Source: Streptomyces sp. NBC_01116 (GTDB taxonomy: Bacteria > Actinomycetota > Actinomycetes > Streptomycetales > Streptomycetaceae). Taken from it: DNA of 64,000 bases. The position numbers and the translations under genes were made by a program. Below are positions 1 to 64,000 of the stretch, one piece after another. Under the pieces are notes generated by a model. The model saw only the letters and a list, made by a program, of their open reading frames with translations, ran no database searches and was not told the DNA's origin. The number at the start of each line of letters is the position of its first letter. The stretch's first letter is position 1. The DNA is taken from contig NZ_CP108644.1 in assembly GCF_041435495.1 (NCBI RefSeq), forward strand, positions 6,061,501-6,125,500. The letters run 5' to 3'.

Positions 1-240
1 CGCTTCATGAGCGAGGCCCGCGCCCTGACCAACTTCGCGGGCAACGCGGTCGCCACGGTGCTGGTCGGCCACTGGACCAAGGAGATCGACAAGGACCGGG
101 TGAACGAGGTCCTGGCGGGCCGGGTTCCGTTCGACGAGAAGATCCTCGTCGACGACGGACACGGCCCCGCCGGGGACGCGCCCGGCTCCGGCGAGGTCCC
201 CGAGCAGCGGGACACCGCGGAGCAGCCCGCGAAGGTCTGA
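1..240 (+). CDS. C-terminus of a DctA-type dicarboxylate/cation symporter (partial)
   Basis: Only the last 79 codons are in the window; the reading frame is open at base 1. The visible part contains the stretch [20 protein letters not shown], typical of the last transmembrane segment of the DAACS family (DctA, GltP) of cation-coupled C4-dicarboxylate or glutamate symporters. It is followed by a hydrophilic, acidic cytoplasmic tail ending in PAKV. The family works in the cytoplasmic membrane. Exact substrate cannot be judged from this fragment. A strong hairpin follows the stop, so this is the end of its transcript. Confidence 0.85.
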
Positions 241-287
241 CCCGGCGCGGCGCCCCCGCCTCCCCACGGCCACGGCGGCGCCCCCAC

Positions 288-323
288 CCGAGGACACCCG
301 TACTCCGGTACGGGTGTCCTCGG
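288..323 (+). terminator. Intrinsic terminator-like hairpin after the symporter
   Basis: A perfect 16-bp inverted repeat (CCGAGGACACCCGTAC and its complement) with loop TCCG lies 47 bases after the symporter stop. There is no T tract, as is common in Streptomyces. It isolates the symporter from the next gene. Confidence 0.8.
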
Positions 324-463
324 CTTCCGTGTCCGGTACGGGTGCCTTGTGTCCGTGTTCTGTCACGACCGCCCCTGACCGCACAACCCTCCCCGTCCGG
401 TGCCGGTCTTGGGGGGTGAGGGACCACAGCCCGTTCCACGAGCCCCACGACCGAAGGACTTCC

Positions 464-1750
464 ATGCGCATCCCCCCTTCCCGCAGCCGTACCCTGCGCG
501 GCGGGACCGCCGCCGTGGCCGCCGCAGCGCTGGTGGCGCTGGGCGCCGTGCCGGCGCTCGCCGCCGACCCGGAGCCGGACCTCGGGGTCGGAACGATCGC
601 GCCGGTCGAGGGAGTTCAGCCCGGAAGCTCATTCTCGGCCCCGCTCACCTTCCTCAACAAGGGGACGGAGGAGGTGCCCTCGGTCTGGGTGACCTACTCC
701 GTGTCACCGGGCCTGAAGGCGGAGGAGACGCACAAGAACTGCACCTACTACACCATCGGCTCCTACGACGAGATGCCCGCGTCGAACGTCGCCTCCTGCA
801 GGATCGACCAGCCGCTGAAGCCCGGCGTCGTCTACGGCACGGCGGAGCCCGTCTCGCTCAAGGCGCTCGACTCCGCGTTCCGGGACAGGCTGCGGGTCAC
901 GATCGGTGTGAACGAACCCGGTCCGGACGACGGCGGCTCCACCGAGCCGGTGCCCGGAACCGGCGACCCGCTCACCCTGGTCGAGAAGGGCCCGGCCACC
1001 GACGCCGACCGGACGAACCACCCCGAGGCGTACGCCGGGGCGGACGTCACCGCCGCGAACACCGCGGACTTCGCCCTGACCGGCGACGAGAAGCAGGGGA
1101 AGGTCGGCGAGAAGGTCACCGCGACGGTGAAGTTCGCCAACAAGGGCCCCGCCCGCGTCCAGGGCACCCTCGACGAGAGCGTCACCACGGTCGACATCCA
1201 CATCCCGAAGGGCACCTCCGTGGTCAAGCCGTACGACTTCTGCGAGGCGATCACCAAGACCCACTACCGCTGCGGCACCTCCCAGTCCTGGGTCGACGTG
1301 AACGGCGGCGAGAGCTACCCCTTCGTCCTGCGCATCGACAAGGCGGTCGGCCGCACCACCGGAGAGGTCTCCTTCAGCGGGCAGGAGCGCCCCTTCGACC
1401 GGAACGCGGCCAACGACACCGCGCAGATCGTGATCGACACCGGCAAGGGCTCGGACACCTCCGGCTCCACCGGCTCGACCGGCGGTACGGGCGGCTCCTC
1501 GTCCACCGGAGGCTCCGGCTCCACCGGCTCCACCGGTTCCACGGGCACCACCGGCACCACCGGCGGCTCCGCCGGCACGGGCGGCTCGACGACCGGCGGC
1601 ACGACCCCGCAGACGACCGGCGGCGGCAACCTCGCCGCGACCGGCTCGGACTCCACCGCGCCGCTCGCCGGCATGGCGGCCGCGGCGGTCGTCGCGGGCG
1701 GCGGCATCATCTGGGCCGTGCGCCGGCGGTCGGCGGCCCGCGCCAACTGA
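464..1750 (+). CDS. Secreted, sortase-anchored (LAXTG) surface protein
   Basis: 428 aa. The ATG at 464 follows GAAGGAC at good spacing and opens a classic Sec signal peptide (RSRTLRGG, then an Ala/Val/Leu core, then ALAA). An upstream in-frame extension to 314 has no signal peptide and is not chosen. The mature part has two beta-rich domains resembling the repeats of cell-surface adhesion or DUF11-like proteins, with two Cys pairs (KNCTY/ASCRID and DFCEA/YRCGT). A Ser/Gly/Thr-rich wall-spanning linker follows (about residues 325-385), then LAATG at about residue 390, a hydrophobic helix and the basic tail RRRSAARAN. LAXTG is the motif used by Streptomyces class E sortases, so the protein is probably linked to peptidoglycan. 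Ligand unknown. Confidence 0.85.
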   Translation: MRIPPSRSRTLRGGTAAVAAAALVALGAVPALAADPEPDLGVGTIAPVEGVQPGSSFSAPLTFLNKGTEEVPSVWVTYSVSPGLKAEETHKNCTYYTIGSYDEMPASNVASCRIDQPLKPGVVYGTAEPVSLKALDSAFRDRLRVTIGVNEPGPDDGGSTEPVPGTGDPLTLVEKGPATDADRTNHPEAYAGADVTAANTADFALTGDEKQGKVGEKVTATVKFANKGPARVQGTLDESVTTVDIHIPKGTSVVKPYDFCEAITKTHYRCGTSQSWVDVNGGESYPFVLRIDKAVGRTTGEVSFSGQERPFDRNAANDTAQIVIDTGKGSDTSGSTGSTGGTGGSSSTGGSGSTGSTGSTGTTGTTGGSAGTGGSTTGGTTPQTTGGGNLAATGSDSTAPLAGMAAAAVVAGGGIIWAVRRRSAARAN

Positions 1751-1772
1751 CGGCGCGGGCCTCCGCCCGGTT

Positions 1773-1800
1773 CTACGCCGCCGGCCCTGCGTCGGCGTAG
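1773..1800 (+). terminator. Short hairpin after the LAXTG protein
   Basis: CTACGCCG and CGGCGTAG form an 8-bp stem with a 12-base loop just downstream of the stop at 1750 and just upstream of the MerR promoter. Probably a terminator. Confidence 0.45.
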
Positions 1801-1806
1801 GCGGTC

Positions 1807-1843
1807 TTGCGTTGACGTCGGCGTCAAGGAATACGTTGGTCCC
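1807..1843 (+). promoter_or_regulatory. MerR-type promoter/operator, apparently leaderless
   Basis: A -35-like TTGCGT (1807-1812) and a -10-like TACGTT (1832-1837) are separated by 19 bp, the long spacer typical of MerR-activated promoters. The spacer carries the dyad TTGACG-N4-CGTCAA (1812-1827). The -10 ends six bases before the ATG at 1844, so the transcript would start at or next to the start codon. No Shine-Dalgarno sequence is present. This suggests autoregulation of the MerR-thioredoxin unit. Confidence 0.55.
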
Positions 1844-2254
1844 ATGCGAATCGGGGAGCTGGCCGAACAGGCCGGGACGACGACGCGAACGCTCCGCTAC
1901 TACGAGTCGCGCGGGCTGCTGCCCGCGCGGCGCGCGGAGAACGGCTACCGCAGCTACGACGAGGACGACCTGCGCCTCCTCCAGCAGATCCGGACCCTGC
2001 AGGACTTCGGGTTCGACCTGGAGGAGACCAGGCCCTTCGTCGACTGCCTGCGCGCCGGCCACCCGGCCGGGGACTCCTGCCCCGCCTCGCTCGCCGTCTA
2101 CCGGCGCAAGCTCGACGAGCTGGACGCGCTGATCGGCCAGCTCACGTCGGTGCGCGCCGAGGTCGGCGCACAGCTCGCCCGAGCCGAACTGGAGGCGTCG
2201 GCCGATCTGCCCGGTGGACCGGCGCCCCGCTGCGAACTGGGGGGACACCCATGA
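1844..2254 (+). CDS. MerR-family transcriptional regulator
   Basis: 136 aa. The N-terminal winged helix-turn-helix is clear: MRIGELAEQAG, then TLRYYESRGLLPARR, then a wing with NGYRSYDE. A dimerisation coiled coil follows (about residues 85-120). Cysteines occur at FVDC, GDSC and near the C-terminus (PRCELGG); the first two lie in the effector-binding loop region and could sense redox state or a metal. The gene overlaps the thioredoxin gene by ATGA, so the two are co-translated. The promoter ahead has the MerR architecture, suggesting self-control. The inducer is not known; a redox signal is inferred only from the cysteines and the neighbour. Confidence 0.88.
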   Translation: MRIGELAEQAGTTTRTLRYYESRGLLPARRAENGYRSYDEDDLRLLQQIRTLQDFGFDLEETRPFVDCLRAGHPAGDSCPASLAVYRRKLDELDALIGQLTSVRAEVGAQLARAELEASADLPGGPAPRCELGGHP

Positions 2255-2622
2255 TCCGGAACGAAGGCGTCACCGAGCTCACCGAAGTCACCGAGGAGAC
2301 CTTCGAGGCGGAGGTGCTGGAATCCACTCTGCCCGTACTGGTCCAGTTCACCGCCGAATGGTGCGGCCCGTGCCGCCAACTCGCCCCGGTGCTGCGGGAG
2401 ATCGCCCGCGAGGAGGCCGACCGGATCAGGATCGTCCAGCTCGACGTCGACCGCGAGACCGAGATCACCGTACGGTACGGCGTGCTGGCGACACCGACCC
2501 TGATGGTCTTCCGGGCGGGCGAGCCGGTGAAGTCGATCGTCGGCGCCCGGCCCAAGCGCCGGCTCCTCCAGGAGCTGGAGGACGTCCTCGCCCCGGCCGA
2601 CCCGAACCGCCCCGACCTCTGA
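2251..2622 (+). CDS. trxA: Thioredoxin
   Basis: 123 aa, cytoplasmic. It carries the WCGPC active site at about residues 37-41 (AEWCGPCRQLAPVL) and the cis-Pro motif ATPT (LATPTLMVF), both diagnostic of thioredoxins that reduce protein disulfides with electrons from thioredoxin reductase. A 20-residue acidic N-terminal extension precedes the domain. Start ATG overlaps the MerR stop (ATGA), so expression depends on the MerR transcript. No thioredoxin reductase is nearby, so it probably uses a reductase encoded elsewhere. The trxA symbol is generic; Streptomyces carry several thioredoxin paralogues. Confidence 0.92.
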   Translation: MIRNEGVTELTEVTEETFEAEVLESTLPVLVQFTAEWCGPCRQLAPVLREIAREEADRIRIVQLDVDRETEITVRYGVLATPTLMVFRAGEPVKSIVGARPKRRLLQELEDVLAPADPNRPDL

Positions 2623-2639
2623 CCGCTCCGACCTGGACG

Positions 2640-2675
2640 CTTTCCCGAAAGTGCGTATCTGACAGTCAAGTGGGT
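2640..2675 (+). promoter_or_regulatory. Possible regulator site upstream of the oxidoreductase
   Basis: The palindrome CTTTC-CC-GAAAG (2640-2651) overlaps the first of two direct repeats of AAGTGNGT (2649-2656 and 2668-2675), whose starts are 19 bp apart, close to two helical turns. They lie 30-65 bases before the start at 2705. Such spacing suits a dimeric repressor, but the regulator is unknown. Confidence 0.3.
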
Positions 2676-2704
2676 TCTGGTCAGGACCTGTTCGCCCGCC
2701 CAGC

Positions 2705-3607
2705 ATGGTCACCATGACGCAAGCGAACACGACCACCGGACCCACTCCTGTCACCGTCCTCGGCCTCGGCGACATGGGACGCGCCCTGGCCGGCGCCTTC
2801 CTGGCCGCCGGCCACCCCACCACCGTCTGGAACCGTTCCGCCGGCAAGGGCGAGGACCTCGTGGAACGGGGCGCGGTGCGGGCCGCCTCCGCCGAGGACG
2901 CCGTACGGGCGAGCGGACTCGTCGTGGTCTGCCTCGTCGACTACGACGCCTCCGACGCGGTCCTGGAACCGCTGGCCGGGGCACTGGCGGGGCGCGTTCT
3001 GGTCAACCTGACCTCGGACACCCCGGCCCGTTCGCGGCAGGCCGCCGCCTGGGCCGGGAAGCACTCCCTGGCCTACCTCGACGGGGCGATCATGGTGCCG
3101 GTCGACGTGGTCGGCTCGGCGGAGGCGCTGGTGTTCCACTCCGGCGACCGGGCCGCGTTCGAGGCGCACGAGTCCACCCTCAAGGCGCTCGGCGCGCCCG
3201 CCACCTTCCTCGGCGAGGACCACGGGCTCGCCGCCGCCTACGACATGGCGATGCTGGACTTCTTCTACGGGGCCATGGGCGGTCTCGTCCACGCCTTCGC
3301 GCTCGCCCGCGCGGAGGGCATCGACGGCGCGTCGCTCGCCCCGTACCTCAACACGATCGCGGGCATCCTGCCGCCGATCGCCGCGTACACGGCGAAGGAC
3401 ATCGACACGCGCACGTACGCGGGCGAGGGTGCCAACCTCGCCATGATGGCGGCCAGCGTCGACCACATCCTGCACACCGCGAAGGACCGCGGCCTGGACG
3501 TCTCGCAGCTCGCCGCTCTCCAGGGCATCACCGACCGGGCGATCGCCCGGGGCCACGGCCCCGAATCCTGGTCGAGCCTCGTCGAGGTGATGGCCGCCGA
3601 TCACTGA
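2705..3607 (+). CDS. NAD(P)-dependent imine reductase-like / 3-hydroxyisobutyrate dehydrogenase-family oxidoreductase
   Basis: 300 aa. The N-terminal Rossmann fold has GLGDMGRALAGAFLAAGH, followed by TTVWNRSAGK, where the NRS segment binds the NADP ribose phosphate. The C-terminal part is the all-helical dimerisation domain of beta-hydroxyacid dehydrogenases. The segment YDMAMLDFFYGAMGGLVHAF resembles imine reductases, in which the catalytic Lys of hydroxyisobutyrate dehydrogenases is replaced by Asp or Tyr; here the equivalent region has D rather than K. The natural substrate is unknown. A second ATG at 2714 is also possible. It faces glgB with a shared terminator. Confidence 0.8.
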   Translation: MVTMTQANTTTGPTPVTVLGLGDMGRALAGAFLAAGHPTTVWNRSAGKGEDLVERGAVRAASAEDAVRASGLVVVCLVDYDASDAVLEPLAGALAGRVLVNLTSDTPARSRQAAAWAGKHSLAYLDGAIMVPVDVVGSAEALVFHSGDRAAFEAHESTLKALGAPATFLGEDHGLAAAYDMAMLDFFYGAMGGLVHAFALARAEGIDGASLAPYLNTIAGILPPIAAYTAKDIDTRTYAGEGANLAMMAASVDHILHTAKDRGLDVSQLAALQGITDRAIARGHGPESWSSLVEVMAADH

Positions 3608-3625
3608 CCCGCCGTCGACGGGGGA

Positions 3626-3665
3626 GGGGCCCGCACCACGTCGTCATCGACGCGGTACGGGCCCC
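3626..3665. terminator. Convergent-gene terminator
   Basis: GGGGCCCG and CGGGCCCC form the base of a stem-loop between the convergent oxidoreductase and glgB genes. The 24-base internal part can pair further near the base (CC with GG). Confidence 0.55.
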
Positions 3666-3673
3666 GGGTCCGT

Positions 3674-6079
3674 TCACGCCGGGCGGAACCACACCGTGGC
3701 CAGCGGCGGCAGCGTCAGCGAGATGCTGCACGGGCGGCCGTGCGCGGGCACCGCCTCCGCCTTCAGCGGCTCCTCGTTGCGCACGTCGCCGCCGCCGTAA
3801 CGGGCCGCGTCGGTGTTCAGGACCTCCACCCAGCCCTCGGCACCGGTCTCCGGCACCCCGAGGCGGTAGTCGCTCCGGACCGCCGGGGAGAAGTGGGAGA
3901 CCGCGAGGAGCGGGGAGCCGTCCGCGTCGTACCGCAGGAACGCGAACACGTTGTCCTCGGCCGCCCCGCCGTCCACCCAGCTGAACCCCTCCGGAACGGT
4001 GTCGCGCTGCCACAGCGCGGGCACCGCCCCGTACACCGCGTTCAGGTCGCCGACCAGGGTCCGCACCCCGCGGTGATCGTCGGACGCCCCGTAGGAGGGG
4101 TCCAGCAGCCACCAGTCCGGGCCGTGCCCCTCGGACCACTCCGCACCCTGGGCGAACTCCTGTCCCATGAAGAGGAGTTGCTTGCCGGGGTGGGCCCACA
4201 TGAAGCCCAGGTAGGCGCGGTGGTTGGCTCGCTGCTGCCACCAGTCGCCGGGCATCTTGGTCACCAGCGCCTGCTTGCCGTGCACCACCTCGTCGTGCGA
4301 GATCGGCAGCACGTAGTTCTCGCTGTACGCGTACACCATCGAGAACGTCATCTCGTTGTGGTGGTACTTGCGGTGGATCGGCTCCTTGGCGATGTACTGG
4401 AGCGAGTCGTGCATCCAGCCCATGTTCCACTTCAGCCCGAAGCCCAGGCCACCGCCGTCGGTGGGCCGGGTGACGCCGTCCCAGGCGGTGGACTCCTCGG
4501 CGATGGTGACCACACCGGGGTTGCGGCGGTAGACCGTCGCGTTCATCTCCTGGAGGAAGGCGACCGCGTCCAGGTTCTCCCGGCCGCCGAACTCGTTGGG
4601 CGACCACTGGCCGTCCTCGCGGGAGTAGTCGAGATAGAGCATCGAGGCCACCGCGTCGATCCGGAGCCCGTCGATGTGGAACTCCTCGCACCAGTACGTG
4701 GCATTGGCGACCAGGAAGTTGCGGACCTCCGTGCGGCCGTAGTCGAACTCCAGCGTCCCCCAGTCCGGGTGCGCCGCGCGCTGCGGGTCGGAGTGCTCGT
4801 ACAGCGGCCGTCCGTCGAACTCGGCCAACGCCCAGTCGTCGCGCGGGAAGTGCGCCGGGACCCAGTCCATGATCACGCCGATGCCCGCCCGGTGCAGGGC
4901 GTCCACCAGGAAGCGGAAGTCGTCCGGGGTGCCCATCCGGGAGGTCGGCGCGTAGAACCCGGTGACCTGATAGCCCCAGGATCCGCCGAAGGGGTGCTCG
5001 GAGACCGGCATCAGCTCCACGTGCGTGAAGCCCAGGTCCTTGACGTACGCCGGGAGCTGCTCGGCCAGCTGACGATACGTCAAGCCCGGTCGCCAGGAGG
5101 CGAGATGGACCTCGTACACCGAGAACGGGGCCTCGTGGACGGGCCGGTCGCCCCGGTGCGCCATCCAGTCCGCGTCCTGCCACCGGTGGTGCGACGCGGT
5201 GACGATCGAGGCGGTCGCGGGCGGCACCTCGGCACGCCGGGCCATCGGGTCGGCCCGCACCGTGTGCGAACCGTCCGGGCGGCAGATGTCGTACTTGTAC
5301 AGCGCGCCCTCGCCGACCCCGGGCAGGAACAGCTCCCACACCCCGGTCGAGCCGAGCGAACGCATCGGGAAGCCGGTGCCGTCCCAGTAGGTGAAGTCAC
5401 CGGTGATCCGCACGCCGCGCGCGTTCGGGGCCCAGAGGGTGAACCGGGTCCCGGCGACCCCCTGGTGCTCCATCGGCTCCGCGCCGAGCGCCCGCCACAG
5501 CTCCTCGTGGCGGCCCTCGCCGATCAGATGGAGATCGAGCTCGCCGATCGCGGGCCAGAAGCGGTACGGGTCCTCCACCTCGACGGTGTTGTCGTCGTAC
5601 GTCACTTCGAGCCGGTACGCGGGGGCCTCCGGCACCGGCAGCACACCGGCGAAGAAGCCGTCGCCGTCGTCGTGCAGCTCGGCCCGCAGTCCGGTCGCCA
5701 CCACCGTGACGGACCGCGCGAACGGCCGCAGCGCCCGGACGAGCACCCCGCCGGGGACCGGGTGCGCGCCGAGCACGTCGTGCGGTGCGTGGTGGTCGCC
5801 GGCCAGCAGCCGGCCCCGGTCCGCGCCGTCCAGGGCCGGCGCGGGGCGGGCGCCCTGGCCGTCGGCGGCCCGACGGGGGCGCGGCGGGCCCGCGTCGGCG
5901 CGCCGGGGCCGGGCGCGCTCGGCGGTCGCGGCCTTCGCGGTGGTCGCCGCGGGCGCCGGCGCCGCCGCCACGTCGACGGCGGATTCGACTGGTGCCTCGA
6001 CGGGGGCCTCGGCAGGGACCTCGACGGGCAGTCCGGCGGTCTTGCGGGATGACTTGCGGGACGGCTTGCGGGCGGTCAC
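3674..6079 (-). CDS. glgB: 1,4-alpha-glucan branching enzyme
   Basis: 801 aa GH13 enzyme that creates alpha-1,6 branches in glucan. After a roughly 100-residue Ala/Pro/Val-rich N-terminal extension come the CBM48 N-domain, the TIM barrel and the C-domain. Catalytic residues are visible: nucleophile D at about 475 (GLRIDAV), acid/base E at about 528 (IAEEST) and D at about 595 ([10 protein letters not shown]). Their spacing matches E. coli GlgB. The start is GTG preceded by GAGGAGG. In the GlgE pathway GlgB branches the maltosyl-extended chains made by GlgE. It lies 87 bases after mak and probably shares its transcript. The low-complexity N-terminus is longer than in most GlgB proteins and is probably disordered. 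Confidence 0.96.
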
Positions 6080-6166
6080 AGGGACTGCCTCCTCGAAGGG
6101 TGAAGGGGAAGAGCGCGGGGTGAGGGGGGGAGCGCGGGGATGGAGAAGAGGTACGGGGGGTGCGGA

Positions 6167-7585
6167 TCAGGCCGCGGCGGACCGGGCCAGCCGTTGGATG
6201 GCCGCCATCGGAACCGGCAGCCAGTCCGGGCGGTGCCGGGCCTCGTACAGCACCTCGTACACGGCCTTGTCGGTCTCATGGGCGCGCAGCAGCTCCGGTT
6301 CGCCGCGCGGGTCGCTGCCCGACGTCTGCGCGTAGCCCTCGCAGTAGGCGGCGCGGCAGCGGGCCGCCCACTCCGGGTTCCACGGGCGGTGCGAGCGGGC
6401 CGCGTAGTCGAAGGACCGCAGCATGCCCGCCACATCGCGGACCGGAGGCGCGGGCATACGGCGCTCGGGCAGCGGACGGGACGGTTCGCCCTCGAAGTCG
6501 ATCAGCGACCAGAAGCCGTCGGCGGAGCGCAGCGTCTGCCCGAGGTGGAGATCGCCGTGCACCCGCTGCTGCGCCCAGCCGCTGCCCCGGACCCCGAGAT
6601 CCGTCACCGCCTCGAACGCGGCGCGCAGCCCGGGGACGTGCGGCACGAGCGCCGGTACCGCCTGGGCGGCGGCCTCCAGCCGCCGGGTCATCTCCGCGAC
6701 GAGCTGCCGGGTCTGGGTGCCGCGCAGCGCCGGGGTCGGCAGCGCGGCGGCCAGCGCGGTGTGCACCTCGGCGGTGGCCCGGCCCAGCGCCCGTGCCTCG
6801 GTGAGGAAGTCGCGGCCCGCGGCGAGCGCGGCCAGCGCGAGTTGCCAGCCGTCGCGCGCGCCGTGCAGGAAGGGCTGGAGGACGCCGAGGGTGAGCGGTT
6901 CGGGTCCTCGCGTCTCGAACCAGGCGACCGGGACCGGCACCCGCGCGCACCCTTCGCCGCCGAGGGCGAGGGGCAGTTCCAGGTCCGGGTTGGTGCCCGG
7001 GAAGACGCGCCGGAAGATCTTGAGGATGAACGCGTCCCCGTAGACGAGCGAGGAGTTGGACTGTTCGGCGTCCAGCACCCGGGGCGCGAGACCGGCCGGG
7101 ATCGCGGCGGTCCGCTCGAAGCGCAGCGAGCCGAGGCTTCCGGGGCGGCGGAAGCGTTCCAGCAGCAGATCGGCCAGCCGCGGATCGTGCAGCCCGTCGT
7201 AGACGGCCCGTCCGGCGAGCGGGCCCCGCTCCACCCGGCCGATCAGGGCGCCCGAGAGCAGCGGCGGAAGTGACGTTCTTGCGCCGAGGAGCAGCTGGTA
7301 GCAGTCCTCGGCCGGGCCCCGCTGGGAGGGCTGCTCGACCCGCAGCAGCAGGTGCAGCAGCCCCGGGCCCGCCGTGCCGTCCAGCGGCAGCATCTCGGTG
7401 GCCGAGACCAGGGAGAAGCCGGTGACCGGCCTGCCCTTGCCGGCGAACCACCGCTGCCGGGGCAGCCACGCGTGGAGCAGCGGGGCGAGGGACGGGAGGA
7501 GATCGCCGTCCTGCGTCGTTCTGGGAGTCGCGCTGTTCCTTGTGCTCTTCGCCAGGGCGACGTGAGTGGATGCAGCCTCCGACAT
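6167..7585 (-). CDS. mak: Maltokinase (maltose 1-phosphate forming)
   Basis: 472 aa. This family (Mak/Pep2) phosphorylates maltose with ATP to maltose 1-phosphate, the donor for GlgE. Features include the N-terminal cap with PRQRWFAGKGRPV and a eukaryotic-kinase-like C-lobe with the catalytic VHGDLHLGQTL and the metal-binding LIDFEGEP. The start at 7585 is chosen because AAAGGACG lies upstream; a 10-residue longer GTG-type extension lacks support. The gene follows treS but is separated from it by a strong hairpin, so it probably has its own promoter. TreS and Mak often act as a complex in actinobacteria, or are fused, which supports the assignment. Confidence 0.93.
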   Translation of the reverse strand: MSEAASTHVALAKSTRNSATPRTTQDGDLLPSLAPLLHAWLPRQRWFAGKGRPVTGFSLVSATEMLPLDGTAGPGLLHLLLRVEQPSQRGPAEDCYQLLLGARTSLPPLLSGALIGRVERGPLAGRAVYDGLHDPRLADLLLERFRRPGSLGSLRFERTAAIPAGLAPRVLDAEQSNSSLVYGDAFILKIFRRVFPGTNPDLELPLALGGEGCARVPVPVAWFETRGPEPLTLGVLQPFLHGARDGWQLALAALAAGRDFLTEARALGRATAEVHTALAAALPTPALRGTQTRQLVAEMTRRLEAAAQAVPALVPHVPGLRAAFEAVTDLGVRGSGWAQQRVHGDLHLGQTLRSADGFWSLIDFEGEPSRPLPERRMPAPPVRDVAGMLRSFDYAARSHRPWNPEWAARCRAAYCEGYAQTSGSDPRGEPELLRAHETDKAVYEVLYEARHRPDWLPVPMAAIQRLARSAAA

Positions 7586-7770
7586 GGCATCGCGTCCTTT
7601 CCCCGGGCACACCACAGGATGCGAAGAGTGTCCCGGATTGCGGCAATGGCTGTCCGGCTGTGCGGGACGTGTCGGGTCAGGAGAGCTCTTACGGACTCGA
7701 ACGGCGGAACGGTGAAGGCCGAAGGCGCCGGAACCGCGAAGGCCCGAGGCCTTGCATTGAGGTCAGGGTG

Positions 7771-7806
7771 CCCCGTGCGGGACGGTGGAAACCGTCCCGC
7801 ACGGGG
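7771..7806 (-). terminator. Strong hairpin between treS and mak
   Basis: A perfect 16-bp stem (CCCCGTGCGGGACGGT with its complement) closed by GGAA, 10 bases after the treS stop. It should end or attenuate the glgE-treS transcript before mak-glgB. The 185 bases between it and mak must then supply a mak promoter; no convincing consensus was seen. Confidence 0.75.
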
Positions 7807-7816
7807 CCGGCACCGC

Positions 7817-9519
7817 TCAGGCCGGCGGCGCGTCCTTGCGCAGCCGGAACCAGTAGAAGCCGTGTCCCGCAAGGGTCAGCAGGTAGGGCCACTGGCCGAT
7901 GGCCGGGAAGCGTACCCCGCCGATCAGTTCCACCGGATGACGTCCGTCGAACGATCGCAGGTCCAGTTCCGTCGGCTGCGCGAACCGCGAGAAGTTGTGC
8001 ACGCACAGGACGAGATCGTCCTTGTACTCACGGGTGAACGCCAGCACCGCCGGGTTGGAGGAGGGCAGTTCGGTGTACTCGCCGAGACCGAAGGCCGGAT
8101 TCTGCTTCCGGATCTCGATCATCCGGCGGGTCCAGTGCAGCAGCGAGGACGGCGAGGCCATCGACGCCTCGACGTTGGTGACCTGGTAGCCGTAGACCGG
8201 GTCCATGATCGTGGGGAGGTAGAGCCGCCCCGGATCGCTGGAGGAGAACCCGGCGTTGCGGTCGGGCGTCCACTGCATCGGCGTGCGCACCGCGTCCCGG
8301 TCGCCCAGCCAGATGTTGTCGCCCATCCCGATCTCGTCCCCGTAGTAGAGGATCGGGGAGCCGGGCAGCGACATCAGCAGGGCGGTGAACAGCTCGATCT
8401 GGTTGCGGTCGTTGTCCAGCAGGGGGGCGAGCCGCCTGCGGATGCCGATGTTGGCGCGCATCCGCGGGTCCTTGGCGTACTCCGCGTACATGTAGTCGCG
8501 CTCTTCGTCCGTGACCATTTCGAGGGTCAGCTCGTCGTGGTTGCGCAGGAAGATGCCCCACTGGCAGTTCTTCGGGATCGCCGGGGTCTTGGCCAGGATC
8601 TCGGAGACCGGGTAGCGGCTCTCGCGGCGCACCGCCATGAAGATGCGCGGCATCACGGGGAAGTGGAACGCCATGTGGCACTCGTCGCCGCCCTGCTCGT
8701 AGTCGCCGAAGTAGTCGACGACGTCCTCCGGCCACTGGTTGGCCTCGGCGAGCAGCACGGTGTCCGGGTAGTTGGCGTCGATCTCCTTGCGGACCCGCTT
8801 GAGGAAGTGGTGGGTCTCGGGGAGGTTCTCGCAGTTGGTGCCCTCGCGCTGGTAGAGGTAGGGCACCGCGTCGACCCGGAAGCCGTCGATGCCCAGGTCC
8901 AGCCAGAAGCGCAGGGCCGCGAGGATCTCCTCCTGCACCGCCGGGTTCTCGTAGTTGAGGTCCGGCTGGTGCGAGAAGAAGCGGTGCCAGTAGTACTGCT
9001 TGCGCACCGGGTCGAAGGTCCAGTTGGACGTCTCGGTGTCGACGAAGATGATCCGGGCGTCCTGGAACTGCTTGTCGTCGTCCGCCCAGACGTAGTAGTC
9101 GCCGTACGGCCCGTCGGGGTCGGTGCGGGACTGCTGGAACCACTCGTGCTGATCGCTGGTGTGGTTCATGACGAAGTCGATGATGACGCGCATGCCCCGC
9201 TGGTGCGAGGCGTCCACGAACTCCACGAAGTCGGCGAGATCGCCGAACTCCGGCAGGACGGCGGTGTAGTCGGAGACGTCGTAGCCCCCGTCGCGCAGCG
9301 GCGACTTGAAGAACGGCGGCAGCCAGAGGCAGTCGACGCCGAGCCACTGGAGGTAGTCCAGCTTGGCGGTGATGCCCTTGAGGTCGCCGATTCCGTCGCC
9401 GTTGGAGTCCTGGAAGGACCGGACGAGCACCTCGTAGAAGACGGCGCGCTTGAACCAGTCGGGATCGCGGTCCTTGGCGGGAGTGTCCTCGAACGTGTCG
9501 TGGACAGGCTCATTGACGA

Positions 9520-9523
<4 letters not shown>
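7817..9523 (-). CDS. treS: Trehalose synthase (maltose-trehalose isomerase)
   Basis: 568 aa GH13_16 enzyme interconverting maltose and trehalose. The sequence begins with [16 protein letters not shown] and has the catalytic D at about 218 (GFRVDAV), E at about 260 ([10 protein letters not shown]) and D at about 330 (NHDELTLEM). The [14 protein letters not shown] segment is typical of TreS. The ATG at 9523 overlaps the glgE stop (ATGA) and has GGAGG upstream. A longer frame exists but only reads back through glgE. Together with Mak and GlgE it turns trehalose into alpha-glucan. Confidence 0.95.
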
Positions 9524-11667
<2,144 letters not shown>

Positions 11668-11686
11668 GGCCGCTCCTGTCCGCGTT

Positions 11687-11708
11687 CACTCGAATGGCAC
11701 TCGAATGG
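11687..11708. repeat. 11-bp tandem direct repeat before glgE
   Basis: CACTCGAATGG occurs twice with no gap, 20 bases upstream of the glgE start and so within its leader or promoter. The 11-bp period is one helical turn, which would place two protein monomers on the same DNA face. Confidence 0.6.
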
Positions 11709-12144
11709 GTGGGTCGCGGGGGTTTCGTGCATGTTTCTGGATGCACGGAGAACGTCTGCGGGCCGGGTCGTGCCGCGTACCGGGGAAGCCTTCCCCGCGT
11801 CCACGGGTGGGAAATCCGGCGCTGTGTTAACTACTCGGTCGTAGTCGACCGCCCGCCGGGAACCGCGGGACAGCTCTTGGGGGAGCCCGAAGCGCCTCCA
11901 CGGGTTCCGGGTACCCGCTCTGCGGCGCCACACGGCAGCCTTCCCTGTGACAGGGAGGTCCACAAGGCTGCGTACGGGGTGAAATCGGCCAAACCCCCAG
12001 GTGAGCGGAGTGACGGGGGATCACGGGCGGGGCGCGAGGTGCGTCTGTGGGGAGGCGCGCACCGGCTGCGCAGGGACCTCGCGCGCCGTCCGCGCGCCGT
12101 GGCAGGCCGCCACGGACGGCCGCTACCTTCAGGGGTGACGGAAG

Positions 12145-12166
12145 GGACGCACACCGTGGTGCGTCC
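12145..12166 (+). promoter_or_regulatory. Inverted repeat in the glgP leader
   Basis: GGACGCAC-accgtg-GTGCGTCC, a perfect 8-bp stem ending 36 bases before the glgP GTG and 26 bases before its ribosome site. Could be an operator or an RNA hairpin. Confidence 0.4.
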
Positions 12167-12202
12167 GCCCGGATGCGCAAGTCCCCTGTAAAGGTGGAGT
12201 AC

Positions 12203-14872
12203 GTGAAGGCCATTCGTCGATTCACCGTGCGTCCTGTCCTCCCCGAACCCCTCCGACCTCTCCACGACCTCGCGCACAACCTGCGCTGGTCGTGGCATAC
12301 CGAGACCCGTGAGCTCTTCCGGTCCGCCGACCCCGAGGGCTGGCGGCCCGCGGACGCCGACCCCGTACGCCTGCTCGGCTCGCTGTCCGCCGGGCGGCTC
12401 ACCGAACTGGCCGGGGACGAGGAGTACCTCGGCCGCCTCGCCGGGGCCTCCGCCGATCTGGCCGAATATCTGAACGGCCCCCGCTGGTACCAGGAGCAGC
12501 GGGCCGCCGGGGCGGAACTGCCCTCCGCCGTCGCCTACTTCTCACCCGAATTCGGCGTCACCGCGGCGCTGCCCCAGTACAGCGGCGGCCTCGGCATCCT
12601 GGCCGGCGACCACCTCAAGGCCGCCAGCGACCTCGGCGTCCCGCTCATCGGCGTCGGCCTGCTCTACCGGCACGGCTACTTCCGCCAGACCCTCTCGCGC
12701 GAGGGCTGGCAGCAGGAGCACTATCCGGTCCTCGACCCCAACGAACTCCCGCTCGACCTCGTCCGCGAGGCCGACGGCGCCCCCGCCCGGGTGATGCTCG
12801 CCCTGCCCGGCGGACGCTCGTTGCACGCCTGTATCTGGCTGGCCCGGGTCGGCCGGGTGCCGCTGCTCCTCCTCGACTCCGACGTCGAGGAGAACGCCCC
12901 GGGCGAACGCGACGTCACCGACCGGCTGTACGGCGGCGGCAGCGACCACCGTCTGCTCCAGGAGATGCTGCTCGGCATCGGCGGAGTGCGCGCGGTGCGC
13001 ACCTGGTGCCGGCTGACCGGCACGCCGGAGCCGGAGGTGTTCCACACCAACGAGGGCCACGCCGGCTTCCTCGGCCTGGAGCGCATCCGTGAACTGGCTT
13101 CCACCGGGCTTGACTTCGACGCCGCCCTGGAAGTGGTCCGGGCCGGGACGGTCTTCACCACCCACACCCCGGTGCCCGCCGGGATAGACCGTTTCGACCG
13201 GGGGCTCGTCGCCCGGCACTTCGGCGACGACGGCGAACTGCCCGGCGTCGGCGTCGAGAAGATCCTGCGGCTCGGCACAGAGACGTACCCCGGCGGTGAG
13301 CCGGAGCTGTTCAACATGGCGGTGATGGGCCTGCGGCTCGCCCAGCGCGCCAACGGCGTCTCCACCCTCCACGGGGCCGTCAGCCGGGAGATGTTCTCCG
13401 GTCTCTGGCCGGGCTTCGACCCCGCCGAGGTGCCGATCACCTCCGTCACCAACGGGGTCCACGCACCGACCTGGGTCGCCCCCGAGGTGTTCCGGCTCGG
13501 CGCGGGCCAGGTCGGCGAGGGCCGTGCCCACCAGGTGCCGGCGGGCGGCCCGGTGGACGACGAGGCCTCCTCGCGGAGCGGCACCCCGCGCCGCTGGGAC
13601 GCGGTGACCGGCATCGGCGACCAGGAGATCTGGGACCTGCGCCGGGACCTGCGCGGCCAGTTGGTCACCGAGGTTCGCCGCCGGCTGTACGCCTCCTGGC
13701 GCCGGCGCGGCGCGGGCACCGCCGAGCTGGGCTGGATCGACGGCGTCCTCGACCCGGACGTCCTGACGATCGGCTTCGCCCGGCGCGTCCCCTCGTACAA
13801 GCGGCTCACGCTGATGCTGCGCGACCGCGACCGGCTGCGGGCGCTGCTGCTGCACCCGACGCGCCCGATCCAGATCGTCGTCGCGGGCAAGGCCCACCCC
13901 GCCGACGACGGCGGAAAGCGGCTGGTGCAGGAGCTGGTGCGGTTCGCGGACGACGCGGGGGTCCGCCACCGCATCGTCTTCCTCCCGGACTACGGGATGG
14001 GCATGGCGCAGAAGCTCTACCCGGGCTGCGACGTCTGGCTCAACAACCCGCTGCGCCCGCTGGAGGCGTGCGGGACGAGCGGGATGAAGGCGGCGCTGAA
14101 CGGCTGCCTCAACCTGTCGGTGCGCGACGGCTGGTGGGACGAGTGGTTCGACCCGGACTTCGGCTGGGAGATCCCCACCGCCGACGGCTCGGCGATCGAC
14201 GAGGACCGCCGCGACGAGCTGGAGTCGAACGCCCTGTACGCGCTGATCGAGGACCGCGTCGCCCCGCGCTTCTACGACCGTGGGGCCGGGGGGCTGCCCG
14301 ACCGCTGGATCGAGATGGTCCGCTCCACGCTGGCCGACCTCGGGCCGAGGGTGCTCGCGGGGCGGATGGTGCGCGAGTACGTGGAGCGCCTGTACGCCCC
14401 TGCCGCACAGTCCCGGCGGGTCCTGGATCCGGGGGCCGCGCGGGACCTCGCCCAGTGGAAGGCCAAGGTCAGGGCGGCCTGGAGCGGGGTCTCCGTCGAC
14501 CATGTGGAGTCGGTGACCGACACCGCGGCGGGCGGCTCGGCGGAGCTCGGCGCCAGCCTGGCGCTGCGGGCGCGGATCGCGCTCGGCGGCCTGGACCCGG
14601 ACGACGTGGAGGTCCAGGTGGTCGCGGGCCGGGTCGATTCGGGCGACGCCATCGCGGACGCACAGACCTTCCCGCTGAAGCCGGCGGGCGGTCAGGACCT
14701 GGAGGACCGCTGGCTGTACGAGGGGCCGCTCGCGCTGGACCGGACGGGACCGTACGGCTACACCGTGCGCGTTCTGCCCGCCCATCCGCTGCTGGCCACC
14801 AGCGCCGAACTGGGCCTGGTCGCGCTGCCGGCCGAGGCGGCGGGGGAGGGCGCGGGCGTGCTGCTGCGCTGA
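12203..14872 (+). CDS. glgP: Alpha-glucan (glycogen/maltodextrin) phosphorylase
   Basis: 889 aa PLP-dependent phosphorylase releasing glucose 1-phosphate from alpha-1,4-glucan. The N-terminus (RRFTVRPVLPEPLRPLHDLA) is the DUF3417 cap of the actinobacterial/Thermotoga-type enzyme, followed by the GT35 fold. The PLP lysine is in GTSGMKAALNG at about residue 629. The GTG at 12203 is selected because GGTGGAG precedes it; longer frames run into the control region. The C-terminal 100 residues form a beta-rich extension. It diverges from glgE, so breakdown and synthesis of glucan share one control region. Confidence 0.94.
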   Translation: MKAIRRFTVRPVLPEPLRPLHDLAHNLRWSWHTETRELFRSADPEGWRPADADPVRLLGSLSAGRLTELAGDEEYLGRLAGASADLAEYLNGPRWYQEQRAAGAELPSAVAYFSPEFGVTAALPQYSGGLGILAGDHLKAASDLGVPLIGVGLLYRHGYFRQTLSREGWQQEHYPVLDPNELPLDLVREADGAPARVMLALPGGRSLHACIWLARVGRVPLLLLDSDVEENAPGERDVTDRLYGGGSDHRLLQEMLLGIGGVRAVRTWCRLTGTPEPEVFHTNEGHAGFLGLERIRELASTGLDFDAALEVVRAGTVFTTHTPVPAGIDRFDRGLVARHFGDDGELPGVGVEKILRLGTETYPGGEPELFNMAVMGLRLAQRANGVSTLHGAVSREMFSGLWPGFDPAEVPITSVTNGVHAPTWVAPEVFRLGAGQVGEGRAHQVPAGGPVDDEASSRSGTPRRWDAVTGIGDQEIWDLRRDLRGQLVTEVRRRLYASWRRRGAGTAELGWIDGVLDPDVLTIGFARRVPSYKRLTLMLRDRDRLRALLLHPTRPIQIVVAGKAHPADDGGKRLVQELVRFADDAGVRHRIVFLPDYGMGMAQKLYPGCDVWLNNPLRPLEACGTSGMKAALNGCLNLSVRDGWWDEWFDPDFGWEIPTADGSAIDEDRRDELESNALYALIEDRVAPRFYDRGAGGLPDRWIEMVRSTLADLGPRVLAGRMVREYVERLYAPAAQSRRVLDPGAARDLAQWKAKVRAAWSGVSVDHVESVTDTAAGGSAELGASLALRARIALGGLDPDDVEVQVVAGRVDSGDAIADAQTFPLKPAGGQDLEDRWLYEGPLALDRTGPYGYTVRVLPAHPLLATSAELGLVALPAEAAGEGAGVLLR

Positions 14873-14886
14873 GCGCGCGCCACGGC

Positions 14887-14925
14887 GAACGGCCCGGGAG
14901 GGGGCGAACCCCTCCCGGGCCGTTC
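14887..14925. terminator. Bidirectional terminator glgP / metalloprotease
   Basis: A perfect 17-bp stem (GAACGGCCCGGGAGGGG with its complement) and loop GCGAA lie between the convergent glgP and protease genes. Confidence 0.85.
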
Positions 14926-14961
14926 TCCGTGTGATCCCCGCGGGCCGGTGGGCCCGGTGGG

Positions 14962-17007
14962 TCAGAAGGTGAGCTTGAAGCTGTTGATCCGCCCGGTGTC
15001 CGAGCGGGCGATGTCCTGGACCTTCAGCTTCCAGACCCCGTTGGCCACCTCGGACGAGGCGTTGACCGTGTAGGTCGCCACCACGTCGTCCGCGGAGTCG
15101 CCGGAGGAGGAGTTCTTCAGCCGGTAGGCGGTGCCGTCCGGGGCCACCAGGTCGATGACCAGGTCGCCGCGCCAGGTGTGCGTGATGTTCACGTCCGCCT
15201 TGAGGGTGCTCGGCGCGTTGCCGGCCACACCGGAGACGGTGACCGCGCTGGTGACGGCGGCGCCGGCGTCCGGGATGGTCACCGCGGTGGTGTTCTCGAA
15301 CACCTTGCCGCCCGGGTCGGGGTTGCCGCCGCCGGGGCGGGCGCCCACGTTGACGCCGGCCCAGGCGTGGGCCACGGCCGCGTACTCGGGGCTGGTGGCC
15401 CCGTACAGCTCACCGGCGACCGCGAGCGTGCCGGTGCGGGCGGCGGCGTAGTTGGTCGTGGAGGTGAACTTCGTGGTGAGCGCCTTGAACCAGATCTGCA
15501 GCGCCTTGTCCCGGCCGATGCCGGTCACCGGGAGCCCGTCGGAGGTCGGCGAGTCGTAGTTGACGCCGTTGACGGTCTTGGCGCCGCTGCCCTCGGAGAG
15601 CAGGTAGAACCAGTGGTTCGCCGGGCCCGAGGAGTAGTGGACGTCGACGTTGCCGATGCCCGAGTACCAGGCGTCCTTGGACGAGCCGTCCTTGGACGGC
15701 TTGTCCATGTAGCGCAGCGGGGTGCCGTTGCCGTTGATGTCGATCTTCTCGCCGACCATGTAGTCGCCCGGGTCCTGGGTGGTGTTGGAGTAGAACTCCA
15801 CGCCCGCGGCGAAGATGTCGGAGGTGGCCTCGTTGAGGCCGCCGGACTCGCCGCTGTAGACCAGCTTGGCCGTGACCGAGGTCAGGCCGTGCGTCATCTC
15901 GTGGGCGGCCACGTCCAGGGAGGTCAGCGGCTTGACGTTGCCGCTGCCGTCGCCGTACGTCATGCAGAAGCAGCTGTCCTGCCAGAACGCGTTGACGTAG
16001 TTGTTGCCGTAGTGGACGCGGGAGTACGCGCCGACGCCGTCACCGCGGATGCCGGAGCGGCCGTGCACGGTCTTGTAGTAGTCCCACGTCTCGGCCGCGC
16101 CGTAGTGGGCGTCCGCGCCGGCCGTCTCGGCGTTCCGCGGAGTGCCGTCGCCCCAGACGTCGTCCGGGCCGGAGAACAGGGTGCCGGTGCCGGAGCTGCC
16201 CCGGTTCAGGTTGTACGTCTTGTGGTTGCCGCGCGTGGTGTCGGTCAGGGTGTACGAGGGCGCGGTGCCCAGGGTGACCTGGCCGTTGTACTGCGTGTTG
16301 CCCGTGCCGTTGTGGACGGCCTGCCACTCGTAGAGCTTCTCGCCGGAGGCGGCGTCCGTGAGGACGTGCAGCTCGTTCGGGGTGCCGTCGTGCTGGAGTC
16401 CGCCGACCACGGTCTCGTACGCGAGCCGCGGGGAGCCGCTGCCCAGCCACACGACCTTGCGCGGGGCGTTCTCCGCCTTCTTCGCCTTCGAGCCCTCGGC
16501 CTTCGCCGCGCCGAGCGCCTGCTTCTCGGCCGCTGCCGGGGCCACGTCGGCGGTGAGGCCGACGGCCTTCAGCTGCGCGCTGGTCGCCTTCGACGCCTTG
16601 GCCACGCCCTCGGTCGCTCCGGCCGCGGACTCCTTGACCACGAGGTCGCCGCCGAGGACGGGAAGCCCGTCCAGCGTGCGCTCGTAGCGGGTGTGCGTCG
16701 TGCCGTCGCGGTCCTGGACGACATCGCGGACCACGAGCTTCTCCGTGGACCCGAGACCGAGCTCCTTGGCGGTGGCCGCCTTGGTGGCGTTCGCCTCGCT
16801 GAGCAGCTCCGCGCGCTGGGCGGGGGAGAGCTTGGCGGGCAGGGCGCCCGGGTCGGCCTTCGTGCCGGCGGTGATGCCGCCGAGCGGGGCCGAGGAGGGG
16901 GCGGAGGTGGCGGTCGCGGCGCCGGACGGGATGGCGACGGCTATGAGGGCTGCTGCGGCTATCAGAGCGCCGGTCGCGGTGGCGCGACGGCTGGGCGTGG
17001 ATCTCAC
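14962..17007 (-). CDS. Secreted M4 (thermolysin-type) zinc metalloprotease with P-domain
   Basis: 681 aa. A signal peptide (RRATATGALIAAAALIAVA) is followed by an FTP/PepSY-type propeptide (about residues 50-215) that acts as inhibitor and chaperone. The catalytic domain has HEMTH at about residue 369 and the third zinc ligand in GGLNEATSD; the distal His lies in the VDVHYSSGPANHWFY region. The C-terminal roughly 110 residues (from about FENTTAVTIPD) form a proprotein-convertase P-domain, common in Streptomyces secreted proteases. The start is GTG with AAGGAG. It resembles griselysin-type neutral proteases and is a likely extracellular nutrient-scavenging enzyme. Confidence 0.93.
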   Translation of the reverse strand: MRSTPSRRATATGALIAAAALIAVAIPSGAATATSAPSSAPLGGITAGTKADPGALPAKLSPAQRAELLSEANATKAATAKELGLGSTEKLVVRDVVQDRDGTTHTRYERTLDGLPVLGGDLVVKESAAGATEGVAKASKATSAQLKAVGLTADVAPAAAEKQALGAAKAEGSKAKKAENAPRKVVWLGSGSPRLAYETVVGGLQHDGTPNELHVLTDAASGEKLYEWQAVHNGTGNTQYNGQVTLGTAPSYTLTDTTRGNHKTYNLNRGSSGTGTLFSGPDDVWGDGTPRNAETAGADAHYGAAETWDYYKTVHGRSGIRGDGVGAYSRVHYGNNYVNAFWQDSCFCMTYGDGSGNVKPLTSLDVAAHEMTHGLTSVTAKLVYSGESGGLNEATSDIFAAGVEFYSNTTQDPGDYMVGEKIDINGNGTPLRYMDKPSKDGSSKDAWYSGIGNVDVHYSSGPANHWFYLLSEGSGAKTVNGVNYDSPTSDGLPVTGIGRDKALQIWFKALTTKFTSTTNYAAARTGTLAVAGELYGATSPEYAAVAHAWAGVNVGARPGGGNPDPGGKVFENTTAVTIPDAGAAVTSAVTVSGVAGNAPSTLKADVNITHTWRGDLVIDLVAPDGTAYRLKNSSSGDSADDVVATYTVNASSEVANGVWKLKVQDIARSDTGRINSFKLTF

Positions 17008-17391
17008 GCGGACTCCTTCTGCGAGGGGGGTACCGGCGGCGCTGGACGAGCCGTCCGGACGGTGCAGGCGGTGCGCAGAACGGGGTGAAGAGTGTCAGCA
17101 GATGACCGCACCTGTCAGGACCGCGTCAACAAGTTGGCCGGTTTTCGTTCGTTGCTGGAAAGGTCATGTTCGTTAAGCGGACGTTTCGCCGATCATTGCC
17201 GCAGTGTTACCGGGGGTTGTGGAGCCCGGTATTCACAGGGTGGTCACAGGTTTCGTGCGCGAAGGGCACCGCGGCGTCGCGGGCGGGAAGGGGTGTGATG
17301 ACCGCCTGATGAGACAGCGTCGGGTTCTGGCCAGATTCACGCGCCGGAACGCGCCGACCCGTCAGACCGCGGCGCGCGGCGGACGTGGCGC
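17008..17391 (-). promoter_or_regulatory. Upstream region of the metalloprotease
   Basis: 384 bases with no supported gene. Read on the minus strand it holds, in order, a hairpin near the tetR end (17208-17231), copies of AACGAAC, and a promoter-like TTGACG (17124-17129) with GTCATC 17 bp further (17101-17106), about 95 bases before the protease GTG. Sequence here is less GC-rich than its surroundings. Confidence 0.45.
17208..17231 (-). terminator. Stem-loop after the TetR gene
   Basis: TACCGGG and CCCGGTA form a 7-bp stem with a 10-base loop, about 160 bases beyond the tetR stop. A weak terminator candidate that separates tetR from the protease. Confidence 0.35.
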
Positions 17392-17982
17392 TCAGCCGCT
17401 CGCGTCCGTCGGATACACCGCGTCCAGGAGGTCGCGTACGAAGCGGTCCACGTCGTCCAGCCCCGCCGCCGCGAGCGTGGCCGGGCCGTTCGTCAGCAGG
17501 TGCGGGATCGCCGCGTGCAGCGCGAGGGTGACGACGGCGGCCCGCTGCGGGGTGACGGGCAGTCCGGCGGAGCGCTGGGCCAGCTCCATGCCCACGAAGT
17601 CACCGCTCGCCATCGGGTCGAGGATGCCGGACAGCCAGGGGCGCCGGGTCGCCTCGGCCTGGAGCTCCAGCACCGCCAGCAGCCGGGAGCGGCCCGGCCC
17701 CGCGACGTTCTCCAGGAGTGAGCGGAAGAGGGCCGTCAGGCCCTCGCGGTCCGCCGGCCCCGGAGTCGAGGCCAGCCGCTCGGTGAGGGCGAGGTACTGC
17801 TCCAGGCACCGCTCCGCCGCCGCGCGGAGCACCGCGTCCCTGGTCGGGAAGTAGTTCTTGGCGGTGCCCGGCGGCACCTCGGCCGCCCGGTCCACGGCCC
17901 GGTGGGTCAGTCCGCGCCCGCCTTCCCCGGCCAGCACCTCCACGGCCGCGTCCCGCAGCCGGTCCCGCCGGTCCGGATTCAC
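17392..17982 (-). CDS. TetR/AcrR-family repressor
   Basis: 196 aa. The helix-turn-helix runs from RRDRLRDAAVEVLAGEG through GLTHRAVDRAAEVPPGTAKNYFPTRDAVL, a standard TetR N-terminus. The rest is a helical ligand-binding domain ending VYPTDASG. The GTG at 17982 has GAGGGAG upstream; longer frames run through the intergenic palindrome and monooxygenase gene and are rejected. It diverges from an FAD monooxygenase and the intergenic region contains the dyad ACCACA-GA-TGTGGT, the probable operator. The likely role is repression of the monooxygenase until an aromatic or polyketide-like ligand binds. The ligand is unknown. Confidence 0.87.
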   Translation of the reverse strand: MNPDRRDRLRDAAVEVLAGEGGRGLTHRAVDRAAEVPPGTAKNYFPTRDAVLRAAAERCLEQYLALTERLASTPGPADREGLTALFRSLLENVAGPGRSRLLAVLELQAEATRRPWLSGILDPMASGDFVGMELAQRSAGLPVTPQRAAVVTLALHAAIPHLLTNGPATLAAAGLDDVDRFVRDLLDAVYPTDASG

Positions 17983-18054
17983 GCGCGCTCCCTCGCTCCC
18001 GTACGGCTGCCGCCCCCCTCGGCCTGTCCTTGCCGATGCTACCCCAGCCGTGGT

Positions 18055-18068
18055 ACCACAGATGTGGT
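18055..18068. promoter_or_regulatory. Putative TetR operator
   Basis: A perfect inverted repeat ACCACA-GA-TGTGGT, 54 bases before the monooxygenase ATG and 73 before the tetR GTG. Its central position between divergent genes fits a shared operator. Confidence 0.55.
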
Positions 18069-18121
18069 GGTTCTCTGTGCGGCGCTCCTCCGTACGGTCC
18101 GAACGAGCTCGGGAGTACGAC

Positions 18122-19225
18122 ATGACAGGAACGGCGACCGTGGTGGGCGCGGGCATCGGCGGTCTGGCGACCGCGATCGGACTCCGCCGCGCGGGCTGGA
18201 CGGTCACGGTGCTGGAGCGGCGCGCCGAACTGGAGCGGTACGGCGGGGCCTTCGGTATCCACCCCACCGCGCAGTCCGCACTCGACAGGCTCGGCGTGGG
18301 CGAAGCGCTGCGCGACCACGCCGTGCCCTACCGCGACGCGCACATCCGCACCCCGGACGGGACGTCGATCGCCCGCCTCCCGCTGGAGCGCATCGAGCGC
18401 AAGGCGGGCCGCCCCGAACTCCTCATCCCCCGCTTCCGCCTGCTCGACGCCCTGGTCGCCGCCCTCGACACCTTCGGCGACGTCCCGCTCAAGCTCGGCG
18501 AGCGGGTCACCGACGTGGACGGCCTCGCCGCCGGACAGGACCTGGTGATCGGCGCCGACGGCATCCGCAGCGCCGTTCGCACCGCCCGCTTCGGCGACCG
18601 CAGCGGCCCGCGCGGGATCGGCACCGTCGCCTGGATCGGCACCGCCGACTTCGAGAGCCCGGTGCACGGCGAGACCTGGGGCAGCGGCCGGTTCTTCGGG
18701 ATGACCCCGGTCGAACCGGGCCGCACCAACTGGTACGCCACCGTCCCCGAGGCCACCACCGCCGAGGAGCTGCGCGCCGCCTTCGCCGGCTGGCACGACC
18801 CGGTCCCGCGCATCCTGGACGCCACCGACCCGGCCGCCTGGATCCGTTACGACATGCTCCACCTGTACCCGGCGCTGCCCAGCTTCGTCGCCGCTGCCGC
18901 TGCCGCCGACGCCCGGTCCGCGTCCCGTACCCCCGCCGGCGCCCGGCCCGCACCCGTCGCGCTGGTCGGCGACGCGGCCCATGCGATGACGCCCAACCTC
19001 GGCCAGGGCGCCTGTACCGCGATCCTCGACGCGGACGCCCTGAGCCGCGCGGTGGCCGCCGCACCCCCGGGTCCCGCGGGCGTCGCGGGGGCCCTGCGCG
19101 CCTACGACCGGGAGCGCCGCCGCAGCGCCCAGCGGACGGCCTTCGGCTCGCGGACCCTGCACCGCTTCATGAGCACGGAACGAACCCGGCTGCGGGACGC
19201 GGCGGTACGGCTGCTGCCGGGGTGA
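18122..19225 (+). CDS. FAD-dependent monooxygenase (PHBH-type)
   Basis: 367 aa class A flavoprotein monooxygenase. It has the N-terminal FAD dinucleotide motif VVGAGIGGLATAIGLRRAGW with VLERRAEL, the middle DG motif (LVIGADGIRSAVR) and the C-terminal FAD-ribityl motif LVGDAAHAMTPNLGQGA. These enzymes use NAD(P)H and O2 to hydroxylate or decarboxylatively hydroxylate aromatic rings. The ATG at 18122 follows GGGAG. It is a stand-alone gene controlled in all likelihood by the divergent TetR. Relatives include salicylate hydroxylase-like and antibiotic-modifying enzymes; the substrate cannot be read from sequence. Confidence 0.9.
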   Translation: MTGTATVVGAGIGGLATAIGLRRAGWTVTVLERRAELERYGGAFGIHPTAQSALDRLGVGEALRDHAVPYRDAHIRTPDGTSIARLPLERIERKAGRPELLIPRFRLLDALVAALDTFGDVPLKLGERVTDVDGLAAGQDLVIGADGIRSAVRTARFGDRSGPRGIGTVAWIGTADFESPVHGETWGSGRFFGMTPVEPGRTNWYATVPEATTAEELRAAFAGWHDPVPRILDATDPAAWIRYDMLHLYPALPSFVAAAAAADARSASRTPAGARPAPVALVGDAAHAMTPNLGQGACTAILDADALSRAVAAAPPGPAGVAGALRAYDRERRRSAQRTAFGSRTLHRFMSTERTRLRDAAVRLLPG

Positions 19226-19257
19226 CCCCCGGAGCACGCGTACGGTCGCCCGGGGGT
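19225..19257. terminator. Convergent terminator monooxygenase / ABC exporter
   Basis: ACCCCCGG and CCGGGGGT form an 8-bp stem (loop 17) starting at the last base of the monooxygenase stop codon and ending 23 bases before the facing exporter gene. Confidence 0.5.
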
Positions 19258-19280
19258 TCGGCCGTTCCTGCGGCTTCCCC

Positions 19281-21161
19281 TCAGGCCAGGCTGTCCTTCC
19301 ACGTCCGGTGCAGCCCCGCGAACCGCCCGGTCCCGCCGATCAGTTCCGCGGGTGCGCCGTCCTCCACGATCCGGCCGTGCTCCATCACCAGCACCCGGTC
19401 CGCGATCTCCACCGTGGAGAGCCGGTGGGCGATCACCACCGCCGTACGACCGTGCAGCACCGTGTCCATGGCCCGCTGCACGGCCCGCTCGCCGGGGACG
19501 TCCAGCGAGCTGGTCGCCTCGTCCAGGATCAGCACCGCCGGATTCGCCAGCAGGGCCCGGGCGAACGCGACCAACTGCCGCTGGCCCGCCGAGATGCGCC
19601 CGCCCCGCTTGCGCACGTCCGTGTCGTAGCCGTCCGGCAGGGCGGCGATGAAGTCGTGGGCGCCGATCGCCTTCGCGGCGTGCTCGATCTCCTCGCGGGT
19701 GGCGTCCGGGCGGCCGATCGCGATGTTCTCCGCGACCGTCCCGGAGAACAGGAACGCCTCCTGCGTCACCATCACCACGCCCCGCCGCAGCTCGGCGGTG
19801 TCCAGATCGCGCAGGTCGGTGCCGTCCAGCAGGACCCGGCCCTCGGTCGGGTCGTAGAAGCGGGCGAGCAGCTTCGCCAGCGTCGACTTGCCCGCGCCCG
19901 TCGACCCCACGACCGCCACCGTCCGGCCCGCCGGGATGTGCAGGTCGAAGGTGGGCAGCACCTCGCCGCCCGTACGGTAGGCGAACCGCACCCCGTCGAA
20001 CGTGACCTCCCGGCCCGGGAGGCCGCCCGGGCGCGGCGGCAGTTCCTTCGGCCGGTCGGTCTCCGGGACGTTCGGCGTCTGGGCCAGCAGGCCGGCGATC
20101 TTCGCCAGCGAAGCGGCCGCCGACTCGTAGGAGTTGAGGAACATCCCCAGCCGGTCGATCGGGTCGTACAGCCGGCGCAGATACAGCACCGCCGCCGCCA
20201 GCACCCCGAGCGCCAGCGTGCCGTCCGCCACCCGGTAGGCGCCCCAGAGGACCATCCCGGCCACCGCCGTGTTCGCGATCAGCCGCGAACCGATGACATA
20301 GCGGGCCATCTCCAGCATCGCGTCGCCGTTCGCCCGTTCGTGGCGGGTGTTCAGCGTGGTGAAGACGGCGTCGTTGCTCCGCTCGCGGCGGAACGCCTGG
20401 ACCGGGCGGATGCCGTTCATCGTCTCCGCGAACTTCACGATCACCGCCGCGATCGCCGTCGACCGGGCCGTGAACGCGACGGACGCCCGCCGCCGGTACA
20501 GGCGGACCATCAGATACAGCGGTACGAAGGAGAGCGTGGCGATCGCGCCGATCCCCAGGTCCAGCCAGAGCAGCACCAACGCGATCGACACGAACGACAG
20601 GACCACGCCGATCAGTTCCTGGAGCCCCTCGCTCAGCAGCTCCCGCAACGACTCCACATCCGTCGTGGAGCGCGAGATCAGCCGGCCCGAGGTGTAGCGC
20701 TCGTGGAAGTCGACGCTGAGCGCCTGCGCGTGCCGGAAGATCCGGCCGCGCAGATCGAGCAGCACGTCCTGGTTGATCCGCGCGGCCGCCCTGATGAAGG
20801 CGTACTGGAGGACGCCCGCGCCGACGGAGCACACCGCGTAGCCGATCGCGACCGCCACCAGCGGCCCGTAGTCGTGGTCCCGGAACGCCGGAACCCCGCT
20901 GTCGATGGCGTACGCCACCAGCAGCGGGCCCGCCTGCATCGCGACCTGCTGGATCAGCAGGAGCAGGGCCGACACCGCGACCCGGCCGCGCATCGGGGCC
21001 AGCAGCGAGAACAGCAGCGCCCTGGTCGCCCCGGGCGGCGCGGGCAGGTCGTCCTGGTCGAACGGGTCGTCGGCGCGCCCTCGCTCGGGCGCGGTCCGGC
21101 TCCTCGGCGGGCCGTCGTCGTCGGCGGCCGGGAGCGAGGCGTCGTCGGTGGTCGTGGTCAT
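19281..21161 (-). CDS. ABC exporter half-transporter, second subunit (consensus Walker B, degenerate signature)
   Basis: 626 aa, one transmembrane domain plus one nucleotide-binding domain. A hydrophilic acidic N-terminus of about 50 residues precedes six TM helices. The NBD has Walker A GSTGAGKS, Walker B LILDEATSSLD with the catalytic Glu, and the H-loop IAHRLST. Its signature is ISAGQRQ instead of LSGGQ. The ATG overlaps the stop of the upstream half-transporter (ATGA), so the two are made together. With that partner it forms one consensus and one degenerate ATP site, as in TM287/288 or BmrCD type heterodimers. Probable multidrug, lipid or natural-product exporter. Confidence 0.93.
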   Translation of the reverse strand: MTTTTDDASLPAADDDGPPRSRTAPERGRADDPFDQDDLPAPPGATRALLFSLLAPMRGRVAVSALLLLIQQVAMQAGPLLVAYAIDSGVPAFRDHDYGPLVAVAIGYAVCSVGAGVLQYAFIRAAARINQDVLLDLRGRIFRHAQALSVDFHERYTSGRLISRSTTDVESLRELLSEGLQELIGVVLSFVSIALVLLWLDLGIGAIATLSFVPLYLMVRLYRRRASVAFTARSTAIAAVIVKFAETMNGIRPVQAFRRERSNDAVFTTLNTRHERANGDAMLEMARYVIGSRLIANTAVAGMVLWGAYRVADGTLALGVLAAAVLYLRRLYDPIDRLGMFLNSYESAAASLAKIAGLLAQTPNVPETDRPKELPPRPGGLPGREVTFDGVRFAYRTGGEVLPTFDLHIPAGRTVAVVGSTGAGKSTLAKLLARFYDPTEGRVLLDGTDLRDLDTAELRRGVVMVTQEAFLFSGTVAENIAIGRPDATREEIEHAAKAIGAHDFIAALPDGYDTDVRKRGGRISAGQRQLVAFARALLANPAVLILDEATSSLDVPGERAVQRAMDTVLHGRTAVVIAHRLSTVEIADRVLVMEHGRIVEDGAPAELIGGTGRFAGLHRTWKDSLA

Positions 21162-23062
21162 CGGGCACTGCCCTCCTCGGCGGGGACCTGCTGGACGGGT
21201 GCGCTCACCGAAGCGGCGGGGCGCGGGTCGGCGGAGGCGTCCACCGGGCCGGCGGGCGCGTCTCCCGCACGGGCGACAGGCGGCCCGGGAACGGGCTCGT
21301 CCCCCGTGCCCGACATCAGCCAGGCGTACTCCGCGCTGTCGCGCAGCAGCTCCTGATGGGTGCCGACCGCGGCGATCCGGCCCCCCGACAGCAGCGCCAC
21401 CCGGTCGGCCAGCATCACGGTGGAGGGGCGGTGCGCCACGACCACCGCGGTCGTCCGCTCCAGGACCCGCCGCAGTGCGGCCTCCACCAGCGTCTCCGTG
21501 TGCACGTCCAGCGCGGACAGCGGGTCGTCCAGCACCAGGAAGCGCGGCTCCCCGACCACGGCGCGGGCCAGCGCGAGGCGCTGGCGCTGGCCGCCGGACA
21601 GGCTCAGGCCCTGCTCTCCGACCTCGGTGTCCAACCCCCGCGGCAGCGCGTGCACGAAGTCGGCCTGGGCCACCGACAGCGCCCGGCGCACCTGCTCCTC
21701 GTCCGCGCCCGCCGCGCCCATCGTCACGTTCTCGCCGACCGTCGCGGAGAACAGCGTCGGCTCCTCGAACGCCACCGAGACCAGCTCCCGCAGCCGCGAA
21801 CGCTCCATCGTGGCGATGTCCTCGCCGTCCAGCGTGATCCGGCCGCCGGTCACCTCGTGCAGCCGGGGCACCAGAGCGGTGAGTGTCGTCTTGCCCGACC
21901 CCGTACCCCCGACCAGGGCGAGCGTCTCGCCGGGCCGGACGTGCAGATCGATCCCGGCGAGGACCGGTGGCGAGCCCGGATCCGCGTCCGGGTAGCGGAC
22001 CTCGACGCCCTCGAACACCATCCCGGGGCCGGTGGCCGGCGCGCTCTCCCGAACGGCGACGGCCCCGGGCTCCTCCGCCACGTCCATCACCTCGAAATAC
22101 CGGTCGGTCGCGGTCGCCGACTCCTGGCTCATCGCCAGCAGGAAGCCGATCGACTCCACCGGCCAGCGCAGCGCGAGCGCCGTGGACAGGAACGCCACCA
22201 GCGTGCCCGCGGACAGCGTCCCGTCCGCCACCTGGATGGTGCCCAGCACCAGCGCCGCGCCGATCGCCAGCTCCGGGATCGCGGTGATCAGCGCCCAGAT
22301 CCCGGCGAGCAGCCGGGCCTTGCCCAGCTCCGTGGTGCGCAGCCGGTGCGACAGCGCCCGGAACGCCCGCGCCTGGCTGCGGTGCCGGCCGAAGCCCTTG
22401 ACGATGCGGATGCCCAGCACGCTCTCCTCGACGACCGTGGTGAGGTCGCCGACCTGGTCCTGGGCCCGGCGCGCGACCACCGAGTACTTCGTCTCGAACA
22501 GCGAGCACAGGATCATCAGCGGCACCGCGGGCGCCAGCAGCACCAGACCGAGCGTCCAGTCCTGGGCGAACAGGAGGACGAAACCGACCAGGATCGTGGT
22601 CGCGTTGACGACCAGGAAGGTCAGCGGGAACGCCAGGAACATCCGCAGCAGCATCAGGTCCGTCGTCCCGCGCGACAGCAGCTGACCCGAGGCCCAGCGG
22701 TCGTGGAACGCGACCGGCAGCCGTTGCAGATGGCGGTAGAGATCCGCCCGCATCGACGCCTCGACCCCGGCCAGCGGACGCGCCACCAGCCAGCGCCGGA
22801 ACCCGAACAGCAGCGCCTCCGCGATGCCCAGCAGCAGCAGGTACAGCGCCCCCAGCCACACCCCGCCCGGATCGCGGTCGGCGACGGGACCGTCCACCAT
22901 CCACTTCAGGACCAGCGGGATCACCAGCCCCAGGCAGGACGCCAGGATCGCCACGAAGGCGGCCGTGAACAGGCGCACCCGCACGGGTCGGACATAGGGC
23001 CACAGGCGCAGGAGGGAGCGCACGGCGGACCGGTCCGTGCGCTCTGCAGGCATTTTGGGCAT
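21158..23062 (-). CDS. ABC exporter half-transporter, first subunit (degenerate Walker B)
   Basis: 634 aa with TM domain and NBD. TM helices lie between about residues 25 and 300. The NBD shows Walker A GGTGSGKT, canonical signature LSLSGGQRQR and Walker B VLDDPLSALD, in which the catalytic Glu is Asp. The H-loop is VAHRPST. The degenerate Asp pairs with the partner's altered signature, giving the asymmetric sites of a heterodimeric exporter. A Pro/Ala-rich tail of about 50 residues follows the NBD. It is first in a two-gene operon; the start at 23062 is an ATG after GACGTAGAGTCGCCCCTG, with a second ATG three codons later. Confidence 0.92.
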   Translation of the reverse strand: MPKMPAERTDRSAVRSLLRLWPYVRPVRVRLFTAAFVAILASCLGLVIPLVLKWMVDGPVADRDPGGVWLGALYLLLLGIAEALLFGFRRWLVARPLAGVEASMRADLYRHLQRLPVAFHDRWASGQLLSRGTTDLMLLRMFLAFPLTFLVVNATTILVGFVLLFAQDWTLGLVLLAPAVPLMILCSLFETKYSVVARRAQDQVGDLTTVVEESVLGIRIVKGFGRHRSQARAFRALSHRLRTTELGKARLLAGIWALITAIPELAIGAALVLGTIQVADGTLSAGTLVAFLSTALALRWPVESIGFLLAMSQESATATDRYFEVMDVAEEPGAVAVRESAPATGPGMVFEGVEVRYPDADPGSPPVLAGIDLHVRPGETLALVGGTGSGKTTLTALVPRLHEVTGGRITLDGEDIATMERSRLRELVSVAFEEPTLFSATVGENVTMGAAGADEEQVRRALSVAQADFVHALPRGLDTEVGEQGLSLSGGQRQRLALARAVVGEPRFLVLDDPLSALDVHTETLVEAALRRVLERTTAVVVAHRPSTVMLADRVALLSGGRIAAVGTHQELLRDSAEYAWLMSGTGDEPVPGPPVARAGDAPAGPVDASADPRPAASVSAPVQQVPAEEGSAR

Positions 23063-23220
23063 CAGGGGCGACTCTACGTTTCACCACTGACATCGGTCCT
23101 GCCAATTTCCGCCGAACCCGGCCCTTCGCCGCCGGCGGTCGTACCCCGGGTCGGCCGATCGGCCGATGCGCCGTCGAGCGTGACGGCGGATACCGCCCGC
23201 GCCCGCCCGCCGGAACCCTG

Positions 23221-24144
23221 GTGGACATGGCAATCATCGAAGTCAACGGGGTACGCAAGACCTATGCGGGGCGTGCCGTGGTCGACGGCGTCTCCTTCTC
23301 CGTCGACGAGGGGGAGATCTTCGGCATCCTCGGCCCCAACGGGGCGGGCAAGACCACCACCGTCGAATGCGTGGAGGGCCTGCGCATCCCCGACGCGGGC
23401 GCCATCAGGGTCGCCGGGCTCGACCCCGTCGCCGACCACGACCGGGTCACGCGGCTGCTCGGCGCCCAGCTCCAGGAGAGCGAGCTCCAGGCCAAACTGA
23501 CCGTACGGGAGGCGCTGGAGCTCTACACCGCCTTCTATCCGGCCCCCGCCGACTGGCGGCCGCTCGCGGAGCGGCTCGGCCTGGCGGACCGGCTCACCAC
23601 CCGCTTCGCCAAGCTGTCCGGCGGCCAGAAGCAGCGCCTGTTCATCGCCCTCGCCCTGATCGGCGGTCCGAAGGTCGTCGTGCTCGACGAGCTGACCACC
23701 GGCCTCGACCCGCGCGCCCGCCGCGACACCTGGAAGCTCATCGAGGAGATCCGCGACAGCGGGGTGACCGTCCTGCTCGTCACCCACTTCATGGAGGAGG
23801 CCCAGCGCCTCTGCGACCGGATCGCCGTCATCGACCGGGGCAAGGTCGTCGCCCTGGACACCCCGAGCGGGCTGATCCGGCAGGCGGCCGGCTCCACGGT
23901 CATCTCCTTCGTGCCCTCCCAGGTGCTCACCGGTCCCGCCCTCGGCCGGCTCACCGCGCTTCCCGGCATCGCTTCCGTGACCCCGCCCGACCGCGAGGGG
24001 GCGCTCACGCTGCACGGCACCGACGAGACGTTCACCCCGTTCGTCGCCCTGCTCGCCGAACTCGGCGTCACCGCCCGGCAGCTGCGCATCACCGAGACCA
24101 GCCTCGACGAAGCCTTCCTCGACCTCACCGGACAGGACGCCTGA
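23221..24144 (+). CDS. ABC transporter ATP-binding protein (DrrA-like)
   Basis: 307 aa cytoplasmic ATPase. It has Walker A GPNGAGKTTT, signature KLSGGQKQRL, Walker B VVVLDELTTGLD and H-loop LVTHFMEEA. The roughly 90-residue C-terminal region (FVPSQVLTG onward) is the DUF4162-type domain found in DrrA-like drug exporters. Start is GTG 23221, or the ATG two codons later; no good ribosome site precedes either. The permease starts one base after its stop, so they form an export complex. A sensor kinase and a response regulator follow in the same operon, suggesting the exporter is under their control or supplies their signal. Confidence 0.9.
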   Translation: MDMAIIEVNGVRKTYAGRAVVDGVSFSVDEGEIFGILGPNGAGKTTTVECVEGLRIPDAGAIRVAGLDPVADHDRVTRLLGAQLQESELQAKLTVREALELYTAFYPAPADWRPLAERLGLADRLTTRFAKLSGGQKQRLFIALALIGGPKVVVLDELTTGLDPRARRDTWKLIEEIRDSGVTVLLVTHFMEEAQRLCDRIAVIDRGKVVALDTPSGLIRQAAGSTVISFVPSQVLTGPALGRLTALPGIASVTPPDREGALTLHGTDETFTPFVALLAELGVTARQLRITETSLDEAFLDLTGQDA

Positions 24145-24145
24145 C

Positions 24146-24946
24146 ATGCAGACCGAGACCACCACCGCATCTGCCACCGCCCCCACGCCCCGCGTCACCC
24201 GACGACGCGGCCCCGCGGCCGCCGTCCTGATCGCCGAGACCCGGCTCTTCCTCCGCGAACCGGGCAACCTGTTCTGGATCTTCGCCTTCCCCTCCGTTCT
24301 CCTGGTGATCCTCGGCTTCATCCCCGCCTTCAAGGAGGCGCAGGACGACCTCGGCGGACGGCGCGTCATCGACCTGTACGTCCCCATCTCGATCCTGCTC
24401 GCCTTGATCACGGCGGCGGTCCAGGCGATGCCGCCGGTCCTCACCGCCTACCGCGAGCGCGGCATCCTGCGCCGGATGTCCGCCACTCCGGTGCGGCCCT
24501 CCGCCCTGCTCGGTGCCCAGATCCTGCTGCACGGCGCGGCCTGCCTCGCCTCCGCAGTCCTCGTCACCGCCGTCGGCCGGATCGCCTACGGGGTCGCGCT
24601 GCCCGAACAGCTCCCCGGCTATCTGCTGGCGCTGCTGCTCGCCGTCGCCGCCGTGCTGACCCTGGGCTCCATGATCTGCGCCCTGTCCCGGACGACGAAG
24701 GCGGCCACCGCGTTCGGCACGGGCGCCTACCTCGTGATGATGTTCAGCGCCGGGGTGTGGCTGCCCGTCCAGACGATGCCCGACGCCCTGCGCCGCATCG
24801 TGGAGATCACCCCGTTGGGAGCCGCCTCCCAGGCGCTGGAGCAGGCCGCGTCCGGGAGCTGGCCGGGCTGGATCCACCTTCTGGTCCTCGCCCTGTGGAC
24901 CGCGGCTCTGGGCACCGCGGCCGGTCGACTCTTCCGGTGGCAGTGA
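24146..24946 (+). CDS. ABC-2 type permease (DrrB-like)
   Basis: 266 aa integral membrane protein with six predicted helices, starting after a 25-residue Thr/Ala/Arg-rich cytoplasmic leader. The segment LTAYRERGILRRMSATPVRP is characteristic of the ABC-2 permease cytoplasmic loop. It starts one base after the ATPase stop and its own stop TGA lies next to the start of the kinase gene. It forms the membrane part of a drug- or lipid-type exporter with the preceding ATPase. Confidence 0.9.
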   Translation: MQTETTTASATAPTPRVTRRRGPAAAVLIAETRLFLREPGNLFWIFAFPSVLLVILGFIPAFKEAQDDLGGRRVIDLYVPISILLALITAAVQAMPPVLTAYRERGILRRMSATPVRPSALLGAQILLHGAACLASAVLVTAVGRIAYGVALPEQLPGYLLALLLAVAAVLTLGSMICALSRTTKAATAFGTGAYLVMMFSAGVWLPVQTMPDALRRIVEITPLGAASQALEQAASGSWPGWIHLLVLALWTAALGTAAGRLFRWQ

Positions 24947-24960
24947 CGGAGACTGCCGGA

Positions 24961-26310
24961 ATGACGTTGCCGCCCCGCTTCTCGTACCCGTCGGGTGCGA
25001 CAGGGCCCCGCACCATCGAGGACCGCTGGGAGCAGTTCTACCGGTACGGTCCCTACGCCGTCCTCACCCTGTCCGCCCTCGTCGGGGGCGTCGCCGCCGA
25101 CCTGATCATGACCCGTACCGAGATGTACGTCGCCGGGGTCCTCGTCGTGGCGGCGTACGGGCTCCAGTTCTGGTGGGGCCGGGCCCGCCCGCGTACCGCT
25201 CCCGGCGCCCCGGCCGGGGTGGCCTACTACGGCGCCCGGACCGTCCTGGCCTTCGCGCTGTCCTGGCTCAACCCATTCTTCGCGGTCTACGCGGCGCTCA
25301 ACTACTTCGACGTCGAGCCCCTGCTGCCCAAGCGCTTCGTCCGCGTCGGGCTGCTCATCACCGCCGTCACCCTGGCCGGTTCGCAGAGCGGAGGCCTGCC
25401 GCCCGCCTCGTTGATGAACTGGGTCGCCTTCTGCGTGCTCTACATCGTCAACGCCACCCTCGCCCTCTTCTTCTGGCACGTCGGCATGAGGGAGGAGGAG
25501 AAGGCCCGCATCCAGGTCGAGACCATCGCCGAGCTGGAGCGCACCAACGTCCGGCTGGAGCGGGCCATGGCGGAGAACGCGGCCCTGCACGCCCAACTCC
25601 TCGTCCAGGCCCGGGAGGCCGGGGTCGACGACGAGCGGCGCCGGCTCGCCGCCGAGATCCACGACACCCTCGCCCAGGGCCTCACCGGGATCATCGCCCA
25701 GCTCCAGGTCGTCACCTCCCTGACGGACCGCGATCCGGGGACCGCCCGCGTCCACCTGGAGCGGGCCGCCGCGCTCGCCCGCCACAGCCTCGGCGAGGCC
25801 CGCCGCTCCGTGCACAACCTGGCCCCCGTCGCCCTGGAGCACGACGAGTTGGCCGGAGCGCTGGAGAAGACCGTCGCCGACTGGGCCGAACAGCACCGCG
25901 TCCGGGCCGACTTCACCGTCACCGGCACCGTCGAACCGGTCCACGACGAGATCGCCGCCACCCTGCTGCGCATCGCGGGCGAGGCCCTCGCCAACGCCGG
26001 CCGGCACGCCGGGGCCTCCCGGGTCGGGGTCACGCTGTCCTTCATGGACGACGAACTGGCCCTGGACGTACGGGACGACGGGCGCGGCTTCGACCCTGCG
26101 GCCGCGGCCCCGGCCGACCGCACCGGCGGCTTCGGCCTCGGCGGGATGCGGGCCCGCGCGGAGCGCATCGCGGGCGCGGTCGAGGTGGAGTCGGAACCGG
26201 GTGGCGGCACGGCGGTATCGGCCAGGGTCCCCCTGGTCAGGCACCCCCTGAACAGCACCGCGGCGGCCCCTGGCCAGACACCTCCGACCCGCCGTACGGT
26301 GCGGTCATGA
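24961..26310 (+). CDS. Sensor histidine kinase (NarL/DesK type, HisKA_3)
   Basis: 449 aa. Four to six N-terminal TM helices (about residues 25-170) form a membrane sensor without a large extracellular domain. A coiled coil follows (KARIQVETIAELERTNVRLE). The phospho-accepting His is at about residue 234 in RRLAAEIHDTLAQGLTGI. The ATPase domain has the N box EALANAGRHAGA and G boxes DDGRGFD and GGFGLGGMRARAE. The ATG at 24961 has GGAG nine bases upstream. A GTG at 24943 overlapping the permease stop is an alternative. It overlaps its response regulator by ATGA. A kinase next to an ABC-2 exporter suggests sensing of membrane stress or the exported compound. Confidence 0.93.
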   Translation: MTLPPRFSYPSGATGPRTIEDRWEQFYRYGPYAVLTLSALVGGVAADLIMTRTEMYVAGVLVVAAYGLQFWWGRARPRTAPGAPAGVAYYGARTVLAFALSWLNPFFAVYAALNYFDVEPLLPKRFVRVGLLITAVTLAGSQSGGLPPASLMNWVAFCVLYIVNATLALFFWHVGMREEEKARIQVETIAELERTNVRLERAMAENAALHAQLLVQAREAGVDDERRRLAAEIHDTLAQGLTGIIAQLQVVTSLTDRDPGTARVHLERAAALARHSLGEARRSVHNLAPVALEHDELAGALEKTVADWAEQHRVRADFTVTGTVEPVHDEIAATLLRIAGEALANAGRHAGASRVGVTLSFMDDELALDVRDDGRGFDPAAAAPADRTGGFGLGGMRARAERIAGAVEVESEPGGGTAVSARVPLVRHPLNSTAAAPGQTPPTRRTVRS

Positions 26311-26957
26311 CCGAGAACGCCGCCCGCACCATCAGCCTCGTCGTCGTCGACGACCACCCGGTCGTCCGGGACGGACTGCGCGGCATGTTCGCCGCCGCAC
26401 CCGGATTCGAGGTCCTCGGCGAGGCGTCGAACGGCGTCGACGCCCTCACGGCCGTCGAACGCCTCGACCCCGACGTCGTCCTGATGGACCTGCGGATGCC
26501 CGGCGGCGGGGGAGTGGCGGCCATCGCGGAGCTGACCCGGCGCGGCGCGCGCTCGAAGGTCCTGGTGCTGACCACGTACGACACCGACTCCGACACCCTG
26601 CCCGCGATCGAGGCGGGCGCGACCGGCTACCTCCTCAAGGACGCGCCGCGCGAGGAGCTGTTCGCGGCCGTCCGGGCCGCAGCCGACGGGCGCGGCGTCC
26701 TGTCGCCCGCCGTCGCCTCCCGGCTGATGACCCGGGTCCGCACCCCCGCCGGCCCCGCCGAGACGTCCCTGTCGGCCCGCGAGCGCGAGGTGCTGGTCCT
26801 GGTGGCGCGGGGCACCACCAACCGGGAGATCGCCGCCGAGCTGTTCATCAGCGAGGCGACCGTGAAGACCCACCTCACCCATGTCTTCGCCAAACTGGGC
26901 GCCAAGGACCGGGCCGCCGCCGTCGCCGTCGGCTACGACCGGGGCATCCTCGGCTGA
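26307..26957 (+). CDS. NarL/LuxR-family response regulator
   Basis: 216 aa. The receiver has the acidic pair VVVDDHPVVRDGL, phospho-acceptor D61 (VVLMDLRMP), Thr in VLVLTTYD and Lys in GYLLKDAP, so it is a complete phosphorylatable receiver. The C-terminal LuxR helix-turn-helix is LSAREREVLVLVARGTTNREIAAELFISEATVKTHLTHVF (shown here as key segments SAREREVL, TNREIAAEL and ATVKTHL). It overlaps the kinase by ATGA and is the last gene of the exporter operon. The likely target is its own operon. Confidence 0.94.
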   Translation: MTENAARTISLVVVDDHPVVRDGLRGMFAAAPGFEVLGEASNGVDALTAVERLDPDVVLMDLRMPGGGGVAAIAELTRRGARSKVLVLTTYDTDSDTLPAIEAGATGYLLKDAPREELFAAVRAAADGRGVLSPAVASRLMTRVRTPAGPAETSLSAREREVLVLVARGTTNREIAAELFISEATVKTHLTHVFAKLGAKDRAAAVAVGYDRGILG

Positions 26958-26972
26958 TCCGGGCCCCTCGCT

Positions 26973-29231
<2,259 letters not shown>

Positions 29232-29382
29232 CGTGTCGCCTCCCGCGGCTCGTGGGACGGGCACCTACGCGTGGCGCGCGGCGTCCCGGCCGCGGCCTCT
29301 TCGGGTAGTCCTCCCCTCTGTTCTGCCCACCGGGCGGCCCGCACTCACGTTTCCCCCGACCGGCCCTGGTCGTTGGGGGAGC

Positions 29383-30624
29383 GTGAACCAGACAGCGAAG
29401 AGCGCACGGGCCGGCTCGGCCGCCGTGCTGACATGGGCAGGACTGCTGACCGTGCTGGCCCTTCTGACCGGCTGCACCGACGCCCGGGAGGCCGTGTTCA
29501 ACGGCAAGGCGTGGTCCTCCGGCGACGCGATCGGCGTCTTCCCGGAGGACGGCGCCAAGGACGTCGACGAGGAGACCCGCATCGCCGTGAAGGTCCCCGA
29601 CGGGCGGCTGGAGAGCGTGAAGGTCATGCGGATCGAGGACGCGCAGCGGCAGACGGTGGCCGGGCGCATCGCCGACGACGGGAGGTCCTGGAAGCCGGAG
29701 CCCGCCGCGGGACGGCTCGCCCTCGCCGCGAAGTACAGCATCGACGCGGTGGCCGTGGACGGGGAGGGCCGCCGCTCCGCCCGGCACTCCACGTTCACCA
29801 CGCTCGTCCCCGAGCACCGCTTCATCGGGTACTTCAAACCGGAGAACCGGTCCACCGTGGGCACCGGCATGATCGTCTCCTTCTCCTTCAACCGCCCGAT
29901 CTCCGACCGGGCCGCGGTGGAGAAGGCCATCCGGGTGACGTCCGATCCGATGGTGGAGGTCTCCGGCCACTGGTTCGGCGAGGACCGGCTCGACTTCCGC
30001 CCGAAGGCGTACTGGAAGCCCGGCACCGAGGTCACCGTCGACATCGGGCTGCGCGACGTCGAGGGCGCCCCGGGCGTCTACGGCGGCCAGGACAAGAGAG
30101 TCGTCTTCACGGTCGGCCGCTCCCAGGTCTCCCTGGTCGACGCGGAGAAGAAGACCATGGAGGTGCGCCGGGACGGCGAGCTCGTGGATACGGTGCCGAT
30201 CACCGCGGGGGCCCCGAAGACGACCACGTACAACGGGAGGATGGTGGTCACCGAGATGCACGAGGTGACCCGGATGAACGGGGCCACGGTCGGCTTCACG
30301 GACAAGAAGGGCAAGGGCGAGTACGACATCAAGGACGTGCCGCACGCGATCCGGCTCACCGAGTCCGGCACCTTCCTGCACGGCAACTACTGGGCCGACG
30401 AATCCGTCTTCGGCGAGGAGAACGTCAGCCACGGCTGCGTCGGACTGCGCGACGCCAAGGGCGGCAGCGGCTCCACCCCCGGCGGCTGGTTCTTCGACCG
30501 GACCCTGATCGGCGACGTGGTCGAGGTGGTCAACTCCCGGGACAAGAAGGTCGCTCCGGACAACGGGCTCAGCGGCTGGAACCTCGGCTGGAAGAAGTGG
30601 AAGGCAGGCTCCGCCCTGCGCTGA
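29383..30624 (+). CDS. Lipoprotein L,D-transpeptidase (first of a tandem pair)
   Basis: 413 aa. A lipoprotein signal peptide ends in the lipobox LLTGC. Two immunoglobulin-like domains follow (about residues 40-240) and then the YkuD catalytic domain with HGNYWADES and SHGCVGL, with Cys at about 352. Such enzymes make 3-3 peptide cross-links in actinobacterial peptidoglycan or attach proteins, outside the membrane. The architecture matches mycobacterial LdtMt2-type enzymes. The GTG at 29383 follows TTGGGGGAGC; an in-frame extension upstream has no signal peptide. It is a close paralogue of the next gene. Confidence 0.93.
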   Translation: MNQTAKSARAGSAAVLTWAGLLTVLALLTGCTDAREAVFNGKAWSSGDAIGVFPEDGAKDVDEETRIAVKVPDGRLESVKVMRIEDAQRQTVAGRIADDGRSWKPEPAAGRLALAAKYSIDAVAVDGEGRRSARHSTFTTLVPEHRFIGYFKPENRSTVGTGMIVSFSFNRPISDRAAVEKAIRVTSDPMVEVSGHWFGEDRLDFRPKAYWKPGTEVTVDIGLRDVEGAPGVYGGQDKRVVFTVGRSQVSLVDAEKKTMEVRRDGELVDTVPITAGAPKTTTYNGRMVVTEMHEVTRMNGATVGFTDKKGKGEYDIKDVPHAIRLTESGTFLHGNYWADESVFGEENVSHGCVGLRDAKGGSGSTPGGWFFDRTLIGDVVEVVNSRDKKVAPDNGLSGWNLGWKKWKAGSALR

Positions 30625-30737
30625 GGCCCCGGCCCCTCTCGTCTGTCGCCCGCACCCCGCCGCTCCACTCCGGTACCCCGCGCCACCTGCACAACTGCCC
30701 GGACCACTGGTACGGAACGGTGACAATCCGGGGGGAG

Positions 30738-30765
30738 TTCACCCCGCTCGCGATGTGATTATCTT
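30738..30765 (+). promoter_or_regulatory. Candidate promoter of the second L,D-transpeptidase
   Basis: TTCACC (30738-30743) and TATCTT (30760-30765) with a 16-bp spacer, leaving a leader of about 70 bases before GTG 30842. It is the most consensus-like -10 in the inter-paralogue gap and suggests the two paralogues can be expressed separately. Confidence 0.4.
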
Positions 30766-30841
30766 GCGGCGGCGCGCATGTTCGGCGCGCGGGGGTGCGG
30801 GCCACGGCGGGAGCCGGGCCGTGCGAGGGGAGACGACCACA

Positions 30842-32086
30842 GTGAACGGGCAGCCGATATCGGGGGCATCGGCCGGGGCGAGCGGGAAGCGGCACGGACC
30901 GGGGCTTCTGGCCCTGGTCCTGGGAGCACTGCTGTTGCTGGTGACGGCGTGCGGCGGCGGTGACGCCGGTGCGGGGGACGGGAAGGGGCCGGCGGGCAGC
31001 GCGAAGAACAAGGACACGGCCGCCTCGCAGGCGGTGGTGGCCATCGCGCCCGAGGACGGCGCGGAGTCCGTGGCGACCAGCGGTGCGCTGAAGATCGGTG
31101 CCACGCAGGGCAAGCTGACCACGGTGAAGGTCTCCGACCCCAAGGGCAACGAGGTCGAGGGCGAGATCGCGGCCGACGGCGCGAGCTGGACGCCCGAGCG
31201 GCATCTCGCCGCCTCCACCAAGTACGCGGTGCACGCGGTGGCGAAGGACGCGGAGGGACGCGAGTCGGCGAAGGACACCACCTTCACCACGCTCGTCCCG
31301 GCGAACACCTTCATCGGGCACTACACACCGGAGGACGGCTCGACCGTCGGGGTCGGTATGCCGGTCTCCATCAACTTCACCCGGGGCATCACCGACCCCG
31401 ACGCGGTGGAGCGGGCGATCAAGGTGACGGCCGAGCCGGCCGTCGAGATCGAGGGCCACTGGTTCGGGAACGACCGTCTCGACTTCCGCCCGGAGAAGTA
31501 CTGGGCGGCGGGCACCAAGGTGACCGTCGACCTCAACCTCGACGGCGTCGAGGGGCGGCCGGGCGTCTACGGCAAGCAGGCCAAGAAGGTGTCGTTCACC
31601 ATCGGCCGCAGCCAGGTCTCCACCGTCGACGCGAGCGCGAAGCGGATGAAGGTGGTCCGCGACGGCGAGCAGATCAAGGACATCCCGATCTCCGCGGGCG
31701 CCCCGGCGACGACCACGTACAACGGGCAGATGGTCATCAGCGAGAAGCTCAAGGTGACCCGGATGAACGGCGACACCGTCGGCTTCGGCGGCGAGTACGA
31801 CATCAAGGACGTGCCGCACGCCATGCGGCTGTCCACCTCGGGCACCTTCCTGCACGGCAACTACTGGGGCGCGTCCTCCATCTTCGGCAACTCCAACACC
31901 AGCCACGGCTGCGTCGGTCTGCGGGACGTGCGCGGCGGTTACGACAACCAGACGCCGGCGGCCTGGTTCTACAACAAGTCGCTGATCGGCGACGTGGTCA
32001 TCGTGAAGAACTCCCACGACAAGACCATCCAGCCCGACAACGGCCTCAACGGCTGGAACATGGACTGGGAGGAGTGGAGGAAGTAG
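30842..32086 (+). CDS. Lipoprotein L,D-transpeptidase (second of a tandem pair)
   Basis: 414 aa. The lipobox LVTAC is followed by a Gly/Ala/Lys-rich tether, two Ig-like domains and a YkuD domain with HGNYWGASS and SHGCVGL (Cys about 357), ending in a Trp-rich tail GWNMDWEEW. Long stretches match the preceding gene, such as HWFG-DRLDFRP and SAGAP-TTTYNG, so the pair arose by tandem duplication. Start GTG 30842 follows GGGGAG. It cross-links peptidoglycan outside the membrane. Main differences from its neighbour are the longer tether and absence of the DKKGKG insertion before EYDIKDVPHA. Confidence 0.94.
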   Translation: MNGQPISGASAGASGKRHGPGLLALVLGALLLLVTACGGGDAGAGDGKGPAGSAKNKDTAASQAVVAIAPEDGAESVATSGALKIGATQGKLTTVKVSDPKGNEVEGEIAADGASWTPERHLAASTKYAVHAVAKDAEGRESAKDTTFTTLVPANTFIGHYTPEDGSTVGVGMPVSINFTRGITDPDAVERAIKVTAEPAVEIEGHWFGNDRLDFRPEKYWAAGTKVTVDLNLDGVEGRPGVYGKQAKKVSFTIGRSQVSTVDASAKRMKVVRDGEQIKDIPISAGAPATTTYNGQMVISEKLKVTRMNGDTVGFGGEYDIKDVPHAMRLSTSGTFLHGNYWGASSIFGNSNTSHGCVGLRDVRGGYDNQTPAAWFYNKSLIGDVVIVKNSHDKTIQPDNGLNGWNMDWEEWRK

Positions 32087-32112
32087 GACTTCCCTCCGCC
32101 CACCGATCGACC

Positions 32113-32153
32113 CGGCGGGCCCGGTGCTGTGACCAACGGCACCGGGCCCGCCG
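32113..32153 (+). terminator. Terminator after the L,D-transpeptidase pair
   Basis: A perfect 15-bp stem CGGCGGGCCCGGTGC with its complement and an 11-base loop, 27 bases after the stop. Confidence 0.8.
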
Positions 32154-32179
32154 GCGTTAGCGGTGGTTAACCTCTAGGC

Positions 32180-32947
32180 ATGACTGTGACCCTCGAAGTA
32201 CGCGACGGCGTCGGCACGATCCTCCTGGACCGGCCGCCCATGAACGCCCTGGACGTGGCGATCCAGGACCGGCTGCGGGAACTGGCCGAGGAGGCGGCCC
32301 GGCGCGAGGACGTGCGGTCCGTGATCCTCTACGGCGGCGAGAAGGTGTTCGCGGCGGGCGCGGACATCAAGGAGATGCAGGCGATGGACCACACGGCGAT
32401 GGTCCTCCGCTCCAAGGGCCTCCAGGACGCCTTCACCGCCGTCGCCCGCATCCCCAAGCCGGTCGTCGCCGCCGTCACCGGCTACGCGCTCGGCGGCGGC
32501 TGCGAACTGGCGCTCTGCGCCGACTTCCGGATCGCCGCGGACAACGCCAGGCTCGGCCAGCCGGAGATCCTCCTCGGGCTGATCCCGGGCGCGGGCGGCA
32601 CCCAGCGGCTCGCCCGGCTGATCGGCCCCTCCCGGGCCAAGGACCTCATCTTCACCGGCCGCATGGTCAAGGCCGAGGAGGCCCTGACGCTGGGTCTGGT
32701 CGACCGGGTGGTCCCGGCCGCCGAGGTCCACGAGCAGGCGTACGCCTGGGCCGCCAAGCTGGCCAAGGGCCCCGCGCTGGCGCTGCGCGCGGCCAAGGAG
32801 TCGATCGACGCCGGGCTGGAGACCGACCTCGACACCGGGCTCACCATCGAACGGAACTGGTTCTCCGGCCTGTTCGCCACCGAGGACCGCGAGCGGGGCA
32901 TGCGCAGCTTCGTCGAGGAGGGGCCGGGCAAGGCCACCTTCCTCTGA
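32180..32947 (+). CDS. Enoyl-CoA hydratase/isomerase (crotonase family)
   Basis: 255 aa soluble enzyme. It shows the crotonase oxyanion-hole segments (FAAGADIKEMQ and ALGGGCELALCADFRIA) and the Glu pair region QPEILLGLIPGAGGTQRL; both catalytic Glu positions of hydratases appear present (GCELAL and QPEILLG). The usual role is hydration of 2-enoyl-CoA in beta-oxidation. TAACCT (32168-32173) ends six bases before the ATG and no Shine-Dalgarno sequence is seen, so the mRNA may be leaderless. It stands alone, without other beta-oxidation genes nearby. Confidence 0.92.
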   Translation: MTVTLEVRDGVGTILLDRPPMNALDVAIQDRLRELAEEAARREDVRSVILYGGEKVFAAGADIKEMQAMDHTAMVLRSKGLQDAFTAVARIPKPVVAAVTGYALGGGCELALCADFRIAADNARLGQPEILLGLIPGAGGTQRLARLIGPSRAKDLIFTGRMVKAEEALTLGLVDRVVPAAEVHEQAYAWAAKLAKGPALALRAAKESIDAGLETDLDTGLTIERNWFSGLFATEDRERGMRSFVEEGPGKATFL

Positions 32948-33024
32948 CCGGTAGTCAGAACGGGTGGCCCGGTAGTCGGGTCGGACGGTCCCGCGCGGGG
33001 AGTTCATCCGTCAGAGCGGATTAT

Positions 33025-33053
33025 CCGGGCCTTAAGGCAACCTTAAGGCCCGG
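33025..33053. terminator. Perfect 13-bp inverted repeat
   Basis: CCGGGCCTTAAGG-CAA-CCTTAAGGCCCGG, about 75 bases after the enoyl-CoA hydratase stop. The three-base loop is short for an RNA terminator, so it could alternatively be an operator for the next gene. Confidence 0.55.
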
Positions 33054-33221
33054 CCCCGCCTCCGGCCGGGCGGTTCCCCTCGGGTGGGACATCGCCGCAG
33101 CTCAACGGGGCCGTTCGGGGAGCTGTGGTGCCAGGGGTATATGCCAAATGCCTTCCGCGGGAGGGGCTGTTCCGGGGTGCCGATTCCCCCGGAACGGCCC
33201 CGGAGGGCGATCCGGGCGGCC

Positions 33222-33737
33222 ATGATGGTGGGCATGGCGGGCCTGGAGGGTGTGGATCAGCCGCGACCGCGCAGCAGCGCGACCGCGGCACGCTGGACGT
33301 CGACCATGGATGACGAACAGGCGTTCAAGGCGCTGGAGTTGTTCGGGAATCCGACCGAGGAGGAGGTCCGGCTGCCGTCCCGCCCGGAGTCGGCGGCGAC
33401 CGCCCGGCGCATCACTTCCTGCGTCGTGCTCCGCCAGTGGGCGCTCTCTCCCCAGACCGCCGAGTACGCGGTGCTCCTGGTCTCCGAGCTCGTGGGGAAC
33501 GCGGTACGCCACACCGGGGCCCGGGTCTTCGGGTTACGGATGGTCCGCCGCCGGGGCTGGATCCGCGTCGAGGTGCGTGATCCCTCGCGCGGGCTGCCGT
33601 GCCTGATGCCGGTGCGCGAGATGGACGTCAGCGGCCGCGGGCTCTTCCTCGTCGACAAGCTCTCCGACCGCTGGGGGGTGGATCTGCTGCCGCGCGGCAA
33701 GACCACCTGGTTCGAGATGCGCATCTCCGACCGCTGA
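33222..33737 (+). CDS. RsbW-like ATP-binding regulator (HATPase_c, anti-sigma kinase type)
   Basis: 171 aa. The GHKL ATPase fold is visible: N box VSELVGNAVRHTGA, then VEVRDPSRGLP, then a G box region SGRGLFLVDKLSDRWGVDL. No sensor, dimerisation His or TM is present, as in the many stand-alone Streptomyces serine kinases related to RsbW and SpoIIAB that bind anti-sigma antagonists. Start uncertain: ATG 33222 has GGAGGG 14 bases upstream; ATG 33234 and ATG 33307 are alternatives that keep the whole domain. No sigma factor or antagonist is adjacent. Confidence 0.82.
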   Translation: MMVGMAGLEGVDQPRPRSSATAARWTSTMDDEQAFKALELFGNPTEEEVRLPSRPESAATARRITSCVVLRQWALSPQTAEYAVLLVSELVGNAVRHTGARVFGLRMVRRRGWIRVEVRDPSRGLPCLMPVREMDVSGRGLFLVDKLSDRWGVDLLPRGKTTWFEMRISDR

Positions 33738-33766
33738 CCGCCCGGCCCCCTGCCGCGGCGGATACG

Positions 33767-33811
33767 CAGAAGCCCCCGGTCGGCCGTGGTGCGGCGCTGC
33801 GGGGGCTTCTG
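33767..33811 (+). terminator. Terminator after the RsbW-like gene
   Basis: CAGAAGCCCCC and GGGGGCTTCTG make an 11-bp stem around a 23-base loop, 30 bases after the stop. Confidence 0.65.
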
Positions 33812-34136
33812 GCGGGGGCCGCGGAATGGGGGGTGTTTCCACGGCCGCTTGTGAACGACCTGTGCCCGGGTCAGTGGGGGTCGTGGCTCCGACTATGGCA
33901 GACGGGCGACCCCGGTGCCAAAGCGACTTGTCGGGCTATTTATGGATGAACCGGTCATGCGCCGGTTGAATCGCAGGTGTGCTCGATCACTTACCTGGCA
34001 TTCCATGCATCTTTATGGCAACGCCTGAATGATTCATTGATCATCTGAAGAACTGCGCAATCATCCTATTTCGCCCATCCTGCCTCTACTGTGTCCGGGG
34101 AACCGACGGAATCCACGGAGCGCGAGGTGGTCGGGC
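33812..34136 (+). promoter_or_regulatory. AT-richer non-coding region before the deacetylase-like gene
   Basis: No supported gene. From about 33930 to 34090 the sequence is clearly richer in A and T than anywhere else in the window. It contains the stem AACCGG-tcatgcg-CCGGTT (33949-33967), the palindrome AATGATTCATT near 34030, and a -10-like TCTACT near 34084. Probably a promoter region with regulator sites or a small RNA; none can be assigned. Confidence 0.4.
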
Positions 34137-35000
34137 ATGGACGGACACAGGGCCCCGATGGGCCGCCGGGGCGCGCTGGGCGCGGGGGCCGGGGCGCTGG
34201 CCGCCGTCCTCGTCGCGGGCTGCGCCCGGAGCGGCGGGACGGGCGGCGGCGCCGGACCCGAGGCCGCCACCCGCCCTTCCGGCGAGGCCCCCGCCCCGAG
34301 CGCCTCCGCCACCCCCGCCCCCGCCGCCTCCCGGGCCGCCGCCCCCGCCCCGCACCGCTTCCCCGCGCTGCCCTTCCGGATCGCGCACGGTCCCCGCGAC
34401 CGGCCCCGCGTCGCCCTCACCTTCGACGGCCGGGGCGACCCGGACCTCGCCCACACCGCACTCGCCCGGTGCGAACAGGCCGGGGCGCGCGTCACGGTGC
34501 TCGCGGTCGGCGCCTGGCTCGCCGAACACCCCGGCCTGGCCCGCCGGATCCTCGACGGGGGCCACGAGATCGGCAACCACACCGAGCACCACCTCGACCT
34601 GGCCTCCCTGGACGAACGCGCGGCGTACGAGGAGATCGCCGCCTGCGCCCGGCGGCTGCGCCGCCTCACCGGGTCCATCGGCGCCTGGTTCCGGCCCTCG
34701 CCCACCGCGTACGCCTCCCCGCTGCTCCAACGCCTCGCCCAGCGGGCCGGCTATCCCCACGTCCTCGGCTGCGACGTGGAGTCGCTCGACCACGCGGCCA
34801 CCGGCGTCGCCGCCGTCACCCGCAAGGTCGCGGGGGAGCTGCGCAACGGGTCGGTGGTGGAGCTCAGCCTCGGCCGCCCGCCCACCGTCGACGCGCTGCC
34901 GCTGCTGCTCGCCGAGATCGGCCGCCGCGGGCTGCACGCGGTGACGGCCACGGAGCTGTTGGGCCGACCGGCCGCCGAGGTCACCCGGACGGCCCGATAA
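34137..35000 (+). CDS. Polysaccharide deacetylase-like lipoprotein with altered motif 1
   Basis: 287 aa. A twin-Arg-like start (GRRGALGAGAGALAAVL) leads to lipobox LVAGC, then an Ala/Pro linker of about 50 residues and a NodB-type domain. Motif 1 reads TFDGRGDPD rather than TFDDGP, so the metal-binding Asp is displaced. Motif 2 is complete (NHTEHH) and motif 3 is WFRPSPTAY. The family removes N-acetyl groups from chitin or peptidoglycan. The changed first motif leaves activity in doubt; a related clade with FDG-GD may still be active. It is extracytoplasmic, and the next gene is an EF-hand protein. Confidence 0.8.
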   Translation: MDGHRAPMGRRGALGAGAGALAAVLVAGCARSGGTGGGAGPEAATRPSGEAPAPSASATPAPAASRAAAPAPHRFPALPFRIAHGPRDRPRVALTFDGRGDPDLAHTALARCEQAGARVTVLAVGAWLAEHPGLARRILDGGHEIGNHTEHHLDLASLDERAAYEEIAACARRLRRLTGSIGAWFRPSPTAYASPLLQRLAQRAGYPHVLGCDVESLDHAATGVAAVTRKVAGELRNGSVVELSLGRPPTVDALPLLLAEIGRRGLHAVTATELLGRPAAEVTRTAR

Positions 35001-35039
35001 TCTGATCCCTGACATTCGGCATCACGAAGGGGCGGAACT

Positions 35040-35255
35040 GTGGCGGACATCGAGTCGGCGCGGACGGCATTCGAGCGGTTCGACCGGGACGGCGACGGGC
35101 TCATCACGGCCAACGAGTACAAGAGCGCGATGGCCCAGCTGGGCGACCCCTTCGTCACCGAGACGGTGGCGCAGGCGATCATCAACGCCCACGACGCCAA
35201 CGGTGACGGCCTGCTCACCTTCGACGAGTTCTGGGCCTCGCAGAACAAGGCCTGA
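35040..35255 (+). CDS. Small EF-hand calcium-binding protein
   Basis: 71 aa with two EF-hands: DRDGDGLITANE (about residues 15-26) and DANGDGLLTFDE (about residues 52-63), both with complete oxygen ligands at positions 1, 3, 5 and 12. The GTG at 35040 follows AAGGGGCGGAA. It belongs to the calmodulin-like proteins found in Streptomyces (CabB/CabC type) thought to buffer or sense cytosolic calcium. No signal peptide. A strong terminator follows. Confidence 0.9.
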   Translation: MADIESARTAFERFDRDGDGLITANEYKSAMAQLGDPFVTETVAQAIINAHDANGDGLLTFDEFWASQNKA

Positions 35256-35263
35256 CCCGCCCG

Positions 35264-35298
35264 GGCGGCCGGCCCCGCACCGTCGGGGCCCGGCCGCC
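35264..35298 (+). terminator. Terminator after the EF-hand gene
   Basis: GGCGGCCGGCCCCG pairs with CGGGG-C-CCGGCCGCC, leaving one bulged C and a 6-base loop. It starts 8 bases after the stop. Confidence 0.75.
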
Positions 35299-35396
35299 GC
35301 CGGGTTCGTCCGGAGAGGCCCCCTGCGGTCCCTTCCGGCCCACCCGCCCACCGTGCGCGGCTTGCTGTGCCTTTGTCCACCGGCCAGGATCGAGCC

Positions 35397-36467
35397 GTGA
35401 TGTTCTCCGGACCCCCTGCCGACCCGGCCACGCCGCCCGGGCCCGGCGCACCCGCGGCAGCGGCCGCACCGGCGCCGACGGGCGAGGCGCCCTTCGCCGG
35501 CGGGATACCCGGGGAACCGCCCGGACCGCGGGCCGGACGCTCCTGGACCGCTCCCCTCCTGCTCTGCGCCGCGGGCGTCCTCGCGCTCCTCGTGGCGCTG
35601 CTCGGCCCCGGCCTCGTGGCACGCGGCACCGGGGAGCTCCGGATACCCGGCGCGGGGCTCACCACCGTGCTCCGCACCGTCCTGTTCGCCGCGCTCGCCC
35701 TCCACCTCGGCGAACTCCTCGCCCCGCAGCTCATCCGGCCCGTCCGGGGCCGTCCCCGTACCGCCGTGCGGAGCTGGGCGGTGTACGCCTCGCTCGCCGG
35801 GGCGGCCGCCGCGGCCGGGCAGATCGTCCGGCTCGCCGCCGTCAGCGATCTCGGGATCACCGAGACCTACGGCACCCGCGAGGGCGGCCTGCTCCTCCTC
35901 ATCGCCAACGGCCTGGTCCTCGCCGCCGTCTGCGCCGCGAGCGGACGCCCGGCCCTCGCGCTCGCCCCGCTCGCCCTCGTCATCGGCGCGGAGGCCCTGC
36001 GCGCGCATCCGGAGGCGTACAGCCCGGAGTTCGGCGCCGCGCTCACCGTCGTGCACCTGACCGCCGCGTCGCTGTGGACCGGCGGTCTGCTGTACGTCCT
36101 GCGCACCATGTGGCTCTGGCGCGGTTCACCCGTCGCGGCCCGCGCACTGCTCGGCCGGTACGCGCGCCTGGCGATCTGGCTGTACGTCGCCCTCGCCGCC
36201 ACCGGCACGGCGTCGACCCTGCGCAGGCTGCCGCTGGACGTGGTGTTCACCTCCGCCTACGGGCGCACCCTGCTGGTCAAGCTGGCGCTGATGGCCGTGG
36301 TCAGCGTGCTGGCGGTGGCGGCCCGGCGGCGGATGCTCCGGGACGCCGACCCGTCGGTCGCCCACCGGCTGGCCCGCCGCGAACAGGTCGTCCTGGGCCT
36401 GGTCGTGGTGGTCTCGGCGATCCTCACCGTGGTCCCCGACCCGCACTGGATCTCCCTGCGGCCGTAG
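35397..36467 (+). CDS. CopD-like multi-pass membrane protein
   Basis: 356 aa. After a roughly 55-residue Pro/Ala/Gly-rich cytoplasmic leader come about eight hydrophobic helices. The C-terminal half matches the copper-resistance D domain: HLTAASLWTGGLLYVL, then YARLAIWLYVALAATGTAS and GRTLLVKLALMAVV. The family is thought to move copper across the membrane, often with CopC. No CopC partner, copper regulator or Met-rich region is adjacent, so copper transport is only a family-level inference. The start is GTG 35397 (AGGAT seven bases ahead) or the adjacent ATG 35400. Confidence 0.8.
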   Translation: MMFSGPPADPATPPGPGAPAAAAAPAPTGEAPFAGGIPGEPPGPRAGRSWTAPLLLCAAGVLALLVALLGPGLVARGTGELRIPGAGLTTVLRTVLFAALALHLGELLAPQLIRPVRGRPRTAVRSWAVYASLAGAAAAAGQIVRLAAVSDLGITETYGTREGGLLLLIANGLVLAAVCAASGRPALALAPLALVIGAEALRAHPEAYSPEFGAALTVVHLTAASLWTGGLLYVLRTMWLWRGSPVAARALLGRYARLAIWLYVALAATGTASTLRRLPLDVVFTSAYGRTLLVKLALMAVVSVLAVAARRRMLRDADPSVAHRLARREQVVLGLVVVVSAILTVVPDPHWISLRP

Positions 36468-36492
36468 GCGGGGCCCGACACCCGGCCGCGCA

Positions 36493-36510
36493 CCGGGAGC
36501 CTGCTCCCGG
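36493..36510. promoter_or_regulatory. Inverted repeat before the ArpA/ScbR-like gene
   Basis: CCGGGAGC-CT-GCTCCCGG, 8-bp arms with a 2-bp centre, 45 bases before the ATG at 36555. It may be the regulator's own operator or the end of the CopD transcript. Confidence 0.4.
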
Positions 36511-36554
36511 GCCCCCGGGTAGCGTCGGAGGCGACCGAGGGAGGCGTGACGGCG

Positions 36555-37211
36555 ATGCGGGAGCACGGGGAGAGCGGGGACCGCGGCGAGCACACGGCCC
36601 GGCGGCTCGTCGAGGCCGCCGGAGTCGTGATCGACCAGACCGGGTACGCCGGTGCGTCGACCTCCGAGATCCTGCGCCGGGCCGGAGTCTCCCGCGGGGC
36701 CCTCCACCACCACTTCGAGGGCAAGGAACAGCTCGGCAACGCGATCCTGGACCGCCAGCACGCGTTCTTCCGGCAGATCTCCGAGCAGGCGGACGCGGGC
36801 CCGGCCCCCAGGGTCTGGCTCCAGGCGCTGATCGACGTCAGCCACCTCTACACCGCGGGCATCCTGGAGGACCCCGTCCTGCGGGCCGCCGTGCGCCTGT
36901 CGATCGAACCGGGCCCCTACCTGACCGCCGAAAGCTACGCCGGCCCGCTCGGGGCCGTCACCGCCGTCCTCGAATCCGCCCGTGCCGCCGACGAACTCCA
37001 GGACCACGTCACCCCGGAGGAGGCCTCCCGGACCATCGTCGGCTGCTACAGCGGAGTACAGCTGCTCGCACTCGCCCTCGACGAGCGCGACGCCCTGCAC
37101 CAGCAGGTCAGCGCCCTGTGGGCGCTGATCATGCCCGGCCTCGCCCGCCCCGCCGTCCTCACCCGGCTGCGCCTGAGCGCGCCGCCCGCCGATACGGCGC
37201 GGCAGCGGTGA
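36555..37211 (+). CDS. TetR-family regulator resembling gamma-butyrolactone receptors (ArpA/ScbR)
   Basis: 218 aa. The DNA-binding domain (TGYAGASTSEILRRAGVSRG then ALHHHFEGKEQLGNAIL) is close to the ArpA/ScbR group. The C-terminal segment TPEEASRTIVGCYSGVQLL also fits the receptor family. The Trp that lines the ligand pocket in ArpA-type receptors is not evident at the expected place; the aligned area reads ESYAGPLGAVT. So it may be a pseudo-receptor. ATG 36555 has GGGAGG 11 bases upstream; GTG 36546 is too close to it. No butyrolactone synthase gene (afsA/scbA) is nearby. Confidence 0.8.
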   Translation: MREHGESGDRGEHTARRLVEAAGVVIDQTGYAGASTSEILRRAGVSRGALHHHFEGKEQLGNAILDRQHAFFRQISEQADAGPAPRVWLQALIDVSHLYTAGILEDPVLRAAVRLSIEPGPYLTAESYAGPLGAVTAVLESARAADELQDHVTPEEASRTIVGCYSGVQLLALALDERDALHQQVSALWALIMPGLARPAVLTRLRLSAPPADTARQR

Positions 37212-37248
37212 CCCCGGCCCGGCCCGCACCGGGTCTCCCCGCGCGGCC

Positions 37249-38718
37249 TCAGCGCCTGTACGGCTTCCAGCCGCGCAACTCGTCGTCGCGCGGGGCCAGG
37301 ACCAGCTCCGGAGCGCCCGGACCGAAGACGGTCACAGGCCGGCGCGCGTCCCAGGACGGCCACCCCGGATCCCCCACCGTCACGAAGTCCACCCACGCCC
37401 GGTGCATCGCGTCCGCCAGCTCCTGCGGGGCGTCCGGGCCGGTCAGGGCCACCGTGTCGGGGTGGGCGAGCGTGTCGAAGACGAAGCCCAGCTCCAGCGC
37501 GTGACAGGAGCCCAGGCGCTGTACGGGGGTGGGCCAGCCGAACTCGTACACGTACGTGGCACCCGGCGTCCGCGTCCGGGCGTCGGCCAGCCGGTTGAGC
37601 GGGACCCGCAGCAGCAGGTCCGTGGCGAGCGCGCCGAGGATCTCGCCGGGGGTGGCGTCCGGGCGGTTGGCACGGTAGGCGCGGGCGGTGGCACCTGGCA
37701 CCCTGAACTTCAGCAGGGCGAGGCGGAGCCGTAGTTCACCGATGCTCTCGGTGAGGCCGCCGGGCACGAACCAGAGCCGGTACTCCTCGGTGTTCGTCCC
37801 CAGCAGCACGTCGATCCCGGCGGACGCGCCCGCGTGCAGCGCCTCCACCGGGTCGTGGGGCAGCAGTTCGCCGTCCACGACCAGCTGGAAGGAGGCGCGG
37901 CCGGTCAGCGGGTTCCCGCCGCTGGTGACCTCGGTCTGCGCGGCCAGCAGCGCCTGTGGGTCCACGGCCGCCAGCGCGGCGGCCGTCGCGGCCACCCCGA
38001 GCCGCTTCGCGATCAGCCCGGTCGTGCCGCGCGCGGCGGCGGGCGGCAGCGCGGCGGGCGCCCCGCTCTGGAGCACCGCCCGCCGCAACAGCCCCGCCGA
38101 CCGGGGCGAGGCCAGCAGGGCGGCGATGCTGACCGCCCCCGCCGACTCCCCGGCCACCGTCACCCGGTCCGGGTCGCCGCCGAACGCCGCGATGTTGTCG
38201 CGCACCCACTCCAGGGCGGCCAGCTGGTCCAGGAGCCCCCGGTTGGCGGGCGCGTCCGGGAAGACCCCGAAGCCCTCGACGCCCAAGCGGTAGTTGACCG
38301 AGACGAGGACCACCCCGTCCCGGGCGAACGCGGTCCCGTCGTACACCGGCACCGCCGAGGAGCCGTGCACCAGCGAGCCGCCGTGGATCCACACCAGGAC
38401 GGGAAGCCCGGCGGCCCCGGGGGACGGCGTCCACACGTTGAGGTTGAGCCAGCCGTCGCCCGGCACCTCCGGATCCGGCAGCAGCCGGTCCAGCGGCGGG
38501 GCGTAGGGCCGCTTGGGGGCCGTCGGGCCGTACGCCACGGCCTCGCGCACCCCCGTCCACGGCTCGGGCGGCCTCGGCGCGCGGAACCGCTCCGCGCCCA
38601 CCGGCGGAGCCGCGTACGGGATGCCGAGGAATACCGCGACGCCCCGCTCCACCGCACCGCGCACGGTGCCGTGCACCGTCCTCACCCGCGGGGAGGTCCC
38701 CGCCACGATGTCGGACAT
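37249..38718 (-). CDS. Type B carboxylesterase (cholinesterase family)
   Basis: 489 aa alpha/beta hydrolase with no signal peptide, so probably cytoplasmic. Hallmarks: VFLGIPYAAPPVGAERF, the oxyanion loop VLVWIHGGSLVHGS, the nucleophile elbow VAGESAGAVS, acid in GTNTEEYRLW and His in GSCHALELGFVF. These match para-nitrobenzyl esterase-like enzymes that hydrolyse a wide range of esters. Start ATG 38718 follows GAGAGGGGTGGG. It lies downstream of the amidase-bearing strand reading but has its own 3' end; no clear operon partner. Confidence 0.92.
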   Translation of the reverse strand: MSDIVAGTSPRVRTVHGTVRGAVERGVAVFLGIPYAAPPVGAERFRAPRPPEPWTGVREAVAYGPTAPKRPYAPPLDRLLPDPEVPGDGWLNLNVWTPSPGAAGLPVLVWIHGGSLVHGSSAVPVYDGTAFARDGVVLVSVNYRLGVEGFGVFPDAPANRGLLDQLAALEWVRDNIAAFGGDPDRVTVAGESAGAVSIAALLASPRSAGLLRRAVLQSGAPAALPPAAARGTTGLIAKRLGVAATAAALAAVDPQALLAAQTEVTSGGNPLTGRASFQLVVDGELLPHDPVEALHAGASAGIDVLLGTNTEEYRLWFVPGGLTESIGELRLRLALLKFRVPGATARAYRANRPDATPGEILGALATDLLLRVPLNRLADARTRTPGATYVYEFGWPTPVQRLGSCHALELGFVFDTLAHPDTVALTGPDAPQELADAMHRAWVDFVTVGDPGWPSWDARRPVTVFGPGAPELVLAPRDDELRGWKPYRR

Positions 38719-38754
38719 ATGCCCACCCCTCTCGCGGTGCGGTGGTCCGGGCGG

Positions 38755-41049
38755 CTACTTCAGGTAGACCAGCCCGTCCGTGGTCAGGGCCGGCCGGCCC
38801 TTCGTGCCGACGACCACGATCTTGACGGTGTGCTTGGCGCCGGTGGACCAGGACTTCGTCCAGATCGCCTGCCGGTACTTCGTGGCCGAGGACTTCAGGT
38901 CCACCGTGGCGGCCTTCTTCCCGTCGACATAGACGTATGCCTGCCCCGAAGTGGCGGCCCGTGACACCACCCAGGCGGCTGACCGGCCGGTGAACGTCCA
39001 GGTCAGGCTGGCGCCCTTGGTGCCGCTGGAGTACGACTTGCCGCCCAGGTAGCTGCCGGAGGACTTCGTGGTCCACTTCCCGCCCTTCTCGGCGGCGGAC
39101 TCCTGGAGGATCACCGGGGTGCCGGAGACCGAGGCGGCGGCCGTGTTGCCCGCGTGGTCGTACGCCGTCATCTTCCAGGCGGTGGCCTTGGCGGGCTTCG
39201 CGGTGTGCGAGGCGCTGCCCGTGGTCGGGCCGTAGGTCTTCGCGACGGGGGCGGTCAGCCGGACCTCCTTGAGGGAGGCGGCGTCGGTGGCCTTCCACTT
39301 CAGGGTGAGCGGGACGGCGGTGGTGCTCACCGTGCCGGTGCGCAGGGCGAGGGCCGGCTTGGTGGAGAAGACCGGCGGCGCGGTGTCGGCGACCACGGTC
39401 GCGACCGGGGACAGGGAGGTCTTCCCCGACTGGTGGGTGGCCCGGACCTGCACGGAGTGCTTGCCCGCGGCGAGGGTGGCCGAGGCCGAGGTGACATTGC
39501 CCTTGACCGTGGCCACCGGCTTCCCGCCGACGAGCAGTTCATAGCCCTTGACGAAGGAGGAGGGGGTGGTCGCCTTCCAGCCGACGGTGATCTTCGACCG
39601 GGTGTAGTACGTGGAGCCGGAGGCGTTCGCCCCGGTCACCGAGGCGATGGTGAGACCGGTGACGGGCCCGGCGGCCAGCGAGCGGATGGCCGGGAGCTGG
39701 GCGTGGAGACTGCCGCCGGGGCACTGGGTGTTGAACCCGTCCCGGTGTCCGGAGATCTGCCGGAAGGGGTAGGCCCTGCCCGCGACGAACGACTGGCCGG
39801 CGAAGTTGCCGCCGTTCGCCCCGGCGGTGAGCTGGACGGAACCGGCCGGGTCGCCCTGGTACTGGCCGAGCTTCCACGCGGCGACCCGGGCGACCGCGGT
39901 GGTCGCCGCGGTCGCGGCCTTGGTTTCGGTGTACATGCCGATCACGGCGATTCCGGTGGTGTCCCGGTTGAAGCCGTAGGTGTGTGCGCCCATCACCGGA
40001 CGGTCCACACCGCCCTTGCGGCCCTCGAAGACCGTGCCGCACTTGTCGACGATGAAGTTGTAGCCGAGGTCCTTCCAGCCGTTCGACTCCACGTGGTACG
40101 TGTGCAGACCGCGCACGATGGCCGCCGAGTCGGCGCAGGAGTACGCGTTCGTCTGCGCCGTGTGGTGGACGAAGACGGCCTTGACCCCGTCCAGGTAGTC
40201 GGGCGCCTCGGTGCTCAGCGACTCGTCCGCCTTCCAGTCCGCCCGGGAGACGATCGGCGGCCGGGGAACGGTGGACGGCGGGCCGGGCGTGAGCGTCGGC
40301 GTCGGTGTGGCGGTGGGCGTCGTCGCCGTGGCGGACGGCGTCGGGGGCTCGGTGCTCGGGCTCGGCGGGGGGCTCGGCGGTGCCGGGGTCTCGGTGGTCG
40401 GCGTGGGCGCCGGCTCGTCCGTGGGCTCCTGGACCGGGTCCTCCGCGGGCGGGGTGACCGGGGGCTCGTCGCCGGGCGCGGGTTCCTCGGTGGGGGTCTC
40501 GTCGATGGCGAACGCGGCCGGTTCGGCGGCGAGCGGGGTGCTGGTGCCGCCTGGGTCGACCGTGTCGAGGCGCAGCCCCGCGGGCAGCCCGGACCGGGCG
40601 CCGTCCCCGGCCCGGACGCGGACCTCGACGCCGTCGGAGGGGCCGACCCAGCGGGGTTCGGTGGTGCCGCGGACGCCGGACCGGCCGGTCTCGGTGCGCC
40701 CGTCGATCTCGGTGTCCAGGGGCAGCCAGCCGGTCCATTCGCCGGTGGCGGCGGAGCGGGTACGGGCCTCGACGCTCCCCGTGACCTTGGCGGCGGGATC
40801 GGTCCAGGTGACGCCGAGCAGGCTGAACGGTTCGGTGGAGCGACGCGCGAGCGTCGCGGAGCCGCCGTCCGGCGAGGTCTTCAGCGCGGCCTTGTGCACA
40901 TCGGCCTCCACCGGGGCGGACTTGGCGTCCGCCGCCCGCCCGTCGCGGTCGGCGTCGGAGGCGCCGGTCACGCCCTGGAACACCAGGACACCCGCCACGG
41001 CCGCCGTCGTGACGGCGGCCGTGGCCCAAACTCTTCGCTGTGCTCTCAC
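38755..41049 (-). CDS. Secreted PGRP/N-acetylmuramoyl-L-alanine amidase
   Basis: 764 aa. A signal peptide (RRVWATAAVTTAAVAGVLVF) is followed by a beta domain, a long Pro/Thr-rich linker (about residues 185-255), a PGRP/Amidase_2 domain and two or three fibronectin/Big-like wall domains ending GLVYLK. The zinc ligands are visible: His in AVFVHHTAQ (about 295), His in ISGHRDGF and Cys in TQCPGG. Such enzymes cut the lactyl-peptide bond of peptidoglycan. Start GTG 41049 is preceded by GGGGAA; the 14-residue longer frame lacks a signal start. Probably acts in cell-wall turnover. Confidence 0.92.
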   Translation of the reverse strand: MRAQRRVWATAAVTTAAVAGVLVFQGVTGASDADRDGRAADAKSAPVEADVHKAALKTSPDGGSATLARRSTEPFSLLGVTWTDPAAKVTGSVEARTRSAATGEWTGWLPLDTEIDGRTETGRSGVRGTTEPRWVGPSDGVEVRVRAGDGARSGLPAGLRLDTVDPGGTSTPLAAEPAAFAIDETPTEEPAPGDEPPVTPPAEDPVQEPTDEPAPTPTTETPAPPSPPPSPSTEPPTPSATATTPTATPTPTLTPGPPSTVPRPPIVSRADWKADESLSTEAPDYLDGVKAVFVHHTAQTNAYSCADSAAIVRGLHTYHVESNGWKDLGYNFIVDKCGTVFEGRKGGVDRPVMGAHTYGFNRDTTGIAVIGMYTETKAATAATTAVARVAAWKLGQYQGDPAGSVQLTAGANGGNFAGQSFVAGRAYPFRQISGHRDGFNTQCPGGSLHAQLPAIRSLAAGPVTGLTIASVTGANASGSTYYTRSKITVGWKATTPSSFVKGYELLVGGKPVATVKGNVTSASATLAAGKHSVQVRATHQSGKTSLSPVATVVADTAPPVFSTKPALALRTGTVSTTAVPLTLKWKATDAASLKEVRLTAPVAKTYGPTTGSASHTAKPAKATAWKMTAYDHAGNTAAASVSGTPVILQESAAEKGGKWTTKSSGSYLGGKSYSSGTKGASLTWTFTGRSAAWVVSRAATSGQAYVYVDGKKAATVDLKSSATKYRQAIWTKSWSTGAKHTVKIVVVGTKGRPALTTDGLVYLK

Positions 41050-41245
41050 GTGTGTTTCCCCGGGGACGACGTTGGCTGGAAGGCAGGGCACTCCGGCCGG
41101 TCAGCCGCTGACCGGGGGCACGACACGTGCGTCGGCCCGGCCGGTGGGGGCGACCCGGGACATCCTTGCGATTCTCAGTCTTCCATGCGACCGGACCGCG
41201 CCCCGCTCCGCCCTGCCGCCGTCCGGCGGGAAACGGTCGGGTGGT

Positions 41246-41301
41246 CACGGCGGCCCGGGAACCGCCTCCCGGGCGCGGCAGGCGGTTCCCGGGCCGCCGT
41301 G
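41246..41301 (-). terminator. Very long terminator after the terpene synthase
   Basis: A perfect 21-bp stem (41246-41266 pairing with 41281-41301; core GGCCCGGGAACCGCC) with a 14-base loop. It lies 34 bases after the terpene cyclase stop on the minus strand. Confidence 0.85.
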
Positions 41302-41334
41302 CCTTGCGAAGACGGTCGTCGCGGACCGGGGCGT

Positions 41335-42759
<1,425 letters not shown>

Positions 42760-44220
42760 TCAGGTGCGCTTGAAGAACTCGATCTCGCCGACCGCGATCG
42801 GCCGGCCCTCGCCCTGGCCGGTCGCCTCCCGCAGCACCAGCCGGACGGAGACGACGTCGCTGATGCCCAGCCGTGTCTCCTGCTTGCCGGGCTTGTCGTT
42901 GAAGGTCACCGTCTTCGTGTGCACCTTGTCGTCCTTCGTGGTGACGATCAGCTCCGCCCGGGTCGGCCGCGCACCCCTCCGGAACTCCTGCGGCTCCTTC
43001 GACACACCCGTGTAGACCACGACGCCGACCAGCCGGAACGGCGTCCGGAAGGAGGAGGTCAGCGACGCGCCGAGCTCGGGGGCGCCCCAGTACCTGTTCG
43101 TCAGGCTGTCGATCGCCGCACTCGCCGGGTGACCGGGCGCCGAGGCACTGGCGTCCACCCCGGTGGGGCTGATCTCCGCCGTGCCGCCGAGCTTGTCCCG
43201 GACGTCCTCGAAGACGTAGCGGCCGAGCGGGAAGAACAGGAAGCCCGCGAGCAGCAGTCCGGCCACGACCAGGACCAGCAGCGTCCGGCGCAGCGCCCGG
43301 CCCGAACCGCCGCGCACCCGGCGGCGGAACGGCCACACGGTGCGCCACCACGGCAGGGCGGCGGGCTGCTCCCGGGTCCGGAGCGGAGCGGCGCACCGCC
43401 GGCAGAACTGACGCCCCGCGAGATTCGGCGTGCCGCAGGCCGGGCAGGGCGGGCCGTCCGGGGCCTCGTCCGCCGCCACCGGCCGCACCACGGGCCGCCG
43501 GGCCACGGGCTTGGCCGGCCGCACCGCCCCGATCGGTTCGTTCTCCTCGTCCGTCGTCCCGGACGCACTCCGGGAAGCCGGTGCGGTGGCTGGTGCCGAG
43601 GCCGGAATCCCGGGGCGTACGGGAGCGGGAGCGGGCCGCACCGGAGGCACGGGCGGTGTCACGGGTACGGGCCGGGCCGGTGGCGTGGTGGGCTGCGGCG
43701 GTATGGGGGTGGGAGCGGGGGCCGACCGGGGCGGCGCGGGCGGCTGCTCGGGGCGCGGCGGCTGTTCGGATCGCTCCGAAGGCGAAGGCGAAGGCGAAGG
43801 CGAAGGCGCAGGCGAAGGCGAAGGCGCAGGCGCAGGCGAAGGCGAAGGCGCAGCGGCAGGCGCGGGCGCAGGAGCCGGTGCGGGGGCGGGCGGCAGCGCG
43901 GGCGGACCCGGGTCCGGAGCGGGCTGCGGCGTCGTCGTCCTCGCCGTCGGCCTCGTCGGCGGCTGCCCGGCCGGTTCCGGGGCCGTGCCCGGTGCCGACG
44001 AGGGCCCGGCCTCCGCCGCCGGTGCGTCCGCTTCCGGCTCCGGCTCGCGGTCCGGCTGCCGCTCCGGCTCCGGCTCCGGTTCCCGCTCCTGCTCCGGTTC
44101 CGGGGCCGCCGCTCGCGTCGGCCGCGTGGGCTGGGAGGACCAGCCCAGGTAACCGCCGCAGTTGCCGCAGAAGTCGTCACTCTCGCCGTTGGCCGTACCG
44201 CACGCCGGGCACGAACGCAT
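42760..44220 (-). CDS. Zinc-ribbon, single-pass membrane protein at the end of the CIS operon (CisA-like adaptor)
   Basis: 486 aa. N-terminal zinc ribbon CPACGTANG-CGNCGG, then about 200 residues of Pro/Ala/Glu repeats, a second zinc ribbon (CPACGTPN-CRRCAA), a basic segment, one TM helix (about residues 310-330) and an extracellular beta domain of discoidin type with SLTNRYWGAPE and GEIEFFKRT. ATG 44220 (or GTG one codon earlier) follows the tail protein I stop by a few bases, with AGGAAG. Position and architecture match the Streptomyces CisA protein reported to dock the CIS to the membrane; that identity is inferred from memory and layout, not an alignment. Confidence 0.75.
   Translation of the reverse strand: MRSCPACGTANGESDDFCGNCGGYLGWSSQPTRPTRAAAPEPEQEREPEPEPERQPDREPEPEADAPAAEAGPSSAPGTAPEPAGQPPTRPTARTTTPQPAPDPGPPALPPAPAPAPAPAPAAAPSPSPAPAPSPSPAPSPSPSPSPSERSEQPPRPEQPPAPPRSAPAPTPIPPQPTTPPARPVPVTPPVPPVRPAPAPVRPGIPASAPATAPASRSASGTTDEENEPIGAVRPAKPVARRPVVRPVAADEAPDGPPCPACGTPNLAGRQFCRRCAAPLRTREQPAALPWWRTVWPFRRRVRGGSGRALRRTLLVLVVAGLLLAGFLFFPLGRYVFEDVRDKLGGTAEISPTGVDASASAPGHPASAAIDSLTNRYWGAPELGASLTSSFRTPFRLVGVVVYTGVSKEPQEFRRGARPTRAELIVTTKDDKVHTKTVTFNDKPGKQETRLGISDVVSVRLVLREATGQGEGRPIAVGEIEFFKRT
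43778..43849. repeat. Hexanucleotide repeat tract in the CisA-like gene
   Basis: Twelve tandem hexamers of GAAGGC or GCAGGC on the plus strand, coding for Pro-Ser/Pro-Ala repeats in the disordered linker. A period of six keeps frame, so slippage would change only linker length. Confidence 0.8.
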
Positions 44221-44224
44221 CACG

Positions 44225-44800
44225 TCAGCTTCCTGTCTGTTCGGGCTCTCCGGGCGGGCCCGGCAGGACCTCCACCCGGCAGGTGAGGTGGACGGGGCAC
44301 GAGGCGGTGGCGACGTCCAGGACGCGGCGGGCGTCCACCGTGACGCCCTCGCGCACCGGCCAGACCCGGACGAGCAGTTCACCGGTCGGCGGCGGCGGGA
44401 GAGCCGCGCCCGGCTCGGCCGACCAGGTGGCGCCCCCGCCGTCCCGGACGTCCGCGTGCACACCGCAGCAGAGCCGCAGCCGCTCGACGAGGCCCCGCCG
44501 CGTGCCGCGCCACCGGTGCAGCTCGACGGCGCGCGCGACGACCGCCCGGCGCAGCTCGACCGGCCACGCCGGATCGGTCCCGACGCCCACCCAGGACGCC
44601 AGCCAGGGCAGGAAGTCGGCCGGGGCCAGTGACGGGTCGAAGTAGGCGGGCAGGTTGTCCAGGGTGGACAGGACCGGGGCCAGCACCGTGTCCAGGCCCG
44701 CCGTGAACCGCTGGGCCAGGTCGTCGTCCGCGTACAGGGCGGGCAGCAGTTCGCCGATCGGGTACCGGCTGGGCAGCCCGGGGACCGCGGCCCGCGTCAT
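44225..44800 (-). CDS. CIS baseplate protein, tail protein I family
   Basis: 191 aa. It matches the phage tail protein I/Afp12-like group: LPALYADDDLAQRFTAGLD, then FDPSLAPADFLPWLASWVG and RWRGTRRGLVERLRLCCG. These build the baseplate wedges with the J protein. The ATG overlaps the J stop (ATGA). Because no fibre gene follows, its usual role of holding tail fibres may be lost or changed. Cytoplasmic assembly. Confidence 0.88.
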   Translation of the reverse strand: MTRAAVPGLPSRYPIGELLPALYADDDLAQRFTAGLDTVLAPVLSTLDNLPAYFDPSLAPADFLPWLASWVGVGTDPAWPVELRRAVVARAVELHRWRGTRRGLVERLRLCCGVHADVRDGGGATWSAEPGAALPPPPTGELLVRVWPVREGVTVDARRVLDVATASCPVHLTCRVEVLPGPPGEPEQTGS

Positions 44801-46758
44801 GCGCTCTCACCGGCCCCGTTCGCGGTGACCACCACCTGGTGCTGGTGCGAGAAGACCAACGCCCCCGGCGCCACGTCGACCCGGTCCACCGCCGCCCCGC
44901 GCCGCCCGGTGATCGGGTCCGCCGGGAACAGCCGGACGTCCTCCACCAGACCGGCGCCCTCCACGCTCTGGAGCACGGCGAAGACCTCCCCGTACTGCAC
45001 CGGCCTGCCGAACGGCCACCCCTGGCCGTCCGCCCCGCCCCGCAACGGATCGATGTGCCGGAACAGCGCCTCCAGCGCCTCGGCCCGGACCCGGTCCACA
45101 TCGCCGGGCGCGGCCACCAGCCGGGCGACGACGGTGACGCCCTGGTAGGCGGGCGGTTCCACGACCAGCCGGGTGCCGACCAGCCGCCGCTCGTCGAGCC
45201 GCTCGGTGACCGCCGCGAGCACCGGGTCCGACGGGATCAGCTGCTCGAACCGCAGCCGGCCGTCCTCGTCGGCGGTCGCGTCGGGCACCACCAGCACCCG
45301 TACCGCACCGGCCTCGCCCGCCACGGCCGGCAGGCACCGCACCCGGCGCAGCGACGGCGCGGCCTCCCGGGCGATGACCTCGTAGTCCTCGGCCGTCACC
45401 GCCCGCTCCTGCACCCGCAGGATGTTGGGCGCGCGGACCTTCGCGTTCTCCACGGTCTCCCCGTCGACGCCGCCGGTCGCCGCCTCGCGGTTGTTCACGC
45501 CCGCGACGTACGGCACCGAACTGCGCAGGACGGCGATCGCGCCCCGGGCGACGTTGCCCGCCGCGCCGCCGCCGGTCCGGTAGCGCGGAACGCGCAGCTG
45601 GGCGCCCTTCTCCGGCACCGCGCCGTACGCGCGCATCGTGCCGTCCGGCTCCCGCACCTCCGGCGGGAACGCGAACTCCCCGGCGACGGCGTCGATCCGC
45701 ACGTGCCGGTCACCGGGGCCGGACGCGCCGAAGTGCTCGACCGGGGTCCACACCTGCCAGCCCTCGTCCGTCGACACCTGGACGACCGGCGGCTCCCCGT
45801 CCAGCAGCAGCGGCGCCCGGCTCACCGAGAACCGCTGCCCGGCGACGCCCTCGGACACCCCGAGGGGCACGTCGAGGACGGTCTCCGCGTGCTCGGCCGG
45901 CGCCGTGCCGCCGACCGTGAACACCTCGGCCTCCCGGATCGTCGGCGACTCCGAGTAGAACGGCTGGCCCGGCTCCGGGGCGGTCACCCGGCAGCGCAGC
46001 CACCCCGCCCGGGTCCCCGCCACGACGGAGGCGGTGTGCCCGGCCGGGACGAACACGACGACCTCGCCCGGCCTGTTCAGCCCGCCGGTGCTGTCGGTGC
46101 CGGTCACGCACGTCACCCAGCGGGCCCCGTCCCACGCCTCCCACACCAGCGGCGGCTGACGCGGGTCGACGCCCACGCCCTCCACCCGGCTGTCGAGGCG
46201 GACGGCGACGATGCACCGGGGCACGGCCGTCGGCAGCCCGAACAGCAGGGCGTCACCGGGCTCCGGGCGGGCCTGGAAGCACGGGATGTCCTTGCCCGCC
46301 CCGAGCGGTCCCGTCCGGTCCGTCTGCTCGCCCGACACCGGGGCGGTGACCAGCCGGACCAGCGAACTCGGCACGATCGGCAGGTCGTCGGAGGTGGAGA
46401 ACACCACCGGCTCCTCGGCCTCCCCGCGCGCGGTCGCCACCTCCGTACCGGCCAGGAGGTGCACGGTCTCCGGCTGCGGCGCGGACAGCCAGAAGTCGAT
46501 CTCGGCCCGCGCCACGGCCGGCGGGAACAGGGTCACGCCCAGCAGGTCGAGGAAGGCCGCGTAGTTCTTGTCCGGCACGCGGTTCAGCCGGTACAGCAAC
46601 TGGTCGACGAGGTACGCGAACGTCTCGATCAGCGTGACCCCGGGGTCCGACACGTTGTGGTCGGTCCACTCGGGGGAGCGCTGCTGGACGTACCGCTTGG
46701 CCTCGTCGACGAGCTGCTGGAAGCGCCGGTCGTCCAGGTTGGGCGAAGGCAGGGCCAT
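44797..46758 (-). CDS. CIS baseplate J protein
   Basis: 653 aa. Baseplate J/gp47-family wedge protein (Afp11/12 equivalent). Recognised from LDDRRFQQLVDEAKRYVQQ, EWTDHNVSDPGVTLIETFAY, the J-like beta domains and the C-terminal VQYGEVFAVLQSVEGAGLVE. Start ATG 46758 shares one base with the gp25 stop (TGATG). Together with gp25 and tail protein I it forms the wedge that triggers sheath contraction. Confidence 0.92.
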   Translation of the reverse strand: MALPSPNLDDRRFQQLVDEAKRYVQQRSPEWTDHNVSDPGVTLIETFAYLVDQLLYRLNRVPDKNYAAFLDLLGVTLFPPAVARAEIDFWLSAPQPETVHLLAGTEVATARGEAEEPVVFSTSDDLPIVPSSLVRLVTAPVSGEQTDRTGPLGAGKDIPCFQARPEPGDALLFGLPTAVPRCIVAVRLDSRVEGVGVDPRQPPLVWEAWDGARWVTCVTGTDSTGGLNRPGEVVVFVPAGHTASVVAGTRAGWLRCRVTAPEPGQPFYSESPTIREAEVFTVGGTAPAEHAETVLDVPLGVSEGVAGQRFSVSRAPLLLDGEPPVVQVSTDEGWQVWTPVEHFGASGPGDRHVRIDAVAGEFAFPPEVREPDGTMRAYGAVPEKGAQLRVPRYRTGGGAAGNVARGAIAVLRSSVPYVAGVNNREAATGGVDGETVENAKVRAPNILRVQERAVTAEDYEVIAREAAPSLRRVRCLPAVAGEAGAVRVLVVPDATADEDGRLRFEQLIPSDPVLAAVTERLDERRLVGTRLVVEPPAYQGVTVVARLVAAPGDVDRVRAEALEALFRHIDPLRGGADGQGWPFGRPVQYGEVFAVLQSVEGAGLVEDVRLFPADPITGRRGAAVDRVDVAPGALVFSHQHQVVVTANGAGESA

Positions 46759-47207
46759 CAGAGCACTCCCGCTTCCCGAGCGGCCTGGGACGGGCCCTCG
46801 GAAGAGCCCTCCGACGACGGGATCGTGTAGAAGGGAAAGACGAGGTTGCGCAGGTCGTTGGTGGCCCGCACGGTGTAGTGCACGTCGATGTAGAGCGTGC
46901 CCTCCTCGATGGCGTCGAACGCGATCACCACGTCCGTCACCTCGATGCGCGGCTCCCACCGCTCCAGCGAGGTGCGGACCTCCTGCGCGATCCGCCCGGC
47001 CGTCGCCCCGTCGCCGGGCGCGAAGACGTAGTCGTGGATGCCGCAGCCGAACTCCGGGCGCATCGGCCGCTCGCCCGGCGCGGTGCCGAGGATCAGCCCG
47101 ATCGCCTCCTCGATCTCCCGGTCCCGCTCGACCAGCGCGATCCCGCCCGTCGGCCCGACCCGCAGCGGGAAGCCCCAGCCGCGCCCGATGAATCCGCCGC
47201 CGCTCAC
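46758..47207 (-). CDS. CIS baseplate wedge protein, gp25 family
   Basis: 149 aa, GPW/gp25-like. Core motif EREIEEAIGLILGTAPGERPMRPEFGCG (seen as EEAIGLIL, GERPMRP and FGCGI) is diagnostic; this protein nucleates the sheath at the baseplate. GTG 47207 overlaps the PAAR stop (GTGA). A Ser/Glu-rich tail of about 15 residues follows the domain. Confidence 0.92.
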   Translation of the reverse strand: MSGGGFIGRGWGFPLRVGPTGGIALVERDREIEEAIGLILGTAPGERPMRPEFGCGIHDYVFAPGDGATAGRIAQEVRTSLERWEPRIEVTDVVIAFDAIEEGTLYIDVHYTVRATNDLRNLVFPFYTIPSSEGSSEGPSQAAREAGVL

Positions 47208-47521
47208 ATCGGGCCTCCGATCAGGACGTTCAGCGCACCGCTGATGATGGGCGCGCCGCAGCTGGTGTTGTCCCGCATCCGGGCGGCGGGCAGCCCGCCG
47301 ATCAGCACCTGGCCGGTGAGCGCCCCGGCCGGGTTGGGCATGATCACGTTGCCCGGCCCGAGCGCGGCGTGCGGAGGGACGACGCACACGTGGAGGCTCC
47401 CGGTGACGGCCGCGGGCCGGCCGCCGATGAGCACGGTGGCCACGGCCACCGCACCCGGGGGCGGGGTGCCGATGAGACCGCCGTGGGCGGTGCTGTCGCC
47501 CGTGCGGGCTGCGGGGGGCAT
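47204..47521 (-). CDS. PAAR-type spike tip protein
   Basis: 105 aa beta-rich cone protein that caps the VgrG spike. It begins MPPAARTGDSTAHGG, has two VLIGGxPAA repeats (VLIGGRPAAVTG and VLIGGLPAARMRD), and Cys/His positions able to hold a metal (HVCVVP, TSCGAP). The start has GGAG about 10 bases ahead. Located between VgrG and gp25 as in other CIS loci. Confidence 0.92.
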   Translation of the reverse strand: MPPAARTGDSTAHGGLIGTPPPGAVAVATVLIGGRPAAVTGSLHVCVVPPHAALGPGNVIMPNPAGALTGQVLIGGLPAARMRDNTSCGAPIISGALNVLIGGPM

Positions 47522-47635
47522 GGCCGGGGTTCTCCTAGCGGTGAAAGGGGGCTTCGGGGCAAGCGGGCTTCGCGGCGGATGGATGGACGGACGGGAGGCG
47601 GATCGGTGGGAGGCGCACGGGCGGCGGGCGGGCGG

Positions 47636-49417
47636 TCAGTTGATCCTGATGAGCTTGGCCTTGAGGACCGCGAGCAGTCCGCCGTCGACCGTGACCCCCG
47701 TCCTGCCGTTGACGGTCACCGAGCGCCCCGTGATGTTCACGTCGCCCGTGGCCCCCGCGTCGAGCGTGATGCCCGAAGCGGACAGCGTCACCGAGCTGAG
47801 TTCCCGGGTGCCGCCGCGGGCCTTCACCGACAGCGTGATCTCGCCCTTCTTCTCGTCGAGCATCACGTCGAGCCGCTTGTCACCGCTGGCGATGCGCACC
47901 CCGGACGGGCCGCGCGGGGCGTCGAGCAGCTCCAGCCGGTTGCCCGAACGGGACACCAGGGAACGGCGGTTGACCTTTCCGCTCGTCGGGTCGACCAGCG
48001 GGACGTCGTGCGGCGAGGGCTTGTCCACCCCGTTGTAGAGACCGCCGAGCACATACGGGCTGTCCAGCAGCCCCTGCTCGAACCCGACCAGCACCTCGTC
48101 GTTGACCTCGGGGCTGAACACCCCGCCGCCGCCCTGGCCGCCCCACTGCACGGTGCGGACCCAGTCGGTGACGTACGTGTCGTCGAGCCACGGGAACTTC
48201 AGCCGCACCCAGCCGCGTTGGCCCCTGCCCTCCTCGCGGATGTCGGTGACCACCCCGATCGCCAGGCCCGGCATGCGCGGGCCGCGCGACGGGGCGTTGC
48301 CGCCGGAGGCCAGGCCGGAGAGCGAGCGGTCCGGCGAGGCGCTGACGATCACCGTCGTGCGGTAGCCGGTGTCCGGTTCGAGGACGTGGTGCGCGGCGGT
48401 CGCCGTGTAGCGGCCGGAGAACGCGGGCCCCACGTTGCCGAGGGCCACCGGCATACCGGCCCGCAGCTGCGGGTTCCCGTACGCGACGGCTTCGATCTCC
48501 CCGAAGCCGGCGCTGACCGACGCGGCCAGCGCACCGGCCACGGCGCGGGTCTCCGCCTGGGTGCGGTACGGGGTGTCGGCGATCGTCGTCCGGGAGCCCG
48601 AGCCGAACATCTTTGCCGCCGTCGACGGGCTCATCCCCGGGGCGACGGTGTCGCTGCGGACGGACTGCTGCCGGGCCACCAGCCGGGTCTTGGTGTCGAC
48701 GTTCCAGCCGCGCACCTCGACGCTGTCCGCCCCGTCCGCCCCGGTCAGCACGGCGCGCAGGGCCAGCAGGTTGTTCCCGTACTCCAGGACCATCGGGTCG
48801 TTCGCGGCGGAGGTCGAGGGCGAGGGGGCCGAGGAGGCGGGGTCCGGCCTGGTGAACTGGAGCCGGCCCTTGTCGTCCACCCGCACGGTGGCCCCGCTCT
48901 CGGCCGCGAGGTGCTGGAGGAACTCCCAGTCCGACACGTTCGGCTGGGTCACCTGCTTGTACGTGACCGGCGCGGCCTCGACCCGCCCGACGGCCAGACC
49001 CGCGCCGGCGGCGACCTTGCGGACGATGTCCGCCGTCTTCATGTTCCGGTACGCCATGACCTTCCGGCCGCGCTGGAGCCGGTGCGCCTTGGAGAACGCC
49101 CGCACGACGGTGAACGATCCGGTGGTGTCGGTGTCCAGCTCGACCGCCGTGACCTCCCCGGTGAACAGCCGCTCGGGCGCCCGGTCCCGCGCGGTGACGA
49201 CCGAGATCTTCAGGGGGGTGCCCATGCCGATGCCGGTAGCGGTGAGGAAGGTGTGGTCGGGGTCCCGGTACATCAGGACGGCGGTGTCCGGCAGACCCAC
49301 GTTCTCGTCGACCACACAGCTCACCAGCTGGGTGGCCCAGGCGGCGGGCAGCGCGGCGGGCGCCTCGACGACGGGGTCGGCGGCGAAGGAACGGCCGGGG
49401 GCTTCCTTGCCGCTCAT
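47636..49417 (-). CDS. VgrG-like central spike protein
   Basis: 593 aa. N-terminal gp27-like domain (LPAAWATQLVSCVVDENVGLPDTAVL, shown by segments CVVDENVGLPD and FSKAHRLQRG), an OB domain (IGVVTDIREEGRGQRGWVRLKFPWL in part) and a gp5-type beta-helix near the C-terminus (VMLDEKKGEITLSVKA, SGITLDAGATGDVNITG). It forms the trimeric spike. No effector extension follows the beta-helix, which ends KLIRIN. ATG 49417 overlaps the LysM gene (ATGA). Confidence 0.93.
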   Translation of the reverse strand: MSGKEAPGRSFAADPVVEAPAALPAAWATQLVSCVVDENVGLPDTAVLMYRDPDHTFLTATGIGMGTPLKISVVTARDRAPERLFTGEVTAVELDTDTTGSFTVVRAFSKAHRLQRGRKVMAYRNMKTADIVRKVAAGAGLAVGRVEAAPVTYKQVTQPNVSDWEFLQHLAAESGATVRVDDKGRLQFTRPDPASSAPSPSTSAANDPMVLEYGNNLLALRAVLTGADGADSVEVRGWNVDTKTRLVARQQSVRSDTVAPGMSPSTAAKMFGSGSRTTIADTPYRTQAETRAVAGALAASVSAGFGEIEAVAYGNPQLRAGMPVALGNVGPAFSGRYTATAAHHVLEPDTGYRTTVIVSASPDRSLSGLASGGNAPSRGPRMPGLAIGVVTDIREEGRGQRGWVRLKFPWLDDTYVTDWVRTVQWGGQGGGGVFSPEVNDEVLVGFEQGLLDSPYVLGGLYNGVDKPSPHDVPLVDPTSGKVNRRSLVSRSGNRLELLDAPRGPSGVRIASGDKRLDVMLDEKKGEITLSVKARGGTRELSSVTLSASGITLDAGATGDVNITGRSVTVNGRTGVTVDGGLLAVLKAKLIRIN

Positions 49418-50136
49418 CGGCTCTCCTCCGTCAGGTGGTCCGCACGGCCGGGCACCAGCAGCTCCCGGCCGGGCGTCAACTGCATGGGGTCGTCGATGTC
49501 GTTGGCGTGCGCGATGGTCCGCCAGGCGGTGGCGTCGCCGTACTCCCGCCAGGCCAGCAGCGGCAGGCTGTCCCCGGCCACGACCCGGTGCGTGCGCCGT
49601 GCCTCCTTCGAACCCGAGGTGGGGTTCTGGCCGGCCGGGCCGATGCTCGCCTCCTCGATCGACAGGGAGCAGGTGGCGCGCAGCGGCTTCCCGTCGACGT
49701 CGAACAGGGTGTAGGAGACCGAGAGGTTGGAGAGCACCCCGTCGAACGAGGTCGTCTTGGACGTCCCCCAGTCGAAGCGCACCCAGGGGCTGGCGGGCGT
49801 CTTGCGGGCCAGACTCCTGGGGGTGGGGACACACGCGGTCATCAACTGCTCCACCGCCTTCTCCACGGAGTTGTCGTGCGTGGCGGTGGCGTCCAGGAAG
49901 ACCTCCAGCGACAGGGCCCGCGGCCCGCTGCCGACGAACTCGGGCAGCGCGGACTGCCCGGCCATCCGGGACGGAGTGCGCCGCCACTCGGTGGTCTTGC
50001 TCAGCGACAGCTTCGACGGGTTGAACTGCAACGTGAGACGGGCGAGCGCCCCGCCGGGCTTGGCGCCGACGGTCGACGGCGGTTCCATGATGGTCAGCTG
50101 GGCGCGAGCGCGGCTCGCGCGGAGAGCGGGTGACAT
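49414..50136 (-). CDS. LysM-containing CIS adaptor protein (Afp7-like)
   Basis: 240 aa. N-terminal part KPGGALARLTLQFNPSKLSLSK with FVGSGPRALSLEVFLDAT is the CIS tube-to-spike adaptor fold; the C-terminal roughly 50 residues form a LysM domain (RRTHRVVAGDSLPLLAWREYGDA in part, ending LTPGRELLVP). In related particles this protein links the inner tube to the spike. Start ATG 50136 follows GGAGGAA. Confidence 0.9.
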   Translation of the reverse strand: MSPALRASRARAQLTIMEPPSTVGAKPGGALARLTLQFNPSKLSLSKTTEWRRTPSRMAGQSALPEFVGSGPRALSLEVFLDATATHDNSVEKAVEQLMTACVPTPRSLARKTPASPWVRFDWGTSKTTSFDGVLSNLSVSYTLFDVDGKPLRATCSLSIEEASIGPAGQNPTSGSKEARRTHRVVAGDSLPLLAWREYGDATAWRTIAHANDIDDPMQLTPGRELLVPGRADHLTEESR

Positions 50137-50194
50137 TGCGTTCCTCCTTCCTTCGTCCGGTTCCTGGCGGATGCGTTGGTGCCGTTGGGGTCGG

Positions 50195-50620
50195 TCAGGA
50201 GGGCTCCAGGCCCCCGTGCGCGATCTCCAGCGTCTCGATCGCCGCCTGGGAGTTGGCCGGATCGAAGGAGGGCCCCTGCCAGCGCACCGGCACGATGCCG
50301 TGCACCTGCCAGCTGATGATCCGGCTGAGGTCGGGGCGCAGCGCCACGATCTCGCCGTCCTTGGGCTCGACCCGCTGGATCGTCTCGTTCAGCCAGCGCG
50401 CGATCTTGAGGGTGTCGGTGGTCACCGGGCGGGTCAGCGTGATGTTCGTCCAGGTGATCCGCCCCGGCAGCTGCCAGGTGAAACCGTTGTTGCCGCCCTC
50501 GGCGTACGTCTCCATCTCCACCTCGGCGCCCAGGCCGGAGCAGGTGTGGAACGCGCCCAGGTCGCTGCCGCCGATCGCGAGCTTGAAGAACACGCTCGTC
50601 GCGAAGATGTTGTCCGTCAT
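50195..50620 (-). CDS. CIS inner tube-type protein 2 (Afp5-like)
   Basis: 141 aa, T4 gp19-like tube family. Segments FATSVFFKLAIGG, GAFHTCSGLGAEVEMETYAEGG and RITWTNITLTRPVT are typical of the tube-initiating homologue at the bottom of the tube. The start ATG follows GAGAGACCC. It is separated by 58 bases from the LysM gene. Divergent from the main tube protein, as expected for a specialised first ring. Confidence 0.9.
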   Translation of the reverse strand: MTDNIFATSVFFKLAIGGSDLGAFHTCSGLGAEVEMETYAEGGNNGFTWQLPGRITWTNITLTRPVTTDTLKIARWLNETIQRVEPKDGEIVALRPDLSRIISWQVHGIVPVRWQGPSFDPANSQAAIETLEIAHGGLEPS

Positions 50621-50692
50621 GGGTCTCTCGTCTTCTCTGCTGTCTCGTACGGGTCGTGCGGGGCGCCGAGGGGCGCGCGGGCGGTCGGGCGG

Positions 50693-53600
50693 TCAGCGGC
50701 GGCCGTCGTGCAGCCGTCCGCTGCGCTCCCTTCCCCGGCGCAGATCGGCACGGAGGAGCCGGCTCACCGGGTCGAGGAGACGGCGGGCCAGCTCCTCGAT
50801 CTCCGTTCCGCTCAGCCGGTTCGCCGGCGCAGCGTCGGAGGCGTCGTCGGAGCCGGTGGCCGCGCCCGTCGCCCCGGCCGCGGGCTTCGCCGGGGCCGCC
50901 TGCACGGGAACCCCGGTGATCCCGGCGTTCGCCGCCGCGCGCTGGACAGCCTGCGCCCTGCTCTCCGGACGAGCCGCTCCGGCGGGCCGCGCGGGCGGGC
51001 GGGGCGGCACCCGTACGGAGAGACCGGGCGGTCCGCCGGGAGCGGCTCCGCCCACGGGGACCGGACCGGTGACCGGTGGACCTGCACGGTCGGGCACCAC
51101 CGGCAGCGCCAGCCGCTGTACGGGTACGGCGGCCTCCGGACGCGCCGCCGCGGGGGGATGCGGCCGGACGACGGGAACGGGTCGCGTGCCGGGGGCGGTC
51201 GCGGATGCCGAAGGCATGGACGGCGCCGACGGCCCTGACGGCTTACCCGGCCGGGAGGGCAGGGCGTGCGGGAGCGACGCGGAGCGTTGCACGACAGGAC
51301 CCGGGAGCGGAGCCGGGAGAGGGGCAGAGGAAGGGACAGCAGCAGGGGCCGGGGCGCTGTGCCGTGCGGAACTCTGCTGCGGAGCCTCGTGGTCCGGCGC
51401 CTGCCCGGAAGCCCGACGCGGTGACCGCTGCGGCGTGCCGGGCGGCATGGGCGCGGGCGTGCCGGCCCGCCCGGACCATCGTACGAGTCGCTGGAGCACG
51501 CCGCCGGCGGACGGGCCGCGCCCGGCGGAAGCGGCCGTGGGCGCCGGGACGCGCCCCGGCTCCTCGCCGCCGCGCCGGCCGGTGGGACCGGTGCCGCGGG
51601 CCGCGGCGCCCGGGGCCGGGTCGGTGGAGGTGCTGCCGCCGCCGTGTGCGGGGTTCGCGGTCGCCGAGCGCTGGACCACGGGCCCGGCAGCCGTACCGGA
51701 GGACGCGGGCTGCCGGGGGCCGGTGCCCGGTCCGCCACTGGTGCGTACGCCGGCGGGGTGGCCCGGTGAGGGAGTGCCGGTGCCCGGCCGGTCCAGGTCG
51801 CGCCGCCAGGTGGCCGCCACGACCGGGCGCGCGGCGCTGCCGCCCGCCGTTGTCGTGGGCGGTGCCGAAAACCCCTCGGCGGAACCGGTGTTCACCGTCA
51901 GTGCGCGACCGGAGAGCAGAGTCCGTGACCGCTGGCCCCTGGGCGACGGGGACTGCGACGGTGACAGCGTCGTACTGCCGGAGCCCCGATCCGTACGGTC
52001 CCGGGCGATCGGCCGGATGCGTACGGGCGGCGGGGGAGCGGCGGAGGCCGGACCGGTGCGGGCACGGGCGGGCGCCGCAGCGCGCTGGACGGCGGCGGCT
52101 CCGGGCGACGACGCGGCGGGCGTTGAAGGCGTTGAAGGCGCTGATGGTGCTGAGGGCGCGGCGGGCACCGAGGGGGTGACCGTGGCCGATCGCACCGGCA
52201 TCGCGGAGGGCGGGGCCGACGGTGCCGGAGCGTGGGCCGCGCCAGCGGGCCCGGGGCCCTGGGCCCGGCCCGGATCCGGCCGCGCGGCGGCGGAGGCGCG
52301 GTCGCCGAGCAGTGGCGCGTCGCCGCCGAGCCGGGCGGTGGGCGGCAGCGAGGGCAGCGGTGTGCCGATCCCGCCCCGCGCGCGGGCCCGTGCGCCGCCG
52401 GAGGCGCCGGCCCGCGGGGCCGAGCCCACCGCGGGGGAAGGGCCCGATGCCGTCGGGGGATCGGACGGTCGGGCGCGCTCGGAGGACCGGGGTGATGGAG
52501 ATGGCTGGGTCCGGTCGTCCGGCGTCGACCGCTGCTGCCGTGCGGCCGCCGGCGCAGGCCCGGGCCGGGGCCCGGACCCGGGCGCCTTCGTCGAGCCGGT
52601 CAAGCCCGTCGAACGGGCCGCGGACGGCGTGGCCGGAAGGTTCGGCGCGCTCGGCGGGTCAGCTGCCTGGCGCTGGAGCACCGGCATCCCCGCCGCGGGG
52701 TGGGCCGTCGCGGGCGCGGACGGAACGACGCCGGCCGGTCCGTCGGTGCTGGCCGGCCTGGCTCCGGCGGGCATCTCGCGCAGCGGCTTGCCCAGGGCGG
52801 GACGGACCACATCGGCGGCGGGCCGGTCGGCGGGACGGCCGGGAGACGGGGTGCCGTACTCCGGAACCGTACGGTCCGGACCGCTCCGCCGCTCGGACTC
52901 GGCCCGCTGGACGGAGGCGGCGGCAGCCGGCGCGGACCGTGCGGCCGATGACGGAGCACCGGAGGACGGGGAAGAAGCGGAAGGGGCGGTGGCGGTGGCG
53001 GGGGCGGGGGTGGGGGTGGCGGGCATGAGCCCGGCGATCTGCCGCAGCGGCATCGCCGGACGGCGGGCGACGATCAGCGGCGGGGCGATCCGCTGCGGAC
53101 GTACGGCGGCGGTGGAGGACGCGCGCGCACCGGAGGACATGGACGACCGGGACGGAGCAGCGGAGCCGGCCGGGACTGCTGATCCCGACGCACCCGACGC
53201 ACCCGACGCGCGCGACGCACCCGATCCGCCGGACGTATCCCGGCCACCGGACGTGCCCGGTGCACCGGATGTGCTCGGTCCACCGGACGCACCAGATCCG
53301 CCGGACGGCCCCGGTCCGCCCGAAGGCGACCGGTTCGCGGCGGACGAGGCCGCGCCACGCGCCGCGCCCGACCGCTGGACCGGCGGCGATCCAGGGCCCG
53401 GCCTCCCCGTTCCCGTACCGCCGTTCGTCCCGCTGCCCCTGCCCCTGCCCGTCGCCCGGTTCACCGAGGCGGACGGCAGGTCCGTCGCGGGACCGGCGGG
53501 TTCGTCGGCGTCCGGAGGCCGGACCGCGCGCAGCAGCAGCGGGCCGCCGGGAGAGGCGGACCGTGCGCCGCCCGGGCGGGCGACGCCGTGGATGAGGCCG

Positions 53601-54013
53601 ACCGGGGCGGACGGCAGGACGGCGTGGCCGAGTTCGCCGCCGAGCGTCGGGTTCTGCCAGGAGGCGAGACGCGAGCGGAACCGCAGCCCGTCGCTCACGC
53701 CGATCGAGGACCGGGCGACGGTCACCGACGGCGGGGCCACGCGCCGCCAACCGCCGTCCCAGCCACCGCCGTCCCCGCCGGAAGCCGCCGAGGAACCGGA
53801 ACCGGAGTCGGAGCCGGAACCGACTCCGGGGCCGGAACCGACGCCGGAGCCTGAACCGCCACCGGAGTCCGAGCCGGTACCGGCAGCGGAAGCAGGGCCG
53901 GCGTCCGGGGCGGGAGCGGGTACGGCCGACACGTCGGCGTGCCCGCCGCCCTCGCGCGAGGGTACGCCGGAGCGCTGCCGGTCCGCCCGGCGCAGCAAGT
54001 CCCCGAGCCCCAC
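50693..54013 (-). CDS. Large disordered CIS-associated protein with repeated VQR motif
   Basis: 1106 aa, not assignable to a characterised family. It has a short ordered N-terminus (GLGDLLRRADRQRSG, then after a Gly/Ser tract ASWQNPTLGGELGHAV and LPSAPVGLIHGVARPGG) and an ordered helical C-terminus (GTEIEELARRLLDPVSRLLR, then RRGRERSGRLHDGRR). Between them lie about 850 residues rich in Pro, Ala, Ser, Gly and Arg. A short motif VQR or LQR, usually followed by S, A, L or Q, recurs nine times at irregular spacing (PVQRS, SVQRAE, VLQRQ, AVQRAA, VVQRSA, VLQRLV and others). GTG 54013 starts four bases after the DUF6760-like gene. Candidate tape-measure substitute, cargo scaffold or effector. Confidence 0.75.
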   Translation of the reverse strand: MGLGDLLRRADRQRSGVPSREGGGHADVSAVPAPAPDAGPASAAGTGSDSGGGSGSGVGSGPGVGSGSDSGSGSSAASGGDGGGWDGGWRRVAPPSVTVARSSIGVSDGLRFRSRLASWQNPTLGGELGHAVLPSAPVGLIHGVARPGGARSASPGGPLLLRAVRPPDADEPAGPATDLPSASVNRATGRGRGSGTNGGTGTGRPGPGSPPVQRSGAARGAASSAANRSPSGGPGPSGGSGASGGPSTSGAPGTSGGRDTSGGSGASRASGASGASGSAVPAGSAAPSRSSMSSGARASSTAAVRPQRIAPPLIVARRPAMPLRQIAGLMPATPTPAPATATAPSASSPSSGAPSSAARSAPAAAASVQRAESERRSGPDRTVPEYGTPSPGRPADRPAADVVRPALGKPLREMPAGARPASTDGPAGVVPSAPATAHPAAGMPVLQRQAADPPSAPNLPATPSAARSTGLTGSTKAPGSGPRPGPAPAAARQQRSTPDDRTQPSPSPRSSERARPSDPPTASGPSPAVGSAPRAGASGGARARARGGIGTPLPSLPPTARLGGDAPLLGDRASAAARPDPGRAQGPGPAGAAHAPAPSAPPSAMPVRSATVTPSVPAAPSAPSAPSTPSTPAASSPGAAAVQRAAAPARARTGPASAAPPPPVRIRPIARDRTDRGSGSTTLSPSQSPSPRGQRSRTLLSGRALTVNTGSAEGFSAPPTTTAGGSAARPVVAATWRRDLDRPGTGTPSPGHPAGVRTSGGPGTGPRQPASSGTAAGPVVQRSATANPAHGGGSTSTDPAPGAAARGTGPTGRRGGEEPGRVPAPTAASAGRGPSAGGVLQRLVRWSGRAGTPAPMPPGTPQRSPRRASGQAPDHEAPQQSSARHSAPAPAAVPSSAPLPAPLPGPVVQRSASLPHALPSRPGKPSGPSAPSMPSASATAPGTRPVPVVRPHPPAAARPEAAVPVQRLALPVVPDRAGPPVTGPVPVGGAAPGGPPGLSVRVPPRPPARPAGAARPESRAQAVQRAAANAGITGVPVQAAPAKPAAGATGAATGSDDASDAAPANRLSGTEIEELARRLLDPVSRLLRADLRRGRERSGRLHDGRR

Positions 54014-54017
54014 ACGA

Positions 54018-54176
54018 TCACCCGCCTTCGTTGACGCGGGTGTTGATCCGCGCTATCTCCCGCACCCACTGCTGACGCTCGCCGTGGGTGAGGTCGAGAA
54101 TGTCCTCACGCTGCCAATGGAAGTGGTAGGCGACGTACGCGATCTCCTCCCGCAGCCGGGGAAGCGCGTACGTCAC
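54018..54176 (-). CDS. Small CIS protein, DUF6760-like
   Basis: 52 aa, too short for most gene callers. GTG 54176 overlaps the preceding stop (GTGA). The sequence ALPRLREEIAYVAYHFHWQR then DILDLTHGERQQWVREIARIN is the conserved helical pattern of small proteins found in many actinobacterial CIS loci between tube and spike genes. Function unknown; likely an assembly factor. Confidence 0.8.
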   Translation of the reverse strand: MTYALPRLREEIAYVAYHFHWQREDILDLTHGERQQWVREIARINTRVNEGG

Positions 54177-54673
54177 GATTCCCCCAGGCGCCCACCCGAG
54201 AGGTCCACCTCGAACGACCCGTGGCACAGCGGGCAGGTCACCGCGGCATGTGTGTGGCCCTCGCTGTTGATCCGGCGGTAGAAGTCCTGGAGGAACGCCA
54301 CGTCGGTCGCGTACATCCGCTCGACGATCCCGGCGTGGACATCGGTGACCGTGCCGAGCCGGGTGATCACCTGGCTCAGCAGCACCACGGACAGATACGC
54401 CGGGTTCTCCTTCACCCGCAGGTCGATCTGCGGGCGCAGCTCGTCCCGGGCGGTCGCGAGCCGCATGGTGCCGCCGCGGTGCACGTGGCCCTCGTCGTCG
54501 ACGTACCCGCGCGGCAGCTCGAAGGCGAACTCCGTCTGCAGAGTGTCCCGTTCCCGTTCCCGGGGGCGGGCGGGCGCGGGCGCGGAGGTCTCCTCGCGTG
54601 CGGCGGGCGCCGCGGCGAGGTTGTCCAGGACCTCTTCAAGGCCGCTGCCCGGCGTAACGGTCCGGCGCCTCAT
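54173..54673 (-). CDS. CIS assembly/chaperone-like protein with CPLC motif
   Basis: 166 aa. An N-terminal Ala/Arg-rich segment is followed by LQTEFAFELPRGYVDDEGHVHRGG (in part), TARDELRPQIDLRVKENPAYLSV (in part) and a C-terminal CPLCHGSFEV. The middle resembles phage tail assembly chaperones that follow tube genes. The single CxxCH could be half of a metal site. ATG 54673 overlaps the tube stop (ATGA), so it is made with the tube protein. Confidence 0.8.
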   Translation of the reverse strand: MRRRTVTPGSGLEEVLDNLAAAPAAREETSAPAPARPRERERDTLQTEFAFELPRGYVDDEGHVHRGGTMRLATARDELRPQIDLRVKENPAYLSVVLLSQVITRLGTVTDVHAGIVERMYATDVAFLQDFYRRINSEGHTHAAVTCPLCHGSFEVDLSGGRLGES

Positions 54674-55110
54674 TCGACCACGATCTCCTCGAAGGTGATG
54701 GTCACCGTCTCGGTCGCCGCGCTGGACTCGCCGGCCTTGAGGGAGGGGCCCTCCCACTTGGAGGCCCAGCCCTGCATCAGCTGGATGCGGCGGACGGTCT
54801 CACCGGTCGAGTCCTTGATCTCGATCGTGAGGTTCTGCCGCGCGGTGTCGACGGCCCCGTTGTTGAGGGTCTCCTTGATCCAGGTGGTGAACTCGCTGCT
54901 CTGGTCGAGCCCGCGGGTGATCGTCACCTCGCCCGCCTGCCGGGCGCCCGGCTGCTTGCGGATGATCTGCTTGCCCTCGGCGGTCACCTGACGGACCTCG
55001 ACGACTTCTTCCTCGACGGTCAGGCCGCTGATCTCCTGGATGGACTCCACGAGATAACCGCCGAGCTGTACGCCGAAGACGTGGGTGGAAAGAGCGTCGC
55101 CCTCTGCCAT
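54670..55110 (-). CDS. CIS inner tube protein 1
   Basis: 146 aa, gp19/Hcp-like tube subunit: STHVFGVQLGGYLVESIQEISGL, TRGLDQSSEFTTWIKETLN and MQGWASKWEGPSLKAGESSAA (each in part). It stacks as hexamers inside the sheath. The ATG at 55110 has a weak ribosome site. A 62-base gap separates it from the sheath gene. Confidence 0.93.
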   Translation of the reverse strand: MAEGDALSTHVFGVQLGGYLVESIQEISGLTVEEEVVEVRQVTAEGKQIIRKQPGARQAGEVTITRGLDQSSEFTTWIKETLNNGAVDTARQNLTIEIKDSTGETVRRIQLMQGWASKWEGPSLKAGESSAATETVTITFEEIVVE

Positions 55111-55172
55111 GACTCTGTGTCACCTGTTCTTTTCGAAAGGGAAGTTAAGGGGGGTGCCGAGAACCGCGAGGG

Positions 55173-56705
55173 TCACTCGTCGACGAGGCTGGTGCTGTCG
55201 GAGAACTGCGAGAGGCGGAAGATCACGAACTCCGCGGGCTTCACCGGGGCCACCCCGATCTCGCAGACGACCTGACCGAGGTCGATCGACTCCTGCGGGT
55301 TGTTGCTCCGGTCGCACCGGACGTAGAACGCCTCCTCGGCCGTGCGGCCGAACAACGCGCCCCGGCGCCACTCCTCGGTGAGGAAGGCGGTGACGTTGCG
55401 CCGGATGCTCGACCAGAGGCGGTCGTCGTTCGGCTCGAACACCACCCACTGCGTGCCCAGGAGGATCGACTCCTCCAGGTAGTTGAAGAGGCGGCGCACG
55501 TTGAGGTAGCGCCAGGCCGGGTCGGACGAGAGGGTGCGCGCGCCCCAGATGCGGATGCCGCGGCCGGGGAAGGCGCGTACGCAGTTCACGCCGATCGGGT
55601 TGAGGAGGTCCTGCTCGCCCTTGCTGAGGCGGATCTCCAGGTCGACCGCGCCCCGGATGACCTCGTTGGCGGGGGCCTTGTGGACGCCGCGCTCGTTGTC
55701 GCTGCGCGCCCAGACGCCGGCCACGTGACCGCTCGGCGGGACCAGGGAGTTGCGGCCGCTCGCCGGGTCGAAGACCTTGACCCACGGGTAGTAGAGAGCC
55801 GCGTAGCGCGAGTCGTAACCGGCGTCCTCGTTGCGCCAGGTGCGCACCCGCTGGGCGTTCATGCCCGGCGGGGTGTCGAGGACGGCGACCCGGTCGCCCA
55901 TCTGCTCGCAGTGCGAGATGACCGCCAGCTGTACGGTCTTGACGCCCTCGGCGTCGATGTCGCCGCGCTGGAAGGCGCTCATCAGGTCCGGGACGGCGAC
56001 CATCGTGATCTCGTCGATCGCTTCGAGGCCGGAGAACCCGGTACGCGCGGAGGCGTCACCCACGTACTCCGAGGCGTCGAGCCGCGCCACACCGGATCCC
56101 GGGGCGCCCGCGGCGGCGGGGGCGAGGGCGACGGTCTGCTTCTCGGGGCGGCTCTGGGCCGTGCCGGGCTGCTCGGTGACCTGGACGAACTTGGAGTCGC
56201 GGGCCTGGGTGACCAGATAGCCCTTGACGTTCTTGCGGGTCGAGACGTCGTACGTCTCCACGGCCTTGCCGGCCTGGCGCACCAGCAGCCGGAAGCGGTC
56301 CTCCGGGGGGTTCTCGCCCTCGGCGTCGGTGATCTCCACGGAGAGGTCGGCGCCCGTGCCGGGCTTGGCCGAGACGAGGAACCCGCCGAGCGCGACGGGA
56401 GCGGGGGCCTGGGCGACCGCGCCCTGGGCCGTGCCCTCCGCGGGGCCGCCGATGCGCACGACGTAGGCCGCGCCGCCGCCGTTGGCGAAGAAGCCGTAGA
56501 CGGCGTGCGCCAGATAGGTGTCGGCGGTGAAGGCGCCGAACGTCTGCACGTACTGGTCCCAGTTGGTCACCAGCGTCGGCTGGTGGAAGGGGCCCGTCCC
56601 CGCGAAGCCGACGAAGGCTGCGACCGCGGTGCCGACACCCTCGATGGGCCGCGCTCCGGACTGCACCTCCTCCACGTAAACACCGGGGGTGAGGTACGAC
56701 GGCAT
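55173..56705 (-). CDS. CIS contractile sheath protein
   Basis: 510 aa. MPSYLTPGVYVEEVQSGARP, AFVGFAGTGP and C-terminal NPQESIDLGQVVCEIGVAPVKPAEFVIF (in part) are diagnostic sheath motifs; a variable insertion lies in the middle. The start ATG has AAGGAG seven bases ahead and a hairpin just upstream. It is the first gene of the CIS operon. There is only one sheath gene here, unlike Afp with three. Confidence 0.95.
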   Translation of the reverse strand: MPSYLTPGVYVEEVQSGARPIEGVGTAVAAFVGFAGTGPFHQPTLVTNWDQYVQTFGAFTADTYLAHAVYGFFANGGGAAYVVRIGGPAEGTAQGAVAQAPAPVALGGFLVSAKPGTGADLSVEITDAEGENPPEDRFRLLVRQAGKAVETYDVSTRKNVKGYLVTQARDSKFVQVTEQPGTAQSRPEKQTVALAPAAAGAPGSGVARLDASEYVGDASARTGFSGLEAIDEITMVAVPDLMSAFQRGDIDAEGVKTVQLAVISHCEQMGDRVAVLDTPPGMNAQRVRTWRNEDAGYDSRYAALYYPWVKVFDPASGRNSLVPPSGHVAGVWARSDNERGVHKAPANEVIRGAVDLEIRLSKGEQDLLNPIGVNCVRAFPGRGIRIWGARTLSSDPAWRYLNVRRLFNYLEESILLGTQWVVFEPNDDRLWSSIRRNVTAFLTEEWRRGALFGRTAEEAFYVRCDRSNNPQESIDLGQVVCEIGVAPVKPAEFVIFRLSQFSDSTSLVDE

Positions 56706-57411
56706 GCTCGCTCCTTCTGGACGGTCACTCGATCACTGGCCAGTCTCGACCGTCCGGCCGGGCGGGGAGTAGGCCCCAGAGTCCTGGACCCGGGGCAATG
56801 AGGCTGCCTTTCCGGGCCCTCCTACGCCGGGTAACGCTGCCCTTGGCGGGCCGGGCCGAACGCTCGCCGTATTCGCGGAGCCGCCCCGCATTCCCCGGGC
56901 GACATGAAGAGAACGGGAACAGCGCGCAACGGAACCGACCGATCCCGCCGCCCCCGACGGGCGATTGGAGGAAAGGGAGGGCGCCGCGCCAGGGACCTGA
57001 TGTGTTTGGTATCTCTTTTTTCCCGGTAAACCCCGGAAGGCCGACCGCCGTCCGGGGTCTCCGGGGAAACGCTCCGAGGTGACGCGATTCGGCCAGAATG
57101 CGCCGAGAAGGTGGGTGGATTCGGTCGCTTATGGAAGGGAGAAGCGGGCGCGGGGAGGATCCGAACGGGCATCCGTCGATCGCCAGCGGACCGTCAGTAC
57201 CGTTTCTGAGCAGGGGCGTTCGTGCCCGCGGCCAGCGGATGCGGATATTCTTCCGGTGCTGTCGCCGCCGCGGGCGACCGAACTGGTCGAGACCTCTGGT
57301 GTATCCGGGAGGACGAATCCGCCATCGCCCGGCACGCCGGGTTTCCTCTCGGCCGGGTTTCTGCTGTTGTCTCGTCGACAGGCGGAAGCAGAACGCTCGG
57401 CGTCGCTGTTT
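56706..57411 (-). promoter_or_regulatory. Long upstream region of the CIS operon
   Basis: 706 bases without a supported gene, between the sheath start and the end of the next gene. It contains the sheath 5' hairpin and, near 57010-57030, an A6 tract on the minus strand in GTTTACCGGGAAAAAAGAG, unusual in this GC-rich DNA. No clear -10/-35 pair. The length suggests complex control or a long leader. Confidence 0.5.
56719..56755 (-). promoter_or_regulatory. Nested hairpin in the sheath 5' leader
   Basis: Outer arms GGACGGTC/GACCGTCC (56719-56726 and 56748-56755) enclose a perfect palindrome ACTGGCCAGT (56735-56744). The structure begins two bases from the ribosome site of the sheath gene, so it could control translation or bind a regulator. 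Confidence 0.55.
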
Positions 57412-58755
57412 CTATCGTGCGAGATCGCTCAGTTCGCCGCTGACATTCAGAACCTGATGGCACCCGGAAGCCTGCGTACCGGTGGCCGGAGTGCCGGGCT
57501 TGGCACAGGTGACGGAAGCGGTGACGGTGGCGTTCTCCGGAACCTGAATGGGGGTGACCCAGTGATAGTCCTGGTTGCGGAAGGTTTCCAGCGCGATCGT
57601 CGTGATCTTGTTCTCTCCGAAGGAGATCGTCACGATGCCCTCGTCCCCCTGGAAGTTCGCCACGACGATGTCGGTGACGCCGAACACCTTCCCGGCCGGA
57701 ACCTTGTAGGCGCCCTCCTTGGAGCTTCCCGCCGGGGTCTTCACGTCGATGGTCCTGGAGTGCTGCGCGCCGCCACCGCCACCGCCCGCCCCGGTGTTCC
57801 CGCCTCCGCCGGAGCCACCCGGTCCGGAGCCGCCCGGCCCGGAACCGCCCGTACCGGGGCCCGTTCCGTCCGGACCGGCCCCCTCTCCCTGACCTCCTGC
57901 CGGGTTCTCCGCGCCGCCGGGCGGCGTCGACCCCTGCTCCTTGCCCCGCTCGTTCTCCTTCTGCGCGGCCTTCGTCCCCGCCTGCTCGGCCGTGCTCTTC
58001 ACCGCGGGCCGCACCAGGGCGAACCATGCGAGCAGCAGGGCCAGCAGCGCCGCCAGCACGATCAGCAGCCACTTGGGAAGCACCGGTATCTGGGCGAACT
58101 CCCCGGGCACCGGCTCGGGTCCACCGGGCTGCTCGTCCTCGGCCTCCCCCTCGGCGCCCTCGGTCGCCCGGACCTCGAACGGCCAGGTGACGGGTTCGCC
58201 GAACCAGATCAGCTTCAGGGCCCGGACCTTCAGCCGGACCTCCGCGGACTCCCCGGGCTCCAGCCGCTTCCTGTCCGGCGTGAAGGCCAGCCGCAGATCC
58301 TCCCCCGCCTGCTTGCCCGCGAGGACCACATCGACCGGGGTGTTCCCCCTGTTCTGCACCGCGGCGCCGAAGCGGGCGCCCAGCCAGCCCCGGCGCCGGC
58401 GCGGCTCCAGCTCCGTGCGGAGCTCGTGGAAGGGCTCCACGGTCACCGTGCCCTCGGGGACCACCACCGACTCGGGCCGCTCCGCGGGCAGCACCCGTAC
58501 GGCCAGGGGGGTCTCGCCCGCCCGGACCTCGTGGGAGCGCGGCGGGGCGAACGTCAGGGTCACCGTCTCGGAGGTGCCCGGGTACAGCGACACACGCGCC
58601 GGCTCGACGGTGCTCCAGGCAGCGCAGTCGCCGACCACTTCGAGGGTGTAGGCCTCGACGATGTCGCCGTCGTTGCGCACGGTCAGGGCGGTCGTCGCGG
58701 TACCGCCAGGCGACACCGTCACCGTGGGGCTTTCGAGTTCGGCAGATGTGGTCAC
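57412..58755 (-). CDS. Single-pass membrane protein with beta domains, adjacent to the CIS
   Basis: 447 aa. The N-terminal half has two beta-sandwich domains of COG1470/NEW3-type (SPGGTATTALTVRNDGDIVE, RGNTPVDVVLAGKQAGEDL), without a signal peptide, so it is cytoplasmic. A TM helix lies at about residues 226-247. A Gly/Pro-rich tract and a small C-terminal beta domain with two Cys (TCAKPG, SGCHQV) follow and would be outside. GTG 58755 lacks a good ribosome site but has TACCGT six bases ahead, suggesting a leaderless mRNA. Similar proteins near Streptomyces CIS genes are annotated loosely as hydrolytic; no catalytic motif is visible here. Confidence 0.8.
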   Translation of the reverse strand: MTTSAELESPTVTVSPGGTATTALTVRNDGDIVEAYTLEVVGDCAAWSTVEPARVSLYPGTSETVTLTFAPPRSHEVRAGETPLAVRVLPAERPESVVVPEGTVTVEPFHELRTELEPRRRRGWLGARFGAAVQNRGNTPVDVVLAGKQAGEDLRLAFTPDRKRLEPGESAEVRLKVRALKLIWFGEPVTWPFEVRATEGAEGEAEDEQPGGPEPVPGEFAQIPVLPKWLLIVLAALLALLLAWFALVRPAVKSTAEQAGTKAAQKENERGKEQGSTPPGGAENPAGGQGEGAGPDGTGPGTGGSGPGGSGPGGSGGGGNTGAGGGGGGAQHSRTIDVKTPAGSSKEGAYKVPAGKVFGVTDIVVANFQGDEGIVTISFGENKITTIALETFRNQDYHWVTPIQVPENATVTASVTCAKPGTPATGTQASGCHQVLNVSGELSDLAR

Positions 58756-58959
58756 TCTGCGACGGTAGGCCGCGCGCACCCCCCGGCAGCAGAGACGCGA
58801 GGGCAACGAGCGGGCAGGGGTGGTGCCCCGCGGGCCCCCCGGCACGGTGTCCCCGCGCCCTCTCCGCGGGCCCGCGCACCCTGCGCCGACCGGCGGGGGC
58901 GATACGAGCAGCAGCAGGCATATCGGGCTGAAGTACCTGAGGAAGACGGGCACGGAACG

Positions 58960-59697
58960 ATGACGACGATCACGGACACGACGAACAGCACGGCGAGCGG
59001 CACGGCGACGCGCGGGCACTACCGCAGGCCCGACGCCTCGCACCGCCGTACGGCCGGCTCCGGGGGAGCGCCCGGGGGCAGGGTCTCCGTGGCGGTGTAC
59101 GCGGAGGACCTGATCCTGCAGACCGGCATGATCCACCAACTGCGCGTGCGGCCCGAGATAGAACTGCTGCCGGAGGCCGAGGCGGACCGGGCCCAGGTCT
59201 CCCTGGTCGTGGTGGACATGGTGGACGATCCCACCGTCCAGCTCCTGCACCGCCTCCAGCGCAACACCTCCACCCGCACCGGGCTGGTCGTCGGGTTCTT
59301 CGAGTCGGGCGCCCTCCAGACGATGATCGAGTGCGGGGTCGCCGCCGTCCTCCGGCGCGGTGAGGCCGACCAGGACCGGCTCGTCCACCTGGTACGGGCG
59401 ATGGCCAACGGCGAGGGCGTCCTGCCGGGCGATCTGCTCGGCAAGCTCCTCGACCACGTCAGCTCCCTCCAGCGGACGGTGCTCGACCCCCGGGGGCTCA
59501 CGCTCTCCACCCTCACCGCGCGCGAGGCGGAGATGATCCGGCTGGTCTCGGAGGGCTGCGACACCGCGGAGATCGCGCAGAAGACCTCGTACTCCGAACG
59601 CACCGTCAAGAACGTGCTGCACGAGGTCGCGACCCGGCTCGAACTGCGCAACCGGGCCCACGCGGTGGGCTACGCGATGCGACACGGGCTGATCTGA
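58960..59697 (+). CDS. Atypical LuxR/NarL-family response regulator
   Basis: 245 aa. An N-terminal 40-residue Thr/Arg-rich leader precedes a receiver-like domain: VAVYAEDLILQTG, then LVVVDMVDD. The Asp is present, but the conserved Thr is Gly (LVVGFFESG) and the Lys is Arg (AVLRRGEAD), so standard phosphorylation signalling is doubtful. The C-terminal LuxR domain is intact (LTAREAEMIRLV, DTAEIAQKTSYSERTVKN). ATG 58960 is used. It diverges from the CIS-adjacent membrane protein gene and is the nearest candidate regulator of the CIS locus. Confidence 0.88.
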   Translation: MTTITDTTNSTASGTATRGHYRRPDASHRRTAGSGGAPGGRVSVAVYAEDLILQTGMIHQLRVRPEIELLPEAEADRAQVSLVVVDMVDDPTVQLLHRLQRNTSTRTGLVVGFFESGALQTMIECGVAAVLRRGEADQDRLVHLVRAMANGEGVLPGDLLGKLLDHVSSLQRTVLDPRGLTLSTLTAREAEMIRLVSEGCDTAEIAQKTSYSERTVKNVLHEVATRLELRNRAHAVGYAMRHGLI

Positions 59698-59710
59698 CGG
59701 CCGGGGCCGG

Positions 59711-59796
59711 TAGCCCCGCGCCCTGGCCCGTCGCCCCGCGCCCTGGCCCGTCGCCACACGCCCGGGCCCGTCGCCGCGCGTCCGGGCCCGGACGCG
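59711..59796. repeat. 20-bp tandem repeats ending in a 20-bp palindrome
   Basis: Four 20-bp units (59711-59790) of the form TCGCCCCGCGCCCTGGCCCG with growing divergence. The last unit runs into the perfect palindrome CGCGTCCGGGCCCGGACGCG (59777-59796). Lies just after the LuxR gene; may act as terminator for both convergent genes. Confidence 0.7.
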
Positions 59797-59888
59797 GGGC
59801 CCCGGGCCGCCCGCCTCCGCCTCCGCCGCCGCCCCGGCCCCGGCCTCCGGGCCGCACCGACCCGCGGGGGCGGTCCGCCCGGCCCCCG

Positions 59889-61388
59889 TCAGCGCTCCGG
59901 CGGCCGGGTGCCGTCGGGGCCCGCGAACACCAGCTGCGTCAGCGGCGAGGGCAGCCGGTCGGCCTCCACCGTGACGCGGTACAGCCCGGCCTCGGGGAGT
60001 TCCACGTCCGCCGTCAGCGCGTCGCCGTCCTCCGCGTACGGACGGACCTGGCGGCGGACGGGCCCGTCGACCGCGGCCACCGTGCAGTCGATCCCGGACG
60101 GGTCGTCGGTCCCGGTGATCCGGAGCGACCAGGCTGCCCCCGGCGTCACGTAGTCCGGGACCGTCAGGCCGACGCCCTCGTCGGCCATGTCCGGGCCGAG
60201 GTCGTCCTCCTCCAGGAGGAAGTCGACGACCGCGTGCCGGGCCGCCCGGCCGCTCGCCAGCGCACCGTGCTGGAGCGCGATCGGGACCGCCCCGCCCTTC
60301 ACGGACGCCGAATCCCGGTGGACCGTGCCGTCCCCCCGGGCGCCGAAGCGGAGAGCCACCCCGTTCTCGTCACGCCTCAACTCACCGTCCCGATGGGTGC
60401 GGAAGCAGTACTCGGACGCCAGGACCTCGCCGTTCTCCAGCCGCAGGGACTGCACCGTGTCCTGGTGCACCCCGGCGACCGGCCGGTGGCGGGGCAGTTC
60501 GTGCCCGGCCAGCCGGTCGAGGAACTCCCCGGACGTCTTGGCGAGTTCCTCGTCGCCGCCGAGCGCCCCGACGTCCGACGGAGCGAGCCGGCGCGCCCCG
60601 GCGCCCTCCTCCAGGCAGACGAACCGGGGCAGCAGGTCATGGACGCCCGGCATCGTGGCGGCCAGGGCGGCGAGCCTGCGGTGCGGCAGCGGCAGCGGCG
60701 CGCCCTGCGCGGCGTTGAGGATGTTCGCCGCGACCACGGAGCCCCTGAACGGCGTCCCCAGCGTCATGACACCCCGGGTGTCGGCCGCCAGGTCGTCGTC
60801 GAAGCCCAGGGTGAGCGCCGCATGGGTGACGAGCCCGCCCATGGAGTGGGCGACGAAGACGAGCCGCCCCTCGCGCTCGTCGAGCGCCCGGCGGCGGGCC
60901 GCGGTGTGGGCCCGGTGCCCGCGCCACCGCTCCAGGTGCTTGCGCGCCTCCGCCGCGAGGAGCCGGGCGTTGACCTCGACCGGCAGCCGCCAGTCGTAGG
61001 GGAACGGCAGCACCGCGTCGGGATGGGCGACGGTCTCCTCGACCGCCCGGGTCAGCTTGTGGTACGGCTCGATGCCCCGTACGAACGGGATCCACACCGG
61101 GGTCCGCAGGAGCCTGCGCGGCTGGACCCGCCCGTGCTCCCCGGCCCGTTCCTCCGGCGTGAGATGCAGCGGGGCGAGACCGTCCCGGGTCAGCCAGGCC
61201 TTGGCGAGCCACTGGGGATGCGCCAGCCCCCAGAGCACTTTTTTGGTGACGGTGTCGTACAGCTCGCTCCCCATGATGCCGGGGACGATCACGACCGCGT
61301 CGTGCGTGACGGCCGGAGTCACCTCCGGATGAAGACGGGGGGTGCTGCCGGGGCTGCTGCCCGGATTCGTCTGCGGCGGCTTCGTCAT
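59889..61388 (-). CDS. LCAT-like lipase/acyltransferase
   Basis: 499 aa alpha/beta hydrolase. Start region VVIVPGIMGSELYD is the conserved LCAT/PDAT-type oxyanion motif, and the nucleophile is Ser about 182 in VFVAHSMGGLVTHA. Further segments FPYDWRLPVEVNARLL and TLGTPFRGSVVAAN fit the same family. The C-terminal roughly 100 residues form a beta domain. No signal peptide, so it would act in the cytoplasm. TAGTCT lies seven bases before the ATG and no ribosome site is seen, so it may be leaderless. It is divergent from the caspase gene with only 18 bases between starts. Confidence 0.85.
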   Translation of the reverse strand: MTKPPQTNPGSSPGSTPRLHPEVTPAVTHDAVVIVPGIMGSELYDTVTKKVLWGLAHPQWLAKAWLTRDGLAPLHLTPEERAGEHGRVQPRRLLRTPVWIPFVRGIEPYHKLTRAVEETVAHPDAVLPFPYDWRLPVEVNARLLAAEARKHLERWRGHRAHTAARRRALDEREGRLVFVAHSMGGLVTHAALTLGFDDDLAADTRGVMTLGTPFRGSVVAANILNAAQGAPLPLPHRRLAALAATMPGVHDLLPRFVCLEEGAGARRLAPSDVGALGGDEELAKTSGEFLDRLAGHELPRHRPVAGVHQDTVQSLRLENGEVLASEYCFRTHRDGELRRDENGVALRFGARGDGTVHRDSASVKGGAVPIALQHGALASGRAARHAVVDFLLEEDDLGPDMADEGVGLTVPDYVTPGAAWSLRITGTDDPSGIDCTVAAVDGPVRRQVRPYAEDGDALTADVELPEAGLYRVTVEADRLPSPLTQLVFAGPDGTRPPER

Positions 61389-61406
61389 GCCTGGAAGACT
61401 AGAGAG

Positions 61407-63509
61407 ATGCGTAACACGGTGGGGGAGTTAGGGCGGAATCAGGCCGCCGAGCAGAGCGAGGCGGAGCGGACCCTGCTCACGCTGGCCGTACGCGACTACG
61501 GCGACGGCGACGAGAGCTTCACCGCGGGCATCGACGAACAACTGGACGTCGTCGCCGAGTGGTGGTCCTCGCCGGGCGCCTCCGCCGGGTTCCACCAGAT
61601 CCCCGCCCCGACCGTGACGGGGCGCGCGCACGTCGAGGACTTCCTCCGGAAGCACCGGGTACGGGAGATGAAGGGCGAGGCGCTGGTCCTGTTCATCACC
61701 GGCCACGGGGTGGCGGGCTCCCGGACACACTTCCTGAAGCTGCCCGACTCCGAGAAGGGGCGCCACCTCAACACCTCCGTCCGCACCACGGACCTCATCA
61801 CCGCGGCACTCGACTCCCACGCCAAGAACGTCCTGGTCATCGTCAACACCTGTTACGCCGGAAAGATCAGCGGCGAGATCGACGAACTGGTCGAGGACAT
61901 CCGCGCCGAACGGCGCAACACCTGCCAGCTCGACGTCCTCGTCACCTGCGGTCACGACCGGCCCGTCCAGGTCAGGCGGTTCTCCACCCTGCTGCGCGAC
62001 GCGTTCGAACGGCTCCGCACCACCGCGGGCATCACCACGCCCCACCTCCGCGTCGTCGACCTCATGTCGGAGTTCGAACGGGGACTGGACCCGGCGGACC
62101 GCAAGAAGCACCGGCTCCACCGGGTGGTCGACGGCAGCGGCGTCCTCACCCCCACCCCCTGCATCCCCAACCCCGGATACCGCCGGGTGCGCGAAACGGC
62201 CGGCGCGGACGGACGGCACGCGGGACCGGCCGGCGACTACTGGCTCGACCGGGCCACGGGGCGCACCCAGGACGAGGACCCCGGCTGGTACTTCCGGGGC
62301 CGCGAGGACCTCAACCGCAGCATCGCGGCCTTCCTCAGCCCGGCCCGCACCCGCGGGGTCCTCCTCGTCACCGGCAGCGCGGGCAGCGGCAAGTCCGCCG
62401 TGCTCGCCCGCGCCGTCGTCCTGAGCGACCCCGCGTTCCGCGACGACCCCCTCTGCAAGACGGCGCTCGACCTGTCCGCGCCCGACACCGTCCCCGCGGC
62501 CGACTCCATCACCGGGGCGGTCCTGGCCCGGCACCGGGGCGCGGCGCAGCTGGCCCACGACATCCTCGAAGCCCTGGGGGAGACGCCCCGCCGGGTCAGG
62601 TCGACCGAGGACCCGGTCGTCGCGGCGGCCCAGCAGATCCTGGCCGTGCTCCGGGGCCGTGAGGAAGCGGTCACCCTCGTCATCGACGGTCTCGACGAGG
62701 CGGACGAACGGCAGCGCATCATCGAGGACGTGCTGGCGCCGCTCAACGAGTTCTGCGCGCCGCGGCTGGACCAGGTCCCCGTACCGCGGCTCGACGGCGA
62801 GCCGTTCGCCGCCCCGGAACCCGGCCTGCGGCTGCTGATCGGCGTGCGCTCCAGCCGCCCCCTCAGCGAACCGTCCGTGGAACCGCCCGAGGAGGAGCAG
62901 GGACACAACGAAGCGCTGAAGGCCGTCTTCCCGACGGCCGAGGAGCAGCGTACGGACGATGAGGCCAGCGAGAAGGACATCGCCGAGTATCTGCACGCCC
63001 TCATCTGCGAGGGCGGTGGGCACCGCGCGTCGGCCGAGGACGCGGCCCGGCTGGTCGCACCCGTCGTCTGGCCCTCCTTCATCGACGCGCGCATAGCCGG
63101 GGAACAGCTCCGCTCCGCCGAGGACCCCGCCGCCGTCGCCCGGCAGCCGGAGTGGCAGAGGATGCTGAACAACGGCACGGAAGGGCTCCTCAAGCGCGAC
63201 CTCGTGCTGGTCGAGGGCGACGGGCTGCCCTCCGAGGTGGCGCTCGCCCTCCTGCGCGCCGCCGCCTTCGCCGGGGGAGCGGGCATCCCCTGGTCCACCA
63301 TCTGGCCGCAGATGGCCCGGGTGCTGCTCGGCCGGCCCCTGCCGGACTGGGACGAGATGATCGCGAAGCTGCTCAAGAGCCGGCTCAACGGCTATCTGGC
63401 CCACGACCACGAGGACGACCGGCGGGTCTACCGGCCCGCCCACGAAACGCTGGCCGAGGCCCTGCGCGACGTCGACACGGACTGGCTCGGCCGGGGCGGG
63501 GCGGCATGA
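61407..63509 (+). CDS. Caspase-like protease fused to a STAND-type P-loop ATPase
   Basis: 700 aa. N-terminal caspase/peptidase C14 fold with catalytic His about 100 (LFITGHGVAG) and Cys about 149 (IVNTCYAGKI). After a linker comes a STAND/NACHT-like NTPase: Walker A GSAGSGKS (about 325-332) and Walker B VIDGLDEADE (about 426-435), then a winged-helix-like region. It has no C-terminal sensor repeats; the next gene, overlapping by ATGA, probably supplies them. This resembles bacterial death or phage-defence proteins in which the STAND ATPase activates the protease. The start is ATG 61407, only 18 bases from the divergent lipase start. Confidence 0.88.
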   Translation: MRNTVGELGRNQAAEQSEAERTLLTLAVRDYGDGDESFTAGIDEQLDVVAEWWSSPGASAGFHQIPAPTVTGRAHVEDFLRKHRVREMKGEALVLFITGHGVAGSRTHFLKLPDSEKGRHLNTSVRTTDLITAALDSHAKNVLVIVNTCYAGKISGEIDELVEDIRAERRNTCQLDVLVTCGHDRPVQVRRFSTLLRDAFERLRTTAGITTPHLRVVDLMSEFERGLDPADRKKHRLHRVVDGSGVLTPTPCIPNPGYRRVRETAGADGRHAGPAGDYWLDRATGRTQDEDPGWYFRGREDLNRSIAAFLSPARTRGVLLVTGSAGSGKSAVLARAVVLSDPAFRDDPLCKTALDLSAPDTVPAADSITGAVLARHRGAAQLAHDILEALGETPRRVRSTEDPVVAAAQQILAVLRGREEAVTLVIDGLDEADERQRIIEDVLAPLNEFCAPRLDQVPVPRLDGEPFAAPEPGLRLLIGVRSSRPLSEPSVEPPEEEQGHNEALKAVFPTAEEQRTDDEASEKDIAEYLHALICEGGGHRASAEDAARLVAPVVWPSFIDARIAGEQLRSAEDPAAVARQPEWQRMLNNGTEGLLKRDLVLVEGDGLPSEVALALLRAAAFAGGAGIPWSTIWPQMARVLLGRPLPDWDEMIAKLLKSRLNGYLAHDHEDDRRVYRPAHETLAEALRDVDTDWLGRGGAA

Positions 63510-64000
63510 GCGGGCCCGCCGGCGACGACCGGCACGCGGAGATCCACCGCCAACTGGCCGCCGCGCTCGCCGAACTCGTCCCCGACGACCCCAGCATCCC
63601 GCCCCACCCCTATCTGCGGCGGCACCTTGCCCAGCACGCCGCCCAGGGCCGCGTCCTGGACGACACGCACGTGCCGCCCGCCCTGCTGCCCTGGGAGTCG
63701 AGTTCCGGGCTCGGCCGCCTGCTGGCGGGGGAGGGGGACCGGCCGGCCCATCAGCAGTGGCTCCAGGCCTGGGCCACGCTGGAGCCCTACTCCCGTGATC
63801 TCAGCCCGCTGTCCCGGCTGTCCAGCCTGCACCTGGCGCACCACGCGGCGATGTCACGGGACACGCCGTCGCCGCGGCCGGGCACCCGGCAGACGCCGTT
63901 CGACCGCTCGCCCGTCACGCCGCTGTGGAGCGACTGCGCGAGCCCGGACAACGTGTGGGCGCTCAACGACGCCGACGTCGTCTCCCTGACGTCGGCCGTC
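63506..64000 (+). CDS. Partial gene coupled to the caspase gene, probable beta-propeller sensor
   Basis: The first 165 codons are in the window. ATG 63506 overlaps the caspase-STAND stop. The visible part begins with a helical region HPYLRRHLAQHAAQGRVLDD, the segment that normally joins STAND ATPases to WD40 repeats, followed at about residue 140 by LWSDCASPDNVWALNDADVV, which looks like the first blade of a propeller. So a protein usually made as one chain appears split over two genes here. The end lies outside the window. Confidence 0.7.
   Translation, partial: MSGPAGDDRHAEIHRQLAAALAELVPDDPSIPPHPYLRRHLAQHAAQGRVLDDTHVPPALLPWESSSGLGRLLAGEGDRPAHQQWLQAWATLEPYSRDLSPLSRLSSLHLAHHAAMSRDTPSPRPGTRQTPFDRSPVTPLWSDCASPDNVWALNDADVVSLTSAV

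What the first reader, a model, noticed from the sequence alone, without database searches (positions are those of the whole stretch)
61407..64000. Caspase-STAND death module next to the CIS, split into two coupled genes
A caspase-like protease with intact His/Cys is fused to a STAND ATPase, and the probable propeller sensor starts in an ATGA overlap. STAND proteins usually carry the sensor in the same chain. Streptomyces CIS have been linked to cell death and differentiation; a caspase module next door could be the executor or an independent phage defence.
Basis: partly seen in the sequence, partly recalled or inferred. Interest (0 to 1): 0.75.

Follow-up and report, generated by a model that had tools for sequence, protein, structure and literature searches.

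The report
Mobile five-gene caspase suicide module
Next to an injection-machine locus, this Streptomyces carries a mobile five-gene set that resembles a miniature animal death machine (a caspase on an Apaf-1-like switch, a separate propeller sensor, a phospholipase and a predicted NAD-destroying toxin with its antitoxin), most likely a cell-suicide defence; its position beside the injection machine is incidental.

Summary
In detail: 61407-63509 encodes a caspase fused to a STAND/NB-ARC ATPase (700 aa), and the next gene starts in an ATGA overlap at 63506 and is a 772-aa WD40 protein ending at 65824. The CIS interpretation fails. In near-identical CIS loci of four other genomes the site is empty, and an ~8.0-kb block (59698-67713) sits exactly between the LuxR gene and the next gene only in one five-species clade. 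The block is a conserved five-gene module: an LCAT/lysosomal-PLA2-like hydrolase (59889-61388, minus), caspase-STAND, WD40, a RES-domain protein and an Xre/MbcA-like antitoxin. I found 33 loci in 26 unrelated genomic contexts, and complete copies on both plasmids I opened of 26 with homologues. The RES subfamily occurs in 13 of 296 Streptomyces genomes, always beside the caspase-STAND gene. An alpha/beta-hydrolase adjoins 87 of 89 caspase-STAND loci. Splitting of sensor and switch recurred on the tree. Best reading: an apoptosome-like abortive-infection system in which the propeller senses, the ATPase assembles, and the caspase licenses a phospholipase and possibly a NAD-consuming RES toxin. 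Composition and co-inheritance are shown; activation steps and phage defence are inferred. New variant of a known kind.

The parts
59889..61388 (-). Alpha/beta-hydrolase (499 aa), LCAT / lysosomal phospholipase A2 (PLA2G15)-like, with a C-terminal filamin/Ig-like domain (about 400-492). Predicted triad Ser182-Asp353-His374. Divergent; starts 18 bp from the caspase gene.
   Evidence: Pfam LCAT E 3.5e-6, above cut-off; S182, D353, H374 invariant in 17 homologues; model matches PLA2G15 Z 20.3, Tle4 Z 19.7, LCAT Z 18.9; conserved with the module.
61407..63509 (+). Caspase (about 17-255, His100/Cys149) fused to STAND NB-ARC ATPase (about 267-692, Walker A GSAGSGKS, ends at the winged helix), 700 aa
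63506..64000 (+). Start of the WD40 propeller protein (772 aa with a short helical N-terminal arm). The gene continues beyond the window to position 65824 (numbering extended). Further module genes beyond the window, extended numbering: RES-domain predicted NAD+-consuming toxin 65981-66682 (+; longer start possible at 65864), and Xre/MbcA-like antitoxin 67180-67563 (+).
   Evidence: WD40; equals the C-terminal half of fused relatives. RES: Pfam E 1.7e-7, above cut-off; R25, E71, S190 invariant in 18 homologues; 13 of 13 beside caspase-STAND. Xre: profile matches MbcA 6fkg_C E 1.3e-4; Pfam PF09722 sub-threshold; annotated XRE on plasmids.
59698..64000 (.). In-window part of the inserted block (whole block 59698 to about 67713, extended numbering) relative to the empty site, between the LuxR-type regulator stop and the gene at 67798
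   Evidence: alignment of G114, G202, G125 and G056 stops at 59697-59705 and resumes at 67697-67715.

Best explanation
A mobile, self-contained abortive-infection (cell-suicide) module built like an apoptosome. The WD40 chain is the sensor. On binding its trigger it releases the NB-ARC/STAND ATPase, which oligomerises with ATP and clusters the caspase domains fused to it. The active caspase then licenses effectors encoded beside it: the LCAT/PLA2-like hydrolase, which would attack membrane lipids, and, in this Streptomyces subclade, the RES toxin, which would consume NAD+ once its Xre/MbcA-like antitoxin is cleaved or displaced. Shown here: gene content, folds, intact catalytic residues, co-inheritance, mobility, recurrent splitting of sensor from switch. 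Inferred: trigger, oligomerisation, which partner the caspase cleaves, cell death and phage protection. The neighbouring CIS plays no part.
For: Folds and catalytic residues of the parts. Same five genes in the same order in 33 non-duplicate loci in 26 contexts and on plasmids, one copy between IS elements. RES found only with this module, 13 of 13 genomes. A hydrolase of one of two types beside 87 of 89 caspase-STAND loci. The same hydrolase type is fused C-terminally to TPR or TPR-STAND proteins elsewhere, that is, in effector position. Gene distances correlate, r 0.83-0.96. WD40 is the most divergent chain, as expected of a sensor (mean pairwise identity 40% versus 50-64%). Precedents: a caspase activates a pro-nuclease in the canu defence system (PMC12799240); a caspase always has an alpha/beta-hydrolase neighbour in VMAP conflict systems (PMC7159879); MbcT (RES) kills by NAD+ phosphorolysis (PMC7291234).
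Against: No experiment; no PADLOC family covers the caspase, hydrolase or RES parts. The antitoxin lies about 500 bp downstream of the toxin, unlike classical RES-Xre operons (my knowledge), so RES-Xre could be a separate addiction unit. The gene correlations have no host-phylogeny control. No cleavage site or gating insertion was identified. The hydrolase model is only moderate (pLDDT 72).
Confidence: 0.6

Rival explanations
1. The caspase-STAND, WD40 and hydrolase form the defence system, while RES-Xre is an ordinary toxin-antitoxin addiction pair that stabilises the mobile block and is not controlled by the caspase.
For: Caspase-STAND plus hydrolase occurs without RES-Xre in sister clades (L112, L115, L083, L084, L116); the module sits on plasmids and in many contexts; RES and Xre are separated from each other and from WD40 by gaps.
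Against: This RES subfamily is never found alone in 296 Streptomyces genomes, unlike a free-standing TA; order and co-inheritance are strict.
Confidence: 0.28
2. The module is the death executor of the Streptomyces CIS.
For: Adjacency in five related species; Streptomyces CIS cause regulated cell death (PMC10066040, PMC10020575, listed).
Against: Empty sites in close CIS loci, 26 contexts, plasmid copies, module in genomes without a detected CIS sheath (G087, G150), non-significant co-occurrence.
Confidence: 0.04
3. The module serves development or kin recognition (hyphal cell death, heterokaryon-like incompatibility) and not phage defence.
For: Relatives lie mainly in Actinomycetota, many of them mycelial; the WD40 sensor diverges fastest.
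Against: Patchy distribution (13 of 296 Streptomyces) and plasmid carriage suit an accessory defence better than core development.
Confidence: 0.08

Closest known systems
Apaf-1 / CED-4 apoptosome with caspase
   Same: NB-ARC switch, WD40 sensor as in Apaf-1, caspase protease; model Z 17 to Apaf-1 and 15-17 to caspases
   Different: Caspase is in the same chain as the switch and the propeller is in another chain; bacterial; adds a lipase and a RES-Xre pair
VMAP ternary conflict systems (Kaur et al. 2020, PMC7159879)
   Same: Caspase always paired with an adjacent alpha/beta-hydrolase; enriched in multicellular bacteria
   Different: No MoxR, vWA or VMAP components; a STAND-WD40 core instead
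canu caspase-nuclease defence (PMC12799240)
   Same: A caspase licenses a separately encoded effector next door
   Different: Effectors here are a phospholipase-like hydrolase and a RES toxin, not an MBL-fold nuclease; STAND-WD40 control
EACC1-caspase two-gene system
   Same: Caspase domain is related in sequence (NF047832, E 1.5e-9)
   Different: Score far below the family cut-off; no EACC1 gene seen; the 5' neighbour is a divergent hydrolase
RES-Xre / MbcTA toxin-antitoxin
   Same: RES domain with conserved R, R, E, S; MbcA-like partner
   Different: Toxin first, antitoxin about 500 bp downstream; locked into a caspase module
Human LCAT / lysosomal phospholipase A2 and the T6SS lipase effector Tle4
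   Same: Alpha/beta-hydrolase fold and triad (Z 19-20)
   Different: C-terminal Ig/filamin-like domain; encoded beside a caspase

Membership tests
STAND (NB-ARC/NACHT) switch with caspase effector | Caspase fold with His-Cys dyad | tested here: met
   H100/C149 invariant; MALT1/caspase Z 15-17; NCBIfam caspase E 1.5e-9
STAND (NB-ARC/NACHT) switch with caspase effector | NB-ARC-type P-loop ATPase with winged helix | tested here: met
   AAA_16 above cut-off; NRC1 NB-ARC Z 18.3, Apaf-1 Z 17.1 over about 267-692
STAND (NB-ARC/NACHT) switch with caspase effector | C-terminal superstructure sensor in the same chain (usual, not universal) | tested here: not met
   WD40 sensor is a separate, overlapping gene here, though fused in relatives
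STAND (NB-ARC/NACHT) switch with caspase effector | Ligand-triggered oligomerisation | not testable with these tools
   Needs biochemistry
RES-Xre (MbcTA-type) toxin-antitoxin | RES domain with its conserved R, R, E, S | tested here: met
   Pfam RES above cut-off; R25, E71, S190 invariant, R50 nearly; residue set as described in PMC3482391
RES-Xre (MbcTA-type) toxin-antitoxin | Cognate Xre/MbcA-type antitoxin | tested here: met
   Profile versus PDB MbcA E 1.3e-4; but Pfam PF09722 only 14.8 bits against cut-off 24.5
RES-Xre (MbcTA-type) toxin-antitoxin | Tightly coupled two-gene operon, antitoxin normally first | tested here: not met
   Toxin first, gap about 500 bp
RES-Xre (MbcTA-type) toxin-antitoxin | Toxicity by NAD+ loss neutralised by the antitoxin | not testable with these tools
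   Needs assay
LCAT/PLA2G15-like phospholipase | Alpha/beta-hydrolase fold with Ser-Asp-His triad | tested here: met
LCAT/PLA2G15-like phospholipase | Phospholipase activity | not testable with these tools
   Needs assay
VMAP ternary system | MoxR, vWA and VMAP genes | tested here: not met
   No VMAP domain in P0002 and none of these among the five conserved module genes
EACC1-caspase system | EACC1-associated caspase above family cut-off, preceded by an EACC1 gene | tested here: not met
   37.6 bits against 140; 5' neighbour is a divergent hydrolase
Contractile injection system accessory gene | Conserved linkage to CIS loci | tested here: not met
Known PADLOC defence system | Match to a PADLOC model | tested here: not met
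   No significant match for caspase-STAND, hydrolase or RES; the WD40 chain matches only a repeat-containing model

The most novel reading that the evidence does not exclude
A bacterial apoptosome whose caspase releases two effectors at once: it activates a phospholipase and cleaves the Xre antitoxin to free a NAD+-consuming RES toxin, that is, a toxin-antitoxin pair put under control of a caspase.
Probability: 0.3. Interest if true: 0.82.

Novelty: new variant of a known kind. Interest (0 to 1): 0.6.

Why it matters
Caspase-STAND-WD40 proteins have long been known in actinomycetes (my knowledge) without a defined output. The conserved neighbours named here (a hydrolase in nearly every case, a RES-Xre pair in one subclade) give concrete candidate substrates and effectors, so what bacterial caspases cut becomes directly testable. 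The sensor as a separate, coupled gene also makes sensor swapping and reconstitution easy.

Tried and rejected
CIS linkage: tested by genus-wide co-occurrence, adjacency, empty sites and flank comparison, and rejected. Frameshift artefact for the split: rejected, because the overlap and the split are conserved across many species and plasmids; a few scattered split calls in the other half of the tree (L091, L104, L118) could still be assembly errors. Hydrolase as an unrelated neighbour: rejected. Pfam Peptidase_C14 does not recognise the caspase; structure and NCBIfam did. The RES alignment found no PDB relative by sequence. Rfam found nothing in the block. Promoter and terminator scan uninformative. 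VMAP loci of the genomes sampled mostly lack these hydrolases; only one of 20 has a relative of the second hydrolase type beside VMAP. No clear target-site duplication at the insertion ends. First Xre distance correlations (0.52-0.56) were depressed by a fragmented row and were recomputed.

Full report
What is there. The window lies at G000:C1:6061501-6125500 of an 8.7-Mb genome, a Streptomyces judging by its nearest named relatives. At 61407-63509 (+) a 700-aa protein is encoded, and at 63506, in an ATGA overlap, a second gene begins. I read it past the window end: 772 aa, WD40 repeats, stop at 65824 in extended numbering. Pfam sees the P-loop ATPase but not the caspase. Three other lines support the caspase: invariant His100 and Cys149 in 15 homologues, NCBIfam's caspase model at 1.5e-9, matched by 15 of 15 family members though below that model's cut-off, and an AlphaFold2 model (pLDDT 81.7) whose residues 17-255 match MALT1 (Z 17) and human caspases (Z about 15) and whose residues from about 267 to 692 match the plant NB-ARC protein NRC1 (Z 18) and Apaf-1 (Z 17). 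So the protein is a caspase joined to an Apaf-1-like switch, and the propeller that Apaf-1 carries in its own chain is here a second chain.

The unit is larger than the finding. Comparing neighbourhoods of homologues, the same five genes recur in the same order: a divergent alpha/beta-hydrolase (59889-61388, starting 18 bp from the caspase gene), caspase-STAND, WD40, a RES-domain protein and a small Xre-like protein. Of 296 Streptomyces genomes, 13 have this RES subfamily, and in all 13 it lies beside the caspase-STAND gene. In the named-genome collection plus the sampled genomes, RES and Xre were found only together with the hydrolase. After removing duplicates there are 33 complete module loci in 26 different flanking contexts. 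Twenty-six Streptomyces plasmids carry a caspase-STAND homologue. I opened two of them: both hold the complete module, and in one it lies between IS110-family and IS5-family transposases. Pairwise distances of the five genes correlate at r = 0.83-0.96, without a host-tree control.

The parts. The hydrolase passes Pfam's LCAT cut-off, keeps Ser182, Asp353 and His374 in 17 homologues, and its model (pLDDT 72) matches lysosomal phospholipase A2 (Z 20), the T6SS lipase Tle4 (Z 19.7) and LCAT (Z 19), followed by a filamin/Ig-like domain. RES passes Pfam's cut-off and keeps the arginines, glutamate and serine described for the domain (PMC3482391). The small protein's profile finds MbcA of the MbcT-MbcA complex, 6fkg, at 1.3e-4, although Pfam's antitoxin model stays below its cut-off. 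Annotation of the plasmid records independently calls the pair RES and XRE.

The hydrolase rule. Of 89 caspase-STAND loci, 41 have the LCAT-type hydrolase next door, 46 a second, shorter hydrolase with a VGVHGIRQ...AHSLGS...NPHN pattern, and 2 neither. Pfam support for the second type is weak, so its assignment rests mainly on motif. Starting instead from the LCAT-type hydrolase, 14 of 20 extra loci lie beside a relative of the caspase-STAND protein, and in 3 the hydrolase is fused to the C-terminus of a TPR or TPR-STAND protein preceded by genes that look like effector-associated domains. This places the hydrolase in the effector role. Kaur et al. (PMC7159879) reported that caspases in VMAP systems always have an alpha/beta-hydrolase neighbour, so this pairing is a known theme carried by a different core.

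History. In a tree of 85 caspase-STAND sequences (quick method, some long branches) all module loci with RES-Xre form one clade of 32 rows (SH-aLRT 99). Its neighbours have the LCAT-type hydrolase without RES-Xre, and more distant ones are mostly single-chain caspase-STAND-WD40 proteins with the second hydrolase type. This is consistent with stepwise accretion. The split/fused label needs at least 8 changes, so splitting or fusion recurred. The break falls between the winged helix and the helical arm that precedes the propeller. WD40 is less conserved than the caspase chain in 99% of pairwise comparisons.

The CIS. CIS-adjacent loci are one tip of that tree: this genome, S. griseus NCTC13033, Streptomyces sp. 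McG3 and rh34, and S. parvus. G114, G125, G202 and G056, whose CIS sheaths are 94-99% identical to this one, have the same surroundings without the block. Alignment breaks at about 59697 and resumes at about 67700. Module genomes have a CIS sheath in 11 of 13 cases against 174 of 283 others, Fisher p = 0.14. The adjacency is therefore most simply one insertion event inherited by a few species.

How it most likely works. WD40 senses, NB-ARC assembles, caspase domains are brought together, and the caspase acts on the products of adjacent genes. The nearest tested precedents are canu, where a caspase activates a pro-nuclease in phage defence (PMC12799240), and MbcT, a RES toxin that kills by NAD+ phosphorolysis (PMC7291234). 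I propose that the caspase licenses the phospholipase-like hydrolase and, less surely, frees RES by removing its antitoxin. None of these steps is shown here. A literature search for RES with caspase found no report of this combination, within an open-access library only, and PADLOC has no model for it.

Noticed in passing
G000:C1:460355-462226 (L055:5776-10293): The same genome carries a single-chain caspase-STAND-WD40 paralogue (about 1,500 aa) with the second, shorter hydrolase type beside it: a natural fused comparison for the split pair.
   Followed up: partly
L145:3081-7607, L146:4727-9259, L148:4055-8392: LCAT-type hydrolase fused to the C-terminus of TPR or TPR-STAND proteins, preceded by genes that look like effector-associated domains: apparently a different STAND-lipase system.
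   Followed up: partly
L170:5514-12724: A VMAP locus with an alpha/beta-hydrolase related to the second hydrolase type and, nearby, a protein-arginine deiminase homologue (Pfam PAD, E 2e-113).
   Followed up: no
G000:C1:8222363-8222956 (L008): The only Pfam Peptidase_C14 hit of the genome lies in an 1,853-aa open frame, separate from the module.
   Followed up: no
G000:C1:4453307-4454881: A second CIS-type sheath gene (64% identical) elsewhere in the genome.
   Followed up: no
window 61388-61407: Hydrolase and caspase start codons are 18 bp apart and divergent, leaving no room for conventional promoters between them; leaderless transcription or later starts are likely.
   Followed up: partly
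L007:6184-6680 (window numbering 66683-67179, beyond the end): A gap of about 500 bp between RES and its antitoxin, also seen in relatives and with no Rfam match in this genome; its role is unexplained.
   Followed up: partly
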